This document shows positions 1 to 64,000 of a stretch of DNA of 64,000 bases, piece by piece. This stretch comes from Acorus gramineus (Eukaryota > Streptophyta > Magnoliopsida > Acorales > Acoraceae): assembly GCA_030737835.1 (NCBI GenBank), contig CM060850.1, forward strand, positions 5,338,015 to 5,402,014, in the 5' to 3' direction. The stretch's first letter is position 1; every line of letters starts with the position of its first letter. The notes beneath the pieces were generated by a model. The model was given only the letters and a program-made list of their open reading frames with translations, had not been told where the DNA came from and searched no databases. The position numbers and the translations under genes were made by a program.

Positions 1-1000
1 GTGACAAATCTTTTGATTTGTTTTTGCTTTTGGTGTTTGAAGTCTTTGTGTTCATATATCATGGATGGACTTGGGGTGTGTTTTTGTTTAATGAAAGTGG
101 ATTGGAGAATAACTGCTTGTGTTGTTTTTGATGGAGCAAAAGAAAGGAACATTGGAATTTCGGTTTTGGGGGTTGAGGGGGGCTTAACTTTCGGTGGGCA
201 AAAGGAGAATCTTTGGTGCTGGTGTGATTTCATTGTTTATATTGTTGAAATTTTAAAAAATTGAAATTCCAGGAATCAAATTTTGTTTTTTTGAAGATTT
301 ACTTACATTAGTTGAATGTTAGAACAAGTTCGTTGTTCCAATCAGATCTTGTCGGATTAGTTGGAGAGAAAAATTCAAAAATATCATGCGCCGTAGATTT
401 GTTTAAATGGTAGAGAAATAATTATATTGGTGTTTCTCATAACACCACACCACTCTCACCACAAGAAAGAACACACACAAATTTTAGAAGACTTATCCTT
501 TTATTGATTTGCTTAATTGAAAATTACACAACCCCTTCACATCTTTTTATAGGGTGTTGTGAGAAAGACAAAAAATTTAAAAAATTTACCAAGCACCTCA
601 TATTTAATTGATAAAAAGTAAACCCAAGCGTCCAAGAGAGTTTGGAGTTATTGGACCGCAAACATTATATCCATATGAACAAGCTGTAGTGGCTTTGTTG
701 CATGAGATGTAGCCTCCTTTGGGAAAGAATTCCAATGATGCTTGTTGAGTAGACAATCCTCACAAAGTTGTTTCAGATGATTGATGAATGGAATGTTGGC
801 ATTTTATGACCAAAAAATGTATCAAACCATTGCATAAGTTTTGTATAATTGAGAGGTTGAAACCTAAACATTTAATCACATGCATTTCAATTCTTGGTGA
901 ACTGTAACATATGTTATAAATTGGTGATCCATTGCACAAGGTTTTAATTCTTGTAACCATGTATGCATTCAACCATTTTAATGTTGCAATTCAAATTAAT
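1..1000. other. Non-coding, no gene recognised
   Basis: AT-rich sequence. An 87-codon open frame starts at the first base, but its composition (runs of Cys, Phe and Trp, no recognisable motif) and lack of any promoter argue against a gene. It could be the tail or an intron of something outside the window; nothing here decides. Confidence 0.4.
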
Positions 1001-1010
1001 TGAGACGTTT

Positions 1011-1244
1011 TCAAATGTATACTGTATATATATATATATAGCCTGTGATTCTTCCACCAACATAGAGAATGATATATGTGAAATCATCAACAAAACCACC
1101 GTACCCGTGAGGAGTGAGAGAGAGTCCATTTGTTTTCATCTTCTTCACATCATAAGGCTTATCTTCTATTCCCTCAAGAGCTTCATATTTTCTGATCTTA
1201 ATCAAGCCTTATCTATTCCATTTCAGACATTGACAATACAATGA
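1011..1244 (-). pseudogene. Coding-like fragment, unidentified
   Basis: Read on the minus strand, 1205 to about 1040 gives a stretch with balanced, protein-like composition, including KIRKYEALEG and SLTPHGYGGFVDD. It ends in an (AT)n run at about 1030-1040. No start context or promoter is visible and I do not recognise the family. It lies just 3' of the copia relic, so it may be a captured or retroposed exon piece. It may also be chance. Low confidence. Confidence 0.2.
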
Positions 1245-1389
1245 TTCAGTTCGAAGACTCCACTTGATCGCACCTCGAGGAGTCTGCGGAATCACAGGTT
1301 GATTTTGATCTCCGTCTCCTTACGGCTCGTCCACCTGTGATTTTGATTAAGCTTCTTGTATCATGAAGACGCCTTCCTCCTTTTGCTTT

Positions 1390-2345
1390 ACTTTAATACC
1401 AAGATAATAGGACATAAGGCCAATGCCTGGCATCTCAAATTCTCAAATCATGGAGTCTCAAAAATCCTTGAACATTCTTGGATCGGTTATTCCCTATGAA
1501 AATGAGATCATCCACATAAAAACATACAAGCAAGAAATCTCCATATTTCATCCTTCTTTGTATACGAAATGTGCTCATAAGGGCATTTAATAAACCCATT
1601 TGCTTGGAAATATGCATTCAATTCTACTATTCCATGCCCTCGGTGATTGTTTCAAGCCATATAATTTTTTTTTTCAATCTTAGAACCTTTATTTCATGTT
1701 GTTTTTCCACAACCCCTAGATTATTTCACAAGCATACACTTCTTCTTCAAGAAAACCATTCAAGAATGCCAATTTAACATCCATTTGGAAAACTTTCCAT
1801 TTGTTTTGAGAAGATATAGAAACAATCAATCTTATTGTCTTGAGTCAAGCAATGGAGATAATACTTCATGGTAGTCGATTCCTGTCTTTTGGTTGCACCC
1901 TTTTGCGACCAAACGAGCTTTGTTGCTCTAGACTTCTCCTTTCAAGTTATTCTTTGCCTTGTACCCATTTGACTCCAATAGCTTTATTTTCTTTCGATAA
2001 TGAAGTAAGCTCCCATGTGCTTTCTTCTCAACTTATAGCCTTTGGTCCTTTAATCATAGCTGATAAGTAAGTGTTCTCCGCTTCGATCATCAAGTTTGGT
2101 ATTCGAGTATGTACATAGGCGATTCTCCCGACACCCTTAAGTATCCAACTCCAAGTTTCCTTCTACACGTAATGTTCCACAACCTTCTTGTAGGACAACA
2201 ATTTAGAAGATAACTACACAATCACCATTTTGACCCAAAACAATTTGGGCATCTTCTTGCTCTCAACATGCTTTGCACAATATTGAGAATTCTCCTAATC
2301 TTCCACTTGGCCACTCCATTTTGCTTTGGATCTCTGCTTCAGTTC
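1390..2345 (-). mobile_element. Ty1/copia retrotransposon pol relic
   Basis: Minus-strand translation in shifting frames gives, in order, the end of the integrase core (QNGVAKW.. near 2260-2325), the reverse transcriptase entry (ARLVAKGCNQKTGIDY.. near 1850-1925), QMDVKLAFLNGFLEEEVY (about 1735-1795) and the catalytic YVDDLIFIGNN (about 1485-1525). This is the order of Ty1/copia pol. It is broken by many stops and frameshifts, and no flanking LTRs were found, so it is a dead remnant of about 1 kb. The YVDD box is the active-site motif of the reverse transcriptase. Confidence 0.8.
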
Positions 2346-2349
2346 TGGT

Positions 2350-4850
2350 TCCCTATATTTAATCAATATTAAAAATTAGCTTCATTTTCTGTGATCCAAG
2401 GTTCATATATTATAATATTTTATTACAAGGGGCACCTTTTTCTTATTAAAAGATCATTAAAGAGAATGACTTTTTCTATTTTCATCTTCACTGAACTTCC
2501 ATCTCCACAAATTTCCCTTTTATCTACCATGGAAGATCCGCGGAGTTTTTTGTTTCTATATTTTTATATTCAATATATAATACTACTTCTTCTCATAATT
2601 TGTAGTCACCGTATTTGTAATATTGAGTGAAGATGGAATGTTTAAGAATTATAAAATGTTCTAATGTTAAATATTTTTTGAAATGCCGTTAAAATTTTTT
2701 TTTTTGGGTGCGGTGCATTTCATCCTCTATAATAAATTTAAAGTCCTTTTTACAGTCACATTTAAAATCCACAATCCGATTTCAAAATTTTTTATAAACC
2801 ATATACTAGGGTAATGAATACATCTTTTTACAAAAAATTGTACATATTTGTATGAATTTGATGCTTACATTTTTTCTTTTTTAATAACATAATATATAAT
2901 AACATAGTGAAATGTATACCGTCTTAGATGACTTCTTCTACTATTTAATGAAGTAAATTGTAAACAGGACTACAGTGACTACACTGTTGTTGCACTGGGA
3001 AAGTCAAATGACATTTATTCACTTCAAAACAAACTTCAGCTTTGGATATCTGCTTCACTTCAGTTTATATATTATAACATTACAAGGGGAACCTTTTCTA
3101 ATCTAATTAAACGATCATAAAAGAGATGGTTAATGACAACTCAAACAAAATTGTTGAAAATCTGATGGTTTATGAGGGTGTGTTTGTGCTACATGAAAAA
3201 TAAAGGAAAATGAGGAAAAATAAAATTTTTTCTTTGACCATCTAAAAATTTTTCATTTGAACATACAAACTGAAAAAAAAAAAAAAAAAGTATTTTCCAT
3301 CCGTTTCCCTTTGAATCAAATTCTTTCATTTTCCTTTAATTTCTCTTTGTGTTTGTGCACAAACATAATGAGATTCTGAAACAAAATATGATAACATGAG
3401 TCCAAGATAACATGAGGAGGGTCCCTTGTGCTTCCATTTTTCAAAATCATATATTTTATGTAATGAAACAAGAAAATTCATCAAAATGAACTAACGTCTA
3501 TTTTGTGTAATGAAACAAGAAAGTTCATCAAAATGATCTATGCACTTCAATGTATTGTATATATTCACTTATGCAATAAAAACATTATGTATTTCATTTA
3601 ACAAAGTATACACTGAATTGAATAACAGTGTTCCATACTTAAATTCCAGTACCCTGTTAGCACTGAGAATGAGAGGCATTGATGTTTAATTTATTGCAAA
3701 TGCCGACATAAATTTCAATGCCATTCACGCTATATTAAAATTAAATAATTCTTTGTCATAGAATAAAAGAGAATAAGATTCGGTTCTTTTGTGTGTGCTG
3801 AGAATCGTATACGCATTAACTATGTCGGGAAGGGTTAACATTTCATGAGATATATATTAGGATAAATTTCATATAAGTACACACTGACGGAATTTTCTAT
3901 CAATACGTGTCTCGATGAGCGACATGTAGTGGGGGAGCCACTTAGGAACCAATGGGGCATCGGATCCCGTGGATTTTTTTTATATTTATTTTTTAGTCCT
4001 TTAGTTTTTTTTTTGTGATAGATTTATTTTAATTATGGTCTATAAGTCATGGACTCCACTTACACATGAAATTCTCTAAATAGAAATAGTCTACCTCTAA
4101 AAAAAAAATTTAAATAAAAAAGAAAATAAAACAACCACCCCGATCCATTTGGGCCATCCATGTGTATGATGTGCCATCACCCCTTCTTTTAATTAACTCT
4201 CCCCCTCCACATAAATAAAAGTTCATTTTGACTCTTTTTTTTCATTGATCCTCAAGTCTCATTCAATATCCATATCCCATATACATCCATGGAGTTACGG
4301 ACCCCACTCCTTGGCGTCCTCACCCAGGCGCCCATCTTGAAAAAAAAAATTTGAATCTCTTTTGTTCTTTTTTTCGTATCTCAGTTGTTTGTAATATCAA
4401 TCCTTATAGCTAAAAAATCACAAATTTTTATTTTTTGTTCCATTAACAGTCCTACAATCAAGAATCTACAATCGATAATCTCTTCTCTCCTCCATTAACA
4501 CTTTGAAGGCATATAATTTTTTCGTTTTACCTTATTGTCATTGTTACTAATATATTTAAAGTTTAAAATATTTATGTAAATATCTAAAATAATCAAATCA
4601 TACTCGTCGAGGTCAAATTTAAAAGTATGCATTGTTTATTAGATTTATGTTTTGACATCTTTTTTGTGAATCATCGATATGAAATTTGGCATATCATTTT
4701 AAATTATGATAATTATCTTTTAGAATTATTCAGTGATATGTTTTATGTGAATGCCTTTATTTTATTTTATACATATTCATTTTCTAATCTATACTATTGA
4801 AATTAAAAAAAAAACTATAATTATGGAGATAAAAATCTACACCATGACAC
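2350..4850. other. AT-rich intergenic DNA
   Basis: No gene seen. It holds poly-A/T runs, one short tandem duplication (3453-3546, listed separately) and a GGGGGAGCCACTTAGG patch near 3935. That patch resembles the ends of the hAT-like element at 27.1 kb, but I could find no partner end. Confidence 0.5.
3453..3546. repeat. 47-bp tandem duplication
   Basis: Two adjacent copies of an approximately 47-bp unit (containing TGTAATGAAACAAGAAA) start at 3453 and 3500, with a few substitutions. Likely a local slippage or unequal-exchange product. Confidence 0.7.
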
Positions 4851-5440
4851 GTGTTACGCCAGGACGGATATGGGCCATGCATGGGACCCACAATTCCAGA
4901 TCCGAATCCATAATGTCATGATGACATTTCCGAATGTGCTGGCACGATTAGATCCAGGGTCTAGTCAGACAGTGAGGCACCTTGTGAAAGAATACCACCT
5001 CGAGTAGTTAAGGCACGATAAGACTAGAGGTTTGGTTGGACGACTTTACTCCTCGCGAACGAGCAAAGAAGACACGACCAGACAAGAGGTTTGGTTGGGC
5101 GATCTTCCATCTCGCAGATGTACTCGAAAGACGTAACAAATGAACGAGTAGGTCAAAGGACCACAAGTAGACTAAAAAAACGGTCAAAAGAATATAAACG
5201 GTCAAGGCCCACTAACTGTGCAACGTCGGCACGAAATGTCTCATTAACACGTGGGGTTTCCCCAAAATCGCTCACTAAGTGTTTAAATGGGGAGACGGTT
5301 ACAACAACCAGAGAGGGGGGAACGACAATCTAGCCGAAAAACTACGTGTGACTTGATCCTTAAATCCCCGTTTGAAATATGGATAGACTTTATTCTTAGG
5401 TGTATATTTATCCAAGCATGAGAAATAAATAACACTAAAA
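4850..5440. mobile_element. Possible solo LTR or degraded element
   Basis: A markedly GC-richer island in AT-rich DNA with CpG-bearing stretches. An internal direct repeat GAGGTTTGGTTGG occurs near 5026 and 5084. It has a compact promoter-like and AATAAA-rich 3' end (AGAAATAAATAAC near 5420). This composition is typical of a retrotransposon LTR, but no TG..CA ends or target duplication could be fixed. Short ORFs on both strands within it have no recognisable domain. Confidence 0.35.
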
Positions 5441-5456
5441 AAAAAAATTCTGGTTT

Positions 5457-5979
5457 GAAGATCTTTAACGACCTGACATGTCGCTCAACTAATAAGACTA
5501 TACAAATAAATATATCAGAGGGAGTAATATTTTAATTTGAAGGGAAACTGACCGATGTTCAATTAAATCCACAAAAAAATTCTCTGTCGTGTCCCTTTAT
5601 ACTTTTGTAAAGTTTTTCATATAACAATACAAAATTGATTAACAATAATAAAATAAAAAAAAGTTGGTTTGTTGAACCATTATTTTTATAACTAAATGAT
5701 CGCCAGATATACTGAGACACCATACCGAGTGCAGTTAATAAATGGATAATATAAATTCTAACTTGTATAGTCCATGATACTTTTTAATTTGTAAAGTTTT
5801 TTTTCCCATAGAATTGAAATATAGTTCTGTTTACGGTTTACCAATAAAGAAACGGTTAAGATATCATCATGTAACATGGGGGGATAACATCATTAAAATT
5901 TTCAAAAAAAAAAAAACTTTGTTAGAAGATCCTTAACGACCAGATATGTCGCTCAATTAATAAAATTATACAAATAAAT
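5457..5979. repeat. Direct repeat pair, about 470 bp apart
   Basis: A segment of about 55 bp beginning GAAGATCTTTAACGACC at 5457-5511 recurs at 5925-5979 with few changes, each preceded by a poly-A tract. The 410 bp between them has no gene. Could be short LTRs of a TRIM-like element or a duplicated 3' end. Confidence 0.6.
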
Positions 5980-6287
5980 ACGTGTTATGCATTATATGTA
6001 AAATCCCCTTAACAAATTTTAGAAATTCATGATGTTTATCTGGGATGGGAGTTAGTAATATATCAGAAATATTTGACAGCTTGTCATGATCACAACTAAA
6101 AAATCCACCAAAAAAAAAAGATCACAACCAAAAATTAGTTATTATTAACCACTCCCTTAAAAACAGGTTTCTAATTAAAATACATATATAGTCTCTCAAT
6201 TGCTAATGTTAGTTGAGATGAAATAAAAGAATAACAATAATGACTCCCTCAATATAATTATAGTGGTTACTGCCGACCCCATTAGCC

Positions 6288-6295
6288 TATAAATA
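6288..6295 (+). promoter_or_regulatory. TATA box
   Basis: TATAAATA followed by a pyrimidine-rich leader (CCCCTCTTCTTCAC) and AAACCCTAAT near 6360-6370. This resembles a real plant core promoter and leader. The first ATG after it is at 6405. Confidence 0.6.
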
Positions 6296-6404
6296 CCCCT
6301 CTTCTTCACACAATTGATTCTCCAAATCTTAAACCCCTCTCCTCTCCCTCAAATAACTAAAACCCTAATCCCTAAAGGTAGTCTTCAACTTCTGGTGGTA
6401 GAGA

Positions 6405-6602
6405 ATGCAGAAAAATAGTTGTGGTTCCACAATGATCCCTCGCGTGGGTGACATTGTGTTCTATTGCCCCACTGATTTGAATTTTAAAGTCAATACTGTT
6501 GTATGCCTCATCCAGTACAAGGTCGTCTCCGTCCGCTCCCTCATCGACAGCGTAACCGGCGAAGTCGTCTATTATCATCTCATGCTATGCCTAACAACAT
6601 GA
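6405..6602 (+). pseudogene. Promoter-bearing 65-codon ORF, unidentified
   Basis: An ORF of 65 codons starts 117 bases after a good TATA box and a CT-rich leader. The C-terminal half (YKVVSVRSLIDSVTGEVVYY) looks protein-like. It faintly recalls the central strand region of plant cystatins (VVxGxxYYL), but the QxVxG loop is not intact, so this is only a guess. The coding part is more GC-rich than the surroundings. It stops abruptly where the TIR element at 6.62 kb begins, so a longer gene may have been cut off by that insertion. It could also be a short functional peptide gene. Confidence 0.3.
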
Positions 6603-6615
6603 TGTAGCGTGGGCT

Positions 6616-7042
6616 GTAGGATACGTTTTTTCGTGAATCTAATCAACCTTCACACATTAGGGGATGTGGAACATGCAGGCTCCAACGAATCTATTGATTT
6701 TTCGTGAAGAATGTCAGACCGGTGAACTTCTATAAATCCGTTATTCCACCAAGTTTAACTAATTATCAAAATTTGAATTATTTTTGTGAATATAAAGTTT
6801 ATTTATATATTTTGTAATCAATTCTGTAATCACAGAAGTAATTCAAACCTTGATAATTTGAATCTCATTTCTTTATTTTCTTATTGTTTTGTTATTCGAT
6901 CTTTGTGAAATAGCAAATTCATAGAAGCGTATCATTCTAACATTCTTCACGAACAATAAATAGATTCACCAGAGTCTTGCAGATCGTACATCTCTTTGTG
7001 TGTGAGGGTTGATCAGATTCACAAAAAAGTGTACCCTACGTT
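6616..7042. mobile_element. MITE with long terminal inverted repeats
   Basis: The first ~100 bases (starting TAGGATACGTTTTTTCGTG) match the reverse complement of the last ~100 (TAGGGTACACTTTTTTGTG inward from 7042) at roughly 80%. The core of about 220 bp is AT-rich and non-coding. Total length is about 430 bp. A target duplication could not be recognised at the margins. Long TIRs and no ORF fit a non-autonomous DNA element, possibly Mutator-like. Confidence 0.7.
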
Positions 7043-7063
7043 ATGTCACAATAGCATCTATGA

Positions 7064-7768
7064 TTTGGCGTCAACATTCGGAAAGAATAAAATCAATTTA
7101 GGCATTCTTTATTATCTCAGAATGTGTGTGTACAATTTTTTTAGTCTGTCTAGTAGGGTTTTTTTTTTTTTTTTTTAAAATGAAATAGTAGGCACGTGTC
7201 TTAATTTTATTCAAATCAAAGCAAACATGTCCAAATCAGTAAAATAGGTAGATGAGGGGTCCATGAGAAGAGCTACAAAGTAAAATAGTTCATCTAGTGT
7301 TGTTTCCTACTCAAGAATACTTATTTTATTTGGATGTTCAATTCTATGATTTGGGAGAGGCTGGATCGAGTCAGGACTAAATCCGGTCAGTTCAGTCAGT
7401 ACCGAACTGGACACCCTTTTAATCGAATTGCACAATGTATAAATTGAACTGTACAACTAATTGTTGGATATATATTTCACTCTCTTATTTGATTCACTCA
7501 GCTATCGGAAAAAATATGAATTCTTAAATATCATTAGTATCCAATTGAAAAATAAAATATATACATAACAATTGGTTGTGCAGTACGATTTATACGTTGT
7601 GCAGTTCGATTAAAGAGTGTCAAGTTTGTTAGATCCGATCTCGATTTGGATTTTGGGGTCAACATTTGGAAAGAATAAAATTAGTTTAGGCATTCTTTAT
7701 TATCTCAGAATGTGTGTACGCTATATTTAGTTGGTCTAGTGTTGTTTCTTACTCAAGAATGCTTATTT
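7064..7768. repeat. Duplicated segment split by a hairpin element
   Basis: Two blocks are duplicated in direct orientation: ATTCGGAAAGAATAAAATC.. at 7064-7140 and 7655-7728, and TCTAGTGTTGTTTC.. at 7293-7326 and 7735-7768. Between them, 7384-7472 is the inverted complement of 7565-7655 (shared core TCGAATTGCACAATGTATAAA / TCGAACTGCACAACGTATAAA), a MITE-like hairpin of about 270 bp. No coding. Confidence 0.65.
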
Positions 7769-7769
7769 T

Positions 7770-8855
7770 TCGTACTGCGATCATATCTTGACCATTTTTT
7801 TTTTATCCTATGGCACGAGGTTGTTTTGATTTGGGTTGATTGATGTATGTATAATATATTAATATAAATATTTGTGATTTTCATTTTTAATAGTTCTCAT
7901 TGAGTCATGTTAGAATTACTAGCTATAGCATCTAGTTTCAACAACTTTCAAATTAAATTATGAATTTAAATTAAAGTTGAATCAAACTAAAATTACATAT
8001 ATGATTTGATAATCTTGTCATATACTCGCTTAATAGGTATATTGGGCTTAATAGAATATGCAAATTTTTATTTGTTTATCATTTCTATTATTCTCATTAA
8101 AAAATATAAAAATTTTGACCTGGATAAGGTAAAAATAACTAGTGCGTAAGAAGTGAATAAGGATTTGGTGAACTAATGCTTGACGTCAAAGGGGTATTAT
8201 AAAGCATCATTACACGCAGTCTGAGGAACAGTCCTACATACAGTCCATATAAATTAATATGCAATGATGTATATACCTTTGTAGTATATATCTCGTTAGC
8301 AATTTTTCATGTTTACCATTCAATGAGTCAATTTAATATCTCATAAGTGTATATATTTATAAAAGCATGTATACCCAACTACATGATATTTAGTATTTAA
8401 AAAAATTAAAATATATGTTGGTTGCAATCTGTGGACTATATATAACATTATTCATATTTATCGATGGTGGAGATCTGGTAAAGTCCAACGCACATTGAAC
8501 AATTTGATTGTCCAATCTGTTGGTGACCGCTCGATCTTTATCACTTTAATCATCTTAAAATAGAAATAACATATCATGAATATCATCATTTATATATAGT
8601 GAATATTAAGTATATTATGACATATATAGTGTATATAAATATATTTGTACATTGTATATTTATATGCATGCACACACACATATGGAGTTATGTGTGTGTG
8701 TAGAGTGTGTAAATGGTGTGTGTGCCTATTTTAAAATTTTAAGTTTAAATTTCAAACATTCAAACTTAATAGTAAAATTAATTTTTAAATGTATAAAGAT
8801 AAAAAGTAAAAAATAAACCAAATTTTTCTTAAAACAATTTGTTTGTCTGACGTAG
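7770..8855. other. AT-rich intergenic DNA
   Basis: No gene or clear element. Low-complexity AT sequence with a short CA/TG-rich patch at about 8665-8725. Confidence 0.5.
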
Positions 8856-8859
8856 CCCG

Positions 8860-9630
8860 GCTCATCATCTCGCTGCAGGCATGGTGGGCCTTGTTGGGCC
8901 AGTTTCTTAACAGCCCAGCATAAAAGAAACTAGATGTTGCTTTTTTTTTTTTTTCTTTTTTGGTTGGGTAGATATAGCATTTTTATTAATAAAATTGATA
9001 CATTTTTTTCAAATAATAAAACCCACCATACAAAATTAATCACACATGATTTAATCACACACATCGTGCTATATCTATCAATTATTAAAAAAATGTACCA
9101 ACAAATATTTCAGGGGCAAAATTGTTATTTTAAAAGTTACCTCTCATTGTTCACTTCTTATACATTAATTATTTTTAACTTATCCAGATCAACCAAATAA
9201 AAAAAAAGAAAAAAAACTGATATGACTTCCTGGAAAATTAGATAAATCAGTTTTAGTCATGTAAAATTGAAAAATCAGCGTAGGAACTGAAACGATATTT
9301 TTCTAATAACATAGAGACCTGTGACGATTTTTTTATTTTACAGAGACTAAAACTGATTTAGTTAACTTTTTTGAGAATTATATCCATTTTTCCCTTAAAA
9401 AACTCAATTTTTACGTTTTTAAATATATTTAATTTCAATTTGATCCAAATTTAATTTTTAAAACTGGATGCTAGTTTAATTCTAACATGACTAAATATTG
9501 AACCATAAAAAATGAAAACAAAAATAATACAAAAAATTCTGTGGTGGGATGGCTGTCCGACCTGGCTCATTAGTTACTCGTGGGCTCGATTTCTTAATGG
9601 CCTAGCTTAGCCCATTTTACACCTTTATAT
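8860..9630. repeat. GC-patch pair around a small palindrome
   Basis: A GC-richer patch at 8850-8925 (GCCCGGCTCATC.., TTTCTTAACAGCCCAGC) recurs in diverged form at 9545-9625 (GACCTGGCTCATT.., TTTCTTAATGGCCTAGC). Between them, about 9245-9365 is a weak palindrome (AAATCAGTTTTAGTC / GACTAAAACTGATTT). This could be the two termini of an old element. Confidence 0.4.
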
Positions 9631-10162
9631 ACACTCCACAAATGTATATATACCTTATAAAATACTTATTCATTTTTTTCTTATATATATATATTCGAAT
9701 CGCACACATGATTTATAGGTAGCTCTTTCATTTTTTTTTCTTATTGAAATATTAAAGAACTAATAAGTTTGGTAATTTTTGGAAGCTCTTTTTCAAAGAC
9801 ATGTAACAATGCCCTACATGTGTTGTGTGTGAGACAAACATTTACATTATCATTGAATGAGTCTTTCATGCATCTCACGCTTTACTCTATCTATATGTAT
9901 AAGCATTCATTCATCTATGTATCACTTTGTATTAATATGTAAAATAATACTAAAATTTTTCAATGAAAATGCAAAAACAATTATTTGTATTTCAGATATT
10001 GGAGGACTACCAATGCATTAAAGTATTTTTGCAGTTGAAAAACTAAAAATTTCTTTACGAAGTAGTAACATATTATTTACATTGCCTCTTGTTTCTACAA
10101 AAGGGAATAAAAAGGAACAGAAATGGCGACGGTTTTAAGACGATAGTATGGATGACAGTAAA

Positions 10163-10788
10163 ATTCGGCCCTGAGGGTAAGCACAGTGGGCAACCGTCTA
10201 GGGCGAGGGCCCCAAATCAAGAAAAATTAAAAATTAAAATTTTTAAAAAAATTATGGTGAAAATTTACATTTAAATGGAGTTTTATATGAAACTGGCAAT
10301 GCTCTCCAATGTATTAATTTTTTTTTTTTTCAGATTTTTTCCTTTCTTCTTTCTCCTTTAGTTTTGTTATTCATTTATATTATCCAATTTTATAGAAATT
10401 TAGTTATTTTGTTGGAAAATAAACAAAACAACAGATAAAAAAAATATCATGATTTAAAGAATTTTTGTTGTTGTTAATTTTTTTAAAACAAATTAATGGA
10501 TAGGAACAAATCTCAATTTTTTTTTATTGTCCTATTGCTTTTTAAATGGATTTTATATTTAAATTTCTTTAATTTTTTATTTTTATTTATGTTCTTTTCT
10601 ATTTTTTGAAAAAAAATGTTTAAATTCTATTTTAGTTATTTTATTTTACTATTTTATTTGATTTTTTTATATTAATCTAGCATATACAAGTTTTTCGTTG
10701 TAATAAAATTTTCTATAAATGTATTAAACTCTCATCTTATGAGTTTATCTAGGGCCCCAATTGGTTTGACTAATCTCAAGGCCGGCAT
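10163..10788. mobile_element. hAT-like non-autonomous element, degraded ends
   Basis: The left end CGGCCCTGAGGGTAAG.. followed by TCTAGGGCGAGGGCCCC is mirrored on the right by GGGCCCCAATTGG..CTCAAGGCCGG. The GGGCCGGCCCTGAG type terminus is a familiar plant hAT end. The interior is AT-rich with no ORF. The outermost bases of the left end seem lost and no 8-bp duplication is seen. Confidence 0.5.
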
Positions 10789-11007
10789 GTGTTATTGTTA
10801 AGATTAACACATATATCAAATGATAGTTAATTAAGATATGAAAACTGTTTTAACAGACCACTCTAAAGTTCCATTTTGAAACATAACGCTAATTGGAACA
10901 CTCACAGCCGCACATAATACAATATACGGTTAAGATTAACTGAGAATGCATAAATAACAAACACTGCAAAGATCCCAACAACATACAATTGCCAACTCTA
11001 CCACCCC

Positions 11008-11013
11008 TATAAG
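11008..11013 (+). promoter_or_regulatory. TATA box of a decapitated promoter
   Basis: TATAAG followed by TATTCCCTCTTCTC, a CT-rich leader with CTCTCTCAAGAAACCCTAGC, and GCAGATG at 11093-11098. The layout closely parallels the promoter at 6288. The LTR copy starts right at this ATG, so the transcript it served has lost its body. Confidence 0.4.
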
Positions 11014-11096
11014 TATTCCCTCTTCTCAAAAACCACATTCATGAAATCACATACCCCAACTCTCTCAAGAAACCCTAGCTAAAACCATATTGCAGA

Positions 11097-11500
11097 TGCA
11101 AATTAAAAAGGCTTGTTTTGATTATTTTATTTAAATAATTAGTTTTGATTATTATTTTAGGGTTTTTCCATGTAATCATAAATTTTATCTACGGATTTAA
11201 AAATAAGTTTGTTAAATTTTTTTTATATATTCTAATATTTAGTAATATTGGGGTTGTTAGGAATTTATTGATTTGTTAGAGGAATTGGGAATTAGATAAA
11301 ATATTATGTCATCTCAACAAACTTATGTACACATAAATAGAGGTCTTATTAGAGTTGTAAAAGGAGTTTTATTATTATTATTTCTCTTTTAAGTTCAAAA
11401 CAAGTCCTTTGGACTCTTAATTTTTTTTTGTTGATGTAACAATACTTCTGCTTATCCCTCTCTTTTGCAGGTTCCTATTTTTTCTATTTTCTCTGTATCA
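11097..11500 (+). mobile_element. LTR plus primer-binding site, forward copy
   Basis: A segment of about 404 bp starts TG and ends CA (11499-11500). It is followed at once by TTTGATATTAGAGC, a decayed version of the plant retrotransposon primer-binding site TTGGTATCAGAGC (initiator tRNA-Met). Leader sequence then runs to about 11580. The same LTR lies inverted at 11895-12289. No second LTR in the same orientation was found. Confidence 0.7.
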
Positions 11501-11894
11501 TTTGATATTAGAGCTCGAGCTTCCCTTCTGAGAGAAGTCTAAGAAGAGATCCCTAACTTGAGATTGAGAAATGTTGTTGTGCCTGAACAATGAAGTTAGA
11601 GAACAAAAGGAAGAGATGATGTTACATAAGTCAAACCATCATCGAGAATCAGAAGGATCCAGGCTCGAATACGCATGAGTCTCAAGGTTGTTGATCCGCA
11701 CCTTCACATTCTCGAGAATATGGCTATGGGTTGCCCACCTTAGCTAAGAGTTCTAAATTATATCACCATAATATCTCTTCCTTTTTTCTATAACTTTATG
11801 ATTCATAAAATGGACTACTCGATCTTTCTCCATCTCGAGGTAGGAATCTCGTCTTGACTTCATTTAGAAGGGAAGCTCGAACTCTGATACCAAA

Positions 11895-12289
11895 TGATGC
11901 AGAGAAGAAAGAGGAACCCACAAAAGAGATGGATATGGAAAATAAAAGAACTATTGTCACATCAACAAAAACCATAAAAAGTTTAAAAGAGAAATAATAA
12001 TATATATTGAAATCCTTTTACAAGTCTAATAAGATCTATTTATAGGTACATAAGTTTGTTGAGATGAGATAATATTTTATTTAAATCCCACTCCTTTAGT
12101 AAATCAATAAATTCCTAACAGTGTAATCTTGACAACTTGAATATTACAAAATCAAACAAATCCTAGCAATCTTATTTTTTAATCCATGGATAAAATTTAT
12201 GAATCATGATAAAATCCTAAAATATTTATGTAAACTAATTATTTAAACAAAAATAAATAAATCAAAACAACCCTTTTTAATTTGAATCA
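11895..12289 (-). mobile_element. LTR plus primer-binding site, inverted copy
   Basis: On the minus strand this reads as an LTR with the near-start TTCAAATTAAAAAGGG and end ATCA. The nearly intact primer-binding site TTGGTATCAGAGT follows at 11893-11881, with leader to about 11826. It matches the forward copy over about 460 bp including the leader. The two copies therefore form a large inverted repeat with a spacer of about 250 bp. Confidence 0.7.
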
Positions 12290-12880
12290 TTCTCTTTGAG
12301 TTAGAGAGAGTTCATCCTCGAACTCAAATGATCGCATTCTCGATCGACATGAGGTGAAGTACATCCTGACGATCGAAGGGTTTCCTCGTTTTCTTTAGTG
12401 CTCCTTTCCTCATCACAAGGAAAGTGGGTCATTGTGGAGTCTTCAAGTTGTGGTTGATGTTGATGTCGTGGGTTTTCTACATATAACACATTACAAGAAG
12501 GTCTTTTGTATTCGTCTTCTTGTGAAACTCGAATTGAACCAAAGGTCTTCTCTCCTCCATGAATGGTATGTTGGGCACGCACTTTGTCTTTTTTGGTCCA
12601 TTGTGAGGAGAACTCAAAGAAAGATCATCAACCCTCACAAGAGGAATGGACACGGGCATTTTCGGGTCGAATCGAGGAGGTGTAGTTGCAGGGCCATACG
12701 TTCTTATTAGACAATCTACCGACTAGGGTGAAGCCACCATATTTATGTGAACGCCGTGATGAAAGCAAAAGTATTTTTTGAATTGTCATCACAAGAGGGC
12801 CTTAAATTGTGCGGATCAACAACCTTGAGACCATCACTGACCGTCTTCGAGTGCGGATCCTTCGACATACATGAGCTCTT
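12290..12880 (-). mobile_element. Retrotransposon internal fragment (probable)
   Basis: Overlapping minus-strand frames of 93 and 60 codons (rich in Glu, Arg, Ser and His) lie next to the inverted LTR. The segment CTCAAGGTTGTTGATCCGCAC at about 12835-12855 (minus) also occurs on the plus strand at about 11680-11700, inside the material between the two LTRs. This ties both regions to one rearranged retroelement, probably its leader or gag side. No domain is recognisable. Confidence 0.4.
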
Positions 12881-12889
12881 GGTTTCAAA

Positions 12890-14810
12890 AAATTTCCTAT
12901 AACTTTTATAAATTTTTTCAGATATCTAAATACAGACAAAAGAAGTCCAAAAATAGCTTTTCAATCTCATCCATCCATTAATTAAAGTATTCGGTCATGA
13001 TCTAACTGTCTTAATTTGTTCAACTTATCATATATTTATATATAATTTTTAAGTAATTTTTTTTCGTTAACAAAGTCCTTCAGCCCCCCATGTTTTATAT
13101 CCTGATTCCGCTGATGCCTGGCTACTTAAAACAATAAACATTGTTAACTTCCTTTCCATCATAGTTTCAAAATATTTGTTGATTATTAATTTTTATATGC
13201 TCTCTGCTTTGAAGGTTGAAATCAACTCATCCTCTATTTTCTAATTTCTATCACAAAGTAGGACTTTTTGGGAGAGGTCCACTGGTCGGACGGTTTATAA
13301 GTCGAGGCCAGCTGTATATAAATTCCTCAGATTCTAAAATCACAGCCGTTCAATTGATGGGACTTCCCAGAAAAGATAAAGCTCCACCACTACCTGCTCA
13401 ACCATAGATGCTCTCCCATCCATTATTATGGGTTGGATATATATATATAGTTATATGTATATAAGTAATCATTGATTGACATAAAAATAAAATGCAACCG
13501 AACATCAACAGCAACTACAGCTAAGCAAGTGTTGCTTGCCCGCTAATACCTTATGATGACATCATCATTCATTTCATATTACATTAATATAAAAAATCTT
13601 ATAAAATATGATCCAGATGGGGCCTTGTTTTTATTAAACGCTATTATGACATTACATTGTTTATATTTTTTATTTCTCCTGTTAGCTATACTTGCACATA
13701 TATTGTCAATTTTTATATTCTCACATTGTAGCAATTTTTACTTCTATAAGTAATCAATATCAGCATCTTTTTTAAAAAATTAAATGTTTATATTTCATCA
13801 CATATGTTTTATTCATGTGATGAAATAAGAATCATCTGATTTAGTCAAGCAATTTCGTGTGTACTCAAAAGATTAAAAATAAATTTTATCAATTTTTTTT
13901 TAATATAAGTTCATTGGATGCTATTTTGATGCAATCTTTGTACGCCTACCCATGTTACATGTTTTATATATGAAACATGAGATTTTTTTACATTTTGTGT
14001 AAAAAAATATATATATTTAGTTTATTTAAATAAATATTATGAGAACATATTTCATCATTTAAATTATACACCAGAACTATAAAAAAAAAATCTCATAAGA
14101 ATCGACCCATATTATAATCCTATATATTTAGTTAGCCAACTACACTAACTATAATGAGATATACAAATCGGTAAAAAAAAATTATACACTCTGTAAATGA
14201 GTCAAAACAATTAATTGAAATATATATATTAATTTTATAAAAATACATATCTCATTAGATGAGGTTATTATTTTAAAATATAAATTAAAAAAGACGCGGA
14301 CTATATTTGTTGCTAAAAACGAGGTTCAGACTAGTATTTTTCGTGTTTCTACGATACATGGAAAAACCACTAGATAACATATGCCACCATACATACAATT
14401 GTAACCTAGATGAAAAGTCGAAGTACGAGAAGGAACACTGAAAATGCTAGGGAATCACTACCATGTGAAATTTTGTGACTGTTTTGATTCTTTGAATTTT
14501 GTAAGTTTATGCTAAATAAACCTATATGTTGACTATAACTGAGATTACATGAAAGATTATGTGCATTGGTCCCCAAATACCCTATTTTATTGGACGTTCA
14601 TACATTTAATCATTCCTGTAGTTTAACTTATTAAAAGATTTCTTTAATTTTGTATAAGTTAGGAAAGCATACACTCGATTAAGTAAAATGTTAAAAAATA
14701 CACATTCAATTTATCAATTTTTTTTGTTTTGAAGGTAAATAATTAATCATACAAGTGTATTCATTATTAGACAAATTCTACTATGTAAAAGTTGCTTCAC
14801 AACATTTTTA
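12890..14810. other. AT-rich intergenic DNA with M1 relic
   Basis: No gene supported. A TATATAAA at about 13315 precedes a GC-richer 190-bp patch of unknown nature. A decayed M1 MITE (ACATATCTCATTAGATGAGG) lies at about 14120-14330. Confidence 0.4.
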
Positions 14811-14816
14811 GCCCCG

Positions 14817-15241
14817 TTTGGAACGGGAATAAGCCCCCGGATAACCTCGGATAAAGGAGAATAAGAGATAAAAGGTGTTTGAAAACATAGACTAACTAAG
14901 GATAAAATATGCCATAATAAAATGGTATATGGATTCTAATCAACCCCTGGAATTAAAGTTATCATAAGTTATTCCACCCAAAGAATATGTGGGTCCACTG
15001 TCAAATCAACTGTCATCACCTCTTATAAATTACCTGTCAAATCAACTATCATTATTTTTTCACCTTTTATAAATTCTTATCCATACTTTATTTACATTTT
15101 ACCCAAACAACAAAACATTTATTTTTACATTTACCAACGAGAATAGTTCAAAACACAACCAAATACAAAATTACTTTATCGTCACTTATGTCGGAATAAA
15201 TGTATATCCAAGAATAAGTCTTATTCATGTTTCAAACGGCA
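14817..15241. mobile_element. M4 MITE, copy 1
   Basis: Left end CCCGTTTGGAACGGGAATAA; right end ATTCATGTTTCAAACGGC, an imperfect inverted match. The interior holds the diagnostic CACTGTCAAATCAACTGTCATC and CACCTTTTATAAAT blocks. The same sequence recurs at 55.9 kb (+), 42.7 kb (inverted) and, diverged, 62.7 kb. About 425 bp, no ORF: a non-autonomous DNA transposon. Confidence 0.75.
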
Positions 15242-15454
15242 TATTTCATTTGAATTAATAAAAAAAAAAAACACAAAATCTCTGACCTAAAAATAACACC
15301 AGAAATCCACAATCCAAGGAAGCATTAGTTGTACTGTACCTAACGTTTCATTGCTTCCAACAGCCCAACAAATCCCAAATAAACATCAGATTAATCACAA
15401 AAACTTATAAGTTCCTCAAAAAAGGTTAGCAATAGCGAAAACTTATGATATTAG

Positions 15455-16112
15455 GTTATGTGTTTGGTCCATGAAATTTTCTAAATATGCATAAACACTC
15501 CATATAGTTAAAAAAATACAATCACACCCTTTAAAGTTAGATTTTCTATTAAAATATGACAAATGTACTATTTTAATGTTTTATTTAAATTTTTATTGTG
15601 TTTTTATTTTTTAATTAATTATTTTTTTAGCAAGCTTTTAATTAATTGTTATATGAGTTAATTCTCACAAAAAATGCATTCAGATGTATTTGAAAAGTTA
15701 ATTATTGTATAAGTTAATCATAAAGTATATACAAAGTTAATTAATTATTTTTTGTGGATATTTAGAGAATTAAGATTAGAACAATAATTTTAAATTACTT
15801 TTTTCTAATTTTTTTTTTAGAAAACGATATTTGTGGATCTGTCGCTTCTTTGATTAATAAAAATAATACAGTTCCAGAACACAAATGAAAAGAAAAAACA
15901 GCATACACAAGAGGAAAAATGGTATGGAGAAATTCAGAAACAAAAGTCAAGATGAAGCTTGCTCAGGAGATCTAACCAAGTCAAGATGAAGCTTACCTTT
16001 TCCTATCTTAACATAAAAGTATAACAGCAGGGTGTAAGTGTATATTTTAAACTTTAGGAGATGCTTAATTAGGTTTCAAAATCTTCAGGGGCCCACATGC
16101 ATTTTACCGTTA
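15455..16112. mobile_element. M2 element with internal insertion, in a gene's 5' flank
   Basis: Left terminus near 15455 (TGTTTGGTCCATGAAATTTTC), internal TTAATTCTCACAAAAAATGC, and right terminus ending CATGCATTTTACCG near 16112 match the M2 copies at 48.1-49.0 kb. A 180-bp block (about 15830-16010) not present in those copies interrupts it; it contains a 20-bp direct repeat with AGTCAAGATGAAGCTT. It ends about 180 bp before the TATA box of the 16.46 kb gene. Confidence 0.7.
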
Positions 16113-16289
16113 ATAAAATATTAATATAAAACGACGACCGTTAATCAAAAGTAAATAAAAAAAAACGCGGGATTATCGAAGATCCGTTAGAAATGCCAGG
16201 CCATCTCTACCGGGTACCGGCTATACCCGGTAATTACACATTTTTAATAAATATCGAAATCAAAACAGATCCTCCTCTCTCTCTCTCTC

Positions 16290-16296
16290 TATATAT
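16290..16296 (+). promoter_or_regulatory. TATA box of the 16.46 kb gene
   Basis: TATATAT directly after a CT repeat (16275-16289), 164 bases upstream of the ATG. A start of transcription near 16322 is expected, giving a leader of about 140 nt. Confidence 0.55.
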
Positions 16297-16357
16297 CGTT
16301 CGCTCGCTCTCCATCGCCAAGGAATCAAATCCAAGAACAAAAGGGGGAAAACAAAAA

Positions 16358-16372
16358 TTAGGGTTAGGGTTT
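16358..16372 (+). promoter_or_regulatory. Telo-box in the leader
   Basis: TTAGGGTTAGGGTTT, the complement of AAACCCTAA, sits inside the predicted 5' untranslated region. Telo-boxes are common near the starts of plant genes active in dividing cells. Confidence 0.55.
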
Positions 16373-16459
16373 GCTTCGGAAGGATCTCATCCTTTCCTTC
16401 CAAACCCGACTAAAACACTCAATCGATCCTCCGTTTCATGATCGAATCCCCCCCAATCG

Positions 16460-16978
16460 ATGGCGAATCAAGGCTTTGAACCGGTGCCGGAAGGCGACGC
16501 CGAGGCGGAGGCGGCATTCACGAGGCGGGGGTGCTGCTCCTGGTTCATCCCCCGCTTCGGATCGCCGGCGGCGGACCGCGGCCGGTCGCCGTGGTGGGAG
16601 CGGATCAGGGTTGCGGCGGCCGCGGACGGTGGAGATGCTGTCGGAGGCGGCGGAAGGTGGTGGAACAGGGCGTTTTTGAGGGTGCGTGAGTGGTCGGAGA
16701 TCGTGGCGGGGCCGAGGTGGAAGACGTTCATCCGGCGGTTCAACCGGAACCCTAGGTCCGGGGGCGGCGGTGGCGCCGGAGGCGGGGGGAGGCAGGGGAG
16801 GTTCGGATACGATCCGCTTAGCTATGCTTTGAATTTCGATGGTGGGGATTTGTCGGAGGAGGACATCGGCGGCGGGTTCAGGGACTTCTCGTCGAGGTTC
16901 GCGGTGGCGCCGGCGTCGGCGAAGTCTTCGATGGATCTTGGTGGAAGGGACGCGCCTCCGCTATTCGGGGTTCATTGA
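16460..16978 (+). CDS. Plant-specific protein with VREWSE-GPRWKTF core
   Basis: An intact single-exon gene of 172 codons. The N-terminus has a CC-W motif (residues 25-28, CCSW). The conserved block VREWSEIVAGPRWKTFIRR spans residues 75-93, a Gly-rich spacer follows at 100-114, then GYDPLSYALNFD (116-127), RDFSSRF (141-147) and KSSMDLGGRDAP near the C-terminus (155-166). From memory this block order belongs to a small family of uncharacterised land-plant proteins of 150-220 residues that end in SSMDLG-DAP; its biochemical role is not known to me. The ATG fits because the leader upstream has a TATA box, a CT tract and a telo-box. The coding part is strikingly GC-rich (CpG-rich) against an AT-rich background. 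No signal peptide or membrane segment. A 3' untranslated region or intron may follow the TGA at 16976. Function unknown. Confidence 0.85.
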   Translation: MANQGFEPVPEGDAEAEAAFTRRGCCSWFIPRFGSPAADRGRSPWWERIRVAAAADGGDAVGGGGRWWNRAFLRVREWSEIVAGPRWKTFIRRFNRNPRSGGGGGAGGGGRQGRFGYDPLSYALNFDGGDLSEEDIGGGFRDFSSRFAVAPASAKSSMDLGGRDAPPLFGVH

Positions 16979-16979
16979 T

Positions 16980-18845
16980 CAGACGGTTCGTATTCGATCC
17001 TTCTTTTCATCATATAAAATTATATTTATTATTGACATTTGTTTGCTTTTTTGTGAGCTTTTGATATATTGTTTTTTTTATATATATAAAAAAAGAGAAA
17101 TATAGGATTGTTTGGATTCAATTGGTGTAGATTGAAAGATGGATGAATAAAATATGGTTCTTGAAATGTTGAGATATGATAATGTTGGGTTTTTTTGGAT
17201 CATGATGTTGATTGATCTGGATAATGGTAGGATGGGGATTGTTTGGATAGGAGGATAGTAGTATACATGTTGATTGCAAAAGTGGGATTGGATTTGGATG
17301 TCGAGAGAGGGAAATCCGTGGAAATGTTTGCTTTTTGTCAAAGTTAATGTTACTTGTATCTCTGTTATAGCCTCTTGAACAGTATTCACATTAATATCTA
17401 CATATTTAATATAACAACTCATATATTTTTATATAAAAAGTTATATATATATTCCAATGAATTGTATAGACTTAGTTTTATAAAAATTAAAAGTAATTGT
17501 TTTGTTGAATGAGGTTATATATCTTGTTGGACGTATGTGAGACTACGTGTGACACTTTGAATGAGATTAGGTGTAATAACAAACTTTTGTCAATGCGTCC
17601 ATAACTTTTGAAAATGATGCATTTCTTCCCCAGTCTATTGCTAATGAAAAATAAGATACAGGTTTTAGTATATGAGATTCGGTATTTGAATCTGTTATCG
17701 GGTACTCCAACAATAATCCAACTGATAAATACACACTAAAAATACAGATTTTTTGTTGGAATAATTGACATAATATGAGATGTTTACAGCCTAGATAGCA
17801 TTTTATTTTTTGTAGGGACAGGAGCCCAGCTTTCTTTTTCATCCTTGTAATACACTGAGAAAGGAGTGTGGGGAATCCTTCAACAGATCAAGAAGCAGTG
17901 AATACCTTTTTTTTTTTCTTTTTTTGTTGGTCAAAATGTCCGTATCATTGTTTGGTTTGATAACAGAACAATAAATGTAGAATACAATACTTTCACCCTT
18001 CAAACCATGACAACCGAGTCTAACAGCTCACCAGTTGACTCTGCCCAACTTAAATTTTATAATTAAAACCCTTAAATTATAAAATAAAAGTTTATATATT
18101 GAAAATCTTTCTTCTATTTTATTTGATAGTCTATTCTTTTTATTAATGTAAGTTGTTGTTCTATTATCAAAAGAAAAATTTATGTTTTTGATAAATATAT
18201 AATAACAATAGGTTTAAAAAAAAAATTATAGAATTTATTTTTTTAAATTACCCGATCTCTAAAAAGTCACGGTGCCGCCACTGCTGATATCTGTGCGGGT
18301 TGCTTGGTAGATATAAATCTAGTGGTAATACAATGAGGATAAAATCCCATATAAAAATTATTGTGGTGGTTTTTATATTATCACAAAAGGAACAGAGGAA
18401 CCACTTGTTATCACCCATGTTCAGTAAATAAATAAATAAATTGTTCTAAATTTAGTGGGCATATATGCATACGGTTGGACACCACACAAATGCACAATGC
18501 TTTGTGGTGGTGGGGGGACAATAAGGTGTGTGGGTAGGCAGTTGAATCGAATGTCCCATTAGCATGAAATAGGCTATGAACCACATGAAGATCAAGATAT
18601 TATGAAGCTTAATTCCTGGCCAATGACACTTTCTGTGGGTATAGGATGACCCACGTTTGAAGTTATGAATGAACTGGATTTGTATTGGGAACTTGTATTT
18701 ATATTGATGTGTTTCTTTTAAAAGACAATGTTTGTGACCTGTTTGCAGTTTCGCGTGTAGTCCTCATACATTTTAATTTAAAATAAAAAATTATATATCT
18801 CTTCTAATCAAAAATATTTTTTATAAATATAGTGAAGTATATACT
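16980..18845. other. Non-coding DNA downstream of the 16.46 kb gene
   Basis: No second gene. The first part may be 3' untranslated sequence. At about 18255-18285 a CCGCCACTG motif on the plus strand (CAGTGGCGG on minus) looks like an isolated hAT-type terminus. A (CT)-free AT-rich remainder carries only short chance ORFs. Confidence 0.45.
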
Positions 18846-18849
18846 CCTT

Positions 18850-19080
18850 ACGGTGACCCAAATTTACAGCCCCAATTTCAGCAGAGCATATACTCACATT
18901 AACGAGATATATGCATAGATAAATTTGTTTATATTTTCTATAAATGCATCCATACAATTCATTGAAACATATGTTTAATTTTTTTTTATAAAAACATGTA
19001 TCTCATTAGATGAGGTATACTATTTTTAAAAAATTTAAAATACATGTACACTAAAATTTGAGTTGAAAAAAAGACAGTAA
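18850..19080. mobile_element. M1 MITE, degenerate copy
   Basis: Shares TTACAGCCCCAATTTCAG, ATACTCACATTAACGAG, ATACAATTCATTGAAACAT and ATCTCATTAGATGAGG in the same order as the copy at 61.3 kb. The outer TIRs are decayed. Confidence 0.6.
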
Positions 19081-19625
19081 AATAGAGTGCCACAATGGTT
19101 CGCGGACAAGGATGTTGAAAAATAGAGTTAAACAAAATATGACTTTCAATATTATCAGGAGGTCACATTTTGTCCACAGAAAGCTTCTGGTTCACATCAA
19201 CCTCAACTTCCTAGAGGAAACACCACAGCCAAATTAACACTGCAGCACTCACACTTATCTACACATATATTATATCATTAATTGATCACAAAATTACAAC
19301 TAGACAATAATGAATGCGGGAGGGATCAATTTATACTTAGCCTTATGTCAAACAAGGCTCATCTAATGAATCATGAGTTAAGATAGTGGACCAAAAACAC
19401 AACACCAAGAGTCTCTGTGGATCAAAATTTTTCTTTCAAAAATTTACCAAAGCAATACTATGCAAACAATTTTTTTTATAAAAAAAAGAACGTTATGTTA
19501 AGCCTTTTTTCATCCTTGTTTCCAGCCTTCACACATGGTTCTTTTGATACTATATATTTCACTAATGAAATAAATTTTTGCATATAAAAAAAGATGTTTT
19601 TGTATTTTTTTTTTTGGGATAATCT

Positions 19626-19886
19626 TGTGTAGAGTCTATTTTGTAGCTCCAATTATAGTCTACACGTGTTTTAAATTTTTTTTAAAATAATATATTTTAT
19701 CAAATAAGGTACATGCTTTTATAAAAAATGAAGCATGCGCTCCAATGAATTGCATAGATATATTTATAGAAAACGAGAAATATTTTATCAATGCATATAA
19801 CTCGTTAATGTGAGTATATATTTGGGTGATTTTTTATCTACGTATATGAGACTGGAATTAGAACTAAAAAAAAAAACCGTGTAACA
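19626..19886. mobile_element. M1 MITE, good copy (261 bp)
   Basis: Opposite orientation to the 61.3 kb copy. The left end includes TAGCTCCAATTATAGTCTAC and the right end GACTGGAATTAGAACTAAA..CCGTGTAACA, which form terminal inverted repeats of about 45 bp. The internal order of motifs matches. The length equals the 61.3 kb copy. Confidence 0.7.
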
Positions 19887-20002
19887 GCACCTTTTTTTTT
19901 ATATATACAAGAGTGGGCTGAACAAACCCACCATCACGGCATAACCCATGGCTTGGCATTTCATGTTGTCAAGCTGTAGCTAGACACGCGCAGATACATT
20001 AA

Positions 20003-21200
20003 ATCCGTTTTACAGTCTCGTCTGTAGTTCTATACACTATGATAACACAGTATATCACAATATATAGATTAATTTTTTTTTGAAAAGAAAAAAAATATAC
20101 TATTGAATTTTATTATATGCTTCATTTCGTATAACAGCATGTCCTGGAGATGACATTTCAGGACATGAGGATGTTGAAAAATGACGGGAGTATTTTTGCC
20201 TTACAAAAAAATTAAATCTGATTTTATAAAGTTTGTAGGGACTGAATCCAATTTTAATGAGTTCCTAGGAACTTATTTTAATATATTTTTGATCGGAGGA
20301 CTAAATTCGTTAACCATGTACATTTTATAGGGATCTATGATGATTTTATGATTTTAGAGAGACTTTTTATGATTTCAAAAAGATTTCGTAGAGTTAAAAA
20401 GAAGATTTTTTCCTAAAAAAAATTACCGAGGATTGTTGACGAGGTCACGCATTATTTTCCTTCCCTTAGGTGAGACGTATTAAGATGTATGAACGGATTA
20501 ACGGACAAGTTGATCACTTACCAATTTCAGGATACCTTTTTTTTTTTTTTTTATGAAATGTTTGACAGACGCCTTGAATTTTATTGTTAAAATCAAGCGA
20601 ATGTCCAAAGTAAACAAAAACAAGAAGAAGAAAGAAATTATCCAATGAGCGGGATTGGTAGAGGAGAGGTCTACCAGATCCCCCGGTTGCTAAACCCACG
20701 TTAGGACTACCCCTCAATAAGGAGCTGCACCCACACCCCTTACATAAAAAAAAAGTTTTATTTTAAATTCAAGTTCATAACTAGACCCATCAACGGGTCC
20801 GGGTTGGCTTGAACCCGATCCGATGAAAGGCATAAAGTACCAGACCCGAAGGTCCCAATCATCCAAACAGGACGGGTCCGTGTCTACCCCGACCCGGTCC
20901 CATAGGCCTGTTGAACCCGATACTATTTTAGGTATGAGCGCCGATACATGTAGTCCATTTTACAGCCTGTTTTGTAATCTCATACACTATGATAACATAG
21001 CATATACTGTACTATTATAATATATAGGGATCTATCATAGTATATTACTCAATTTTTTTTTCATTTTTTCACCATGAAAAAAAACACTAATTTATCTCAG
21101 TATATATTTCATTTCATATAACAACATGCAATTGAAAGGGTGAGTGTATGATTTAAGAAAAAAAAAAATGAGATGGACTGCAATTGGGGCTATAATGGGG
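20003..21200. repeat. M8 repeat pair and GC-rich hAT-like patch
   Basis: The block ACACTATGATAACA with flanking TTTTACAGYCT and TTCATTTCRTATAACARCATG occurs at 20003-20150 and again, in the same orientation, at 20955-21135. Between them 20770-20935 is a GC-rich patch (CAACGGGTCCGGGTTGG..GACCCGGTCCC) resembling the CCGGGTCGGG-type ends of the hAT element at 49.3 kb. Its ends cannot be paired confidently. Confidence 0.5.
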
Positions 21201-21614
21201 GCTGTGTATCTTTTTCCTTTAGAAATTGGCTAGGAATCCTGGTAATAAGTAAGAAATAACCCTTCTCTATTTTTTTTTCCAGGAAAATGTTAGACTCAGT
21301 CACATTCACCAACCAAAACACAGACCTCATATGTTTTCATTTTTTTAAATATAGTAAACATTATCTAATGAGGTATATGCTTTGATAAAAAATGCATATC
21401 GTTTAATTTCGAGTTAAATGAACCCATTTTTAGTAAGTGTAAGAAAATATTTAATGTAGTATATACAATATGTAAAAGAACAACTGAGTGTAACCACACT
21501 TTTTTTAATGACCCAACCCACGTATCTACTTTCCAGGCCCACCCAAGCCCACTTTATCAATAACCATCTAATCCGCCCAAGCACACTATATGTCATTAAC
21601 CCATCCAAATCCCA

Positions 21615-21911
21615 AACCCTAACAAACATTATAAACACACCCTCGGCCTCTCTCTCTCTCTCTCTCTCTCGATGGCATAACAAAACCCTAACAAACCCTC
21701 CCACTCTCTCTCTGTACTTCACACACACTCTCTGACCTTCCATACCAAACTCAACAACAACAACAACAACAAAAAGCCCAAACCTTTCCAAATCCCTCCA
21801 ATGACGAAATCCCAAAAAAACCCACATCATCAAAATCTCCCTCTGCCGAACCCATACTCGACCACCACCACCCACTCAAACAGATCTCCGAGAGCCCCGA
21901 CCTCCTCCTTC
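21615..21911 (+). pseudogene. Truncated first exon with promoter
   Basis: A TATAAA at about 21631, a CT microsatellite (21648-21670), AACCCTAAC motifs and a (CAA)7 run look like a plant promoter and leader. From about 21800 one frame reads through a coding-like stretch that includes ILDHHHPLKQISESPDLLLL, then hits TGA at about 21909. The only ATG near its start (21801) is in another frame. The HHPLKQI.ESP..LLLKLW pattern recalls the start of small uncharacterised plant proteins (from memory, weak); a TGG to TGA change would account for the stop. The rest of the gene is absent, so I treat it as a dead 5' fragment. Confidence 0.35.
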
Positions 21912-21999
21912 TCAAGCTCTGACATGTCCGCGAGTCTTCTGAATTTCTCATATTAAATAAATTTTGCTGTGAGGGTGGTGTCGTTTTACTCTTAGAGCC

Positions 22000-22435
22000 C
22001 ACCACGTTTCACACCCCTTAATCCAACGGTGGAAAACCCATTTTATTTTGTATGGTATGGTGGACCCCACCTTTTGTTTTTTCTTTCAATGCACACGTAC
22101 CCATACGGCCATACAAATTTTTTTTATTTGATTCTTGTCTGTACTTAGATCCATACCATGGCCCCACACTTTTTTTTTTCTTGCTTTCTTTTCACCTCAT
22201 TTTGTCTAGAATTCCTCACATTAAGGTGTTTGGGGTTTCTTGTAAGGGTTATTTGATTTTCTTTGGACACAAAATTTTGTTATGTAGAGAAGCCTTCCTA
22301 AACTTTGGCGACGATTTACTTGATAAAAATATTTTTGTTTGTATGATGATCTACTTAACAAAATTAAAAGATGAAGTTTGTGTTATCTTTATGTTTATTC
22401 GTTGAATTAATCATCACACTCATTTACATTTTTAT
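22000..22435 (+). other. Non-coding spacer
   Basis: No gene; a 117-codon open frame here is Phe/Leu/Cys-rich and has no motif or promoter, so I discount it. Confidence 0.4.
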
Positions 22436-22439
22436 TTTT

Positions 22440-23295
22440 TTGTTGAATCTGGTGTTTGACGTTGGATCTAATGTTTTAAAATTCAGTTACATTTTTAAAT
22501 ATAATTGAATTTTATATGCATTATACTTTATGTTTTCAGTGTGAATTTAAACAGTATTTTCTTCTTTTTTTAAAGTCAATTACATTTTTCAAATTCATTT
22601 TTTTTTAGAAATGTATGCATTGTATTTTTAAAATATGTTTTTGCCTTTTATGCAGTTTATGTTTTTCGTTAAAGTTTTAAAATTCAGTTACATTTTCAAA
22701 TGTATTTGAATTTTATATGCATTATACTATCTATTTTTAGTGTGATTTTTTAACCGTATTTATTTGTTGTTTTGAAAGTTAGTTACATTTGTTAGATTTA
22801 TTTTTTTTAAAATGTATCTAAACACTATATGCATTATATTTTTTTAAAGAAATTTGTGCCTTTATGCAGTTTATGTTTTTCATTAAAGTTTTAAAATTCA
22901 ATTACATTTTCAAATGTATCTGAATTTTATATGCATTATACTCTTTGTTTTTTAGTATGATTTTAAATAATATTTGTTTGTTGTTTTGAAAGTCAGTTAC
23001 ATTTGTCAGATTTATTTTTTTGAAAATGTATTTGAACATTATATGCATTATATTTTTAAAATTTTTTTGTGTCTTTATGCAATTTATGTTTTTAATTAAA
23101 TTTCAATTACATTCAAAATCTATTCGAATTTTATATGCATTATACTTCATGTTTATTTGTGTGTTTAAATAATGTTTGTTTTTCCTTAAAATTCAGTTAC
23201 ATTCTAAATGTATATGATCTTTATATGCATTATATTTTTATATTTTGTGTGTTGCTAAATAAATTTTATTTTTCTTTTAAAAGTTAGATACATTT
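22440..23295. repeat. Degraded dimeric tandem repeat (satellite-like)
   Basis: The phrase ATATGCATTATA recurs at 22514, 22715, 22826, 22929, 23041, 23133 and 23223, with a decayed version near 22613. It is preceded each time by TCAGTTACATTTTCAAATGTA-like sequence. Monomers are about 90-110 bp. Two types alternate, one followed by CTTTATGTTTT and one by TTTTTAAAA, giving a dimer of about 200-210 bp over four rounds. Non-coding. Confidence 0.75.
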
Positions 23296-23299
23296 TGGC

Positions 23300-23925
23300 G
23301 TGTAACTGAATTTCAAATAAAAAGGTGGAGGTCGGATAAGGACTCGAAAGGTAGTCAAACAACCTTTCATATGATAAAGGGTGACGAGAATAATCTAATG
23401 ATAGTGACGCCGATCGCTGGAGAGGAGGAGAATACATTTTTGAAATGACGGATGAGTTAGAAAGGGTAGTATTGTTTTACTTTTTTATTTTTTTTAAAAA
23501 TCAAACAGGGAACCATTGAGATAAAAACACGTATTGAGGCTTTTCAATGAGACCTAAACTTTGGGGTCCATGTAGCAAGACTTTAAAAAAATGTTGGAGA
23601 TTGTTAGTTTTTGTGTCAAAAATTCAGTTTTCAAAATAAAATTATTTCTACTTGCTTTTATATATTAAAATATAATTTTAAATTTGGGATTTAAAACCGA
23701 TATGTCCATAGTAAGTACTCAATGTATTTTTTATTTTTTTTTTGTACTGAGACTCTGTATCCAGAGCATACAAACACACGGGCCAGTGGACCCTAAACAG
23801 CTAGCATAGAATAATGATATCTTCAGTCAGTATTCAATGTATTTCGACTAACAAACTAAACCTATAACAATGATTATAATTAGTCCCATGTTCAGTCATA
23901 GGAATGTTTTATATTATTTCTTGCA
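23300..23925. other. Non-coding spacer
   Basis: No gene or clear element seen; one short GC-richer patch at 23325-23430. Confidence 0.4.
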
Positions 23926-23929
23926 TAAA

Positions 23930-25825
23930 TAAAAGAGTTTTTTTTTGCATATATGTCTCTCATATAATCCAATTTTATCAAATTACCCATGTTAAAATGT
24001 TCCTTCCAAAATTACCCCTTAAAATTATTTAATTGTGCGCATTGATGCCCTTCCTTTACACATTGGTAACGTCAATTGCCCAACCATAGTTATCAAGGTA
24101 ACCATGGTGTGTGCATTTACTTTTTCACCCTTATTGGATGAAAAGAAAAAAATTCTTTCCCCCTAAATCCAAGCCACACAATCTATGTTCCTCTAACTAC
24201 AACTTTTCTTCCATTTAGAGATTTTTTCTTCTACTGACAACAACCTCACCTCCATTGCCTTCATTTTCACCTCTTGTGGCTTTTGAAGATACCCCAAATC
24301 AAATGCATCAATGTGAAATTCTCTACCCAGCCAAAAAGAGAACAATCATCCAATTTTGTGAACAATAAATGGAAGATGCATTTTATCTTAGAATTCAGGT
24401 GTCAAAATGAGGGGATTTGAAGTGTATAATCAGAGGTTTTTCAAAAATAAGAAATGAAGGAGTGTTGAATGGTTGAAGAAGAAGAATCTAACAGGGACAA
24501 ATCAGATATTACACATTGATTAACAGTAAAAAAAGAGAAAGGATTATTTAGTTTCCAACCCCTGAAAAAGAAGCATATTATCAAAACCCCCTCCAAAAAT
24601 TGAGTTGATTATTAACCCCTTGTAAAGTTATTACGTCTTATTAAAAAACCCAACTATTTCGAGCTCCTCCTAAACAAGTAAATTATTATATAAAAAAAAC
24701 CCTCAAAAAACATTATTATTTTAATACCCATTCAAATTGTAGCTGCCTTTACAAAAAGTTTAAATATATGTTATAGAAACCATTAAAAAATTATGGATAG
24801 ACCAAAACAACCTCATTAATGGTGGGAGTTATATTCCGTTATAGCTCCTCAACCCAAATGATTGATCTATTAAATGCCAAGGTTGTAGCTCATACAGGCA
24901 TTTCGTTGAACATAAATATGACATGGTATGATTGATACGAAATTAGTATAAACAATTTCTACAATAGATTAAACATGTGTGATTTTTATGAAGACAATCT
25001 CCATTTGAAAGGTCCTAAAATAATAATGTATATTTGGAGAGGTTTTTAAATAATTTATTTATTTAGAAGGGGTAGAAACTAAACATTGGTTTTTTTTAAT
25101 AAGATATAATAACTTTATAAGGGGTTAATAATAAATTCATATTTTACAAGGGTTTTGTAATAATTCACTAGTTTTATAGGGGGTGGTTAGTTTCCACCGG
25201 TTCTAAAATAGTCAAATTATTAAAAACCCCTTCTAAAACACAATATTATTATAAATCCCCTTTAAATTTTAACTGGATTTGTGAAAAACCTAAATGAGTT
25301 ATTTTTTGACGGAATAGGTTATTAAATGATGGATTAACAATAATACCCATACTAAAAAAATCCTAATTTGATAGAAAAAAAATTTATTTAGTTTCTACCC
25401 CTCCTAAAACAAGAAACTTATTAAAAAAAAACACTATAAAACACAATATCATTATAAACCCCCTTTAAATATTAACTGAATTTGTAAAACCCAATAGTCA
25501 ACAAAACAAAAAGAAATTAATACTCCCAAAATTTTTTTGATGGAAAGGGGTCTAGGTTAATGAAAGGTTTTTTTTTCCATCAAGTTAGGATATTTTTAGT
25601 AAGGTTATTATTGTCAATCCATCATTTAATAATCTATTCCATCAAAAAATAATTTATTTGGGTTTTTTACAAATCTAGTTAGCATTTAAAGGGATTTATA
25701 ATAATATTGTGTTTTGGAGGATTTTTTTTTTAATAATTGATTTGTTTTAGGAGGGGTGGAAACTAAATAACCCAAAATAGTTATATGAGGAGTATATATG
25801 TAAAAAATCCCTAAATTAAAATATA
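23930..25825. mobile_element. M6: nested foldback elements
   Basis: The outer arms 23930-23985 (TGCATATATGTCTCTCATAT) and 25775-25815 (complement ACATATATACTCCTCATAT) face each other. Inside, two palindromic units share TTAGTTTCCACCCC-type ends. Unit 1 is about 24540-25200: left arm AACCCCTTGTAAAGTTATTA near 24615, right arm TAATAACTTTATAAGGGGTT near 25105. Unit 2 is about 25200-25785: left arm AAACACAATATTATTATAAA, right arm TTTATAATAATATTGTGTTT. No coding capacity. Confidence 0.65.
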
Positions 25826-25919
25826 CATGGGTTTGGCATATTTATAAATAATTTGATGCATTGGATTTTATATATTTATTATAGATCTATAAAAATCCTA
25901 GGATATTTTATTTCAAAAT

Positions 25920-26150
25920 GCAAACTGTCATGGTATTTAGTGGATAATATACAGCGGACCATGTCAACACGACACATTAAAAAACTAGCATTGGGCACAA
26001 TACGTTATTGGTATGACATGACAGGACATATTAAATGTGATATGGACCGTACCGAACTAGCTATGTGACATATTAGACCATTTTAACACGATATGTTAGC
26101 GAGCATGATACAGTAGCTGTGGCGTGACACGACAATCCAAGATAGATTTA
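25920..26150. mobile_element. hAT-like terminus relic
   Basis: A GC-richer patch with repeated ACGACAC / GTGTCGTG-like words (CATGTCAACACGACACATT.., GCGTGACACGACAATCC) of the kind seen at hAT ends. No paired terminus or target duplication resolved. Confidence 0.25.
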
Positions 26151-26559
26151 TAATAATGTTATAAGTAGTATGTTGATTAAAGATATTATCTCATTGTGTG
26201 TATATATATATCAATTAAATATAATGTGTTTGTGTGCGTATATATCATGTTTTTGTCATTTACACATTGTTAATCAACTTACACATGCGGACCACGTTGC
26301 ATGGAAGGATATAGAAAAACTAAAGATTTCCAAGAAAAAAGAAAAAGAAAAATTACTAGGAATTAGTTTCTTCTGGTTTTAATAATCCCACATTACATTG
26401 GAAAACAATGCCTGATTAAGACCCAAAAATTAAAAATCTAATTATTCTTACTATGGAACTACATAAATCCTTGTATCTCACATTTTCAAAGAGACGTCAG
26501 TTGTGTATATATATATATATATGCTTGAACAATGACAACAATTTCCTCCACTAAATGCA

Positions 26560-26765
26560 GTTTCACTCTTTTTTATTTTATTTTTAAAATTAATATACCC
26601 TCATTTGATGAGGTGTGTATATTTGTAAAATATAAAAATATATACTTTAATGAATTTACAGATTAATTTAAAGAGTGCGTAAATAAATTTTTAATGAGAT
26701 ACAATGAGTACAGATCTCTAACGAGATATATAAGATTGTAAATAACACTTATAACATTGTTTAAT
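26560..26765. mobile_element. M1 MITE relic
   Basis: TCATTTGATGAGGTGTGTAT, ACTTTAATGAATTTACAG and TAACGAGATATAT preserve the M1 internal order. Ends are lost. Confidence 0.45.
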
Positions 26766-26791
26766 ACCTGAACTCACAATCTTCAGGAATT

Positions 26792-26808
26792 GGGGGGGGG
26801 GGGGGGGG
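26792..26808 (+). repeat. Run of 17 G
   Basis: An uninterrupted poly-G tract directly after GGAATT and before TTTGAGACAGC, in otherwise AT-rich DNA. It is long enough for quadruplex formation, or it may mark an assembly or polishing problem. Confidence 0.8.
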
Positions 26809-27148
26809 TTTGAGACAGCTTTGGACCTTCGTATCATCCAATTTGATCATGGATTATATAATTGGATGGATGATTTGTTTGATGATTAAAACACCTAACC
26901 TAAATATTTTGAAATGTTTTTGTCAACATATATGGTGTCTATCCAATTGCATTTTGTTCAATTATATATATAATATAATATAATATAATATATGTCCAAT
27001 TGGTGTTTGGTTGCTTGGGATTTAGCTTGTTATCTATTCTAATATGAATTGGGAATATCATTAATTGGTGGTTAGAAAACCTGACAGATTCCACAAGGAA
27101 CTTGTAATAAGAAGCAATATTATATCAAGCCCATCATTGATGGTTAGG

Positions 27149-28233
27149 AACAGGGGCGGACCCACTTAGGGCCAATGGGGGCGATGACACCCACCAAGAT
27201 TTCAATAATAATGAGCTATACTTTGAAACTTAGGATAAAAAAAATAAAAAATAAAAAGTTGTTGCAATAAAATCAAAAGACTTGGGCTTTCACTGTTCCA
27301 CATTTAGGAAAAAGTTAAAAAGGGGCTGGACACTACAGACGATATGGTTGAAAAAAAAAAAAAAAAAGGATTGAATACAGTGACCGACCGACTACAACAT
27401 TTCATCTATTTTTAAGGTATGATTTTTTGTTATGCTTAGTATTCTAATGTTTTTGGTCGGTACTTAATGTTCTTGTTGTGCATTTTAAACATTTTTATTA
27501 CTCTTGACTGAATCTCTCTAATGATTTCTATAGGTCAACATATCCATTTGAAAAAAAAAAAATTTCACATTTTAATCCACCAACAAGCAACGGACAACTA
27601 TTCACAACCATGTTAGAACACTTATTTGATTTTAAATTTCCTATTTTAACATAATTTTTTCTTACTACTGAATGGCGTTTTTATTAATTATCAATTTATC
27701 ATATGCTTTTATCGTATGTACTTTGTTTGTGTATGTATAATGTCTTCATTTTCTTAACCTTTGCCCCAATTAATTTTTTTTTGAGACTTTGAGCAAATAA
27801 AAAATATAAATTTATTTAAAAAAAATATTTAAATGCATATATGGCTCCAGGATTTACAATTTAGTCTATAAACTATACATGATAAAATGCACTAGTAACT
27901 CAAAAAAAAAAGAGAGAGTAGGAATTAGCAAATAATTTAGATTCATTCAAAACTCCTTTTTTTTAGTAGAGACTTGAAAAGATTTAAATTGTTTGATTAC
28001 TCAAATAATTTAATTCTTAATTTTTTTTATTTTTAATCGGTTATGAAAATATTTTATAAAATGATGCCATCTTCAACTTCAAAGAAATCATAGTTTAATG
28101 GTACTATTAATGATATTGTTCAAAAAGATGAAAGTCATTGTGTTATTGACATTTTATTGTATGAAGTATAAATTTAAATTTAATAGTACATTAGTGATGG
28201 CCTCCACTAAAAAAAAATCCTAGATCCGCAACT
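27149..28233. mobile_element. hAT-like non-autonomous element, degraded
   Basis: Left end CAGGGGCGGACCCACTTAGG, right end CCTAGATCCGCAAC (complement GTTGCGGATCTAGG). The CAGxGGCGGA terminus is the same type as the well-bounded element at 59.3 kb. Left flank TTAGGAA and right flank TTAGAAA may be a mutated target duplication. The interior is AT-rich with no transposase. Confidence 0.45.
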
Positions 28234-28636
28234 TAGAAATGAATCTAAATCCAAAGCTTGTTAAATATTATGGATTGGAATTGGTCTAGTAGAAAAAGAT
28301 TGTCCCTATCATTTTTAAATATAATACATAATTACTAAGCAAACTATTTATCAGACACAGTAATCCCATAATTTATTTTAATTATAACTGGTCTTTATTA
28401 TTATTTGTGCATTACTTGCGAATTATTCAAAATTTTGTCAAGTAGAACTTTTTGTAATGTGTATTTAAATATATTGTATTATTTTTAAAAGTATTATATT
28501 TTGCATATGCACGCGCGATATTTTTGACGAAAATATTTTTCCCAATTGATGAATTTTTCACTCGAGCCGAATATTACTTCGACAATTCAAAGTACTGATA
28601 TTGATATCAGTATATCCGATAAAAAAAAATATCCGT

Positions 28637-28638
<2 letters not shown>

Positions 28639-28668
<30 letters not shown>
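28639..28668. repeat. TA microsatellite
   Basis: About 14 uninterrupted TA units. Confidence 0.9.
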
Positions 28669-28671
<3 letters not shown>

Positions 28672-28990
28672 GTATTATATATATCTTGTATGATTAATAA
28701 CAATCATAATATATTACATAATTTTTAAAATTTTAAAATATGATATCTAAAAGAAAGAATAAACCTTAAAATCTTAATTTAATTTTCACTAATATATCAT
28801 TTGATTATTCAATTTAATGTTAATATTAAAACATGTCAATTATTAAAAAAATATCCTTATAATCCGTATACGAAGAGATCCGAATTCGAAAATTAGGATA
28901 TGGATATTAACATATCTGTTATATATCCGTATTAAGAAAATAATCTCCCAATAAGCCAAAACTTTTCAAAACAATAACCTCCAACGTATA

Positions 28991-29088
28991 CCATGTTAAG
29001 AAATGAAAATGTTACACTCAATCATTAATGTAAAAGTCACCATGTTAAGAAATGAAAATATTACACTCAATCATTAATGTAAAAGTCA
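28991..29088. repeat. 49-bp tandem duplication
   Basis: Two adjacent 49-bp copies (start CCATGTTAAGAAATG) differ at one base, so the duplication is recent compared with most repeats here. Confidence 0.9.
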
Positions 29089-29089
29089 C

Positions 29090-31400
29090 TCTTGTGGCCC
29101 ACACATGTTTTCAATTTTTGAAAAAATATATACTTATCTAATAAATTATATACATTTTAAAAAAATTTAATAATATTTGAATGAATTGAATACACACCTA
29201 TCTAAATTTTGTAAAATAGAATATACATGTTCACGGAAATGGAAAATATATAATAATAGACATTTTATAAACTGAGTTAGACTATAAAAGAGTGATCCAG
29301 ATTGTGTTTGTGCACAAATTTATATGAAAAACAAAAACAAAACAAAAAAGTGAAGAAATTTAGGATGAAAAATAAAACATTTTCTGTTGGTCAATTTATC
29401 TCCATCTTTTCAAATCAGAGAAAATAGATAAAGGAAAGTGAAGGTAAAATGTCTATCTCATGTTGATATAGACACTAGTTTTTTAAACGGTCAAAAATTT
29501 AATTTTCATTTTCCATGGTACACAAACACACACTGAGTGAATCAGCACCCTCTGTCAGAAACCACTAAAAAGGAAGGGTCAATGTAAAACCAAAGGCAGA
29601 TTTTCTTTGGAATAGCAAATTCTTCTGACTGCCAATGTGTTACAGATCATCCAGAATATCCTGACATTGAACAAGATTTTTGACAGAGAAAATGAGAAAT
29701 GGAAAACTTTATCTCAAAATAACTCATTAAAAGTGTATTAGCTGATTTTTATCAGAAGCACTGTAACCGTGTTTGAATACATAGGAAAAATGGAAACTCT
29801 TCTTTTGAAGATAATCTGACAATTGTGAAACAGGTCAATATGAGACAATTTGCTGACCCACTTATGGCCCAGACTGTTTTTCATTCATGTATAGACAGCA
29901 TCATGGGACCCACATCTCATAAATACCATGGAATATATTGAAATCACCCTCATAAAATTCAATACCAAGGACTACCTGATCAGAAATAATTTATCACAAT
30001 GAGGTTTCAATTGAAAAGAAACTATTTAATGAAATGAGTCCTAACACTATGGTACATAATCATAATCACATTTCAGATAGGCCTCTTAATGAGCCCATCA
30101 CCTTACAAGACACATTGGACCCACCAAAATAAATCCTATAAAGACATGAATGATATTGATACATACATTCAGACAGTTTTGCATATATCACGTCATCCAT
30201 CTAACTCATTATATGAAATCACCAATAAAATATATACTCTAGTATCTTGGTATATACTCTGTCACGAAAAGCACAAAAATGTATACATTCAATTCATTCG
30301 AGAATATATTTCATTTTGTGAAAACATGTACTTTATTAGACAAGTATATATTTCAAAAAAATACTTTATAATGTGTCAATGTATAAAAGTGAATACAAGA
30401 ATGACACAATGTAACAGTTTCCAAGATATGTATTGTTATCGGTGGACCCCCAGAATACAGGGTGCAACACATCCAACAAGGAAAAAGAAGCAGTCCCAAG
30501 TTGACTCTCCAAATGCATAGCTCCACATCAAAAGAATCCACTACAATGCTTTTTTTTTTTTTCTCTTTTATCATGGGTCTCTCCATCATCACCCCAAGCA
30601 AAACAAGAGGGAGACAAAAAGTAAGAGTGTACCCAAATTTCAAACTGGTGTTGTCTCCAAAAAATGAAAGGGAAACATTAAAAGAATGAAATATATGGTA
30701 TTTTGTATGTCAGTTGAGTATAGACAAATTTGAAACCTTATTCTTCCAATGCATGCAGAGTGCAAAAGAGAAGTGTTTTTGTATAATTAGCTAATTTGAT
30801 GGATGGTCTATAGGTGGTGAAATGATTCAAGCAGACGGGCTACCAATAAAAAAACAAAGGGCAAAGATAAGAAGGTCAAATGGCATTGGAATGGTGAGAC
30901 ATGACAGTTATTCCTCAGCTAATGCAATATGAGAATAAATGAGCACTGTTTGGGGATTTATTCTACATTAGATCAAACCAATTAACAAGTATGCTGAACT
31001 CGAGAAATTGTTTTTTCAAGAATTCGATGAAAGCCAGTGTAAATTGAGCATGCTATTATGAATGCTTTCTATAATGCATATTACTTTTTGACAGTTTCGA
31101 GCATTGACAACAAATATCCTTGAACAAATAGGTATACTGGTTGAGATAATACACTCAATTATGGTAATCCAGTTGCCTTAACTAAAACAGAATTATAGAG
31201 TGGGGAAACTCTAATCTGCAGCTTGTATAACAAGTAAAAACTACGTTGCCAACACTTCAAACATTGGAGATATATGTTCATCGTATGCAGAAAAAACATT
31301 AGCCCAATTTCAGACTAGATTCAGATAAGAACTTAAAAGCATAGAAGATCGTATGACAGCAATAAGAAAAAAAATCCCACCAAAATTAGATCGATAGATT
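29090..31400. other. Intergenic DNA with M1 relics
   Basis: No gene. Decayed M1-like sequence lies at about 29095-29290 and 30225-30400. The 143-codon plus-strand open frame at 30089-30520 runs through the second relic and has no domain, so it is discounted. Confidence 0.45.
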
Positions 31401-31496
31401 GAATTACCCAAGAAATTTCATCGCCAACAAACACGTTCAAGTTCTTTTTTTTTTTTTTTTTTCATTTCTTCATGATATGATAAACAAAAATCAACA

Positions 31497-32636
31497 TCAA
31501 GAATTAAACCGACCTCTTTCGGTCCAAGGCGAAGAGACATCCAACGAGCCAAGTTGAGAAGAAGCTTCAGTGACAGAGTGAGGCAGCTTCCCTTTCTTAT
31601 TAGACCAAAGCCAAATCTTCGAAACAGAGAAGCTTTCGCCTTTGCTCCCCGCACAAATCCTCTTTCCTTCCAATTCTTCATCTGTTCCAAAATTCGTGTT
31701 CAAGCCCTTCCTCCTCCCGCCCCTCCCATCTTGTGAATTTCTCAATGCCACCTGAAGATTCAATTCCCCCACCACGTATTGATACGATCCCATCGAATAA
31801 CATCTCCTTGCATCCAAACGACTACTGCTCGTTTCGCCCACATCCTCTTCAACACTGTTATCCTCAATTACCCTCTTAAACTTCCCAAGTCTCACCGGGA
31901 AGACCTTCTTCTCCAACACAATCTCCTCCTCTCCATTGGTCATCTTCTGACTCCCTGCCGAAGGAAATCCACATTCAATATCTCCCGTATAACCATTCTC
32001 CTCCCTCGCATCGTCGAAATAAAACACAGGGTTCTCTATAGCATGCCCTGGCACGAATAGCATACCCCGACAGAGTGGGCAAGTCGAGTTGGAGAGGAGC
32101 CACGTATCGATGCAGTCCAAGTGGAAGGCATGGCCGCACAACGGGAGGAGCCGGAGCTTGTCTTCGTCCGAGAACTCACAAAGACACACGGCGCAATCAA
32201 ACGGCTCTTTGGGTCCGACGATTTCTCTGTAGAGGAAGACTGGGAGTGCGTCGATGAAGGCTTGATCAAGGCCGGAGTCATGGAGGTGGAAGAGCTGTTG
32301 GAGCTGCCTCTGTAGGGCATCAGAGGGGGCGTCAGGAGGTGGGTATCGGCTGGATTGGGTGGAGAGGGTGGAGAACAGAGAGGAGGGGTGTTTGATTAGG
32401 AACCGAACAAGGAGGTGGAGGAGGCCAGATATGAAGAAGATGACTGCAAGGATTACGATTATGAAGAGGACAGCAGGGCTGATTCTGGCGCCACTGGATG
32501 AGGGCGGAGGGGGAGGCACTAATATTGGTTGTGTCAATGTGTCTCTCTGGTGATTGTTGATGGTCTGATGGGATGCAATTGTTAAGGGATGAGAATTATA
32601 GCCATCTCTTCTGATTTGGTGGAAGACCCAACTCAT
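31497..32636 (-). CDS. ATL46: ATL46-like RING-H2 E3 ubiquitin ligase
   Basis: A complete intronless gene of 379 codons, as is usual for ATLs. It starts MSWVF, matching the MSWV start I recall for Arabidopsis ATL46. A Pro/Ser run (residues 41-48) precedes one membrane helix (about 55-80, [17 protein letters not shown]). The [20 protein letters not shown] block (105-124) follows, including the GLD motif of ATLs, then the RING-H2 finger at 148-189 with spacing C-x2-C-x15-C-x-H-x2-H-x2-C-x10-C-x2-C and the ATL-type Pro before the third Cys. The C-terminal half carries [15 protein letters not shown] and [12 protein letters not shown], shared by the ATL46/47/13 subgroup. The enzyme would sit in an endomembrane or plasma membrane with the RING in the cytosol and recruit E2-ubiquitin. 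The substrate is unknown. Orthology to ATL46 rather than ATL47 is from memory. Confidence 0.93.
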
Positions 32637-32639
32637 TTT

Positions 32640-35185
32640 TATTGAATCTTAGAACTACTATAACATCTAATACAACAGATGGACTGAAAAGAGCCTTTTT
32701 TTGGGGGGGTGTGGGGGTTCAAATCTGGGTTTGAAATTGGAAATGCTAAAACGTTGCAAATTTGTGTTTCAAGATTTGAAAGTGGACCATTCAAGTAAGA
32801 TGGGTATGCTTAGAAAGCATTCAAATCTAAGTAAATGAAATTGGTTTCAAATGAAAGAAACACATACACAGTCAAATTAAGCAATTTTGAAGAAATGGGT
32901 CTCAAGACTAAAGAAAAGTATTACCATCTGCTACAAAAATGAAGATCCCATTTCTTTCCCCACTAAAGTTGATTCTTTTCTTCAACTTAGCTTTCCCTTT
33001 CTTTCTATGAAATAGAACCCATATACAAAAGGAGACTTATAAGAGATTGTAAAGTCACTAGTGGTCACCTACCTCTGTTTTGGAAGTGAACCCGCCATGA
33101 ATGGATCTTGAACAGTGTTTTTGAGCTGAAAAAACAAAACCCTAACCTTTTTTTGTTTTGAAAAATAAAAATGGGACAGCTTTCATTAGGTTTTTATTTT
33201 AATGGGATTAAATATCCTTTCTTTAAAGTGGGGGAGGCGATGGGAACATCCCAAGGTGTTTTTTTTTTTTTTTTTTTTTGGGTATTTGTTATGGGGAAGG
33301 AGATAAGGATATTTTCGTCATTAAATAATTTTTTGAGAGTTTCATGTGTCATGTTGAGATGAAAAAAGAGAAAGTACGGATCCAATCAGAGACATTTTCT
33401 TTGTCTCATAAATCTGGGGTGGTTTTTACTTCAAAATTTTTAAAAACTTAATATATTTAAAAATACTGAATATTCTAGAAATTGTCCACAGTTTCAACTG
33501 TGACGTTAGAATAACTGATTATTTTATTTTCATTAAAAAAAGCACATTAAAATATGGATCTCTCATGGTCTCCTTGTCAAGAACCTCCAAGTTATCTAAA
33601 TGGAAATACAGCATTCACGACTAACATTTTTTTAAATAATATCTACAAGTCGTTTTATATTTTTAAGCATGTTTTGTGTTGCTATCAGAATTGTCTAAGC
33701 GAAGCCTAAACGATACGGTTAAACGTTCCATGTGGAACTAGTCATCGATCACCTAATTAGCTTCATTAGGTTAGAGTATGGTCTGTATACGTGTATCCGC
33801 ATTGCCAAACCACTTGGGTGTTGATAATAAATGGGTTTAACACTTAAAACATATGTTTAATTAACGTGATCCATTATTTCTAATTTATTTTAATTGCACA
33901 AAATTATATAATCTTGACTTATTACATAAAAAAGTTAACCATTTAAAATATTTTGATCAAATAATTTTAATAGTGAAACAGGTTATGACCATTAGGATAT
34001 TGATTTTCATATTTTAATTTTTAACGGGGAAAAACAAATAAATGTATAGTAATTTCATGCATGGTTAGCCTGATAATATAATTCCCCTCTCCTGAGACCC
34101 TTTTGCATTCCACCCTTATGTTTTTCATTTATAAATATAACATTCTCGTAACATATTCACTCATAAAAACATCTTTTAAATAATTAAAGAATTTATAATA
34201 ATATAAGCAATATCCTAAAAAAAAATGTATGTTATTAAAAGTCTCCTAGACGGCTAGGCGCATGGTGATTTACTTACATCACCTTACACTGGTCTGGCCA
34301 TGGAGACAACTATGAGTGTTACATTTTTTTTTTGTTAATAGTTTCATAATTTATTTAAGTAAAAAAGTAATTTTTATAAGAGAAAGCAACCCAACCACAA
34401 TCCAGAAAACATGTGATAAGAAATTACATTACTTAAGAACATATTTTCTTAAAAGATCTATATTATATGGTAACAGATTATGCATGATTTCTTACCAATA
34501 AAAAAAATAAAAAATGATGGAAGCCAAGGTCATGTGTGAGACGGTTCATTTCATCTAATTAGTGGTGCTTTTATTTGACTTTATATATGAAATTTTGAAT
34601 CAACTTTTGTAATCATTTATGGAGAATTACTATTTAGATATAAAAATAATAATAATTACTGGTGTTTTAGGCGGCAAAGAGATTAAGAAATTTTGCAGAA
34701 AAACTTTTTTTTATTTAATTCTATATTTTGGATATTTATTTTACTTTTTTTTCAGGATGACTTTTCTAGAAAATCTAAATTTTGATAACGTTTCAAAAAG
34801 GTTCAATACAGACCTTTTGTATATAAAATCCATAATTAGATTCAATTTTTTTTTCATTTACAAAATCTACATGTATTTTAGAGTTTTTGTTTTTACTATT
34901 TATAGAAATCCCAAACAGCTGTGAATCATATTTTTCAAAAGGATTTTAACTCTGAGTAAATCTTTTTTGAAATTCGGATTCCTAAATTAAAATAATGATC
35001 AATATGCAAACATTAGATTTTTTTTTTTTGAAAAATATAATTAAGAAAAATTAGCTTAATCATCATTTTTTTTTTCAAAACCACAAAATCATCCCTCATC
35101 AAGATCAGGTACATGTACCCAGTCATAAAGTTAATATATACATTTTTAATCCGAAAGTTAATAGTACATGGTGATGAAGGATGAC
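32640..35185. other. 5' flank of the ATL gene and intergenic DNA
   Basis: About 32640-33160 is likely promoter and leader for the minus-strand ATL gene (AACCCTAACC-type motif near 33140; no decisive TATA). Poly-T at 33260-33279. Beyond that, AT-rich sequence with no gene or clear element. Confidence 0.4.
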
Positions 35186-35189
35186 ACAA

Positions 35190-35325
35190 GGCTAAACTAC
35201 CTCTCATTTTCTCATTTACAATTTCAAAAAAGGTGGCTTTTGAATATGAGAAGCATTTGGTGGGAAGGGTGTAGTGGTGAATGGTGATGTTACATATTCC
35301 ATTCCTTTGCTTTTTGCAAGTTCAA
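35190..35325. repeat. M7 segment, short copy
   Basis: GGCTAAACTACCTCTCATTTTCTCATTT..GTAGTGGTGAATGGTGATGTTACATATTCCATTCC follows the same order as the segments at 40.0 and 53.9 kb (GTAGTGGTTAA..GTGATGTCACATGTTAATCCATC). Confidence 0.55.
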
Positions 35326-35329
35326 TTTG

Positions 35330-36530
35330 GTGCTGATTTCATGGATTACGTGTGTACATTTGTGGGTGACTTCAGGACATCACTTACAAGGATTTTTATT
35401 TATTTATTTATTTTGTGGGGGTGGGGGTTGGGTTAAAGAACTATCTAGGTTTGGAATTGATTGATTTATCTAAAAGACATGGATAATACAATATGAACCG
35501 TAATGATCAACTAGCTTGCCTGGACAATCCCAAGGTGAAGAAGAAGTCCATCTATCATTTATCAACATTTACGATATGGTTAATTTGGTCATTTCATATG
35601 TTGTACATAAATAATTTAGATGAGGAAGGTTGATAATAATTTCTTTAAATGGAATTATGGAATGGATTATTAATAGGCAAGCAATGTTGTTACTTCTGGT
35701 TCAATCAAGTGAAGGGGCCACTATTTGCTCTGGCCCCTATTGCTCTATATCTGCCTAGTAGTCATAGTAGATAACCACTGTAATCAGGAGAAAAATGGGT
35801 TTCTTATTATGTATGTATATGGAACATGTCAATATGCCCCCTTAAGTAAGTACAATGATATAGTATAACCCGGTTGGGTTTCTTAAAGAAAAATTCTAAA
35901 ATAAAATAAAGGAGAGACAGTCTGAAACAAACTTTGTGGTAAGGGACACCGCCCCCTCTAGGGCTCTTCTAAATTAATTAGATTCTTGATGTCAAGTAAA
36001 GAAGAAAAAATGTTTAAAGCCTTGTGGTGGGCTGGTTCTCGTAGGCCCTTGACCCACAATCCATGTTGGCCCTAACCCTCTTGCACCAGTAGTAGGTTAC
36101 TAATATATATTAGGACTCTCAAGTCCTTTGTTCTTTTGCCTTTGTACCAAAAAATATGGTGAAAAAGACTAGATTTTTTTCTAGTGAAGTTATTAATGAA
36201 TCATTAGTAACCCACAAGTTGGTGGTGTGCATATATGAAAATGGGCCAATATGGTGGTGTACATATTCATTAGTAACCCACAAGTTGGTGGTGTACATAC
36301 AATGAATAAAAAAACATGTATGAAAATATACGTATATGTATAGGGAACTAAATTCTGGTCCAGTTGTTGAACAAAGTAGAACATGGTAGGGATGTATGTC
36401 TAGCATGGTTGGAAACATGCAATGCAGAGGTTGGTGGTGTGAGGTTAGTCTAAGTCTATTACTAGTTAGGGTTTCACAGGCTGTGCATTATACATACATT
36501 GATTTATTTTTATTTTTGGTAAAATGATTA
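35330..36530. other. Intergenic DNA with short duplication
   Basis: No gene. A 30-bp phrase TCATTAGTAACCCACAAGTT..GGTGGTGT occurs at 36201 and again 66 bp later at 36267. Confidence 0.5.
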
Positions 36531-36639
36531 ATAGGCCACAAATTCTATAGAGAGGGCCAGATCACTACTGGTACCTTATGAAAACGGATCCAAAATAGAA
36601 CCATAGAATCAGCCCAAAAGGTTGTACACACTGTTTTTA

Positions 36640-36725
36640 TAGTCCTACTATTCATAGGACTCGAACCGAGATCTTCCAAATTAAGAGACGCGTCCCTATT
36701 AAACCACCAAAGCAATAGGCTATAA
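36640..36725 (-). repeat. tRNA-like (SINE-type) sequence
   Basis: On the minus strand, TTTGGTGGTTTAATAGGGACG is followed about 40 bases later by a perfect RNA polymerase III B-box word GGTTCGAGTCC (36655-36666 region). No cloverleaf closes, so it is not a working tRNA. It may be the head of a tRNA-derived SINE or a tRNA relic carried in another element. Confidence 0.3.
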
Positions 36726-36739
36726 ATGACAGATTCTTG

Positions 36740-37580
36740 GTGCTTTTGGAGTACAGATCAGGTAATGTATGATGGTGTGATCATTTGGAATGTTGTGGAT
36801 TAGTTAGCTTGTTTTATTATATTAAAAACAAAGTGTGTTTAAACATGCAGATAGCACCAAAGAAAAAGAGTGCTTACACATGCAAATGTCCTATAAAGAG
36901 CACAACAGAACCAGGACATTTGAGACAGATTTTCAGACTTCAAGTAACATATGCAGTGGATTGAATCATAAATGGTCAAAAACCTACGCAGATTAGAGAG
37001 AGCATCTGCTTCATATAGTCCTGGCAGTATAAATGAATTAATTATTATTTTTCATAGATGGCCATTTTTTTCCTAAGTGACAAAGTTTGTCTACAACAAA
37101 TATTAAACAAGTGTTTTGTCCATGCAATATTGTGCATGCATGTATATTTATAAATCCTATGGATAATTATATGAACTTATGGAAATAATTAAATTATTTT
37201 CTAGATATATTATATCACTATTATGAAAAATTCATACATAAAAAATCTTTGTTTGGTTTTAATGTTGTGTCAATGACTAGAATTAACTTTTTAAATTGTG
37301 AAGTACATGATAATTTATTAAAACTGAATAAATGCTAGTTTCTAAATGTACTAAGCATAGTTTGATGAATAAAAGTACATATGGTCGATAAACAGGGAGG
37401 TATCCAATCAAAGTAATATTAAAGAAAGTTTGAATTATTTTGTTACCAAGTATATTAAAAAATATTTGTTTTACCATTGAAATTTGGGAGGGTTAAAAGG
37501 GCGTGGGGTGAGGTTTGCAACCCACCCCAAAAAGATGCAACCCACACCTCATTTTTGTCTTTTTTTTGGGTGGGGTCTGC
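36740..37580. other. Intergenic DNA
   Basis: AT-rich, no gene seen. Confidence 0.4.
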
Positions 37581-37585
37581 ATCTT

Positions 37586-37842
37586 GAAAAAAGAAAAATG
37601 AGGAAGAAAGAGATGAGAGAAAGGAAGAGGGAGGGGCCAGGAGGGTGGCTGAGGTGGGGAGGAGGCAGGTGGAGGAGGTGGTGGCGATGGGTGAGGAAAT
37701 AGTGGAGGGGAGGGAGAAAGAGGGTTGAGGTGGTGGCGGCGGTGGAGGGGGTTGGCGGAGGGTTGGGGGAGAGAAAAAGAGAAAGATAGAGAGATTAGGA
37801 GATAGAAAGAGAGATAGAGAGAGAGAGAACGAGAGAGAGAAA
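37586..37842. repeat. Long polypurine tract
   Basis: About 255 bp are overwhelmingly A and G on the plus strand (GGAGGGAGAAAGAGG, GAGAGATAGAGAGAGAGAG), followed at 37905-37960 by a pyrimidine-rich block (TTCTCTCTTTCTTTCTCTCC). Long Pro- and Ser-rich open frames on the minus strand are products of this composition, not genes. It could fold as triplex or act as a CT-rich leader of an unseen minus-strand transcript. Confidence 0.7.
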
Positions 37843-38076
37843 CGTGGCTGACTATCATCCTCCGTCTGCCCGCCATCACAGCCCGTCACCTCCCTCCCAG
37901 GCCCCAGCCCACCTTCTCTCTTTCTTTCTCTCCCTCTCTTCTTCTTCCTTTTTTTTTTGTGGGAAAGGAGTTTTTTTTTATGGGGTGGGCTTTTCACTTC
38001 AAGGGGTGGTTTTAGTTGCCTTCTCTAGTGCACCAATACAAAAAGCAAAGAACTCTAGAGGCGCAACCAAGTATGA

Positions 38077-38992
38077 GAGCATCTCCAATGGAGAACTCTA
38101 AAATGGAGTCTCAAGATATATTAAAAAAATGAAAAAGTGAGTTTAGAGTCTCACTACTCATTCATCAACTCCAACCACAATCTCTATTTTCATCTCTATT
38201 CTATTTTTTTATATTTTTTAATAAAAATTTAATTTATCATATCTCTTTTTTTTTTTATCTATTATACATAATTGAGGTTTATTAGCGAAATTTAAAATCC
38301 ATAGAAGTTAATATTATTAGTTCCGGACCAAGTGACTAGTAAACTTATCAGTTATTCTAAATTGGTTTCTGTACCCAAAACACCTGTATTCGTATATAGA
38401 TGAAATATATGCATCCAGAAAACCTGTATTTGTATCACGGTGATTTCAGCAGCTTCGATCCGTTTGCAGGAGGATTAGGAGATTATTAATGTAGCGATAC
38501 ATCTATTTTAAGATGGATCTGGATCATGTCTTATTATGTGCTGTTGTGTTTTGTTGTTGTGCTTTATTTAATATTTCATGTATTTTCTTTTGTTGTATTA
38601 TCAGTTTCGATTAGAATAAACTCATTTTAGAACATAAGTGTAAATAATAATTAATATAATATTAATGTAAAAAAATAAAAAATATATTAAATATATAACA
38701 TTTTTAAACATATGTTAAACATATTCAATATTAGACTCATTTGAATCGTATCGACGACATCTATCCAATGGTATCAATTTTATGAAAATTAAACTTATAT
38801 TATAGAAGTTATCAAACATTATTAAAAAAAAATAAAAAAAAATAACAAACCTCCATATTTGGAGGCTCAAACAGTGAGCCTCCAAATATGGAGTCTCATT
38901 TAGTGGCCTCTAAAATAGAGGTTGTTTTTACCTGTGGGTTGGAGAGAAAATATACTCTAAAATAAAGATATAGAGTACCATTGGAGTTGCTC
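38077..38992. mobile_element. M5 PIF/Harbinger-like element (916 bp)
   Basis: Ends are GAGCATCTCCAATGG and CCATTGGAGTTGCTC, inverted with one mismatch. Both sides are flanked by the 3-bp direct repeat TGA (38074-38076 and 38993-38995). Three-base target duplications are typical of PIF/Harbinger. The interior has no transposase. It contains a perfect 19-bp hairpin (38851-38869 with 38875-38893). Confidence 0.75.
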
Positions 38993-38999
38993 TGAGTTG

Positions 39000-39705
39000 T
39001 CTATTTTCTTTAGTTGAAACAGGGATGTCTAAGTCATTTTCCTTAAAAGAGAGAATTTGAAAACTAAAGCACTTGTACAATCAGGATATGTCATTTCTTA
39101 ATAAAAAAAAAAAAACATTTATATGTATTGTCTAATAAGGTAATCTCATTGGACAGCTATTAATTATATGAGATTGCAGTTAAGACTGTATATGTGATCG
39201 TGTACAAACGCTTTATATAATAATATATATTATATACGATGAAACTCGTTTTGAGGGGAAAATGCCTCAGTTTTGGACAGTAAAAAAAATGTCCTTTGAT
39301 GAGTCAGTGGGGATGCATCATGCATGTGGAGATTGTAAAATTCAGGACAACATTGAATCCACTCCCTAGCTACCTGACAACATAAACTAGCCATGGATAG
39401 ATATATGGACAATCAACTTTCAACCGACCACAGACAACTTGCACATAAAAATGCCCAACCTCGCATGCGTAACTTTTCACAAAATGTTGGACAAGAGCAC
39501 GATTAGGGTTGGTTCGAGGTGAATTAAAGTATTTCATGAAGAATGTTTAACTATGATTTCTATTTTTTATCCCAAATAATACCTATGTTAGAAACACTAC
39601 AGGGTTATTCGGTTAGAGTTATATATTTTCTCTCATTAGACCTCGAGCGTGAATCTGGACTTTTTAGACTCTGCTTGGTGCACATGATTTCTGGGTAAAA
39701 TTACA
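39000..39705. other. Intergenic DNA
   Basis: No gene or clear element. Confidence 0.4.
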
Positions 39706-39709
39706 TTTT

Positions 39710-40440
39710 GAATTTCTTGTCAATTGTCATAAAAATGAATTGGTAACATAAGGCTAAGTTAACAATTAATTGGTAACATAGGGCCGGTAGGAGATATTAG
39801 CTGTTTTTCAATAGAAACTTTTTTTTTTTATCGATTAATGGCTCAGAGGGGTGTGCGATCACATGTATTTACTTTTATGTTTTGTATCTCTGGTTCTTTC
39901 TTTTTTTTTTAGTCTATTCCTATTCAGACATTGTCTATTTTCCTGTTTATGAGAAATATAATTGACCACAATTTTTCAAAAACAAGAAAAAAAAAAGGGT
40001 TGAGCTGCCTCAACTTTTCTCATTTCAAATGAAAATAAAAGGCAATTTTTTGGATGTGAGTAGTGGTTAAGAAAGGTTCTTACAGTGATGTCACATGTTA
40101 ATCCATCTCTTCTTTACACTTCCTGGATCTCTTTTGTGACTTTAATTATACCTAGGACATCATTATAGAATCCTTTAAAAAGCATATTATAATCTCATAT
40201 ACCTCGGTGGTTGTCTATTGAGTTATATATCTTTGTTAAACAAGTATAATTTTTCATTTCTTCTATATATGGGTTCATACGATCATTGAAATATGTACTT
40301 CAATTTTATAAAGATGTGTTTTATAAGATAAATTATACTATTTAAAAAAAAAAAAATCAAATTGTATGCTAATAGTAGACAAGAGAAACTGAGTCAAATT
40401 TTTTTCTTATATTTAACAAGGAGAGTGGAATATTATATTC
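39710..40440. repeat. M7 segment, copy at 40 kb
   Basis: Collinear with 52.63-54.40 kb: TTTCTTGTCAATT, AATTGGTAACATAAGGCT, TGTTTTGTATCTCTG, GAGTAGTGGTTAA, GTCACATGTTAATCCATC, CTATATATGGGTTC and GATAAATTATACTATTTAAAA occur in the same order. The 52.6 kb copy carries about 930 extra bp in the middle. No ORF. Confidence 0.7.
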
Positions 40441-40829
40441 CTCTTACTTCAGTCAAGAGACAAGATCATTGAATCATCCAAGGTCATGTGATCAGGTGGT
40501 TTCAACACATTGTGAGATCCACCGTAAGGACTCCATTGGAGGCAATGATCAGATAGGTGCAGTCTTATGTGTGACAATAATGTGGATTGGAACTGGTAGT
40601 TTTCAGGTTGAGCAACAAAGTACATGGTGGGGATAGTTTGTGGGGATAGTTTGTCAAACGAGTGATCATGTACTCGGCTATTTCTGTAGTCTTAATTCAG
40701 TGTATGAAATTTGATTAATTCATTCCATTATGCATTTCATTTTTTTTTTAATGTATATAGTTTAACAAACAAGTATATATATAATTTTTAAAATTTTAAA
40801 ATGTGTTGGAACAGCTAAGATGATTACAG

Positions 40830-40926
40830 ACTTCTCTGAGGAAAGTCGGCTAGCACCCCCTATCCGTAAAGGATGACCGATGATCAAGTCTTGGAAACAC
40901 CAACCTTCACAAAAAAAAAAAAAAAA
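40830..40926 (+). mobile_element. Poly-A-tailed retroposon end
   Basis: A GC-richer segment (AAGTCGGCTAGCACCCCC..) ends in a run of 16 A at 40911-40926, as left by L1-type or SINE retroposition. The 5' end is unclear. Confidence 0.4.
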
Positions 40927-40929
40927 GGA

Positions 40930-41175
40930 TTACAGACTTGTAGTCTCATATAAACATCTATAATTGTTCAATGAGGGTATACATCTCATTAAATGAGTAT
41001 CTCATTAAAGTGTTTTCACATTTCTATAAATAGATCCATACAAATGGTTAGATTATGTTATTCATCTTTCATAAAAGTATATATCTTATCTAGTAAAGTA
41101 TATTATTTGTAAAAAAAATCAAAATATAGTGTGGACTGCTGACAGGACTGTAATGAGAATGTGTCTAACAATTTT
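40930..41175. mobile_element. M1 MITE relic
   Basis: CATCTCATTAAATGAGTATC, TATAAATAGATCCATACAA and ATATCTTATCTAGTAAAG are decayed M1 internal words. Ends are degraded. Confidence 0.4.
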
Positions 41176-41214
41176 CTTATAGAAAATAACTCATTTTTAA
41201 CTTTTCTTTGTCTA

Positions 41215-41584
41215 ACAGGCCTGCATCAAAGGGTGACCGAAGTTCCAAGGCAAATGTATCCCAACTTATTGTCCCCGCGGTTGTATGGGCCTTTTGTAAC
41301 GCGCGTAACCAGCAATTTTTCGTAGTCAAACTTGGTATGAAGAGAACTTCTAGGAAGCCTTCTTGAGGTTCATGAAAGATTGGGGTATGTATGGGGTTGG
41401 TTCGGGAAGGGTCACTTTCTAGAGAGATATACTCTAAGTAATGTAACGGGCTTCGATTGCATGAGGGAACCTTATAAACCTCTTCTAGTTGTTCCCTCGT
41501 GCTTGATCTTGTATGTTTTAGGTTTATGCTTCAATTTTTATAAAATTATGGTTGCGTGCCTACCGTTCATCAAAAAAAAAAAAA
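41215..41584 (+). mobile_element. LINE 3' end or retroposed transcript
   Basis: A GC-richer block (GGTTGTATGGGCC, TAACGCGCGTAACC) ends GCCTACCGTTCATC followed by 14 A (41571-41584). The TTCATC-poly(A) finish is like plant L1 tails. A 77-codon ORF inside it has no recognisable domain. Confidence 0.4.
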
Positions 41585-41784
41585 ACAATCATGTAAAAGA
41601 TTATTACTCTTAGTGCATTTTATAGTCCACAATTAACACTGCATGTGTTTTCAATTTTTAAAAATCATAAAATTCATCCAATAAGATATGTACGGTAAGA
41701 AAGGTGAAATGTATAATCTCAATGGCTGACCCATGATTTTTTTTCTAGTAAGGGTCATCACTGATAAATAAACATCAATGATAT

Positions 41785-42036
41785 TGTTATGTATAATCTT
41801 TTTTCAACCCCAATTTCAATCTACAAGTGTTTTGAATTTTTTTTAAAAAAGTATACATTATTTATTGAGGTATATGCTTCTATAAAAAATGAAATATATG
41901 CTTTAATGAATTGTATGGATCCATTTGTAGAAATGTAAAAAATTTCTATTGAGACATATATATCGTTAATGTGAGTGTATGACGTTACCGAGGTATATGA
42001 GACTGAAATTAAGGCTAAAAAAAGAACTGTGTAACA
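41785..42036. mobile_element. M1 MITE, good copy (252 bp)
   Basis: Left end TGTTATGTATAATC..CAACCCCAATTTCAATCTAC; right end GAGACTGAAATTAAGGCT..TGTGTAACA, forming TIRs. Same orientation as the next copy, 49 bp away. Confidence 0.75.
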
Positions 42037-42084
42037 ACACTCAAACATAAATTTAAGACACCATACAATAACTTTTTTTTTTAA

Positions 42085-42338
42085 AATTACATAGATCTTT
42101 TTTAGGTCTACACATGTTTTTTGATTTTTTTTAACAATAGTAAATCTCATTTAATGAGTTACATATTTTTATAAAAAAAATGAAGCATATACTCTAATAA
42201 ATTGTATGGAGGATGCGTTTATAAAAAATATAAAAAAATTTCTAATGAGGCATATGTCTCGTTAATGTCAGTATATAAATGATGCTAATTAAATACATGG
42301 GACTAGAATTGGAGCTAAAAAAAGGATTATGTGTAACA
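42085..42338. mobile_element. M1 MITE, good copy (about 254 bp)
   Basis: Left ATTACATAGATC..TAGGTCTACACATG, right GACTAGAATTGGAGCT..ATGTGTAACA. Lies in tandem with the preceding copy. Confidence 0.75.
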
Positions 42339-42384
42339 TAGCTCTAAAATTTTAATAACACAATAAAGATACTTGATATCATAG

Positions 42385-42406
42385 CTCTCTCTCTCTCTCT
42401 CTCTCT
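42385..42406 (+). repeat. CT microsatellite
   Basis: Eleven CT units next to an M1 copy. Confidence 0.85.
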
Positions 42407-42649
42407 TATTTTTCTCATTTGATGTTTCATATCCTCAACTATCTAAAAGACTAAACCCTTCGTTGGGTGCATAATTGTCCCTTTTTTTCTACAATTTTCC
42501 TCGGCTTATTGTTATTAATTGCATTTGCATTTGTTTCTATAAATCCAGTCGGGGTGGTGTTCTTCGACCTGCCATTGTAAACTCTATTGAATTAAATGAT
42601 ATCATTTATAGAAAATGTAAATTTTTTTTAACAAGTATATACCTCAATA

Positions 42650-43030
42650 CTGCCGTTTGGATAGATAATTAAGTTATTATGAAGTTTATGACTATTCTAG
42701 TTTAAATAAAGATAAAATGATTTTTTATTTAGTTGAGTTTTGAATTATTCTCATTAAAAAAACGTAATGGTAAAGTATTTGTTGTTTGGATAAAATGTGA
42801 ATAAGATGTTGATAAGGATTTATAAAAGATAAAAAAATGATAATAGTTGATTTTTGACGGTTGATTTATATGAAGTGATGACAATTGATTTAACAATGGA
42901 CCAACATATTCTTTTGGATTGAATAACCTGAAAAAATTTAATTCCAATGATAAGCTTGATTCCATATATCACTTTATACCGGACTCTATTCTCATATATT
43001 ATGGCATTCCAAACATCAATTTTGAAGCTA
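42650..43030. mobile_element. M4 MITE, inverted copy
   Basis: Starts GCCGTTTGGATAGATAA and ends ATATTATGGCATTCCAAAC. Read in reverse complement it carries AATCAATTGTCATCACTTC and TCTTTTATAAATCC as in the other M4 copies. Confidence 0.65.
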
Positions 43031-43212
43031 TTTTGACTAATTTCTGCTTATTCTGGACTCTAGTCTCAAACCACACATGGGCTAGTGAAGGGTAGCAAGG
43101 GGAGCCCTCCTCATGTTATACAAAGTCGGTGACGTAGGGTTCTTATCCTGGACATTTAGGTGGGCTTCTAGGCCTAAGCCCATACTTACCAAACAGATCC
43201 GAGTCATCTGAC

Positions 43213-43464
43213 AACCCTAAATATAGTCTACAATTGTTTTAAATATTTTAAAAATAGTATAACTCGTCTAATGAGATGCACGTTTTTATAAAAAAAAAAT
43301 AAATGAAGCATACACTTCAATAAATTGTATGAATGCATTTATAGAAAATTTGAAAAAAAATTTATCGAAGCATATACATCGCTAAAGTAAATAGACGCAC
43401 TAATAATTTTCGATCAACACATATAAGACTGGGAGTGAGGATAAAATAAAAACTGTGTGTAACA
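43213..43464. mobile_element. M1 MITE copy
   Basis: AACCCTAAATATAGTCTAC at left and AAGACTGGGAGTGAGG..TGTGTAACA at right; the interior matches the 42.1 kb copy with more decay. Confidence 0.65.
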
Positions 43465-43499
43465 ATACTCCTCGGTATGACTATCAGTTGTAAAGTGCC

Positions 43500-45050
43500 A
43501 TTTGCAGTTTGAAAATGGTCCTCCAATTACATATACACTATGATGATGCAATATATTTCTGTTTTATCATAGTATATGAAAACTTTCAAAATAATACACT
43601 GACGTATTTTAGTGTACACTTCACTTTTTATAATAGTATGTATTTGAGTGGGCGAATGTATATGCATTCTGTGTTTGGAATGTCAATTTTTTACAACTAT
43701 CCTGGTTTGATTTTGGCTAGAAGGTGTTTGCAATCCTGGATAAATGAAATCTCTAATAGAGCATACATGTAAAAAGATATACATTTGATTTATTCAAAAT
43801 ATATATACTTTATTAGAAAATATATAATTAAAAAAATTAAACTTGTATAGACTATAAAAGTGACTGCAGGAACTTGTGCAAAATTTTCCTTCCATTAATA
43901 TCTAAAGCGAACAATTCAACACAAAGCATGTTGTCTCTCCTACAACATATAGATATATTCACCCAAAGAATTTATGCTCTTTGAAGAATCCAAATCAAAT
44001 TCTTAAATCTTATCCACATAATAAATAAAATGTTGTAAAAGCGTTAAGCGTTAATTGAACGGTTGAAGAGAGACTATGGATTAATTGGCTAGGCGGAGAT
44101 TAATCGGTCACTTTTTAGAATAGTAATTATAATATGTACACATATACATATTATATATATAATAATTTTAGACTACAAAATAATAACAAAGTAACATCAA
44201 AATAAATTTAATAATATAAGCATAATAGGGATAGCATAAAAAAATTAATTAATAGATATATAATATATTAGTAACTTAATAACTTATTAGTCAACTATAG
44301 ATTAATCAGAATAATGGCCAGGCACTAAGCTGCGAGTTGAGTCTGCCTAGGCCTAGGTGGGAGATTAATCGAGGCCTAAAAGAGATTTTTAGAACATTGA
44401 ATACATATATACCTAATAATGATATTAATCTGTATCAATATTAATTATTTTTTATAAATTGATCACATTATCTTCTGGAGTTTAATTGAACATTGAATAC
44501 ATAAAGTATTCTGGAGTTTAATTGATCACATTATCTTCAGAGTTTTTAACTTCAGATTTCAATTTTGAGCAGATTTGTGGGAGGAGATTAACATTTGTGT
44601 TGCATGCGTATCTCCAGTAACAAAAAAATTGAACCCACCACTCTAAGCATAAAATCTTTGTGAGTTTATAGGACCTCTTGATAAATAGAAACCTTATCTT
44701 ATCCCCAATACTGCCCTCCCCATACATTTTTTTTTTTTATCATAACATCATCTAAAAGTCACCTTATTTCATAGTATAACATGAGATTATTTAATCTCTG
44801 CACTTTCATCCCCTCATTCACTATCTTTAATTTTGTTGTGATGAGATACTGTTTCAATATTCATGCCTTCAATAAATACAGCTTTCAAAACATTAATTTT
44901 TATACACCCTCAACATTTAGAAGTACGTACCAATAATCATTAGAAATTTAAAGGGTAGACATGAAATAGACTTTTGTATGAAAAAAAAAAGATAAAACAT
45001 GTTCAATTGGAAAAACTACAAATTAGTTAGATGTAGAATATACAATTTAT
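43500..45050. other. Intergenic DNA 3' of the mini-SIN3 gene
   Basis: No gene. A fragmentary M1 relic at 43740-43860. A 350-bp stretch at 44047-44400 begins and ends with GGCTAGGCGG / CTGCCTAGGCCTAGG words that resemble decayed hAT termini. A short local duplication (TTCTGGAGTTTAATTGA) lies at about 44470-44530. Confidence 0.4.
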
Positions 45051-45053
45051 TGA

Positions 45054-47899
45054 CTAACAAAGTCTCTTTGTGAAGAGCTTAGAACAAAACCTATCATAAT
45101 ATGAGATATGCTTCTCCAGTTCCTCTTCCTTCTTGATCAAGCGGCCTAGGATAATAGGGATCGCCATTTTAGGCTTCATGCAGAGCCGTTCGATTATTCT
45201 ATCATCCATGTAAGTCCGCCTAATGCATCTCAGCTGTAAAGCTGTTTAACAAAGAAAGAATTGATAAGAGCACATACATAAACACAGTTTTGAGAAATAA
45301 TGAATTATAACATAACAACAATTAAAAACGAATTAACTCCCATACGAACCGTTGAGTTTATCTATGGTAAATATTGTACTGTCATTGTCCTCCATGTCTT
45401 CAATCAACTCCTCAAGCCGATTCACAGTACTCCTTAATCCCTCCAAAAACATATCCATTTCAAACCTGGGATCATTTTTGTATGATGAGATCTCACTAAT
45501 TGTAAATATGGAAAATGAACAAAGGAAACAGAAGAAGTAATTCTATTTAAGGGAGAGGATGATAAAATTCTTTCCTCCCACCTTAGTTTCTATGAGTGGC
45601 CTAGTATTGGCCTAACACTACTGACCATGTAAAATAGATTCAATAAGAATTCTATAACAGAGAAAAAATATTGCTAACTAGTTGAATAATGACTTACTTA
45701 ATATCTTCGTTCTGATTAAGTCTTTCCTCATATATTTCTTCAGGGTGGTTTCTCGTGGTCTTGTAATTAGAGCGGTCATCATAATCAGAAGTACATGGCA
45801 ATAGTACCACTTCTGTATTCAAATCTTCGTGGTTGCTCTGTTCATTTGACACACGACATTTACACTGCCAATTTAAAAAAAATGTAAGTGGTTGTCCAAG
45901 AACTCATATATATTCACAAATGATAAGACTTACATTTTTCGGAATAAACCGATAACTGGGGGTACAAATCTCCCACTTTGAGCGATCAATTTCGCGAAAA
46001 CTTTCCTTCACGTGCTTTTCCCTGTTTAAAACCGAGGAATCCTTCCCATCTGACGAATCAAAAGAACTTGATGAAATTATTTCAGGTAGGCTATCCTCAT
46101 CCCTCTCCCCTTCAAATGGTTTGTCCTCCATTTTAACTAAGCCATTTGTGCCTCCTTAATAACATGAGAATTTAGTAAGTATTCTAAACTTCAGGCAGAT
46201 TATTAAGGTAGCAGTAAAAGTATCCAATTGGACAGAATATAAATTTATCACTGTGCTTGGAAAGGGAAACAAAATCTCTTTCCCTTCCCAATAGATCTCT
46301 CCATGATGCAAAATATGCTACGCATATATAATATCCAATATCCTTTCTCGGGATCACTTCCACAAAGATTCCTAATGATGCATGTGCAAATTTGCTTGGA
46401 ATGCATGATCAGATAAGGCGGTCATAAAGTAAATGTGAGAATCAAAGTTATAAAACAACATTAAAAAATAGTAAGAGTTCATAAACAGTGATGAAATTAT
46501 GATTTTCAGACCTAAAAATAGTAAGAGATCAAGATTTTCTCAAAATTCCATAAGTGAACTGTCAACTAAAAAAGCACATTCAAATGCCTGATGGAAGAGC
46601 ACATGATTATCACATTCAAATGCCTGGTGGAAGAGCTCATGATCATCACCTACTAAAAACAGCATGGAGAAATTTGCATATAAAATATAGTTGTTTGACA
46701 TAATACTGTGACAAAATCACCATTCATAATTATGGCTCAAATATACTTCCACTAGACTATCAACTAATATCACCCAGAAAGCTAACATGGAAAAAAGGGA
46801 GTATCCAAGAATTTAGTGTCTTACTTTGTCTTTTAGCAGCTGCATACATATCAGGCGAATCCACAGTAGAAGAGCAGATTGGGCCAGTATCCGCAACAGC
46901 GTGGAGAGCGTCGAATATTTTCCTCTGCAAAATCAAAAACACAAAGACACACATAAATAAATAAATGAACTGAATTTTTACTACTTGTTAAGACTAGCAA
47001 AATTCACAAACTTTCAACAACAGATTCAACATGCTCTTTATAATTGGTTGATCATTCAGAGATGAAAAACGAAGGTATGATGGTTTCAATAAACCATTCA
47101 TGTCAACAATCATTGCCCAATGCTAATATTAATCATAAAAAACCATGTATCCAACAGAGTCATAATTTCCATCCTTCAATTTAAAAATTAGCTAATTTTA
47201 TAATGATACAATGGATGTTAAAAACAACAATGAAAAAACCCAATCCTAAACAAACATATCTGCAAAATATTTTCAGACAAAACAATACAAAAAAAGAAGC
47301 ATTCCCATTGATTCTATTAGAGAGGTTCCAATACAAGTACAACATACACAACATGAACATCAAAAAAAAAAAAAAAAAATCAACAAAACCAGTAAATCAA
47401 AACCAATACCTTAATCCTGATTTTCAAGGTACGAGGTGGAGTAACGCTGGAAATCGATGGCAGAAATCCTCTGAACCCTGAAACTAAATCCGATTCACCC
47501 TTCATAATCGACCCAACCTACAAAACATAATATTAAACAATCAAAATCAATAAATTTTAAGAGACACCCATTAAAGAACTCTTAAAAGGGTTCCCAAAAA
47601 AAAAAAAAAAAAAAAAAACATACTTCTTGTTGTATGTCGGCGAAGGTCTTTTGGGGGACCTGATACAAGACTTTGCAGAAAGCCTTAAATCGTCCATTTT
47701 TATTCTCCAGACGACTCTGTCATCAAACACACAAAACAAAATACATCAGAAAAACCAATATTTCAATCAATGCGTCGACTTTTTTTCGGTTTTTTGGGAT
47801 TACCTTCGCTTCCTCGACGTAATCGATGGCGGATTCGAATCCGGGGGTGATCGGAGGGCCGTGGCGGAAGGGGGTAGACCAGACGGAGTCGAGAGTCAT
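45054..47899 (-). CDS. Mini-SIN3: PAH domain plus HDAC-interaction region
   Basis: Assembled by eye. Eight exons: 47804-47899, 47624-47716, 47410-47517, 46825-46924, 45934-46154, 45698-45864, 45350-45465 and 45054-45241. All seven introns are GT-AG and phases agree throughout (0,0,0,1,0,2,1), giving 362 residues. Residues 24-83 form one paired amphipathic helix domain (AIDYVEEAKSRLEN..FKAFCKVL..VSGFRGFLP). A Ser/Asp/Glu-rich linker (about 140-180) follows. Residues 191-362 match in order the SIN3 corepressor/HDAC-interaction region: CTPSYRFIPKN, HPEEIYEERLNQNEDIKFEMDMFLE, LNALQLRCIRR, PIILGRLIKKEEELEK. Full SIN3 proteins have three or four PAH domains and over 1000 residues; here the frame ends just after the interaction region. 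It may be a competitive adaptor for histone deacetylases, or a duplicate in decay, though every exon is open. AATAAA lies 3 bases after the stop. Confidence 0.85.
46575..46646. repeat. 36-bp tandem duplication in intron 4
   Basis: CACATTCAAATGCCTG.. repeats at 46575 and 46611 with three differences, inside the largest intron of the mini-SIN3 gene. Confidence 0.8.
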
Positions 47900-48072
47900 C
47901 GTTGCTTTGAAAGAATTGATTGAAAAAAATTATTGTTTTTGTGATTTGGGGTTTATGGAAGGAAATCACAACTAAAAGGGTTTTGTTGCAATAAAATGGT
48001 CTTTCGGGACTCGGAAGGAATTTGATTCGCTTTTGAGAATGTTATGAAGACACCCACAACGGTTATATTTTG

Positions 48073-49025
48073 GGTAAAATGCATTTGGACCCCCTGGATT
48101 TTTCGGAACTTACATAAACACCCCGTAAAGTTTAAAAGCGCGCACTTACACCCCCTTCCATTATATTTTTTTTGGTAAACTTTGTTTGGACCCCCTAAAG
48201 TTTTCTAAACCTGCAGAAACACCTTTTATAGTTTAAAAATATGCAATTACACCCCATGTAATTTAATTTTCTATGAAGATGAGATAAAAATACGATTTTA
48301 CCCTTTTAATTAAATCTTTAACATGTTTTCACTTTTTTTTGGTGGATTGTTTTCACTTTTTAATTAATTATTATATGACTTAATTCTCACAAAAATGTAT
48401 TCAGATGTATTTTAAGAATTAATTATTGTATAAGTTAATATTCATAAAGCATATCTAGAATTCATTAATTAATTTTTTCTATGGATATTTAGATAGTTAA
48501 GGGTAAAACAATAATTTTAAATTACTTTTGTTATATCTTAATAAAAAATATAATGGTATGGGGTGTAAGTGCATGTTTTTAAATTTTAGAGGGGTGTTTC
48601 TGTAGGTTTCAAAAACTTCAGGGGGTTCAAATGCATTTTATCTTCTTTTTTTTTTTGTTAAGATGTGACAAAAGTAATTTAAAATTACTATATTACCCTT
48701 AACTATCTAAATATTCATAGAAAAAATTAATTAATTAATTCTATATATGCTTTATGAATATTAACTTATATAATAATTAACTCTTCTACTACATCTGTAT
48801 GCATTTTTGTGAGAATTAAATCACATTATAATAATAATTAATTAAAAGGTGACAACAAAAAAAAAAAGTAAAAATATGATAAAGATTTAATTAATATGGT
48901 AAAATTGTACTTTTATCTCATCTTAATAGAAAATCAAATTGTAAGGGGTGTAATTGCTTATTTTTTAACTATTGGGGGTGTTTCTGCAGGTTTATAAAAT
49001 TTTAGGGGGTCCAAACGCATTTTAC
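48073..49025. mobile_element. M2 element Y, split by a second M2 copy
   Basis: The left terminus 48073-48168 (GGTAAAATGCATTTGGACC) and right terminus 48920-49025 (GGTCCAAACGCATTTTAC) are inverted. If 48174-48642 is removed, the sequence on the two sides joins to match the uninterrupted order seen in the inserted copy, read in the opposite direction. No ORF. It lies about 170 bp upstream of the mini-SIN3 start codon. Confidence 0.75.
48174..48642. mobile_element. M2 element X, nested in Y
   Basis: A complete copy of about 469 bp: GGTAAACTTTGTTTGGACCC at the left, TCAAATGCATTTTATC at the right, with TIRs of about 90 bp. It sits in opposite orientation to Y, so 48174-48540 and 48660-49025 form a near-palindrome of about 365 bp per arm. 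Confidence 0.75.
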
Positions 49026-49039
49026 TCTTATATTTTTTG

Positions 49040-50029
49040 GGGTTATATTTCCACCCTATAAAATGAGAACCCCGCCCCATGGAGTTCCCTGCTCGCGTCC
49101 CCCATCTCTCCTATGCCTTGTACCCCTGCATCACCGATGATTACTGCATCTTCTGGCCTGCTGTCGCGTTCAAAAGGAGGTGGAGCCCGAGTTTCGACAG
49201 GCGGGCTCGACGGTTCCTGTCGCAACTGTTGATGAGGACAACATTCTTCGATCTTATGTTACTGTGGACAATCGGGCACGTCAGCTAAGCCTGTCAATGG
49301 GTCAGGTCCAGACCCGAACCCGACCCGAACCCGATTACACGTGTAATATACCCGATCCGAGTTGGACCCGACCTGACGGACCCGTCGGGTCCAGGTACAC
49401 CCCGCCCCGACCCGTTGGACCCGAGACCCAATTGTTTTATTAAAATATGTTCATATATTATAAGACCATTAATATTAGTTGATACATAATTTTATTTCTT
49501 ACTTAACTTATTTTTGTATCTACAAGTTCATAAATCATAATCATAACAAGCTTATAAATCGGTTTGTTTTGGACAATTAACTTATTAGCTTTTGAATTTG
49601 TATGATTAATTAGTTTGTTGCATGATTTATGTTTATTATTTAAGTTAATATGTTAGTGTTTATTATTTTGAATGTTGTTTAGGTTAAATTGTTTTGAATG
49701 TTGTTTAGGTTAGTTATGTTTATTATTTAAATTAATATGTTTTTTATGTTAGTGATTGTTGTTTTAAATGTTGTTTAACAAAAAATTTCAAATAGAATGA
49801 TAAGGCAAACAAATACATGAGCTCTTCTCTTTTTTTTTTTTTACCCAACCATCCGGGTCGGGTCGGGCCCGGGCCCGGCCCGGGGCCGGGGCCACATTTC
49901 CCCGGGCCCGCCGGGTCCTGTCACGGGTCGGGTCTGGGTCCACCCCGACCCGACCCGGACCTGACCCGTTGACAGGCCTAACGCCAGCCCCCAGTGGAGG
50001 TGCTCAACCCCCTTGCAATCCTTACATAA
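49040..50029 (+). pseudogene. Open frame interrupted by a hAT element
   Basis: A GC-richer, coding-like frame runs through 49141-49285 (includes VEPEFRQAGSTVPVATVDED). Leaving out the hAT insertion and one copy of its 8-bp duplication, the frame continues for about 14 codons and stops at TAA near 50027. I do not recognise the family and see no promoter. It may be an exon of an old gene or a retrocopy. Confidence 0.35.
49286..49980. mobile_element. Non-autonomous hAT element (695 bp) with target duplication
   Basis: The terminal 24 bases are inverted repeats with two transition differences (TAAGCCTGTCAATGGG.. versus TAGGCCTGTCAACGGG..). Flanks are ACGTCAGC (49278-49285) and ACGCCAGC (49981-49988), an 8-bp target duplication with one C/T change. 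Both sub-terminal regions are dense in CCCGACCC/GGGTCGGG words and the middle 400 bp is AT-rich. This fits plant hAT MITE-like elements. No transposase. Confidence 0.8.
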
Positions 50030-50034
50030 CATTT

Positions 50035-51780
50035 TTATTTTTTTAAGTTTATTCTTATTTATTAATTATTTTTTATTCTTAAGGTTAAGAATGAAAAAAA
50101 TATTTTTATTAGTTTTATATTTGGTTAAGAATAAAAAAAAAATCTATCTATTTATATATGTGTGTATATATGAATAGTATCATATTCATATATACCAAAT
50201 CTCAATATTTTTTAATGGTTTTTTTTAATACATTTATATGTGATAAGTAGCTAATTTTGGATTAAATATGGTTTTAAATGTTTTATCTCACTTTTCATTG
50301 TGAAATTGTCATTTTTGAAAAAAACATATTTCACAATCATAAGTATATATCGGAAATCTCTTTCCAATGATGTATTGATCACCCCAATCTGAATAATAAT
50401 TAAAAAGTTATGAATTCATTTAATTCTTATTTTTTTTATTTGTATTTATATATACATTGGATAATATCATCCATATCTATCAAATCTTAATGATTTTTTT
50501 TTGTATATATACTCCTCAAATTCACATTTTAGTACGTAAAATATCCCTGATGATTTGTCATTTCCAATAATACCATTCGAAATTGTTTAAATTGTACATG
50601 AACTTCATTTTTCATTAATTCAAGCAATATTGTTGTGGTTTTAGAATTTCAAATGTGATATTTTTACAATATAGGGTTGGTTTAGGGGTATATACACAAA
50701 AAACTCAATTTCAGTTATAACATATCTCTTTTATGTGTAATTTTATAATAAATTCTATAAATGATTTATTTAGTCATTCTTAGAATTTTTATTATATCAT
50801 ATATGTGCATATAACATGATATATTATATTTCATATAAATGGATTGAAGAAAATTGTAGGTGGGTAGATGTTTTTTTTTATTTACATGCACGTCATGTGT
50901 GGGGGACACTAGTTACTACTACCTAGATAATAAAATCTTTCTATCTATTATATAAGGGTTTTCAAACGTATCTAACATAAATTTATGTCTTTACGGTTTA
51001 ACAAATTTATTAAAGTCCATTATTATTCAAAATCAATATTTCTTCTCTTAATTTTATCTTAATATTTAAAATAGATAATTACATTTTAAAAATTAAAAAA
51101 TATGAAAATTTTAAAATAAAATAATATAATTTGTGGGTATATTTAATTTGAATTTTATTTTTATTATTTGTTGGTGGGTCGTTCTTGATATTTATTAACA
51201 TATCATATTATTTAGTGGGTTATAGGGATGTGGGTGGGTCCATTTAATTTATTATTATTTTATAAAAAATTCATTGGGATTAAAGGGATCAGATTATCGA
51301 ATTATCTTATTTTATTTTATTGTTGGTATATAATTTTTAGAGGTTTATATATTAATATATCATATTATTTATTAGTTTTACTTTTACACATATAATGCGT
51401 AGATTTACATATGATCCAAGGTTTCTTCCTATTATTAAATTTTACTCATAGGACATGCTATCTTTACACTTAATCCATGACCTCCACTCGGAATAATAAA
51501 AATGGAGGAGTCATGCATGTTCACAAATATAGGCACATGTACATATGTACAAGGACAATTATACAGTTTGCTTAGTGCACATACAAAGCACAGTTTGTTT
51601 ATCTAAACTTTTGGATTAATTAATGTAAAAGTAGCCAAATTTTTTCACGAGTAGACATAATTATTGAGAGTATGTCGATGCTTTCTTTTCATTCAAATTT
51701 ATACACGGCAGTTATAAGGGGTGGTTTGCAGGATTGGTTCGTCACATGAGCAGAGATATATTTGAGATTTTCAGATTTGT
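50035..51780. other. AT-rich intergenic DNA
   Basis: No gene or clear element. The last 150 bases hold the upstream region of the Gly-rich protein gene. Confidence 0.45.
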
Positions 51781-51897
51781 TACATGAGTGACGAGATGCA
51801 TGGGATTTTCAATTGGACTTATTCATCTGGTGTACAAGCTTATCTGATCCTTCTTTTGTGGAGAATAATCTCCCAGTTTTCATTGGCTGATGAGTGC

Positions 51898-51905
51898 TAT
51901 AAATA
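51898..51905 (+). promoter_or_regulatory. TATA box of the Gly-rich protein gene
   Basis: TATAAATA followed by CACACCACAC; predicted transcription start near 51930, giving a leader of about 37 nt to the ATG at 51967. Confidence 0.7.
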
Positions 51906-51966
51906 CACACCACACATTTTTGATACTTATCATCCGCAAATCATGTATTTTTCCTCTTCTCTCAGA

Positions 51967-52317
51967 ATGGGAAGTTCCAAAGCAGTCATGAGTGTTGCTT
52001 TTCTTGTTTTGCTCCTTGTGGGCCTCTCCTCCGCCGCTAGGACCTCAACGGCCCGTTTAAGCAGAATCAGTGAAGGTGGTGGTGGTGGTGGTGGAGAAGG
52101 TGGCACTGGTGGTTTCGAAGGTGGCTCCGGTGATGGTGGCGGAGAAGGTGGTGGCGAAGACGATGGAAGTGGGACCGGTTCCAGGTCTGGATTTGGAGGT
52201 AGCGCTGGTGGTGGATCTAGTGGTGGTGGCAGCAATGGGTCAGGCGCCTATCCATCCGGCAGTGTTGTGTGGATTCTCTACCTATTTTTTCATGTTTGGA
52301 TCTTACTTAACTTTTAA
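51967..52317 (+). CDS. Gly-rich secretory protein with hydrophobic C-terminal tail
   Basis: 116 codons. I choose the ATG at 51967 because it begins a classic signal peptide (MGSSKAVMSVAFLVLLLVGL, cleavage likely near residue 23-25, SSAA) and leaves a normal leader after the TATA box. An in-frame ATG at 51943 would sit only about 13 bases after the expected transcription start. Residues 37-95 are Gly-rich (GGGGGGGEGG, GGGEGGGEDDGSG) with acidic and Ser residues. The protein ends in a 17-residue hydrophobic stretch (100-116, VVWILYLFFHVWILLNF) after small residues (GSGAYPSGS). Signal peptide plus terminal hydrophobic tail is the layout of a GPI-anchored surface protein, though most plant GRPs of this size lack such a tail. 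Cell-wall or apoplast role inferred. The tail could also come from an unspliced intron read-through. Confidence 0.75.
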   Translation: MGSSKAVMSVAFLVLLLVGLSSAARTSTARLSRISEGGGGGGGEGGTGGFEGGSGDGGGEGGGEDDGSGTGSRSGFGGSAGGGSSGGGSNGSGAYPSGSVVWILYLFFHVWILLNF

Positions 52318-52453
52318 TGTGGAGTTGTCATGGTTAAAGAGTCATTAGTGGTATTATTGCTTTCATAGTAGAGTATTATTGTTTTTTTAGTTGTTCTATT
52401 TTTATTTTATTTTTTATATTTTAGGTTTTCCTTTGTTTGTCTATAAATAGGAC

Positions 52454-52459
52454 AATAAA
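52454..52459 (+). terminator. AATAAA polyadenylation signal
   Basis: AATAAA 137 bases after the stop of the Gly-rich protein gene, in a T-rich 3' region. Confidence 0.5.
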
Positions 52460-52629
52460 GAATTTCTTCTTTTAGTTTAGTTTAACATGATACGAAAATC
52501 ACATCAAAAATTCTAGATCTATAAAAGTTTTTTCTTTTTTCTTCCTCGCTCTGATTTAGAAGTCTTCGAGAACTTTTGATATCCATATTTTTTTCTTTTG
52601 TTGTTTGATGCTTTTGAACGTATTAATTA

Positions 52630-54400
52630 AATTTCTTGTCAATTTTTATAAAAATAAACTACTGGTACATGGTGATGGTGATAAATTGGTAACCTAAGGC
52701 TGAGCTACCGACTGATTGGTAACGTAGGGTGGAGATACATGCCGTTTTTTGAAAGAAACCTTTTTTTATTGACCACATGTTTTGTTTTTATGTTTTGTAG
52801 CTCTGCTCCACCTTTCTTTATCTCCTTTCTTTTCTTCTAACCTCCCCCTATTCACACTGTCTATTAATATCCCATTCATGAGAATTGACCAAAGTTTATT
52901 AAAGACAACTAAGTACCTATAAACATAAAAAAACCTATATAAGTTCATATTAAAATTGAGACAAACGTACGAGTCCTTGAAAATTCAACAAAATATTTCC
53001 ATCTAAACTTAACAAAATATTTCCAAAATATTCATATAATTGTATAGACATTAAAGTTCCTAAAAACAATCAGATAATTGGTCCATATAAAAGACAAAAA
53101 TGCCTCTGAAGGATTTTTATATTTAATTGTGTAGGTATTGCAGTCTTTATGAACAATAATCATAAAGACAAATAATATAATTTATTTATTTATTTTTTTT
53201 ATCTTCTATCTTCGCTCACCTCAATAAATAATGAATAATGCTCTTTTTTTTTTTTTTGCATGCTTTGAAAAATACCTTCCTAAATACATGATTTTTCAAA
53301 TTTTTTTTTTTTACATTCCTTTTTAATAAACCCATGCAACTTTTTTTACTTCCATGCAAACAAAAAGATAAAAAGATTGCACTCTATCGGTTAAAATATT
53401 TTTTTGCATCCAAATTGGGATCTTCAGATGGAGTGTGAGCGATAAGATAGAAGATGAAAAAATAAATAAATAATTATATTGTTTATAAGGACATTCAATG
53501 TCTACATAATTGAATGTAAAAATCCTTCGGGCGTATTTTTGTCTTTTACATAGACTAATTTGTCTTTACAATTATTTATAAGGACTGCAATGTTTATATG
53601 TAAAAGTCTTTTGGGGTAATTTTATCTTTTGCAGGACTACTTTATCCTTATAACTGTTTATAACGACTTTAATGTCTACACAATTATATGTGATGTAATA
53701 TTATGGAGTATTCTGTTAAGTTTAGATATAAATTTAACTTAGGGATGATAATTGGATTTTTCTGAATTTTTAGGAACTTTATATCTGTCACAATTTTAAT
53801 AAGGATTTATATAGATTTTTTCATGTCTTTTAACTCTAAAAATAAATAAGGCTAAGCTACCTCTCCTTTTTTTTTTCTCATTTGAAATGAAAAAAACAAA
53901 GTTTTGGAAGTGAGTAGTGGTTAATAAACTTTCTTATGGTGATGTCACATGTTAATCCATCCCTTCTTTTCACTTCCTCGATCTCTTTTGTGATTGCTTC
54001 CATAGATTGCTTATGGGCTCAGGAGCATTTAAAAGTAGAATGGAAAAATGTCAGTTACAGGAAGCTTGACTTTAAATATATCTAGAGCAGCGTCATAGAG
54101 TACTTTAAAAAGCATATTGCAATCCCATGATATACCTCTATTGCTATCTAACAAGTTATATATCTTTGTTAAACAAGATATATAATTTTTTATTTCTTCT
54201 ATATATGGGTTCTTACAATTATTGAAAATATACACTTCAATTTTTATAAAGATATGTCTTGTGAGATAAATTATACTATTTAAAAATATTTCATACTTAG
54301 ACAAGACTATAAGCAGAAACTGTGTTAAAATTTTCTGATATATAAATGTAGTGTGAAATATTACATTATAACATATAGTGGAGGAGACAGAAATCATGAT
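52630..54400. repeat. M7 segment, expanded copy
   Basis: Two blocks, 52630-52890 and 53850-54370, are collinear with 39710-40440. The 930 bp between them (52900-53840) has no counterpart there. It has its own internal arrangement of facing AT-rich blocks (ATCTTCTATCTTCGCTCACC at about 53200; GGAGTGTGAGCGATAAGATAGAAGAT at about 53430), so it looks like a separate palindromic insertion. Confidence 0.65.
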
Positions 54401-54748
54401 TAGGATATAGCTTCTAAAATCCGTTCGCTCCGAAACCTTGAACCTCGAATATGGGAGGGGGATGACTTGTAAAAGACCATCCGACGCCTAAATTCTTGGC
54501 TTGGAATTTTTTGGTGGTCAGATGTGAGTGGATAATTTAATTTGACACATAAAAAAGCAAAAAATAATAGCTTCAAATCCTCCAAATGAAGGCCTTGATT
54601 AATGAAAGAATGTTCTAAGAAACATCCCTATAACATACTATTGCTCAAGAACCAAATAAACCATGCAAAAAAAAAAAAAAAATAGACACCATGAAACCAA
54701 GAAAGAAAGTATATGTAGGTGATGGAAACACAACTAACACCCATGCAA

Positions 54749-55009
54749 TCAAGGCATATACATTTCTGAAATTGCTCTCAGGACATTCACTTTAAACCTC
54801 AAGAACATGATATAGTCTGCAGTGAGTGACAATAGCTCTTCAGACCTTAACGTGGGGCCGCCGCCAGGGATTAGCATCCTTAGCTCCTCATGGAGGTCCT
54901 GAAGGCTGCGCCGCAAAACACGTCTCCCTCTCCTCCTCGATATCTTGCCCGATGTGCTATGACTTGCTGCCCTCCTCATCTTAATCACCATGTTTTGATT
55001 TCTCTTCAT
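54749..55009 (-). CDS. Small atypical helix-loop-helix protein (UPBEAT1/IBH1-like)
   Basis: 86 codons, one exon. A basic N-terminus (RRRGRR, residues 25-30) leads into helix 1 (RRSLQDLHEELRMLIPGG, 33-50), a loop (GGPTLRSEE) and helix 2 (LLSLTADYIMFLRFKVNVLR, 59-78). The TADYI.FL..KV.VL pattern is that of plant atypical bHLH proteins such as UPBEAT1 and IBH1. The His-Glu-Arg residues that read E-boxes are missing, so it probably acts by dimerising with other bHLH factors or binds non-canonical DNA. These proteins regulate growth and cell elongation in known cases; which one this equals is not settled. Methionines at residues 7 and 11 are alternative starts. A TATA-like CATATAAG (minus) at about 55063-55070 would give a short leader. 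Confidence 0.8.
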   Translation of the reverse strand: MKRNQNMVIKMRRAASHSTSGKISRRRGRRVLRRSLQDLHEELRMLIPGGGPTLRSEELLSLTADYIMFLRFKVNVLRAISEMYMP

Positions 55010-55255
55010 ATCTTCTCCAGTAGAGTTTTATAGAGAATAGAATGAGGAGGGGAAGAGAGACTTATATGGAGAATAAGAGGGAGGGCCATGTGAGATACCA
55101 GCCTAGCTTAACTTTGGCTTTAAATTCTCTCACACGCAGTGTGTTTTTTGTGGTGAGGGGAACGTGTGTGACAGCTCTTATACATGAAACCTTTCATTCA
55201 ATAGAAGGCACTTATTCACAGTCACATGCGCATGACAACGACTTGTATTTTTATT

Positions 55256-55786
55256 TTGGGAAAAATTCAAAAGAACCCCACGTGAACTATATATCTGAAA
55301 ATTATATAACCCCCTCATTTTTCCTGAAATTCATATAACTCCCTACAAACATATATATAAATTCAAATAGTCCCTTGAATTAAATTTTTGTTAACAAATT
55401 AGGAATGTTATATTATGCAAATATTTATTCCTTTTGGTTACTCCTGGATATGAAAATACAGTATACAAAAAATCAGTGTTAAAAATGTGAAAAACCATTA
55501 AATAATTGACTATTTTACCCATTTGAATCGATTATAAAAAGTTATCTAGAAAGGTAAAATCGTCATTTATAGATAATTTTTCACATTTTTAACACATTGT
55601 GCTGTGTTTTCTATCAGGGTTAACCAAACAAAATATTCTTTATCTGTTGATAAAAATTTAATTCAGGAAGTTATTTAGATTTACATGGGTGTTTTTAGGA
55701 GGCATATATGGAATTTGGATAAAATGAGGGGGTTGTATGAATTTCAAGCAGTTTAAAGGGGGTTATATGGATTTTTCCCTTTTATT
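55256..55786. mobile_element. M3 palindromic MITE, copy 1
   Basis: Starts GGGAAAAATTCAAAAGAACC and ends GGGGGTTATATGGATTTTTCCC, inverted. The interior is imperfectly self-complementary, and the order (CATTTTTAACACATTGT, GGGTTAACCAAACAAAATA) recurs at 61577-62013. No ORF. It starts about 250 bp upstream of the HLH gene. Confidence 0.7.
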
Positions 55787-55939
55787 TTTCATCATTGGCC
55801 TTTGCTTCACTGTAATTCTATACCTCCTCGTAGTCCCCGAACCTTTCAGAATAATGGATCTATAAATCAGAAGAGTAGAACTAATGATAAAATAATCCCA
55901 TATAGATCGGTTTTCGATTGTTCGACAAAACTCTTTTTC

Positions 55940-56390
55940 CCCTTTTGGATGCAAAATAGGGAACTTGATAAAATGGAATACAGTGGAATAGGGGAATTTA
56001 GATGTTTGAGTGCATTGAGTACCTAGGGATAATGTATGTCTTAATAAACTGGTATAAAGTGGTATAAGGATTTCAGTCGACCTTTGAAATTAAAGTTATT
56101 ACAGGTTATTTCACCTAAAGAAAATGTGGACTCACTGTCAAATCAACTGTCATCACCTCTTATAAATCACATGTCAAATCGACTATTATCATTTTTTCAC
56201 ATTTTATAAATCACTATTCACACTTTATTCACATTTTATTTAAATAACAATTTTTTTTATTATTACGTCTCTCAACGAGAATAATTCAAAATACAACTAA
56301 ACACAAAATTACTTATTCCACAGTTATACCCACTTATATTGGTATAATTGTATACCTAGAATAAATCTTATTATGTATCCAAACGGACAG
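55940..56390. mobile_element. M4 MITE copy
   Basis: Contains CACTGTCAAATCAACTGTCATC, ATCACATGTCAAATCGAC and CACAAAATTACTTATTCC, and ends ATCCAAACGGAC, in the order of the 14.8 kb copy. The left end is decayed. Confidence 0.65.
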
Positions 56391-56399
56391 GTAGTGATT

Positions 56400-57775
56400 C
56401 GAGTTTCCAAATTAAATCATGTGAACTGTGAAAGAGTTACAAGACAATTGTGTGTCACGAATCATGTCTAGGATCCAATGTATCCACGCTCAGATGATTA
56501 TAATAAAATCACTCGTTTAGTTAAAAATTACTTTGAACTGTTTTACTTAATTATGATGATATCTTAACTGTTTAGCACTCTAGCCTAGACCGGTTCTCCC
56601 TGCCTTTGAGGGGCTTTGTTTATTTTTTTTAACATTTTACTTTGTAATTGTGTATGCAATCAGTATATTGTACATGCCTCAATTGATTAAAAGACAAGTT
56701 TTACTCATAAAAAATAAATAAAAAAGAGACGTTTTTGAAAGTTATTCCAATATTTCTTTATGAACATTTACATGCATGCATATATAAAATTGTTGTGAGA
56801 TGTTTTATATGTGGCAAGAATAAATCTGTTCATGAAGGCTTAAGGTTGAACTGAATTTTGTATTATACTTACAAATGTATTTATTTAATAATAACATAAG
56901 AAACCGACCAAGAAAAAAAAAGAAGAAAAACATAAGAAGCTGCTTATTAATTGGCATCATCTAATGATCAATCATAATAAGAACACAACAAAAAAAATTG
57001 GTAAACAAATATCAGAAACAGCTCATACTGACAAACATTACAGGGAGGGAAACATGTAAGATAAATAATTTAAATTTTTAATCACTATAATAATGTGACA
57101 TAGGATTTGCAATTAAGAACTAAGATGATGCCCATCTGGCTGTTTTGGATAATGATCACCCCCAAATAATGGGATGGATGCCTCTTAAGTTTCAATTTAA
57201 AAAGTCTCATTGTCACATGTAGAAGTGTGCTTGTCTTTGTTCTGTCTTTTTTAAGAAGGAAAACATTCTTTCATTTTTATATTCATCTTGATGGAGTTAA
57301 GGCCAAAACCAACAGTGAACACAAACCCACAACTGTCTTGTCATTCCAAAATTGTAATTCCATCATGTGACACCACAAAAATTTTCAATGATATAACACA
57401 AACAATAGCTTTTAATGAGAACATAAAACTTCTTTTGGATGTCTTGAAGCTGTCTCTCTGACATGTTTGTTCCTGGTGTAATGTGGTCTCTCTGGAGAAG
57501 CCAGCGTGGGCCAAGTGGGGGCACAAAATTATTTAAAACACTTTCATAGGTGTTTAGGTTTACAACAAATCATCTTTACAATAGCTACATTCAATCCAAT
57601 TCCAAGTGAATGTATCTTAGTATTTTTATAAAATCATTTTGAATAACAATTAATGGAGAAAGTTCTGCTTGCAATGTTTTGTGCTTTGATTTTTTAGGGG
57701 GAAATTAATTAGGGGTCCATGTGGTCACCCCTCTATTATTTTTAGATCTCTTAAATTTTTAAGTTTGTTTTAGGT
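56400..57775. other. Intergenic DNA
   Basis: No gene or clear element recognised. Confidence 0.45.
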
Positions 57776-57781
57776 CTCTAA

Positions 57782-58617
57782 GAGCATCTCTAATGAGAGT
57801 CTTCATTTTGAAGACTTCTATTGAAGATTTATAAGATTTGAAGACTCCTGAACTCTAATGGGGTCTTCATTTTAAAGATTTTGCTGTTTTGAAGACCCAT
57901 CAACTCCAATGGTGGATCTTCAATTTTTTTTATGTAGGTCTTCAAATCACTATTTTGATTTGTTTAGATTCCCATTCTACCCTTTGTTTCTTTCATCTTT
58001 ATTGTTTATTGACATTTATGTCCTAATTTTAATGTAAATAATCAAAATATATTAACTTTATATTTACATATAAAAAAATTTAATATATGTATGTAAAGTT
58101 GTAAGTGGACTTGTATCTAATCCAGTGACCTGATGGAATAAGACATCTCTGTATTGTCATGTCTCATAGCTTTGGATGTTTATCCTTCCTTTATGTTACA
58201 GTTCAAATCCGGTTAACCAGACAGTTGAACCGGTGACTCATTATCCTATTCATTTTTTTGGTTCAATGAATGATTTGGTTTTTGAAACATTGCTTTTGAA
58301 CTTTACATGAAAAATTTTTTCTATTTTTTTTTCAAAATTCCATATTTTTATTAAATATAAATGAAAAATTATGAATTTATAATTTTGTAGGAGTTAAATG
58401 TCATTTATCAAAAGTTGTTATAAGTTAACAAAGTCATTTGTGGCATTATCCTCATTGATGTGACATACTGACATATAGAGACCCAAATAGTGGGTCTCCA
58501 AATAGAGAGGCTGTTTTGAAAATAAAGGCTGGCAAGCTTCATTTTGACATCCGGTTAAAGTTGGACGAGGTGATTTGGTCTTCAAATATGCATTTTGACG
58601 ACCGATAGGAGATGCTC
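57782..58617. mobile_element. M5 PIF/Harbinger-like element (836 bp)
   Basis: Ends GAGCATCTCTAATGAG and ATAGGAGATGCTC, flanked on both sides by TAA (57779-57781, 58618-58620), the preferred PIF/Harbinger target. Sub-terminal repeats of GTCTTCA/GAAGAC words. No transposase. Confidence 0.75.
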
Positions 58618-58689
58618 TAACATGATAAAAAATTATCTTTAAGTCTCTCCAACTGGATATTTTTCAAAAATACCAAAATGCCCCTGCAA

Positions 58690-59252
58690 GAGCATCTCTA
58701 ACCTCTCCTCAAAAACTTGCTCCTTCCTCGTGTTATAGAGAAACCACAAAAAAATTACATTCCAACTCATCCTCAAATGTTTCCTTAAAAAGAGGAAACC
58801 CAATTTGCCTCTCTACGTGAGAGGAGCTTCCAAGTTCCTCCAAAATGTGGGACCCATTAGTTGTTTTTGAGTAATGCAAATGTCACGTTGCAATGGAATG
58901 ACCAAAATGCCCATTCAACTTTAATAAACTCAAATGTTTGTTTTTTTCACCATTTCCATCCAGAGATTTGAAAAACAAAAGTTGACCGTTTTGTTTTACC
59001 CTCTTTTTTACCCTTTTTTTTTTTTTACCGTTTGAATTTTCAATTTTTTTTTCAATATATGAACACTATAAAAAGAAAGCAACAATTCAAATCCAATACA
59101 TTATATATCACTAAAAATATGAAAAATTTTAATTATGAATCTTCATGGAGATGCATGCTACAACTTTGAAGATGATCAAGATTTTGTAAGAGTTTTTTCG
59201 GATCCAGTTAAGCACTCACAATATTCATCTCCAATCTTCAGTCAAATGGGAG
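58690..59252 (+). mobile_element. Truncated M5 5' end with promoter and ORF start
   Basis: Opens with GAGCATCTCTAACCTCTCC like the other M5 copies but has no matching right end. A TATAAAAAG at about 59068 is followed by ATG at 59135 and 39 protein-like codons (FEDDQDFVRVFSD, SPIFSQMG). They run to the hAT insertion at 59253, then a stop nine codons beyond it on the far side. It may be the start of a protein from an autonomous Harbinger element; the domain is too short to name. Confidence 0.45.
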
Positions 59253-60113
59253 CAGAGGAGGATCTAGAAGAATATTTTGGGGTGGGCTACATAGCCTATA
59301 TTAAATATTTATATGAAAGTTTTTTGTTCTTATATTTGATAGCCTATATTAAATAATTATATGGAAGTTTTTTATTTTTATATTTGATGTAATTATTTAT
59401 ATATAAAAAAATGTGATATTCAAAAGACATATACATGTGCAGAAAAAAAATGGAAATATAATTAAAATTGAGTACTTTGATTTTATAAGAATTGCTAGAA
59501 AAATAGGAAGAGTTGCTAAAAAAAAATAAGAAGAGTTGGTATATGGATATAAATGTTTCTTTATTGTTCAATTGACATTAAATTTATTCTTAAGATAATA
59601 TTTGAATTTTAAAATTTAGAATTGTTAAAATTTATAATAAGATTGAGGTTGTGCTTGGTTGCATGATTGCAAAACTAATTTTACTCAAAAGCTGGGTTTA
59701 AATATGATTTTGCAAGAAGCTGTCTATCCATAGTTTTTGGAAAACTTAGATTGGGCATTTTATTACAAAAATATGTCTGCAGCTTTTGGCCCTAGTTTTT
59801 TTTTGTTTGGAAACGGGTTTGGAAAAAGCAGTTTGCTTCAAACCCAAAAGCTACCTAAACCCGTTTTCAAATCGGCCGGAGTTCGATTTGGTTTGTTAAG
59901 TTGAGATCCAGTTTGTTAAGATACTATTTGATTTGTTATTAATTTGTTAGGTTAATTGATATCTAGTTTATTAGGAATATATTTTATGTTTAAAATGCAA
60001 TATATATAATATAAAATATAAATATTATAATATGTATCATCAAATAATAAAAAAAAATACAAAATTTAGACCAGGCTACAGCCCGGCCCAGCCAACTCAT
60101 ACGTCCGCCTCTG
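59253..60113. mobile_element. hAT-like element (861 bp) with target duplication
   Basis: Termini CAGAGGAGGATC and (complement of the right end) CAGAGGCGGACG. The flanking repeat AATGGGAG at 59245-59252 and 60114-60121 is an exact 8-bp duplication. The next base, C, is also shared, so 9 bp cannot be excluded and Mutator would then be an alternative; a CAG-type terminus with 8 bp fits hAT better. The interior is AT-rich, no transposase. Confidence 0.8.
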
Positions 60114-60129
60114 AATGGGAGCGACTGCT

Positions 60130-61300
60130 AGCACTCCCTAGTACATTGTTAATATTCACATAATTGGGAGATGGTATTTTCGGTATTTCTGAACAACATT
60201 CGGTTGGAGGAATCTAAAAATAAATTTTCAATCCCTTAAGGGCTTAAAGCAAACTTAAAAATTTTCAAGGACCTAAAATTAATAGATGGATGATCACATA
60301 GACCACTAATTAATTTTTCCAATTTTGAAAGACATGATTTGCAAAGTGAGGTTACACAATGGGGATGAGTATAAGAATTGTATAATGGCTTTCAATCTAT
60401 TTTGGTCACTTTTCCCCTGTAAATATGAATGACAGAAAAAAAATTCAACTTTTTGAAAATAAATTTTGAAATATTTAATAATTACAAAATATATCAAATT
60501 TAAGGAAGGTAATATTGTTTAATATATTCTAAGAGGGACAATTTTGGGTTAACAAAATAAGCATGACATTGAATGTATATAGAGTAGAAGTAATTATTTA
60601 TGAATGGCTTTGAAAAATAAGCATAATATATAAATGCGGTATAAGAAGTATCCGGAGAACACCTGTTCAAATTTTATCAAAAAATAACTGAAGATGAAAT
60701 TGATACATAATATAACATGAACAATATAAATTTAAAGGTAGAATGTCTACCATTTCAGTTAAAAAAAAATCTCTATGCCAAAAATAAATTAATTTGAATG
60801 ATTATGCAAATTAAGTTGCACTGTATAAGACAACCCTGAACGTAGGTGTATTCTCTTCTCTGGAGTTCTAAGCAATTCTTAAATGAGCCCTGCTTAAATT
60901 TTCATACATTATTTTATAAATACCTACATAAGTTTTTAATAAATAGATGCCGCAGATTAAATTCATGGAAATTGTTACTGTACTATCTCAATTTTACGAT
61001 AAAAAAGGCAGCTCGCACATATTTTTATTTTTTTTAAATCGTGTACTTCATCTAATAAGGTATGTATTTTTGTAAAAGGCAAAATATATTCTCTAATGAA
61101 TTGGTTCATATCATTTATAGAAAGTGAGAAAATTTCTTAAAGAGATATATGCCTTAATACAATGAATAGAGAGAGCTAACGAGGCATAAATGACTGTATT
61201 TTGGATTATGAAAATGACGAAGTGTTATAGAACTCTAATTCATTCGTAGGTCCTACAGGCCCGTGGCCTGTGGACATATCGTATGTAGATAAAAAAAAAA
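60130..61300. other. Intergenic DNA with M1 relic
   Basis: No gene. A decayed M1 copy is visible at about 61010-61210 (CTTCATCTAATAAGGTATG, TCTCTAATGAATTGG). Confidence 0.45.
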
Positions 61301-61306
61301 TAGCGA

Positions 61307-61567
61307 TGTTACATAGTTTTTTACAGCCCCAATTTCAATCCCATGTGATTTAGTAGAAAATCACCGGAGCATATACTCACATTAACGAGGTATATGCTTC
61401 GATAGAAATTTTTTGTATTTTCTATAAATACATCCATATAATTCATTGAAGTATATGCTTCATTTTTTATAAAAGCATGTACATTATTATATGAGATATA
61501 CTATTTTAAAAAATTCAAAACACGTGTAGACTGGAATTGGGACTAGAAAAGGGACCATACGCAACAT
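61307..61567. mobile_element. M1 MITE, reference copy (261 bp)
   Basis: Left TIR TGTTACATAGTTTTTTACAG..CCCAATTTCAATCCCATGTG; right end ACACGTGTAGACTGG..GCAACA is its inverted match over about 45 bp. Internal words ATACTCACATTAACGAGG, ATAATTCATTGAAG and TTTTTTATAAAAGCATGTA define the family. Confidence 0.8.
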
Positions 61568-61576
61568 TATCCATAA

Positions 61577-62013
61577 AAAGAGAAAAATCCATATAAACAA
61601 ATAACCCCCTAAATTAAATTTCTGTCGACTGTTGAGAAATATCCTATTTGGTCAACACTGATTGAAAATATGGTATATCAAAAACCCTGTACAATGTGTT
61701 AAAAATGTAACAAATCCTCTCTAAATAACGATTTTACCTATCTATATAGGATTTTATAATCTATTCGATCAAATGGATAAAATCATCATTTATAGAAGAG
61801 TTATCACATTTTTAAGATATTATAGGAGATTTTTGATATATTGTGTTTTTAACTAGGAGTAACCAAATAGAATAATCGCAGAATATTCATTAGCTGTCAA
61901 TGAAAGTTTAATTCAGGGGGCTATTTAGATTTACATAGGTGGATATTAGGAAAAGTCATGTGATTATATGTATTTCGGGCAATTTACAGAGATTATTTGA
62001 ATTTTTTCCTAAA
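61577..62013. mobile_element. M3 palindromic MITE, copy 2
   Basis: Starts AGAAAAATCCATATAAAC and ends GATTATTTGAATTTTTTCC. Shares the internal order of the 55.3 kb copy (ACAATGTGTTAAAAATGT, GAGTAACCAAATAGAATA). Confidence 0.65.
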
Positions 62014-62265
62014 AAAAATCATGTATACGGTCCTCTTGGTTAGTTTATGTGGATTTTAATCTTCTATTCTGGACCGCTATTGAACTACACCGTTATTAAC
62101 CAGTACATGTTGGAGACCTTATGACACATTAGTGATCCTTGTTAAAAAAATTCAAAATTATGCATTGTATTTTCTGCTCCATTTGCATCGTGTATAACAA
62201 GAATTATATCTATTGCATTACGTAAATAGAAGTCACATCAACCCAAACATGCCTATTATCCATTT

Positions 62266-63738
62266 TTTAGTTTTAAGTCAATGTAAACATGCCTATTTAG
62301 GGCTCGATTTATCCCTTCTGCATATTTTTTCTAATTCTCCAATTTCAACAGCCTGTTTAGTTTTTAGTCCTTCCGCAAATGTTTGTCCATACACTGTTAG
62401 TTTGTGAAATGTGATTTTATTTTAAAGTCCCTATAAATTATGTTATTTAATGATTAGTCCATCATTTCTTCATATTTCATTTTACGTCGTCAACTTCAAA
62501 TGTGTTTTTCTTATTAGTCTCTAGATAAAATGTGTGGATGATTTTGTAAGTATTTTGATATTTGAAACTTGTATATAAATTTTTTTGATTAAATATTTAA
62601 ACCAAAATTACATTTGCATTGTTAGGTACTCAATGGCAATTTCAATGTTATTCAACAGTGCATATGCCCACCAAATCCAAAATTGCATTCTCTTATGGGG
62701 CATTGAGGTAGAAGAATAGGGGAGGAATAGGTGGGAACAGAGGAGAATAAAAAAAAAGTTTTTGGGTAAAGAGAATAAGTAGGTATAGTTATGTATAATT
62801 AGATGAGAATAAACTGGTATTTATATTCTAAGTTCTCCCTTGAATTCTGTAGTTTCTCCACGAGGATAAGGGGATCCAACTGTCAAATCACGTGTCATCG
62901 TATCAAGTCATTTATCATTACCACTTATACATCAATGGGGCTCACATGTCAAATCAATTTTTTACACCTTATTCATATTTTATTTTTCATCAATCAAACA
63001 ACCCAACCTTTATTATTAAGTTTCCTAAGGAGAATTACAAAAACTATAACAAAACAGAAAATCACTTATTTATTGATAACATTATTTATTCTTGAAATAG
63101 ATATAAACCCTATACCAGCTTTTGTCTCTACCCAAATGGGTCCTTATAGTTTTAGTTGTCTAATTAGGATTTATTACATAAGTAGAAGAAGAATGATTGC
63201 ATAAGCAAATTTTGAGGATTTTTTCATTATTGAATTTTGATTTAAATTATTTTTTCTTGGTTAAAAATTGTGAAATATTAAATTACATATTTGAGTGTGT
63301 TTAGATTTTTAAATTTAAAAATTTAGATGCCATTAAAAAATTTGTATGCAGTCAATGAAAAATTTATTTGGCATAATTTTAAACTTTTATTTATTTCGAG
63401 ATTAGTGATTTCACCAAACATTATGTATATAAGTTTTAAATATCAAAATACTTATAAAATCATATAAACATTTTGTTTAGGGACTAATAAGAAAAAAAAC
63501 ATTTGAAGTTGGAGACTTCAAATGATATATTAAGAAGGGAGGGACTGATCACTAAATAACATAATTTACAGTGACTTTAAAATAAAAATCACATTTAACA
63601 GATTAACGGTGTATGGACGGTCATTTAATGGGGGGACTAAAATGAAATAGGTGATTGAATTTAGGGATTAAAAAAAATATGAAGAAGGGAGAGAGCAATC
63701 CCTCAATAGGCATGTTTTTAGGGACTTAAAACTAATAA
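62266..63738. mobile_element. Element with terminal inverted repeats of about 310 bp
   Basis: 62266-62582 is the inverted match of 63430-63738. Shared words (left strand) include TTTTAAGTC, AACATGCCTATT, CATACAC, TTAAAGTC, TAAATTATGTTATTTA and AGTATTTTGATATTT, spread along the whole arm. The roughly 850 bp between the arms contain an M4 copy (62690-63155) and AT-rich DNA, no transposase. Confidence 0.75.
62690..63155. mobile_element. M4 MITE, diverged copy nested in the long-TIR element
   Basis: CCAACTGTCAAATCACGTGTC, ACATGTCAAATCAATT, CACCTTATTCATATTTT and CAGAAAATCACTTATTTATT keep the M4 order. Ends are blurred. Confidence 0.5.
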
Positions 63739-64000
63739 TTCAAATTAAAATTGAAAGCCTTAGAAATATGAGAAAGTCTTACAAAATTCAAATTAAAAAT
63801 ATAATATAAAAAATGAATTATAAATTGAAAGCAAACAAACACAGATAGAAGCAAAAAAGAGAGGAAGGGTTGATAGATAGAAAAGAAAATGAACAGTTAC
63901 AAATACACGTGAATCTAAAAATAAGAAGAAAAAAAATTTCATTTTATGCATTTATAACCATACGATGTTATGCATGATGATGTGGTAGCCTCAATGAGTT

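Follow-up and report, generated by a model that had tools for sequence, protein, structure and literature searches.

Does a gene of 362 codons that joins one PAH domain to part of the HDAC-interaction domain (HID) of SIN3 encode a working corepressor protein in reduced form, or is it a decaying or incompletely modelled copy of a larger one? The question is raised by a locus on the minus strand of Acorus gramineus contig CM060850.1, within the 64,000-nucleotide stretch analysed here (the window, to whose positions all coordinates refer). On balance, we lean towards the first answer, i.e., that the gene is a paralogue of the plant SIN3/SNL scaffold which has diverged and been reduced but is functional, and whose product would serve as a minimal adaptor between PAH ligands and an HDAC.

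The gene and its surroundings

The gene runs from 47899 to 45054 on the minus strand. The initial annotation had described it as eight GT-AG exons of consistent phase encoding an uninterrupted protein of 362 residues, and splicing and translation bore this out: all borders are GT-AG, the phases agree, and the spliced coding sequence of 1089 nt reads through 362 residues to a TAG. The features are listed below in the direction of transcription.

47930..47932, minus strand: in-frame TAA, 33 nt upstream of the ATG at 47899, closing the frame at the start
47804..47899, minus strand: exon 1, ending in phase 0, with the ATG and the beginning of PAH helix 1 (splicing and translation)
47624..47716, minus strand: exon 2, middle of the PAH (splicing and PAH alignments)
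47410..47517, minus strand: exon 3, end of the PAH ('DLVSGFRGFLP'); best tblastn place for three of five PAH queries
46825..46924, minus strand: exon 4, linker
45934..46154, minus strand: exon 5, acidic/serine-rich linker, then the start of the HID ('CTPSYRFIPKN'), including Y200
45698..45864, minus strand: exon 6, the HID portion that corresponds to the middle domain and gate loop of SIN3B, with L221, N222, E259 and D260
45350..45465, minus strand: exon 7, HID stalk, with E264; the sole exon visible to Pfam when unspliced (E 0.025, below the cut-off)
45054..45241, minus strand: exon 8, the last of the aligned HID (up to residue ~346), followed by a tail of 16 residues and the TAG
45046..45051, minus strand: AATAAA, a possible poly(A) signal, starting at the third base after the stop

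No ATG lies within the 100 nt upstream of the ATG at 47899. The GC content is 0.432 in the exons and 0.300 in the introns, and the donor of the last intron (GTTCGT) fits the usual consensus poorly. Within intron 4, a 36-bp unit is repeated 2.1 times (92% match; 46575-46649). Upstream of the gene, within its likely promoter, lies a foldback element of ~950 bp (48074-49025), the near end of which is ~170 nt from the ATG; it consists of nested inverted arms, 187 nt at 89% and 166 nt at 86% complementary, and also holds a ~101-bp unit in about two tandem copies. Further upstream, the stretch 49300-49960 has GACCCG-rich ends and several inverted repeats, and resembles a non-autonomous transposon.

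Elsewhere in the window, a single open frame of 383 residues on the minus strand (31497-32648) carries a RING-H2 finger (zf-RING_2, E 3.9e-15) and resembles an ATL-type ubiquitin ligase. On the plus strand, an open frame at 51766-52317 includes a signal-peptide-like stretch followed by a glycine-rich one, with no Pfam match at E 0.01. Long open frames overlap on both strands of a G+C-richer stretch at 16436-16978 (174 and 178 residues), the plus-strand one having no Pfam match at E 0.01. Searching the window with the 362 residues (tblastn) returned the gene's own exons and two other matches, at E 4.0 and 7.2, and we rejected the idea of a second SIN3 copy in the window.

One PAH and the first part of the HID

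Compared with solved structures using phmmer, the whole protein matched the SIN3B chain of 8bpa at E 1.6e-14, and all 18 distinct sequences found at E <=1 belong to the SIN3 family, i.e., human SIN3B, SIN3 of yeast complexes, fission yeast Pst1/Pst3, part of the SIN3A HID and single PAH domains. A Pfam match to PF22715 (SNaCT9) was discarded as chance (14.7 bits against a cut-off of 27), and no NCBIfam family matched. Searches for relatives returned none from viral_contigs, where 17 stretches matched a pattern, and none from genome_contigs, where 19 did. The initial annotation had also claimed that a PAH and SIN3 HDAC-interaction sequence share this one compact gene; Pfam and phmmer support this, and six named HDAC-contact residues are kept. 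Judged from its sequence, we regard the gene as a genuine, if reduced, HID gene of the SIN3 family.

The PAH spans residues ~20-87. Its Pfam score (PF02671, residues 42-82) is 17.6 bits, under the curated cut-off of 21.3, and the PAH region alone matches the yeast SIN3 chain at E 1.6e-6, with PAH2 as the best stretch. When scored against individual domains, the region favoured PAH2 of yeast SIN3 (19.8 bits, versus 6.5 for PAH1 and -0.3 for PAH3) and the second PAH listed for Pst3 (PAH2; 20.9 bits, versus 5.1 for PAH1), while human SIN3B ranked oppositely, PAH1 (9.2 bits) scoring above PAH2 (5.9). The PAH is thus real though weak, and the yeast comparison suggests that it is PAH2-like, a label of moderate strength given that PAH1 outscores PAH2 in human SIN3B and that the domain falls below the Pfam gathering score. 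Residues I25, V28, K32, C46 and L49 presumably stand at the ligand-contact positions numbered for SIN3A PAH2, and four of the five (I25, V28, K32 and L49) match SIN3B PAH2, C46 being the one that differs. The five positions are those named for SIN3A in PMC6295471.

The HID is the more strongly recognised of the two parts, with a Sin3_corepress match (PF08295) at residues 196-289 of 44.2 bits (E 2e-11; cut-off 25). In human SIN3B, the stretch 387-553 corresponds to residues 186-346 of this protein, with identity at 57 of 155 aligned positions, and no counterpart was detected in this alignment for the last 16 residues (after ~346). The region of SIN3B equivalent to the mapped SIN3A HID is reported to be 388-651 (PMC8143632), so that the present protein, which ends 16 residues beyond an alignment reaching SIN3B residue 553, covers the HID only in part. 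Within the aligned region, the SIN3A part solved with SUDS3 (2n2h_B) aligns with residues 253-343 (E 1.1e-4); that structure is named Suds3:HID (PMC6295471).

In SIN3B, Y401, L424 and N425 are described at the calcium site of the HDAC and E436, D437 and F440 in the gate loop, while an acidic triad (E456, D457 and E461) fills the basic patch of the HDAC, replacing inositol phosphate, and a charge swap in this triad compromises activity (PMC10156912). All six of the calcium-site and basic-patch residues are identical in the 362-residue protein (Y200, L221, N222, E259, D260 and E264). The gate loop still has acidic residues and an aromatic one: in the printed alignment, D233 stands at E436, R237 at D437 and Y240 at F440, with D235 and D236 adjacent and unaligned. 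Drawing six of six identical residues at random from the 155 aligned positions has a probability of 0.002, a figure that overstates the case because contact positions of this kind are conserved in any case. Of the six, five lie within the 61 columns that human SIN3B and yeast SIN3 have in common; 38 of these 61 are kept here, and the corresponding probability of five out of five is ~0.08 (calculated by hand). Conservation of the contacts beyond the general level is therefore suggestive rather than decisive. HDAC contacts have been named for fission yeast Pst1 as well (PMC10115800).

Other parts of SIN3 also take part in HDAC binding. HDAC1/2 are reported to cross-link to both Sin3_corepress and Sin3a_C (PMC8143632), and SIN3B additionally touches the HDAC via a hinge and a C-terminal loop (PMC10156912). 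Since the rest of the HID, the hinge, the C-terminal loop and Sin3a_C are all missing here, HDAC binding by this protein could be weak or absent. In plants, BiFC reportedly showed the HDI (Sin3) domain of the soybean SNL GmHE13 to be both necessary and sufficient for association with HDACs, so that no further part of SIN3 is required there, and direct binding was seen in pull-downs; the limits of the domain are not stated (PMC12665065). The same soybean domain also bound the acetyltransferase GmGCN5 (PMC12665065), and hence a HID need not serve HDACs alone.

Possible decay, missing exons or loss of binding

The likeliest alternative is a truncated SIN3/SNL copy that is decaying into a pseudogene, its frame being open by chance or by recent origin and its product having no function of its own. 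Such a state would fit the single, sub-threshold PAH, the partial HID and the lack of a C-terminal domain, as well as the foldback element close upstream of the ATG. It would also fit the changes at 23 of the 61 human/yeast-shared columns, among which we count tryptophans: three were lost, W428 to V225 and W434 to T231 (in the MD/gate region, shared by human and yeast), and a stalk tryptophan to L342. These three substitutions may point to altered function.

We nevertheless consider a pseudogene unlikely. In the 149 columns that the three sequences have in common, identity amounts to 37.6% between the protein and SIN3B, 31.5% between the protein and yeast SIN3, and 40.9% between SIN3B and yeast SIN3. 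With its identity to SIN3B so near the human-yeast value, the copy must be either old or slowly evolving, and yet all seven introns are GT-AG and 362 codons are open. A recent fragment would be expected to be still SNL-like, and an old neutral one to be broken. Although a human-yeast distance cannot be set strictly against a plant-human one, the protein is only somewhat further from human SIN3B than yeast SIN3 is, and an old or constrained gene fits this better than free decay does.

Another explanation is that the gene model is incomplete, i.e., that exons for PAH1, PAH3 and Sin3a_C belong to the same transcript, and that the locus is an ordinary or alternatively spliced SNL. As modelled, the gene is not a canonical SIN3/SNL scaffold, which has three PAHs before the HID and a Sin3a_C domain: the model has one PAH, and weakly sensitive scans of the flanks detected no other. 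Sin3a_C (PF16879) was absent from the protein by Pfam and was not found in the 5 kb downstream, in a scan that was weakly sensitive. On the minus strand, neither 40054-45053 nor 47900-52500 gave a Pfam match in any of the three frames, and for the 5 kb downstream, the flank that this comparison covered, phmmer against the PDB found nothing at E <=1 in three minus-strand frames. The weight of these scans is limited by their positive controls on the gene's own unspliced DNA: Pfam, in three frames, saw one of the eight exons, below the cut-off (E 0.025), and phmmer, applied to a single one of those frames, detected no SIN3. This insensitivity is what leaves room for missing exons.

We also searched the whole 64 kb with seven SIN3 segment queries (tblastn). 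The best HID match fell inside the gene (E 1.3e-5), and exon 3 came first for three of the five PAH queries (E 0.04 to 0.18). For yeast PAH2, a place at 61276 came first (E 0.29), followed by the gene's exons (0.41), and for yeast PAH3 and a post-HID segment the best places were outside the gene, at E 0.74 and 0.17. No match outside the gene reached E < 0.1 with any of the seven queries. Conserved SNL exons should show more readily in such searches than a diverged copy does, and none appeared outside the gene by Pfam, PDB or tblastn (E < 0.1) in the regions scanned; moreover, the upstream TAA, in frame and 33 nt from the ATG, and the stop with its AATAAA close behind argue against extension at either end. 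Conserved SNL exons nearby are thus unlikely, the scans being too weak to say the same of diverged exons, and an incomplete model of this kind strikes us as quite improbable.

Finally, we give little credence to a loss of HDAC binding that would leave a pure decoy, acting via its PAH or via a HID surface for SDS3 or PHF12-type partners: the aligned region does take in the SIN3A part solved with SUDS3 (2n2h_B), the later HDAC-binding parts are missing and gate-loop D437 is not clearly kept, but the acidic triad and the calcium-site residues, unneeded by a pure decoy, are identical.

A putative minimal adaptor and its known relatives

We return, then, to a functional, reduced SIN3/SNL paralogue as the best explanation. 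Its product consists of one PAH and the N-terminal part of the HID, and stops before the part leading to the SIN3 C-terminal domain. In yeasts, PAH1 and PAH2 are reported to take transcription factors (PMC6295471), and the PAH cleft of the present protein would accommodate an amphipathic helix from a transcription factor or a cofactor. The HID part, in turn, would grip and activate an RPD3-class deacetylase (of the HDA19/HDA6 type) via the calcium-site contacts and the acidic triad, which would take the place of inositol phosphate; the SDS3-binding surface is perhaps also kept, as the 2n2h alignment suggests. In yeasts, the C-terminal HCR is described to bind the RbAp-like subunit Prw1 (PMC10115800), and PAH3 to bind Sap30 or Rxt2 (PMC10224958). 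Without PAH1, PAH3 and the C-terminal domain, the protein would not anchor SAP30-like or RbAp/MSI1-like subunits. An adaptor of this kind could bring the deacetylase to few, specific targets, or compete with full SNLs for HDACs or PAH ligands; the initial annotation had likewise proposed a selective or competitive corepressor. What the sequence itself shows are the domain features; all of this binding, and the role of adaptor or competitor, we infer.

More speculatively, and with distinctly less confidence, a plant lineage may have evolved a stand-alone mini-SIN3 here, composed of a PAH2-type reader and a minimal unit for gripping and activating an HDAC, with no C-terminal domain. Working apart from the usual SIN3 complex, such a protein could direct HDA19/HDA6 to targets and activate them, or it could deprive full SNLs of HDACs and PAH ligands by titration. 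If expressed and conserved, the gene would offer a natural minimal construct for asking how much of SIN3 suffices to recruit and activate a class I deacetylase, as its product keeps the basic-patch triad without the parts that close the ring around the HDAC. It would also illustrate a way in which SIN3 function could be diversified in plants, by reduction of a gene, as it is in mammals by splicing of SIN3B. A lone remnant in one species, on the other hand, would be of little importance.

Among the literature matches listed, which were covered as titles and abstract openings and included few subscription papers, we recognised no description of a plant protein with a single PAH and a HID without a C-terminal domain, a weak negative. 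The small plant PAH-only proteins (the Arabidopsis 'PAH2 superfamily' genes) are likewise short and have few PAHs; they are not known to have a HID. The angiosperm-specific HDA19 partners HDIP1/2/3 were considered as relatives and set aside, as they bind SNL PAHs and the available text describes no PAH or HID in them (PMC12170880).

The order of a PAH followed by Sin3_corepress/HID sequence is shared with Arabidopsis SNL1-SNL6 and with soybean GmHE13. These are much fuller proteins, however: SNL3 is reported to have three PAHs (7-77, 90-163 and 286-351), a HID at 426-526 and a C-terminal domain at 1053-1299 (PMC9266683), and GmHE13 has 1373 residues (PMC12665065), as compared with 362 residues, one PAH and no C-terminal domain here. 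Human SIN3B, as seen in the 8bpa cryo-EM complex, likewise corresponds to residues 186-346 over its 387-553, including the named calcium-site and basic-patch contacts, and has in addition two more PAHs, the remaining HID and a C-terminal domain, with which the ring around the HDAC is complete. A short SIN3 form is also described in mouse, SIN3B-SF (293 residues), with the reverse make-up: PAH1 and PAH2 are kept, the HID is lost and HDACs are not bound. For SIN3B-SF, competition with the long form for partners was suggested (PMC5902990).

One PAH together with a HID also occurs in C. elegans SIN-3, described with a single PAH and a HID (PMC5902990), or, in another account, with one HDAC interaction domain and one SIN3A_C domain beside the single PAH (PMC9217932). 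The pairing of a single PAH with an interaction region, which the initial annotation had taken to be undescribed, is thus already represented in the family. Unlike the present protein, SIN-3 has the SIN3A_C domain and a PAH nearest to PAH1 (PMC9217932), whereas here the C-terminal domain is absent and the PAH is PAH2-like. What appears to be new, and is unusual, is the reduction to 362 residues without a C-terminal domain.
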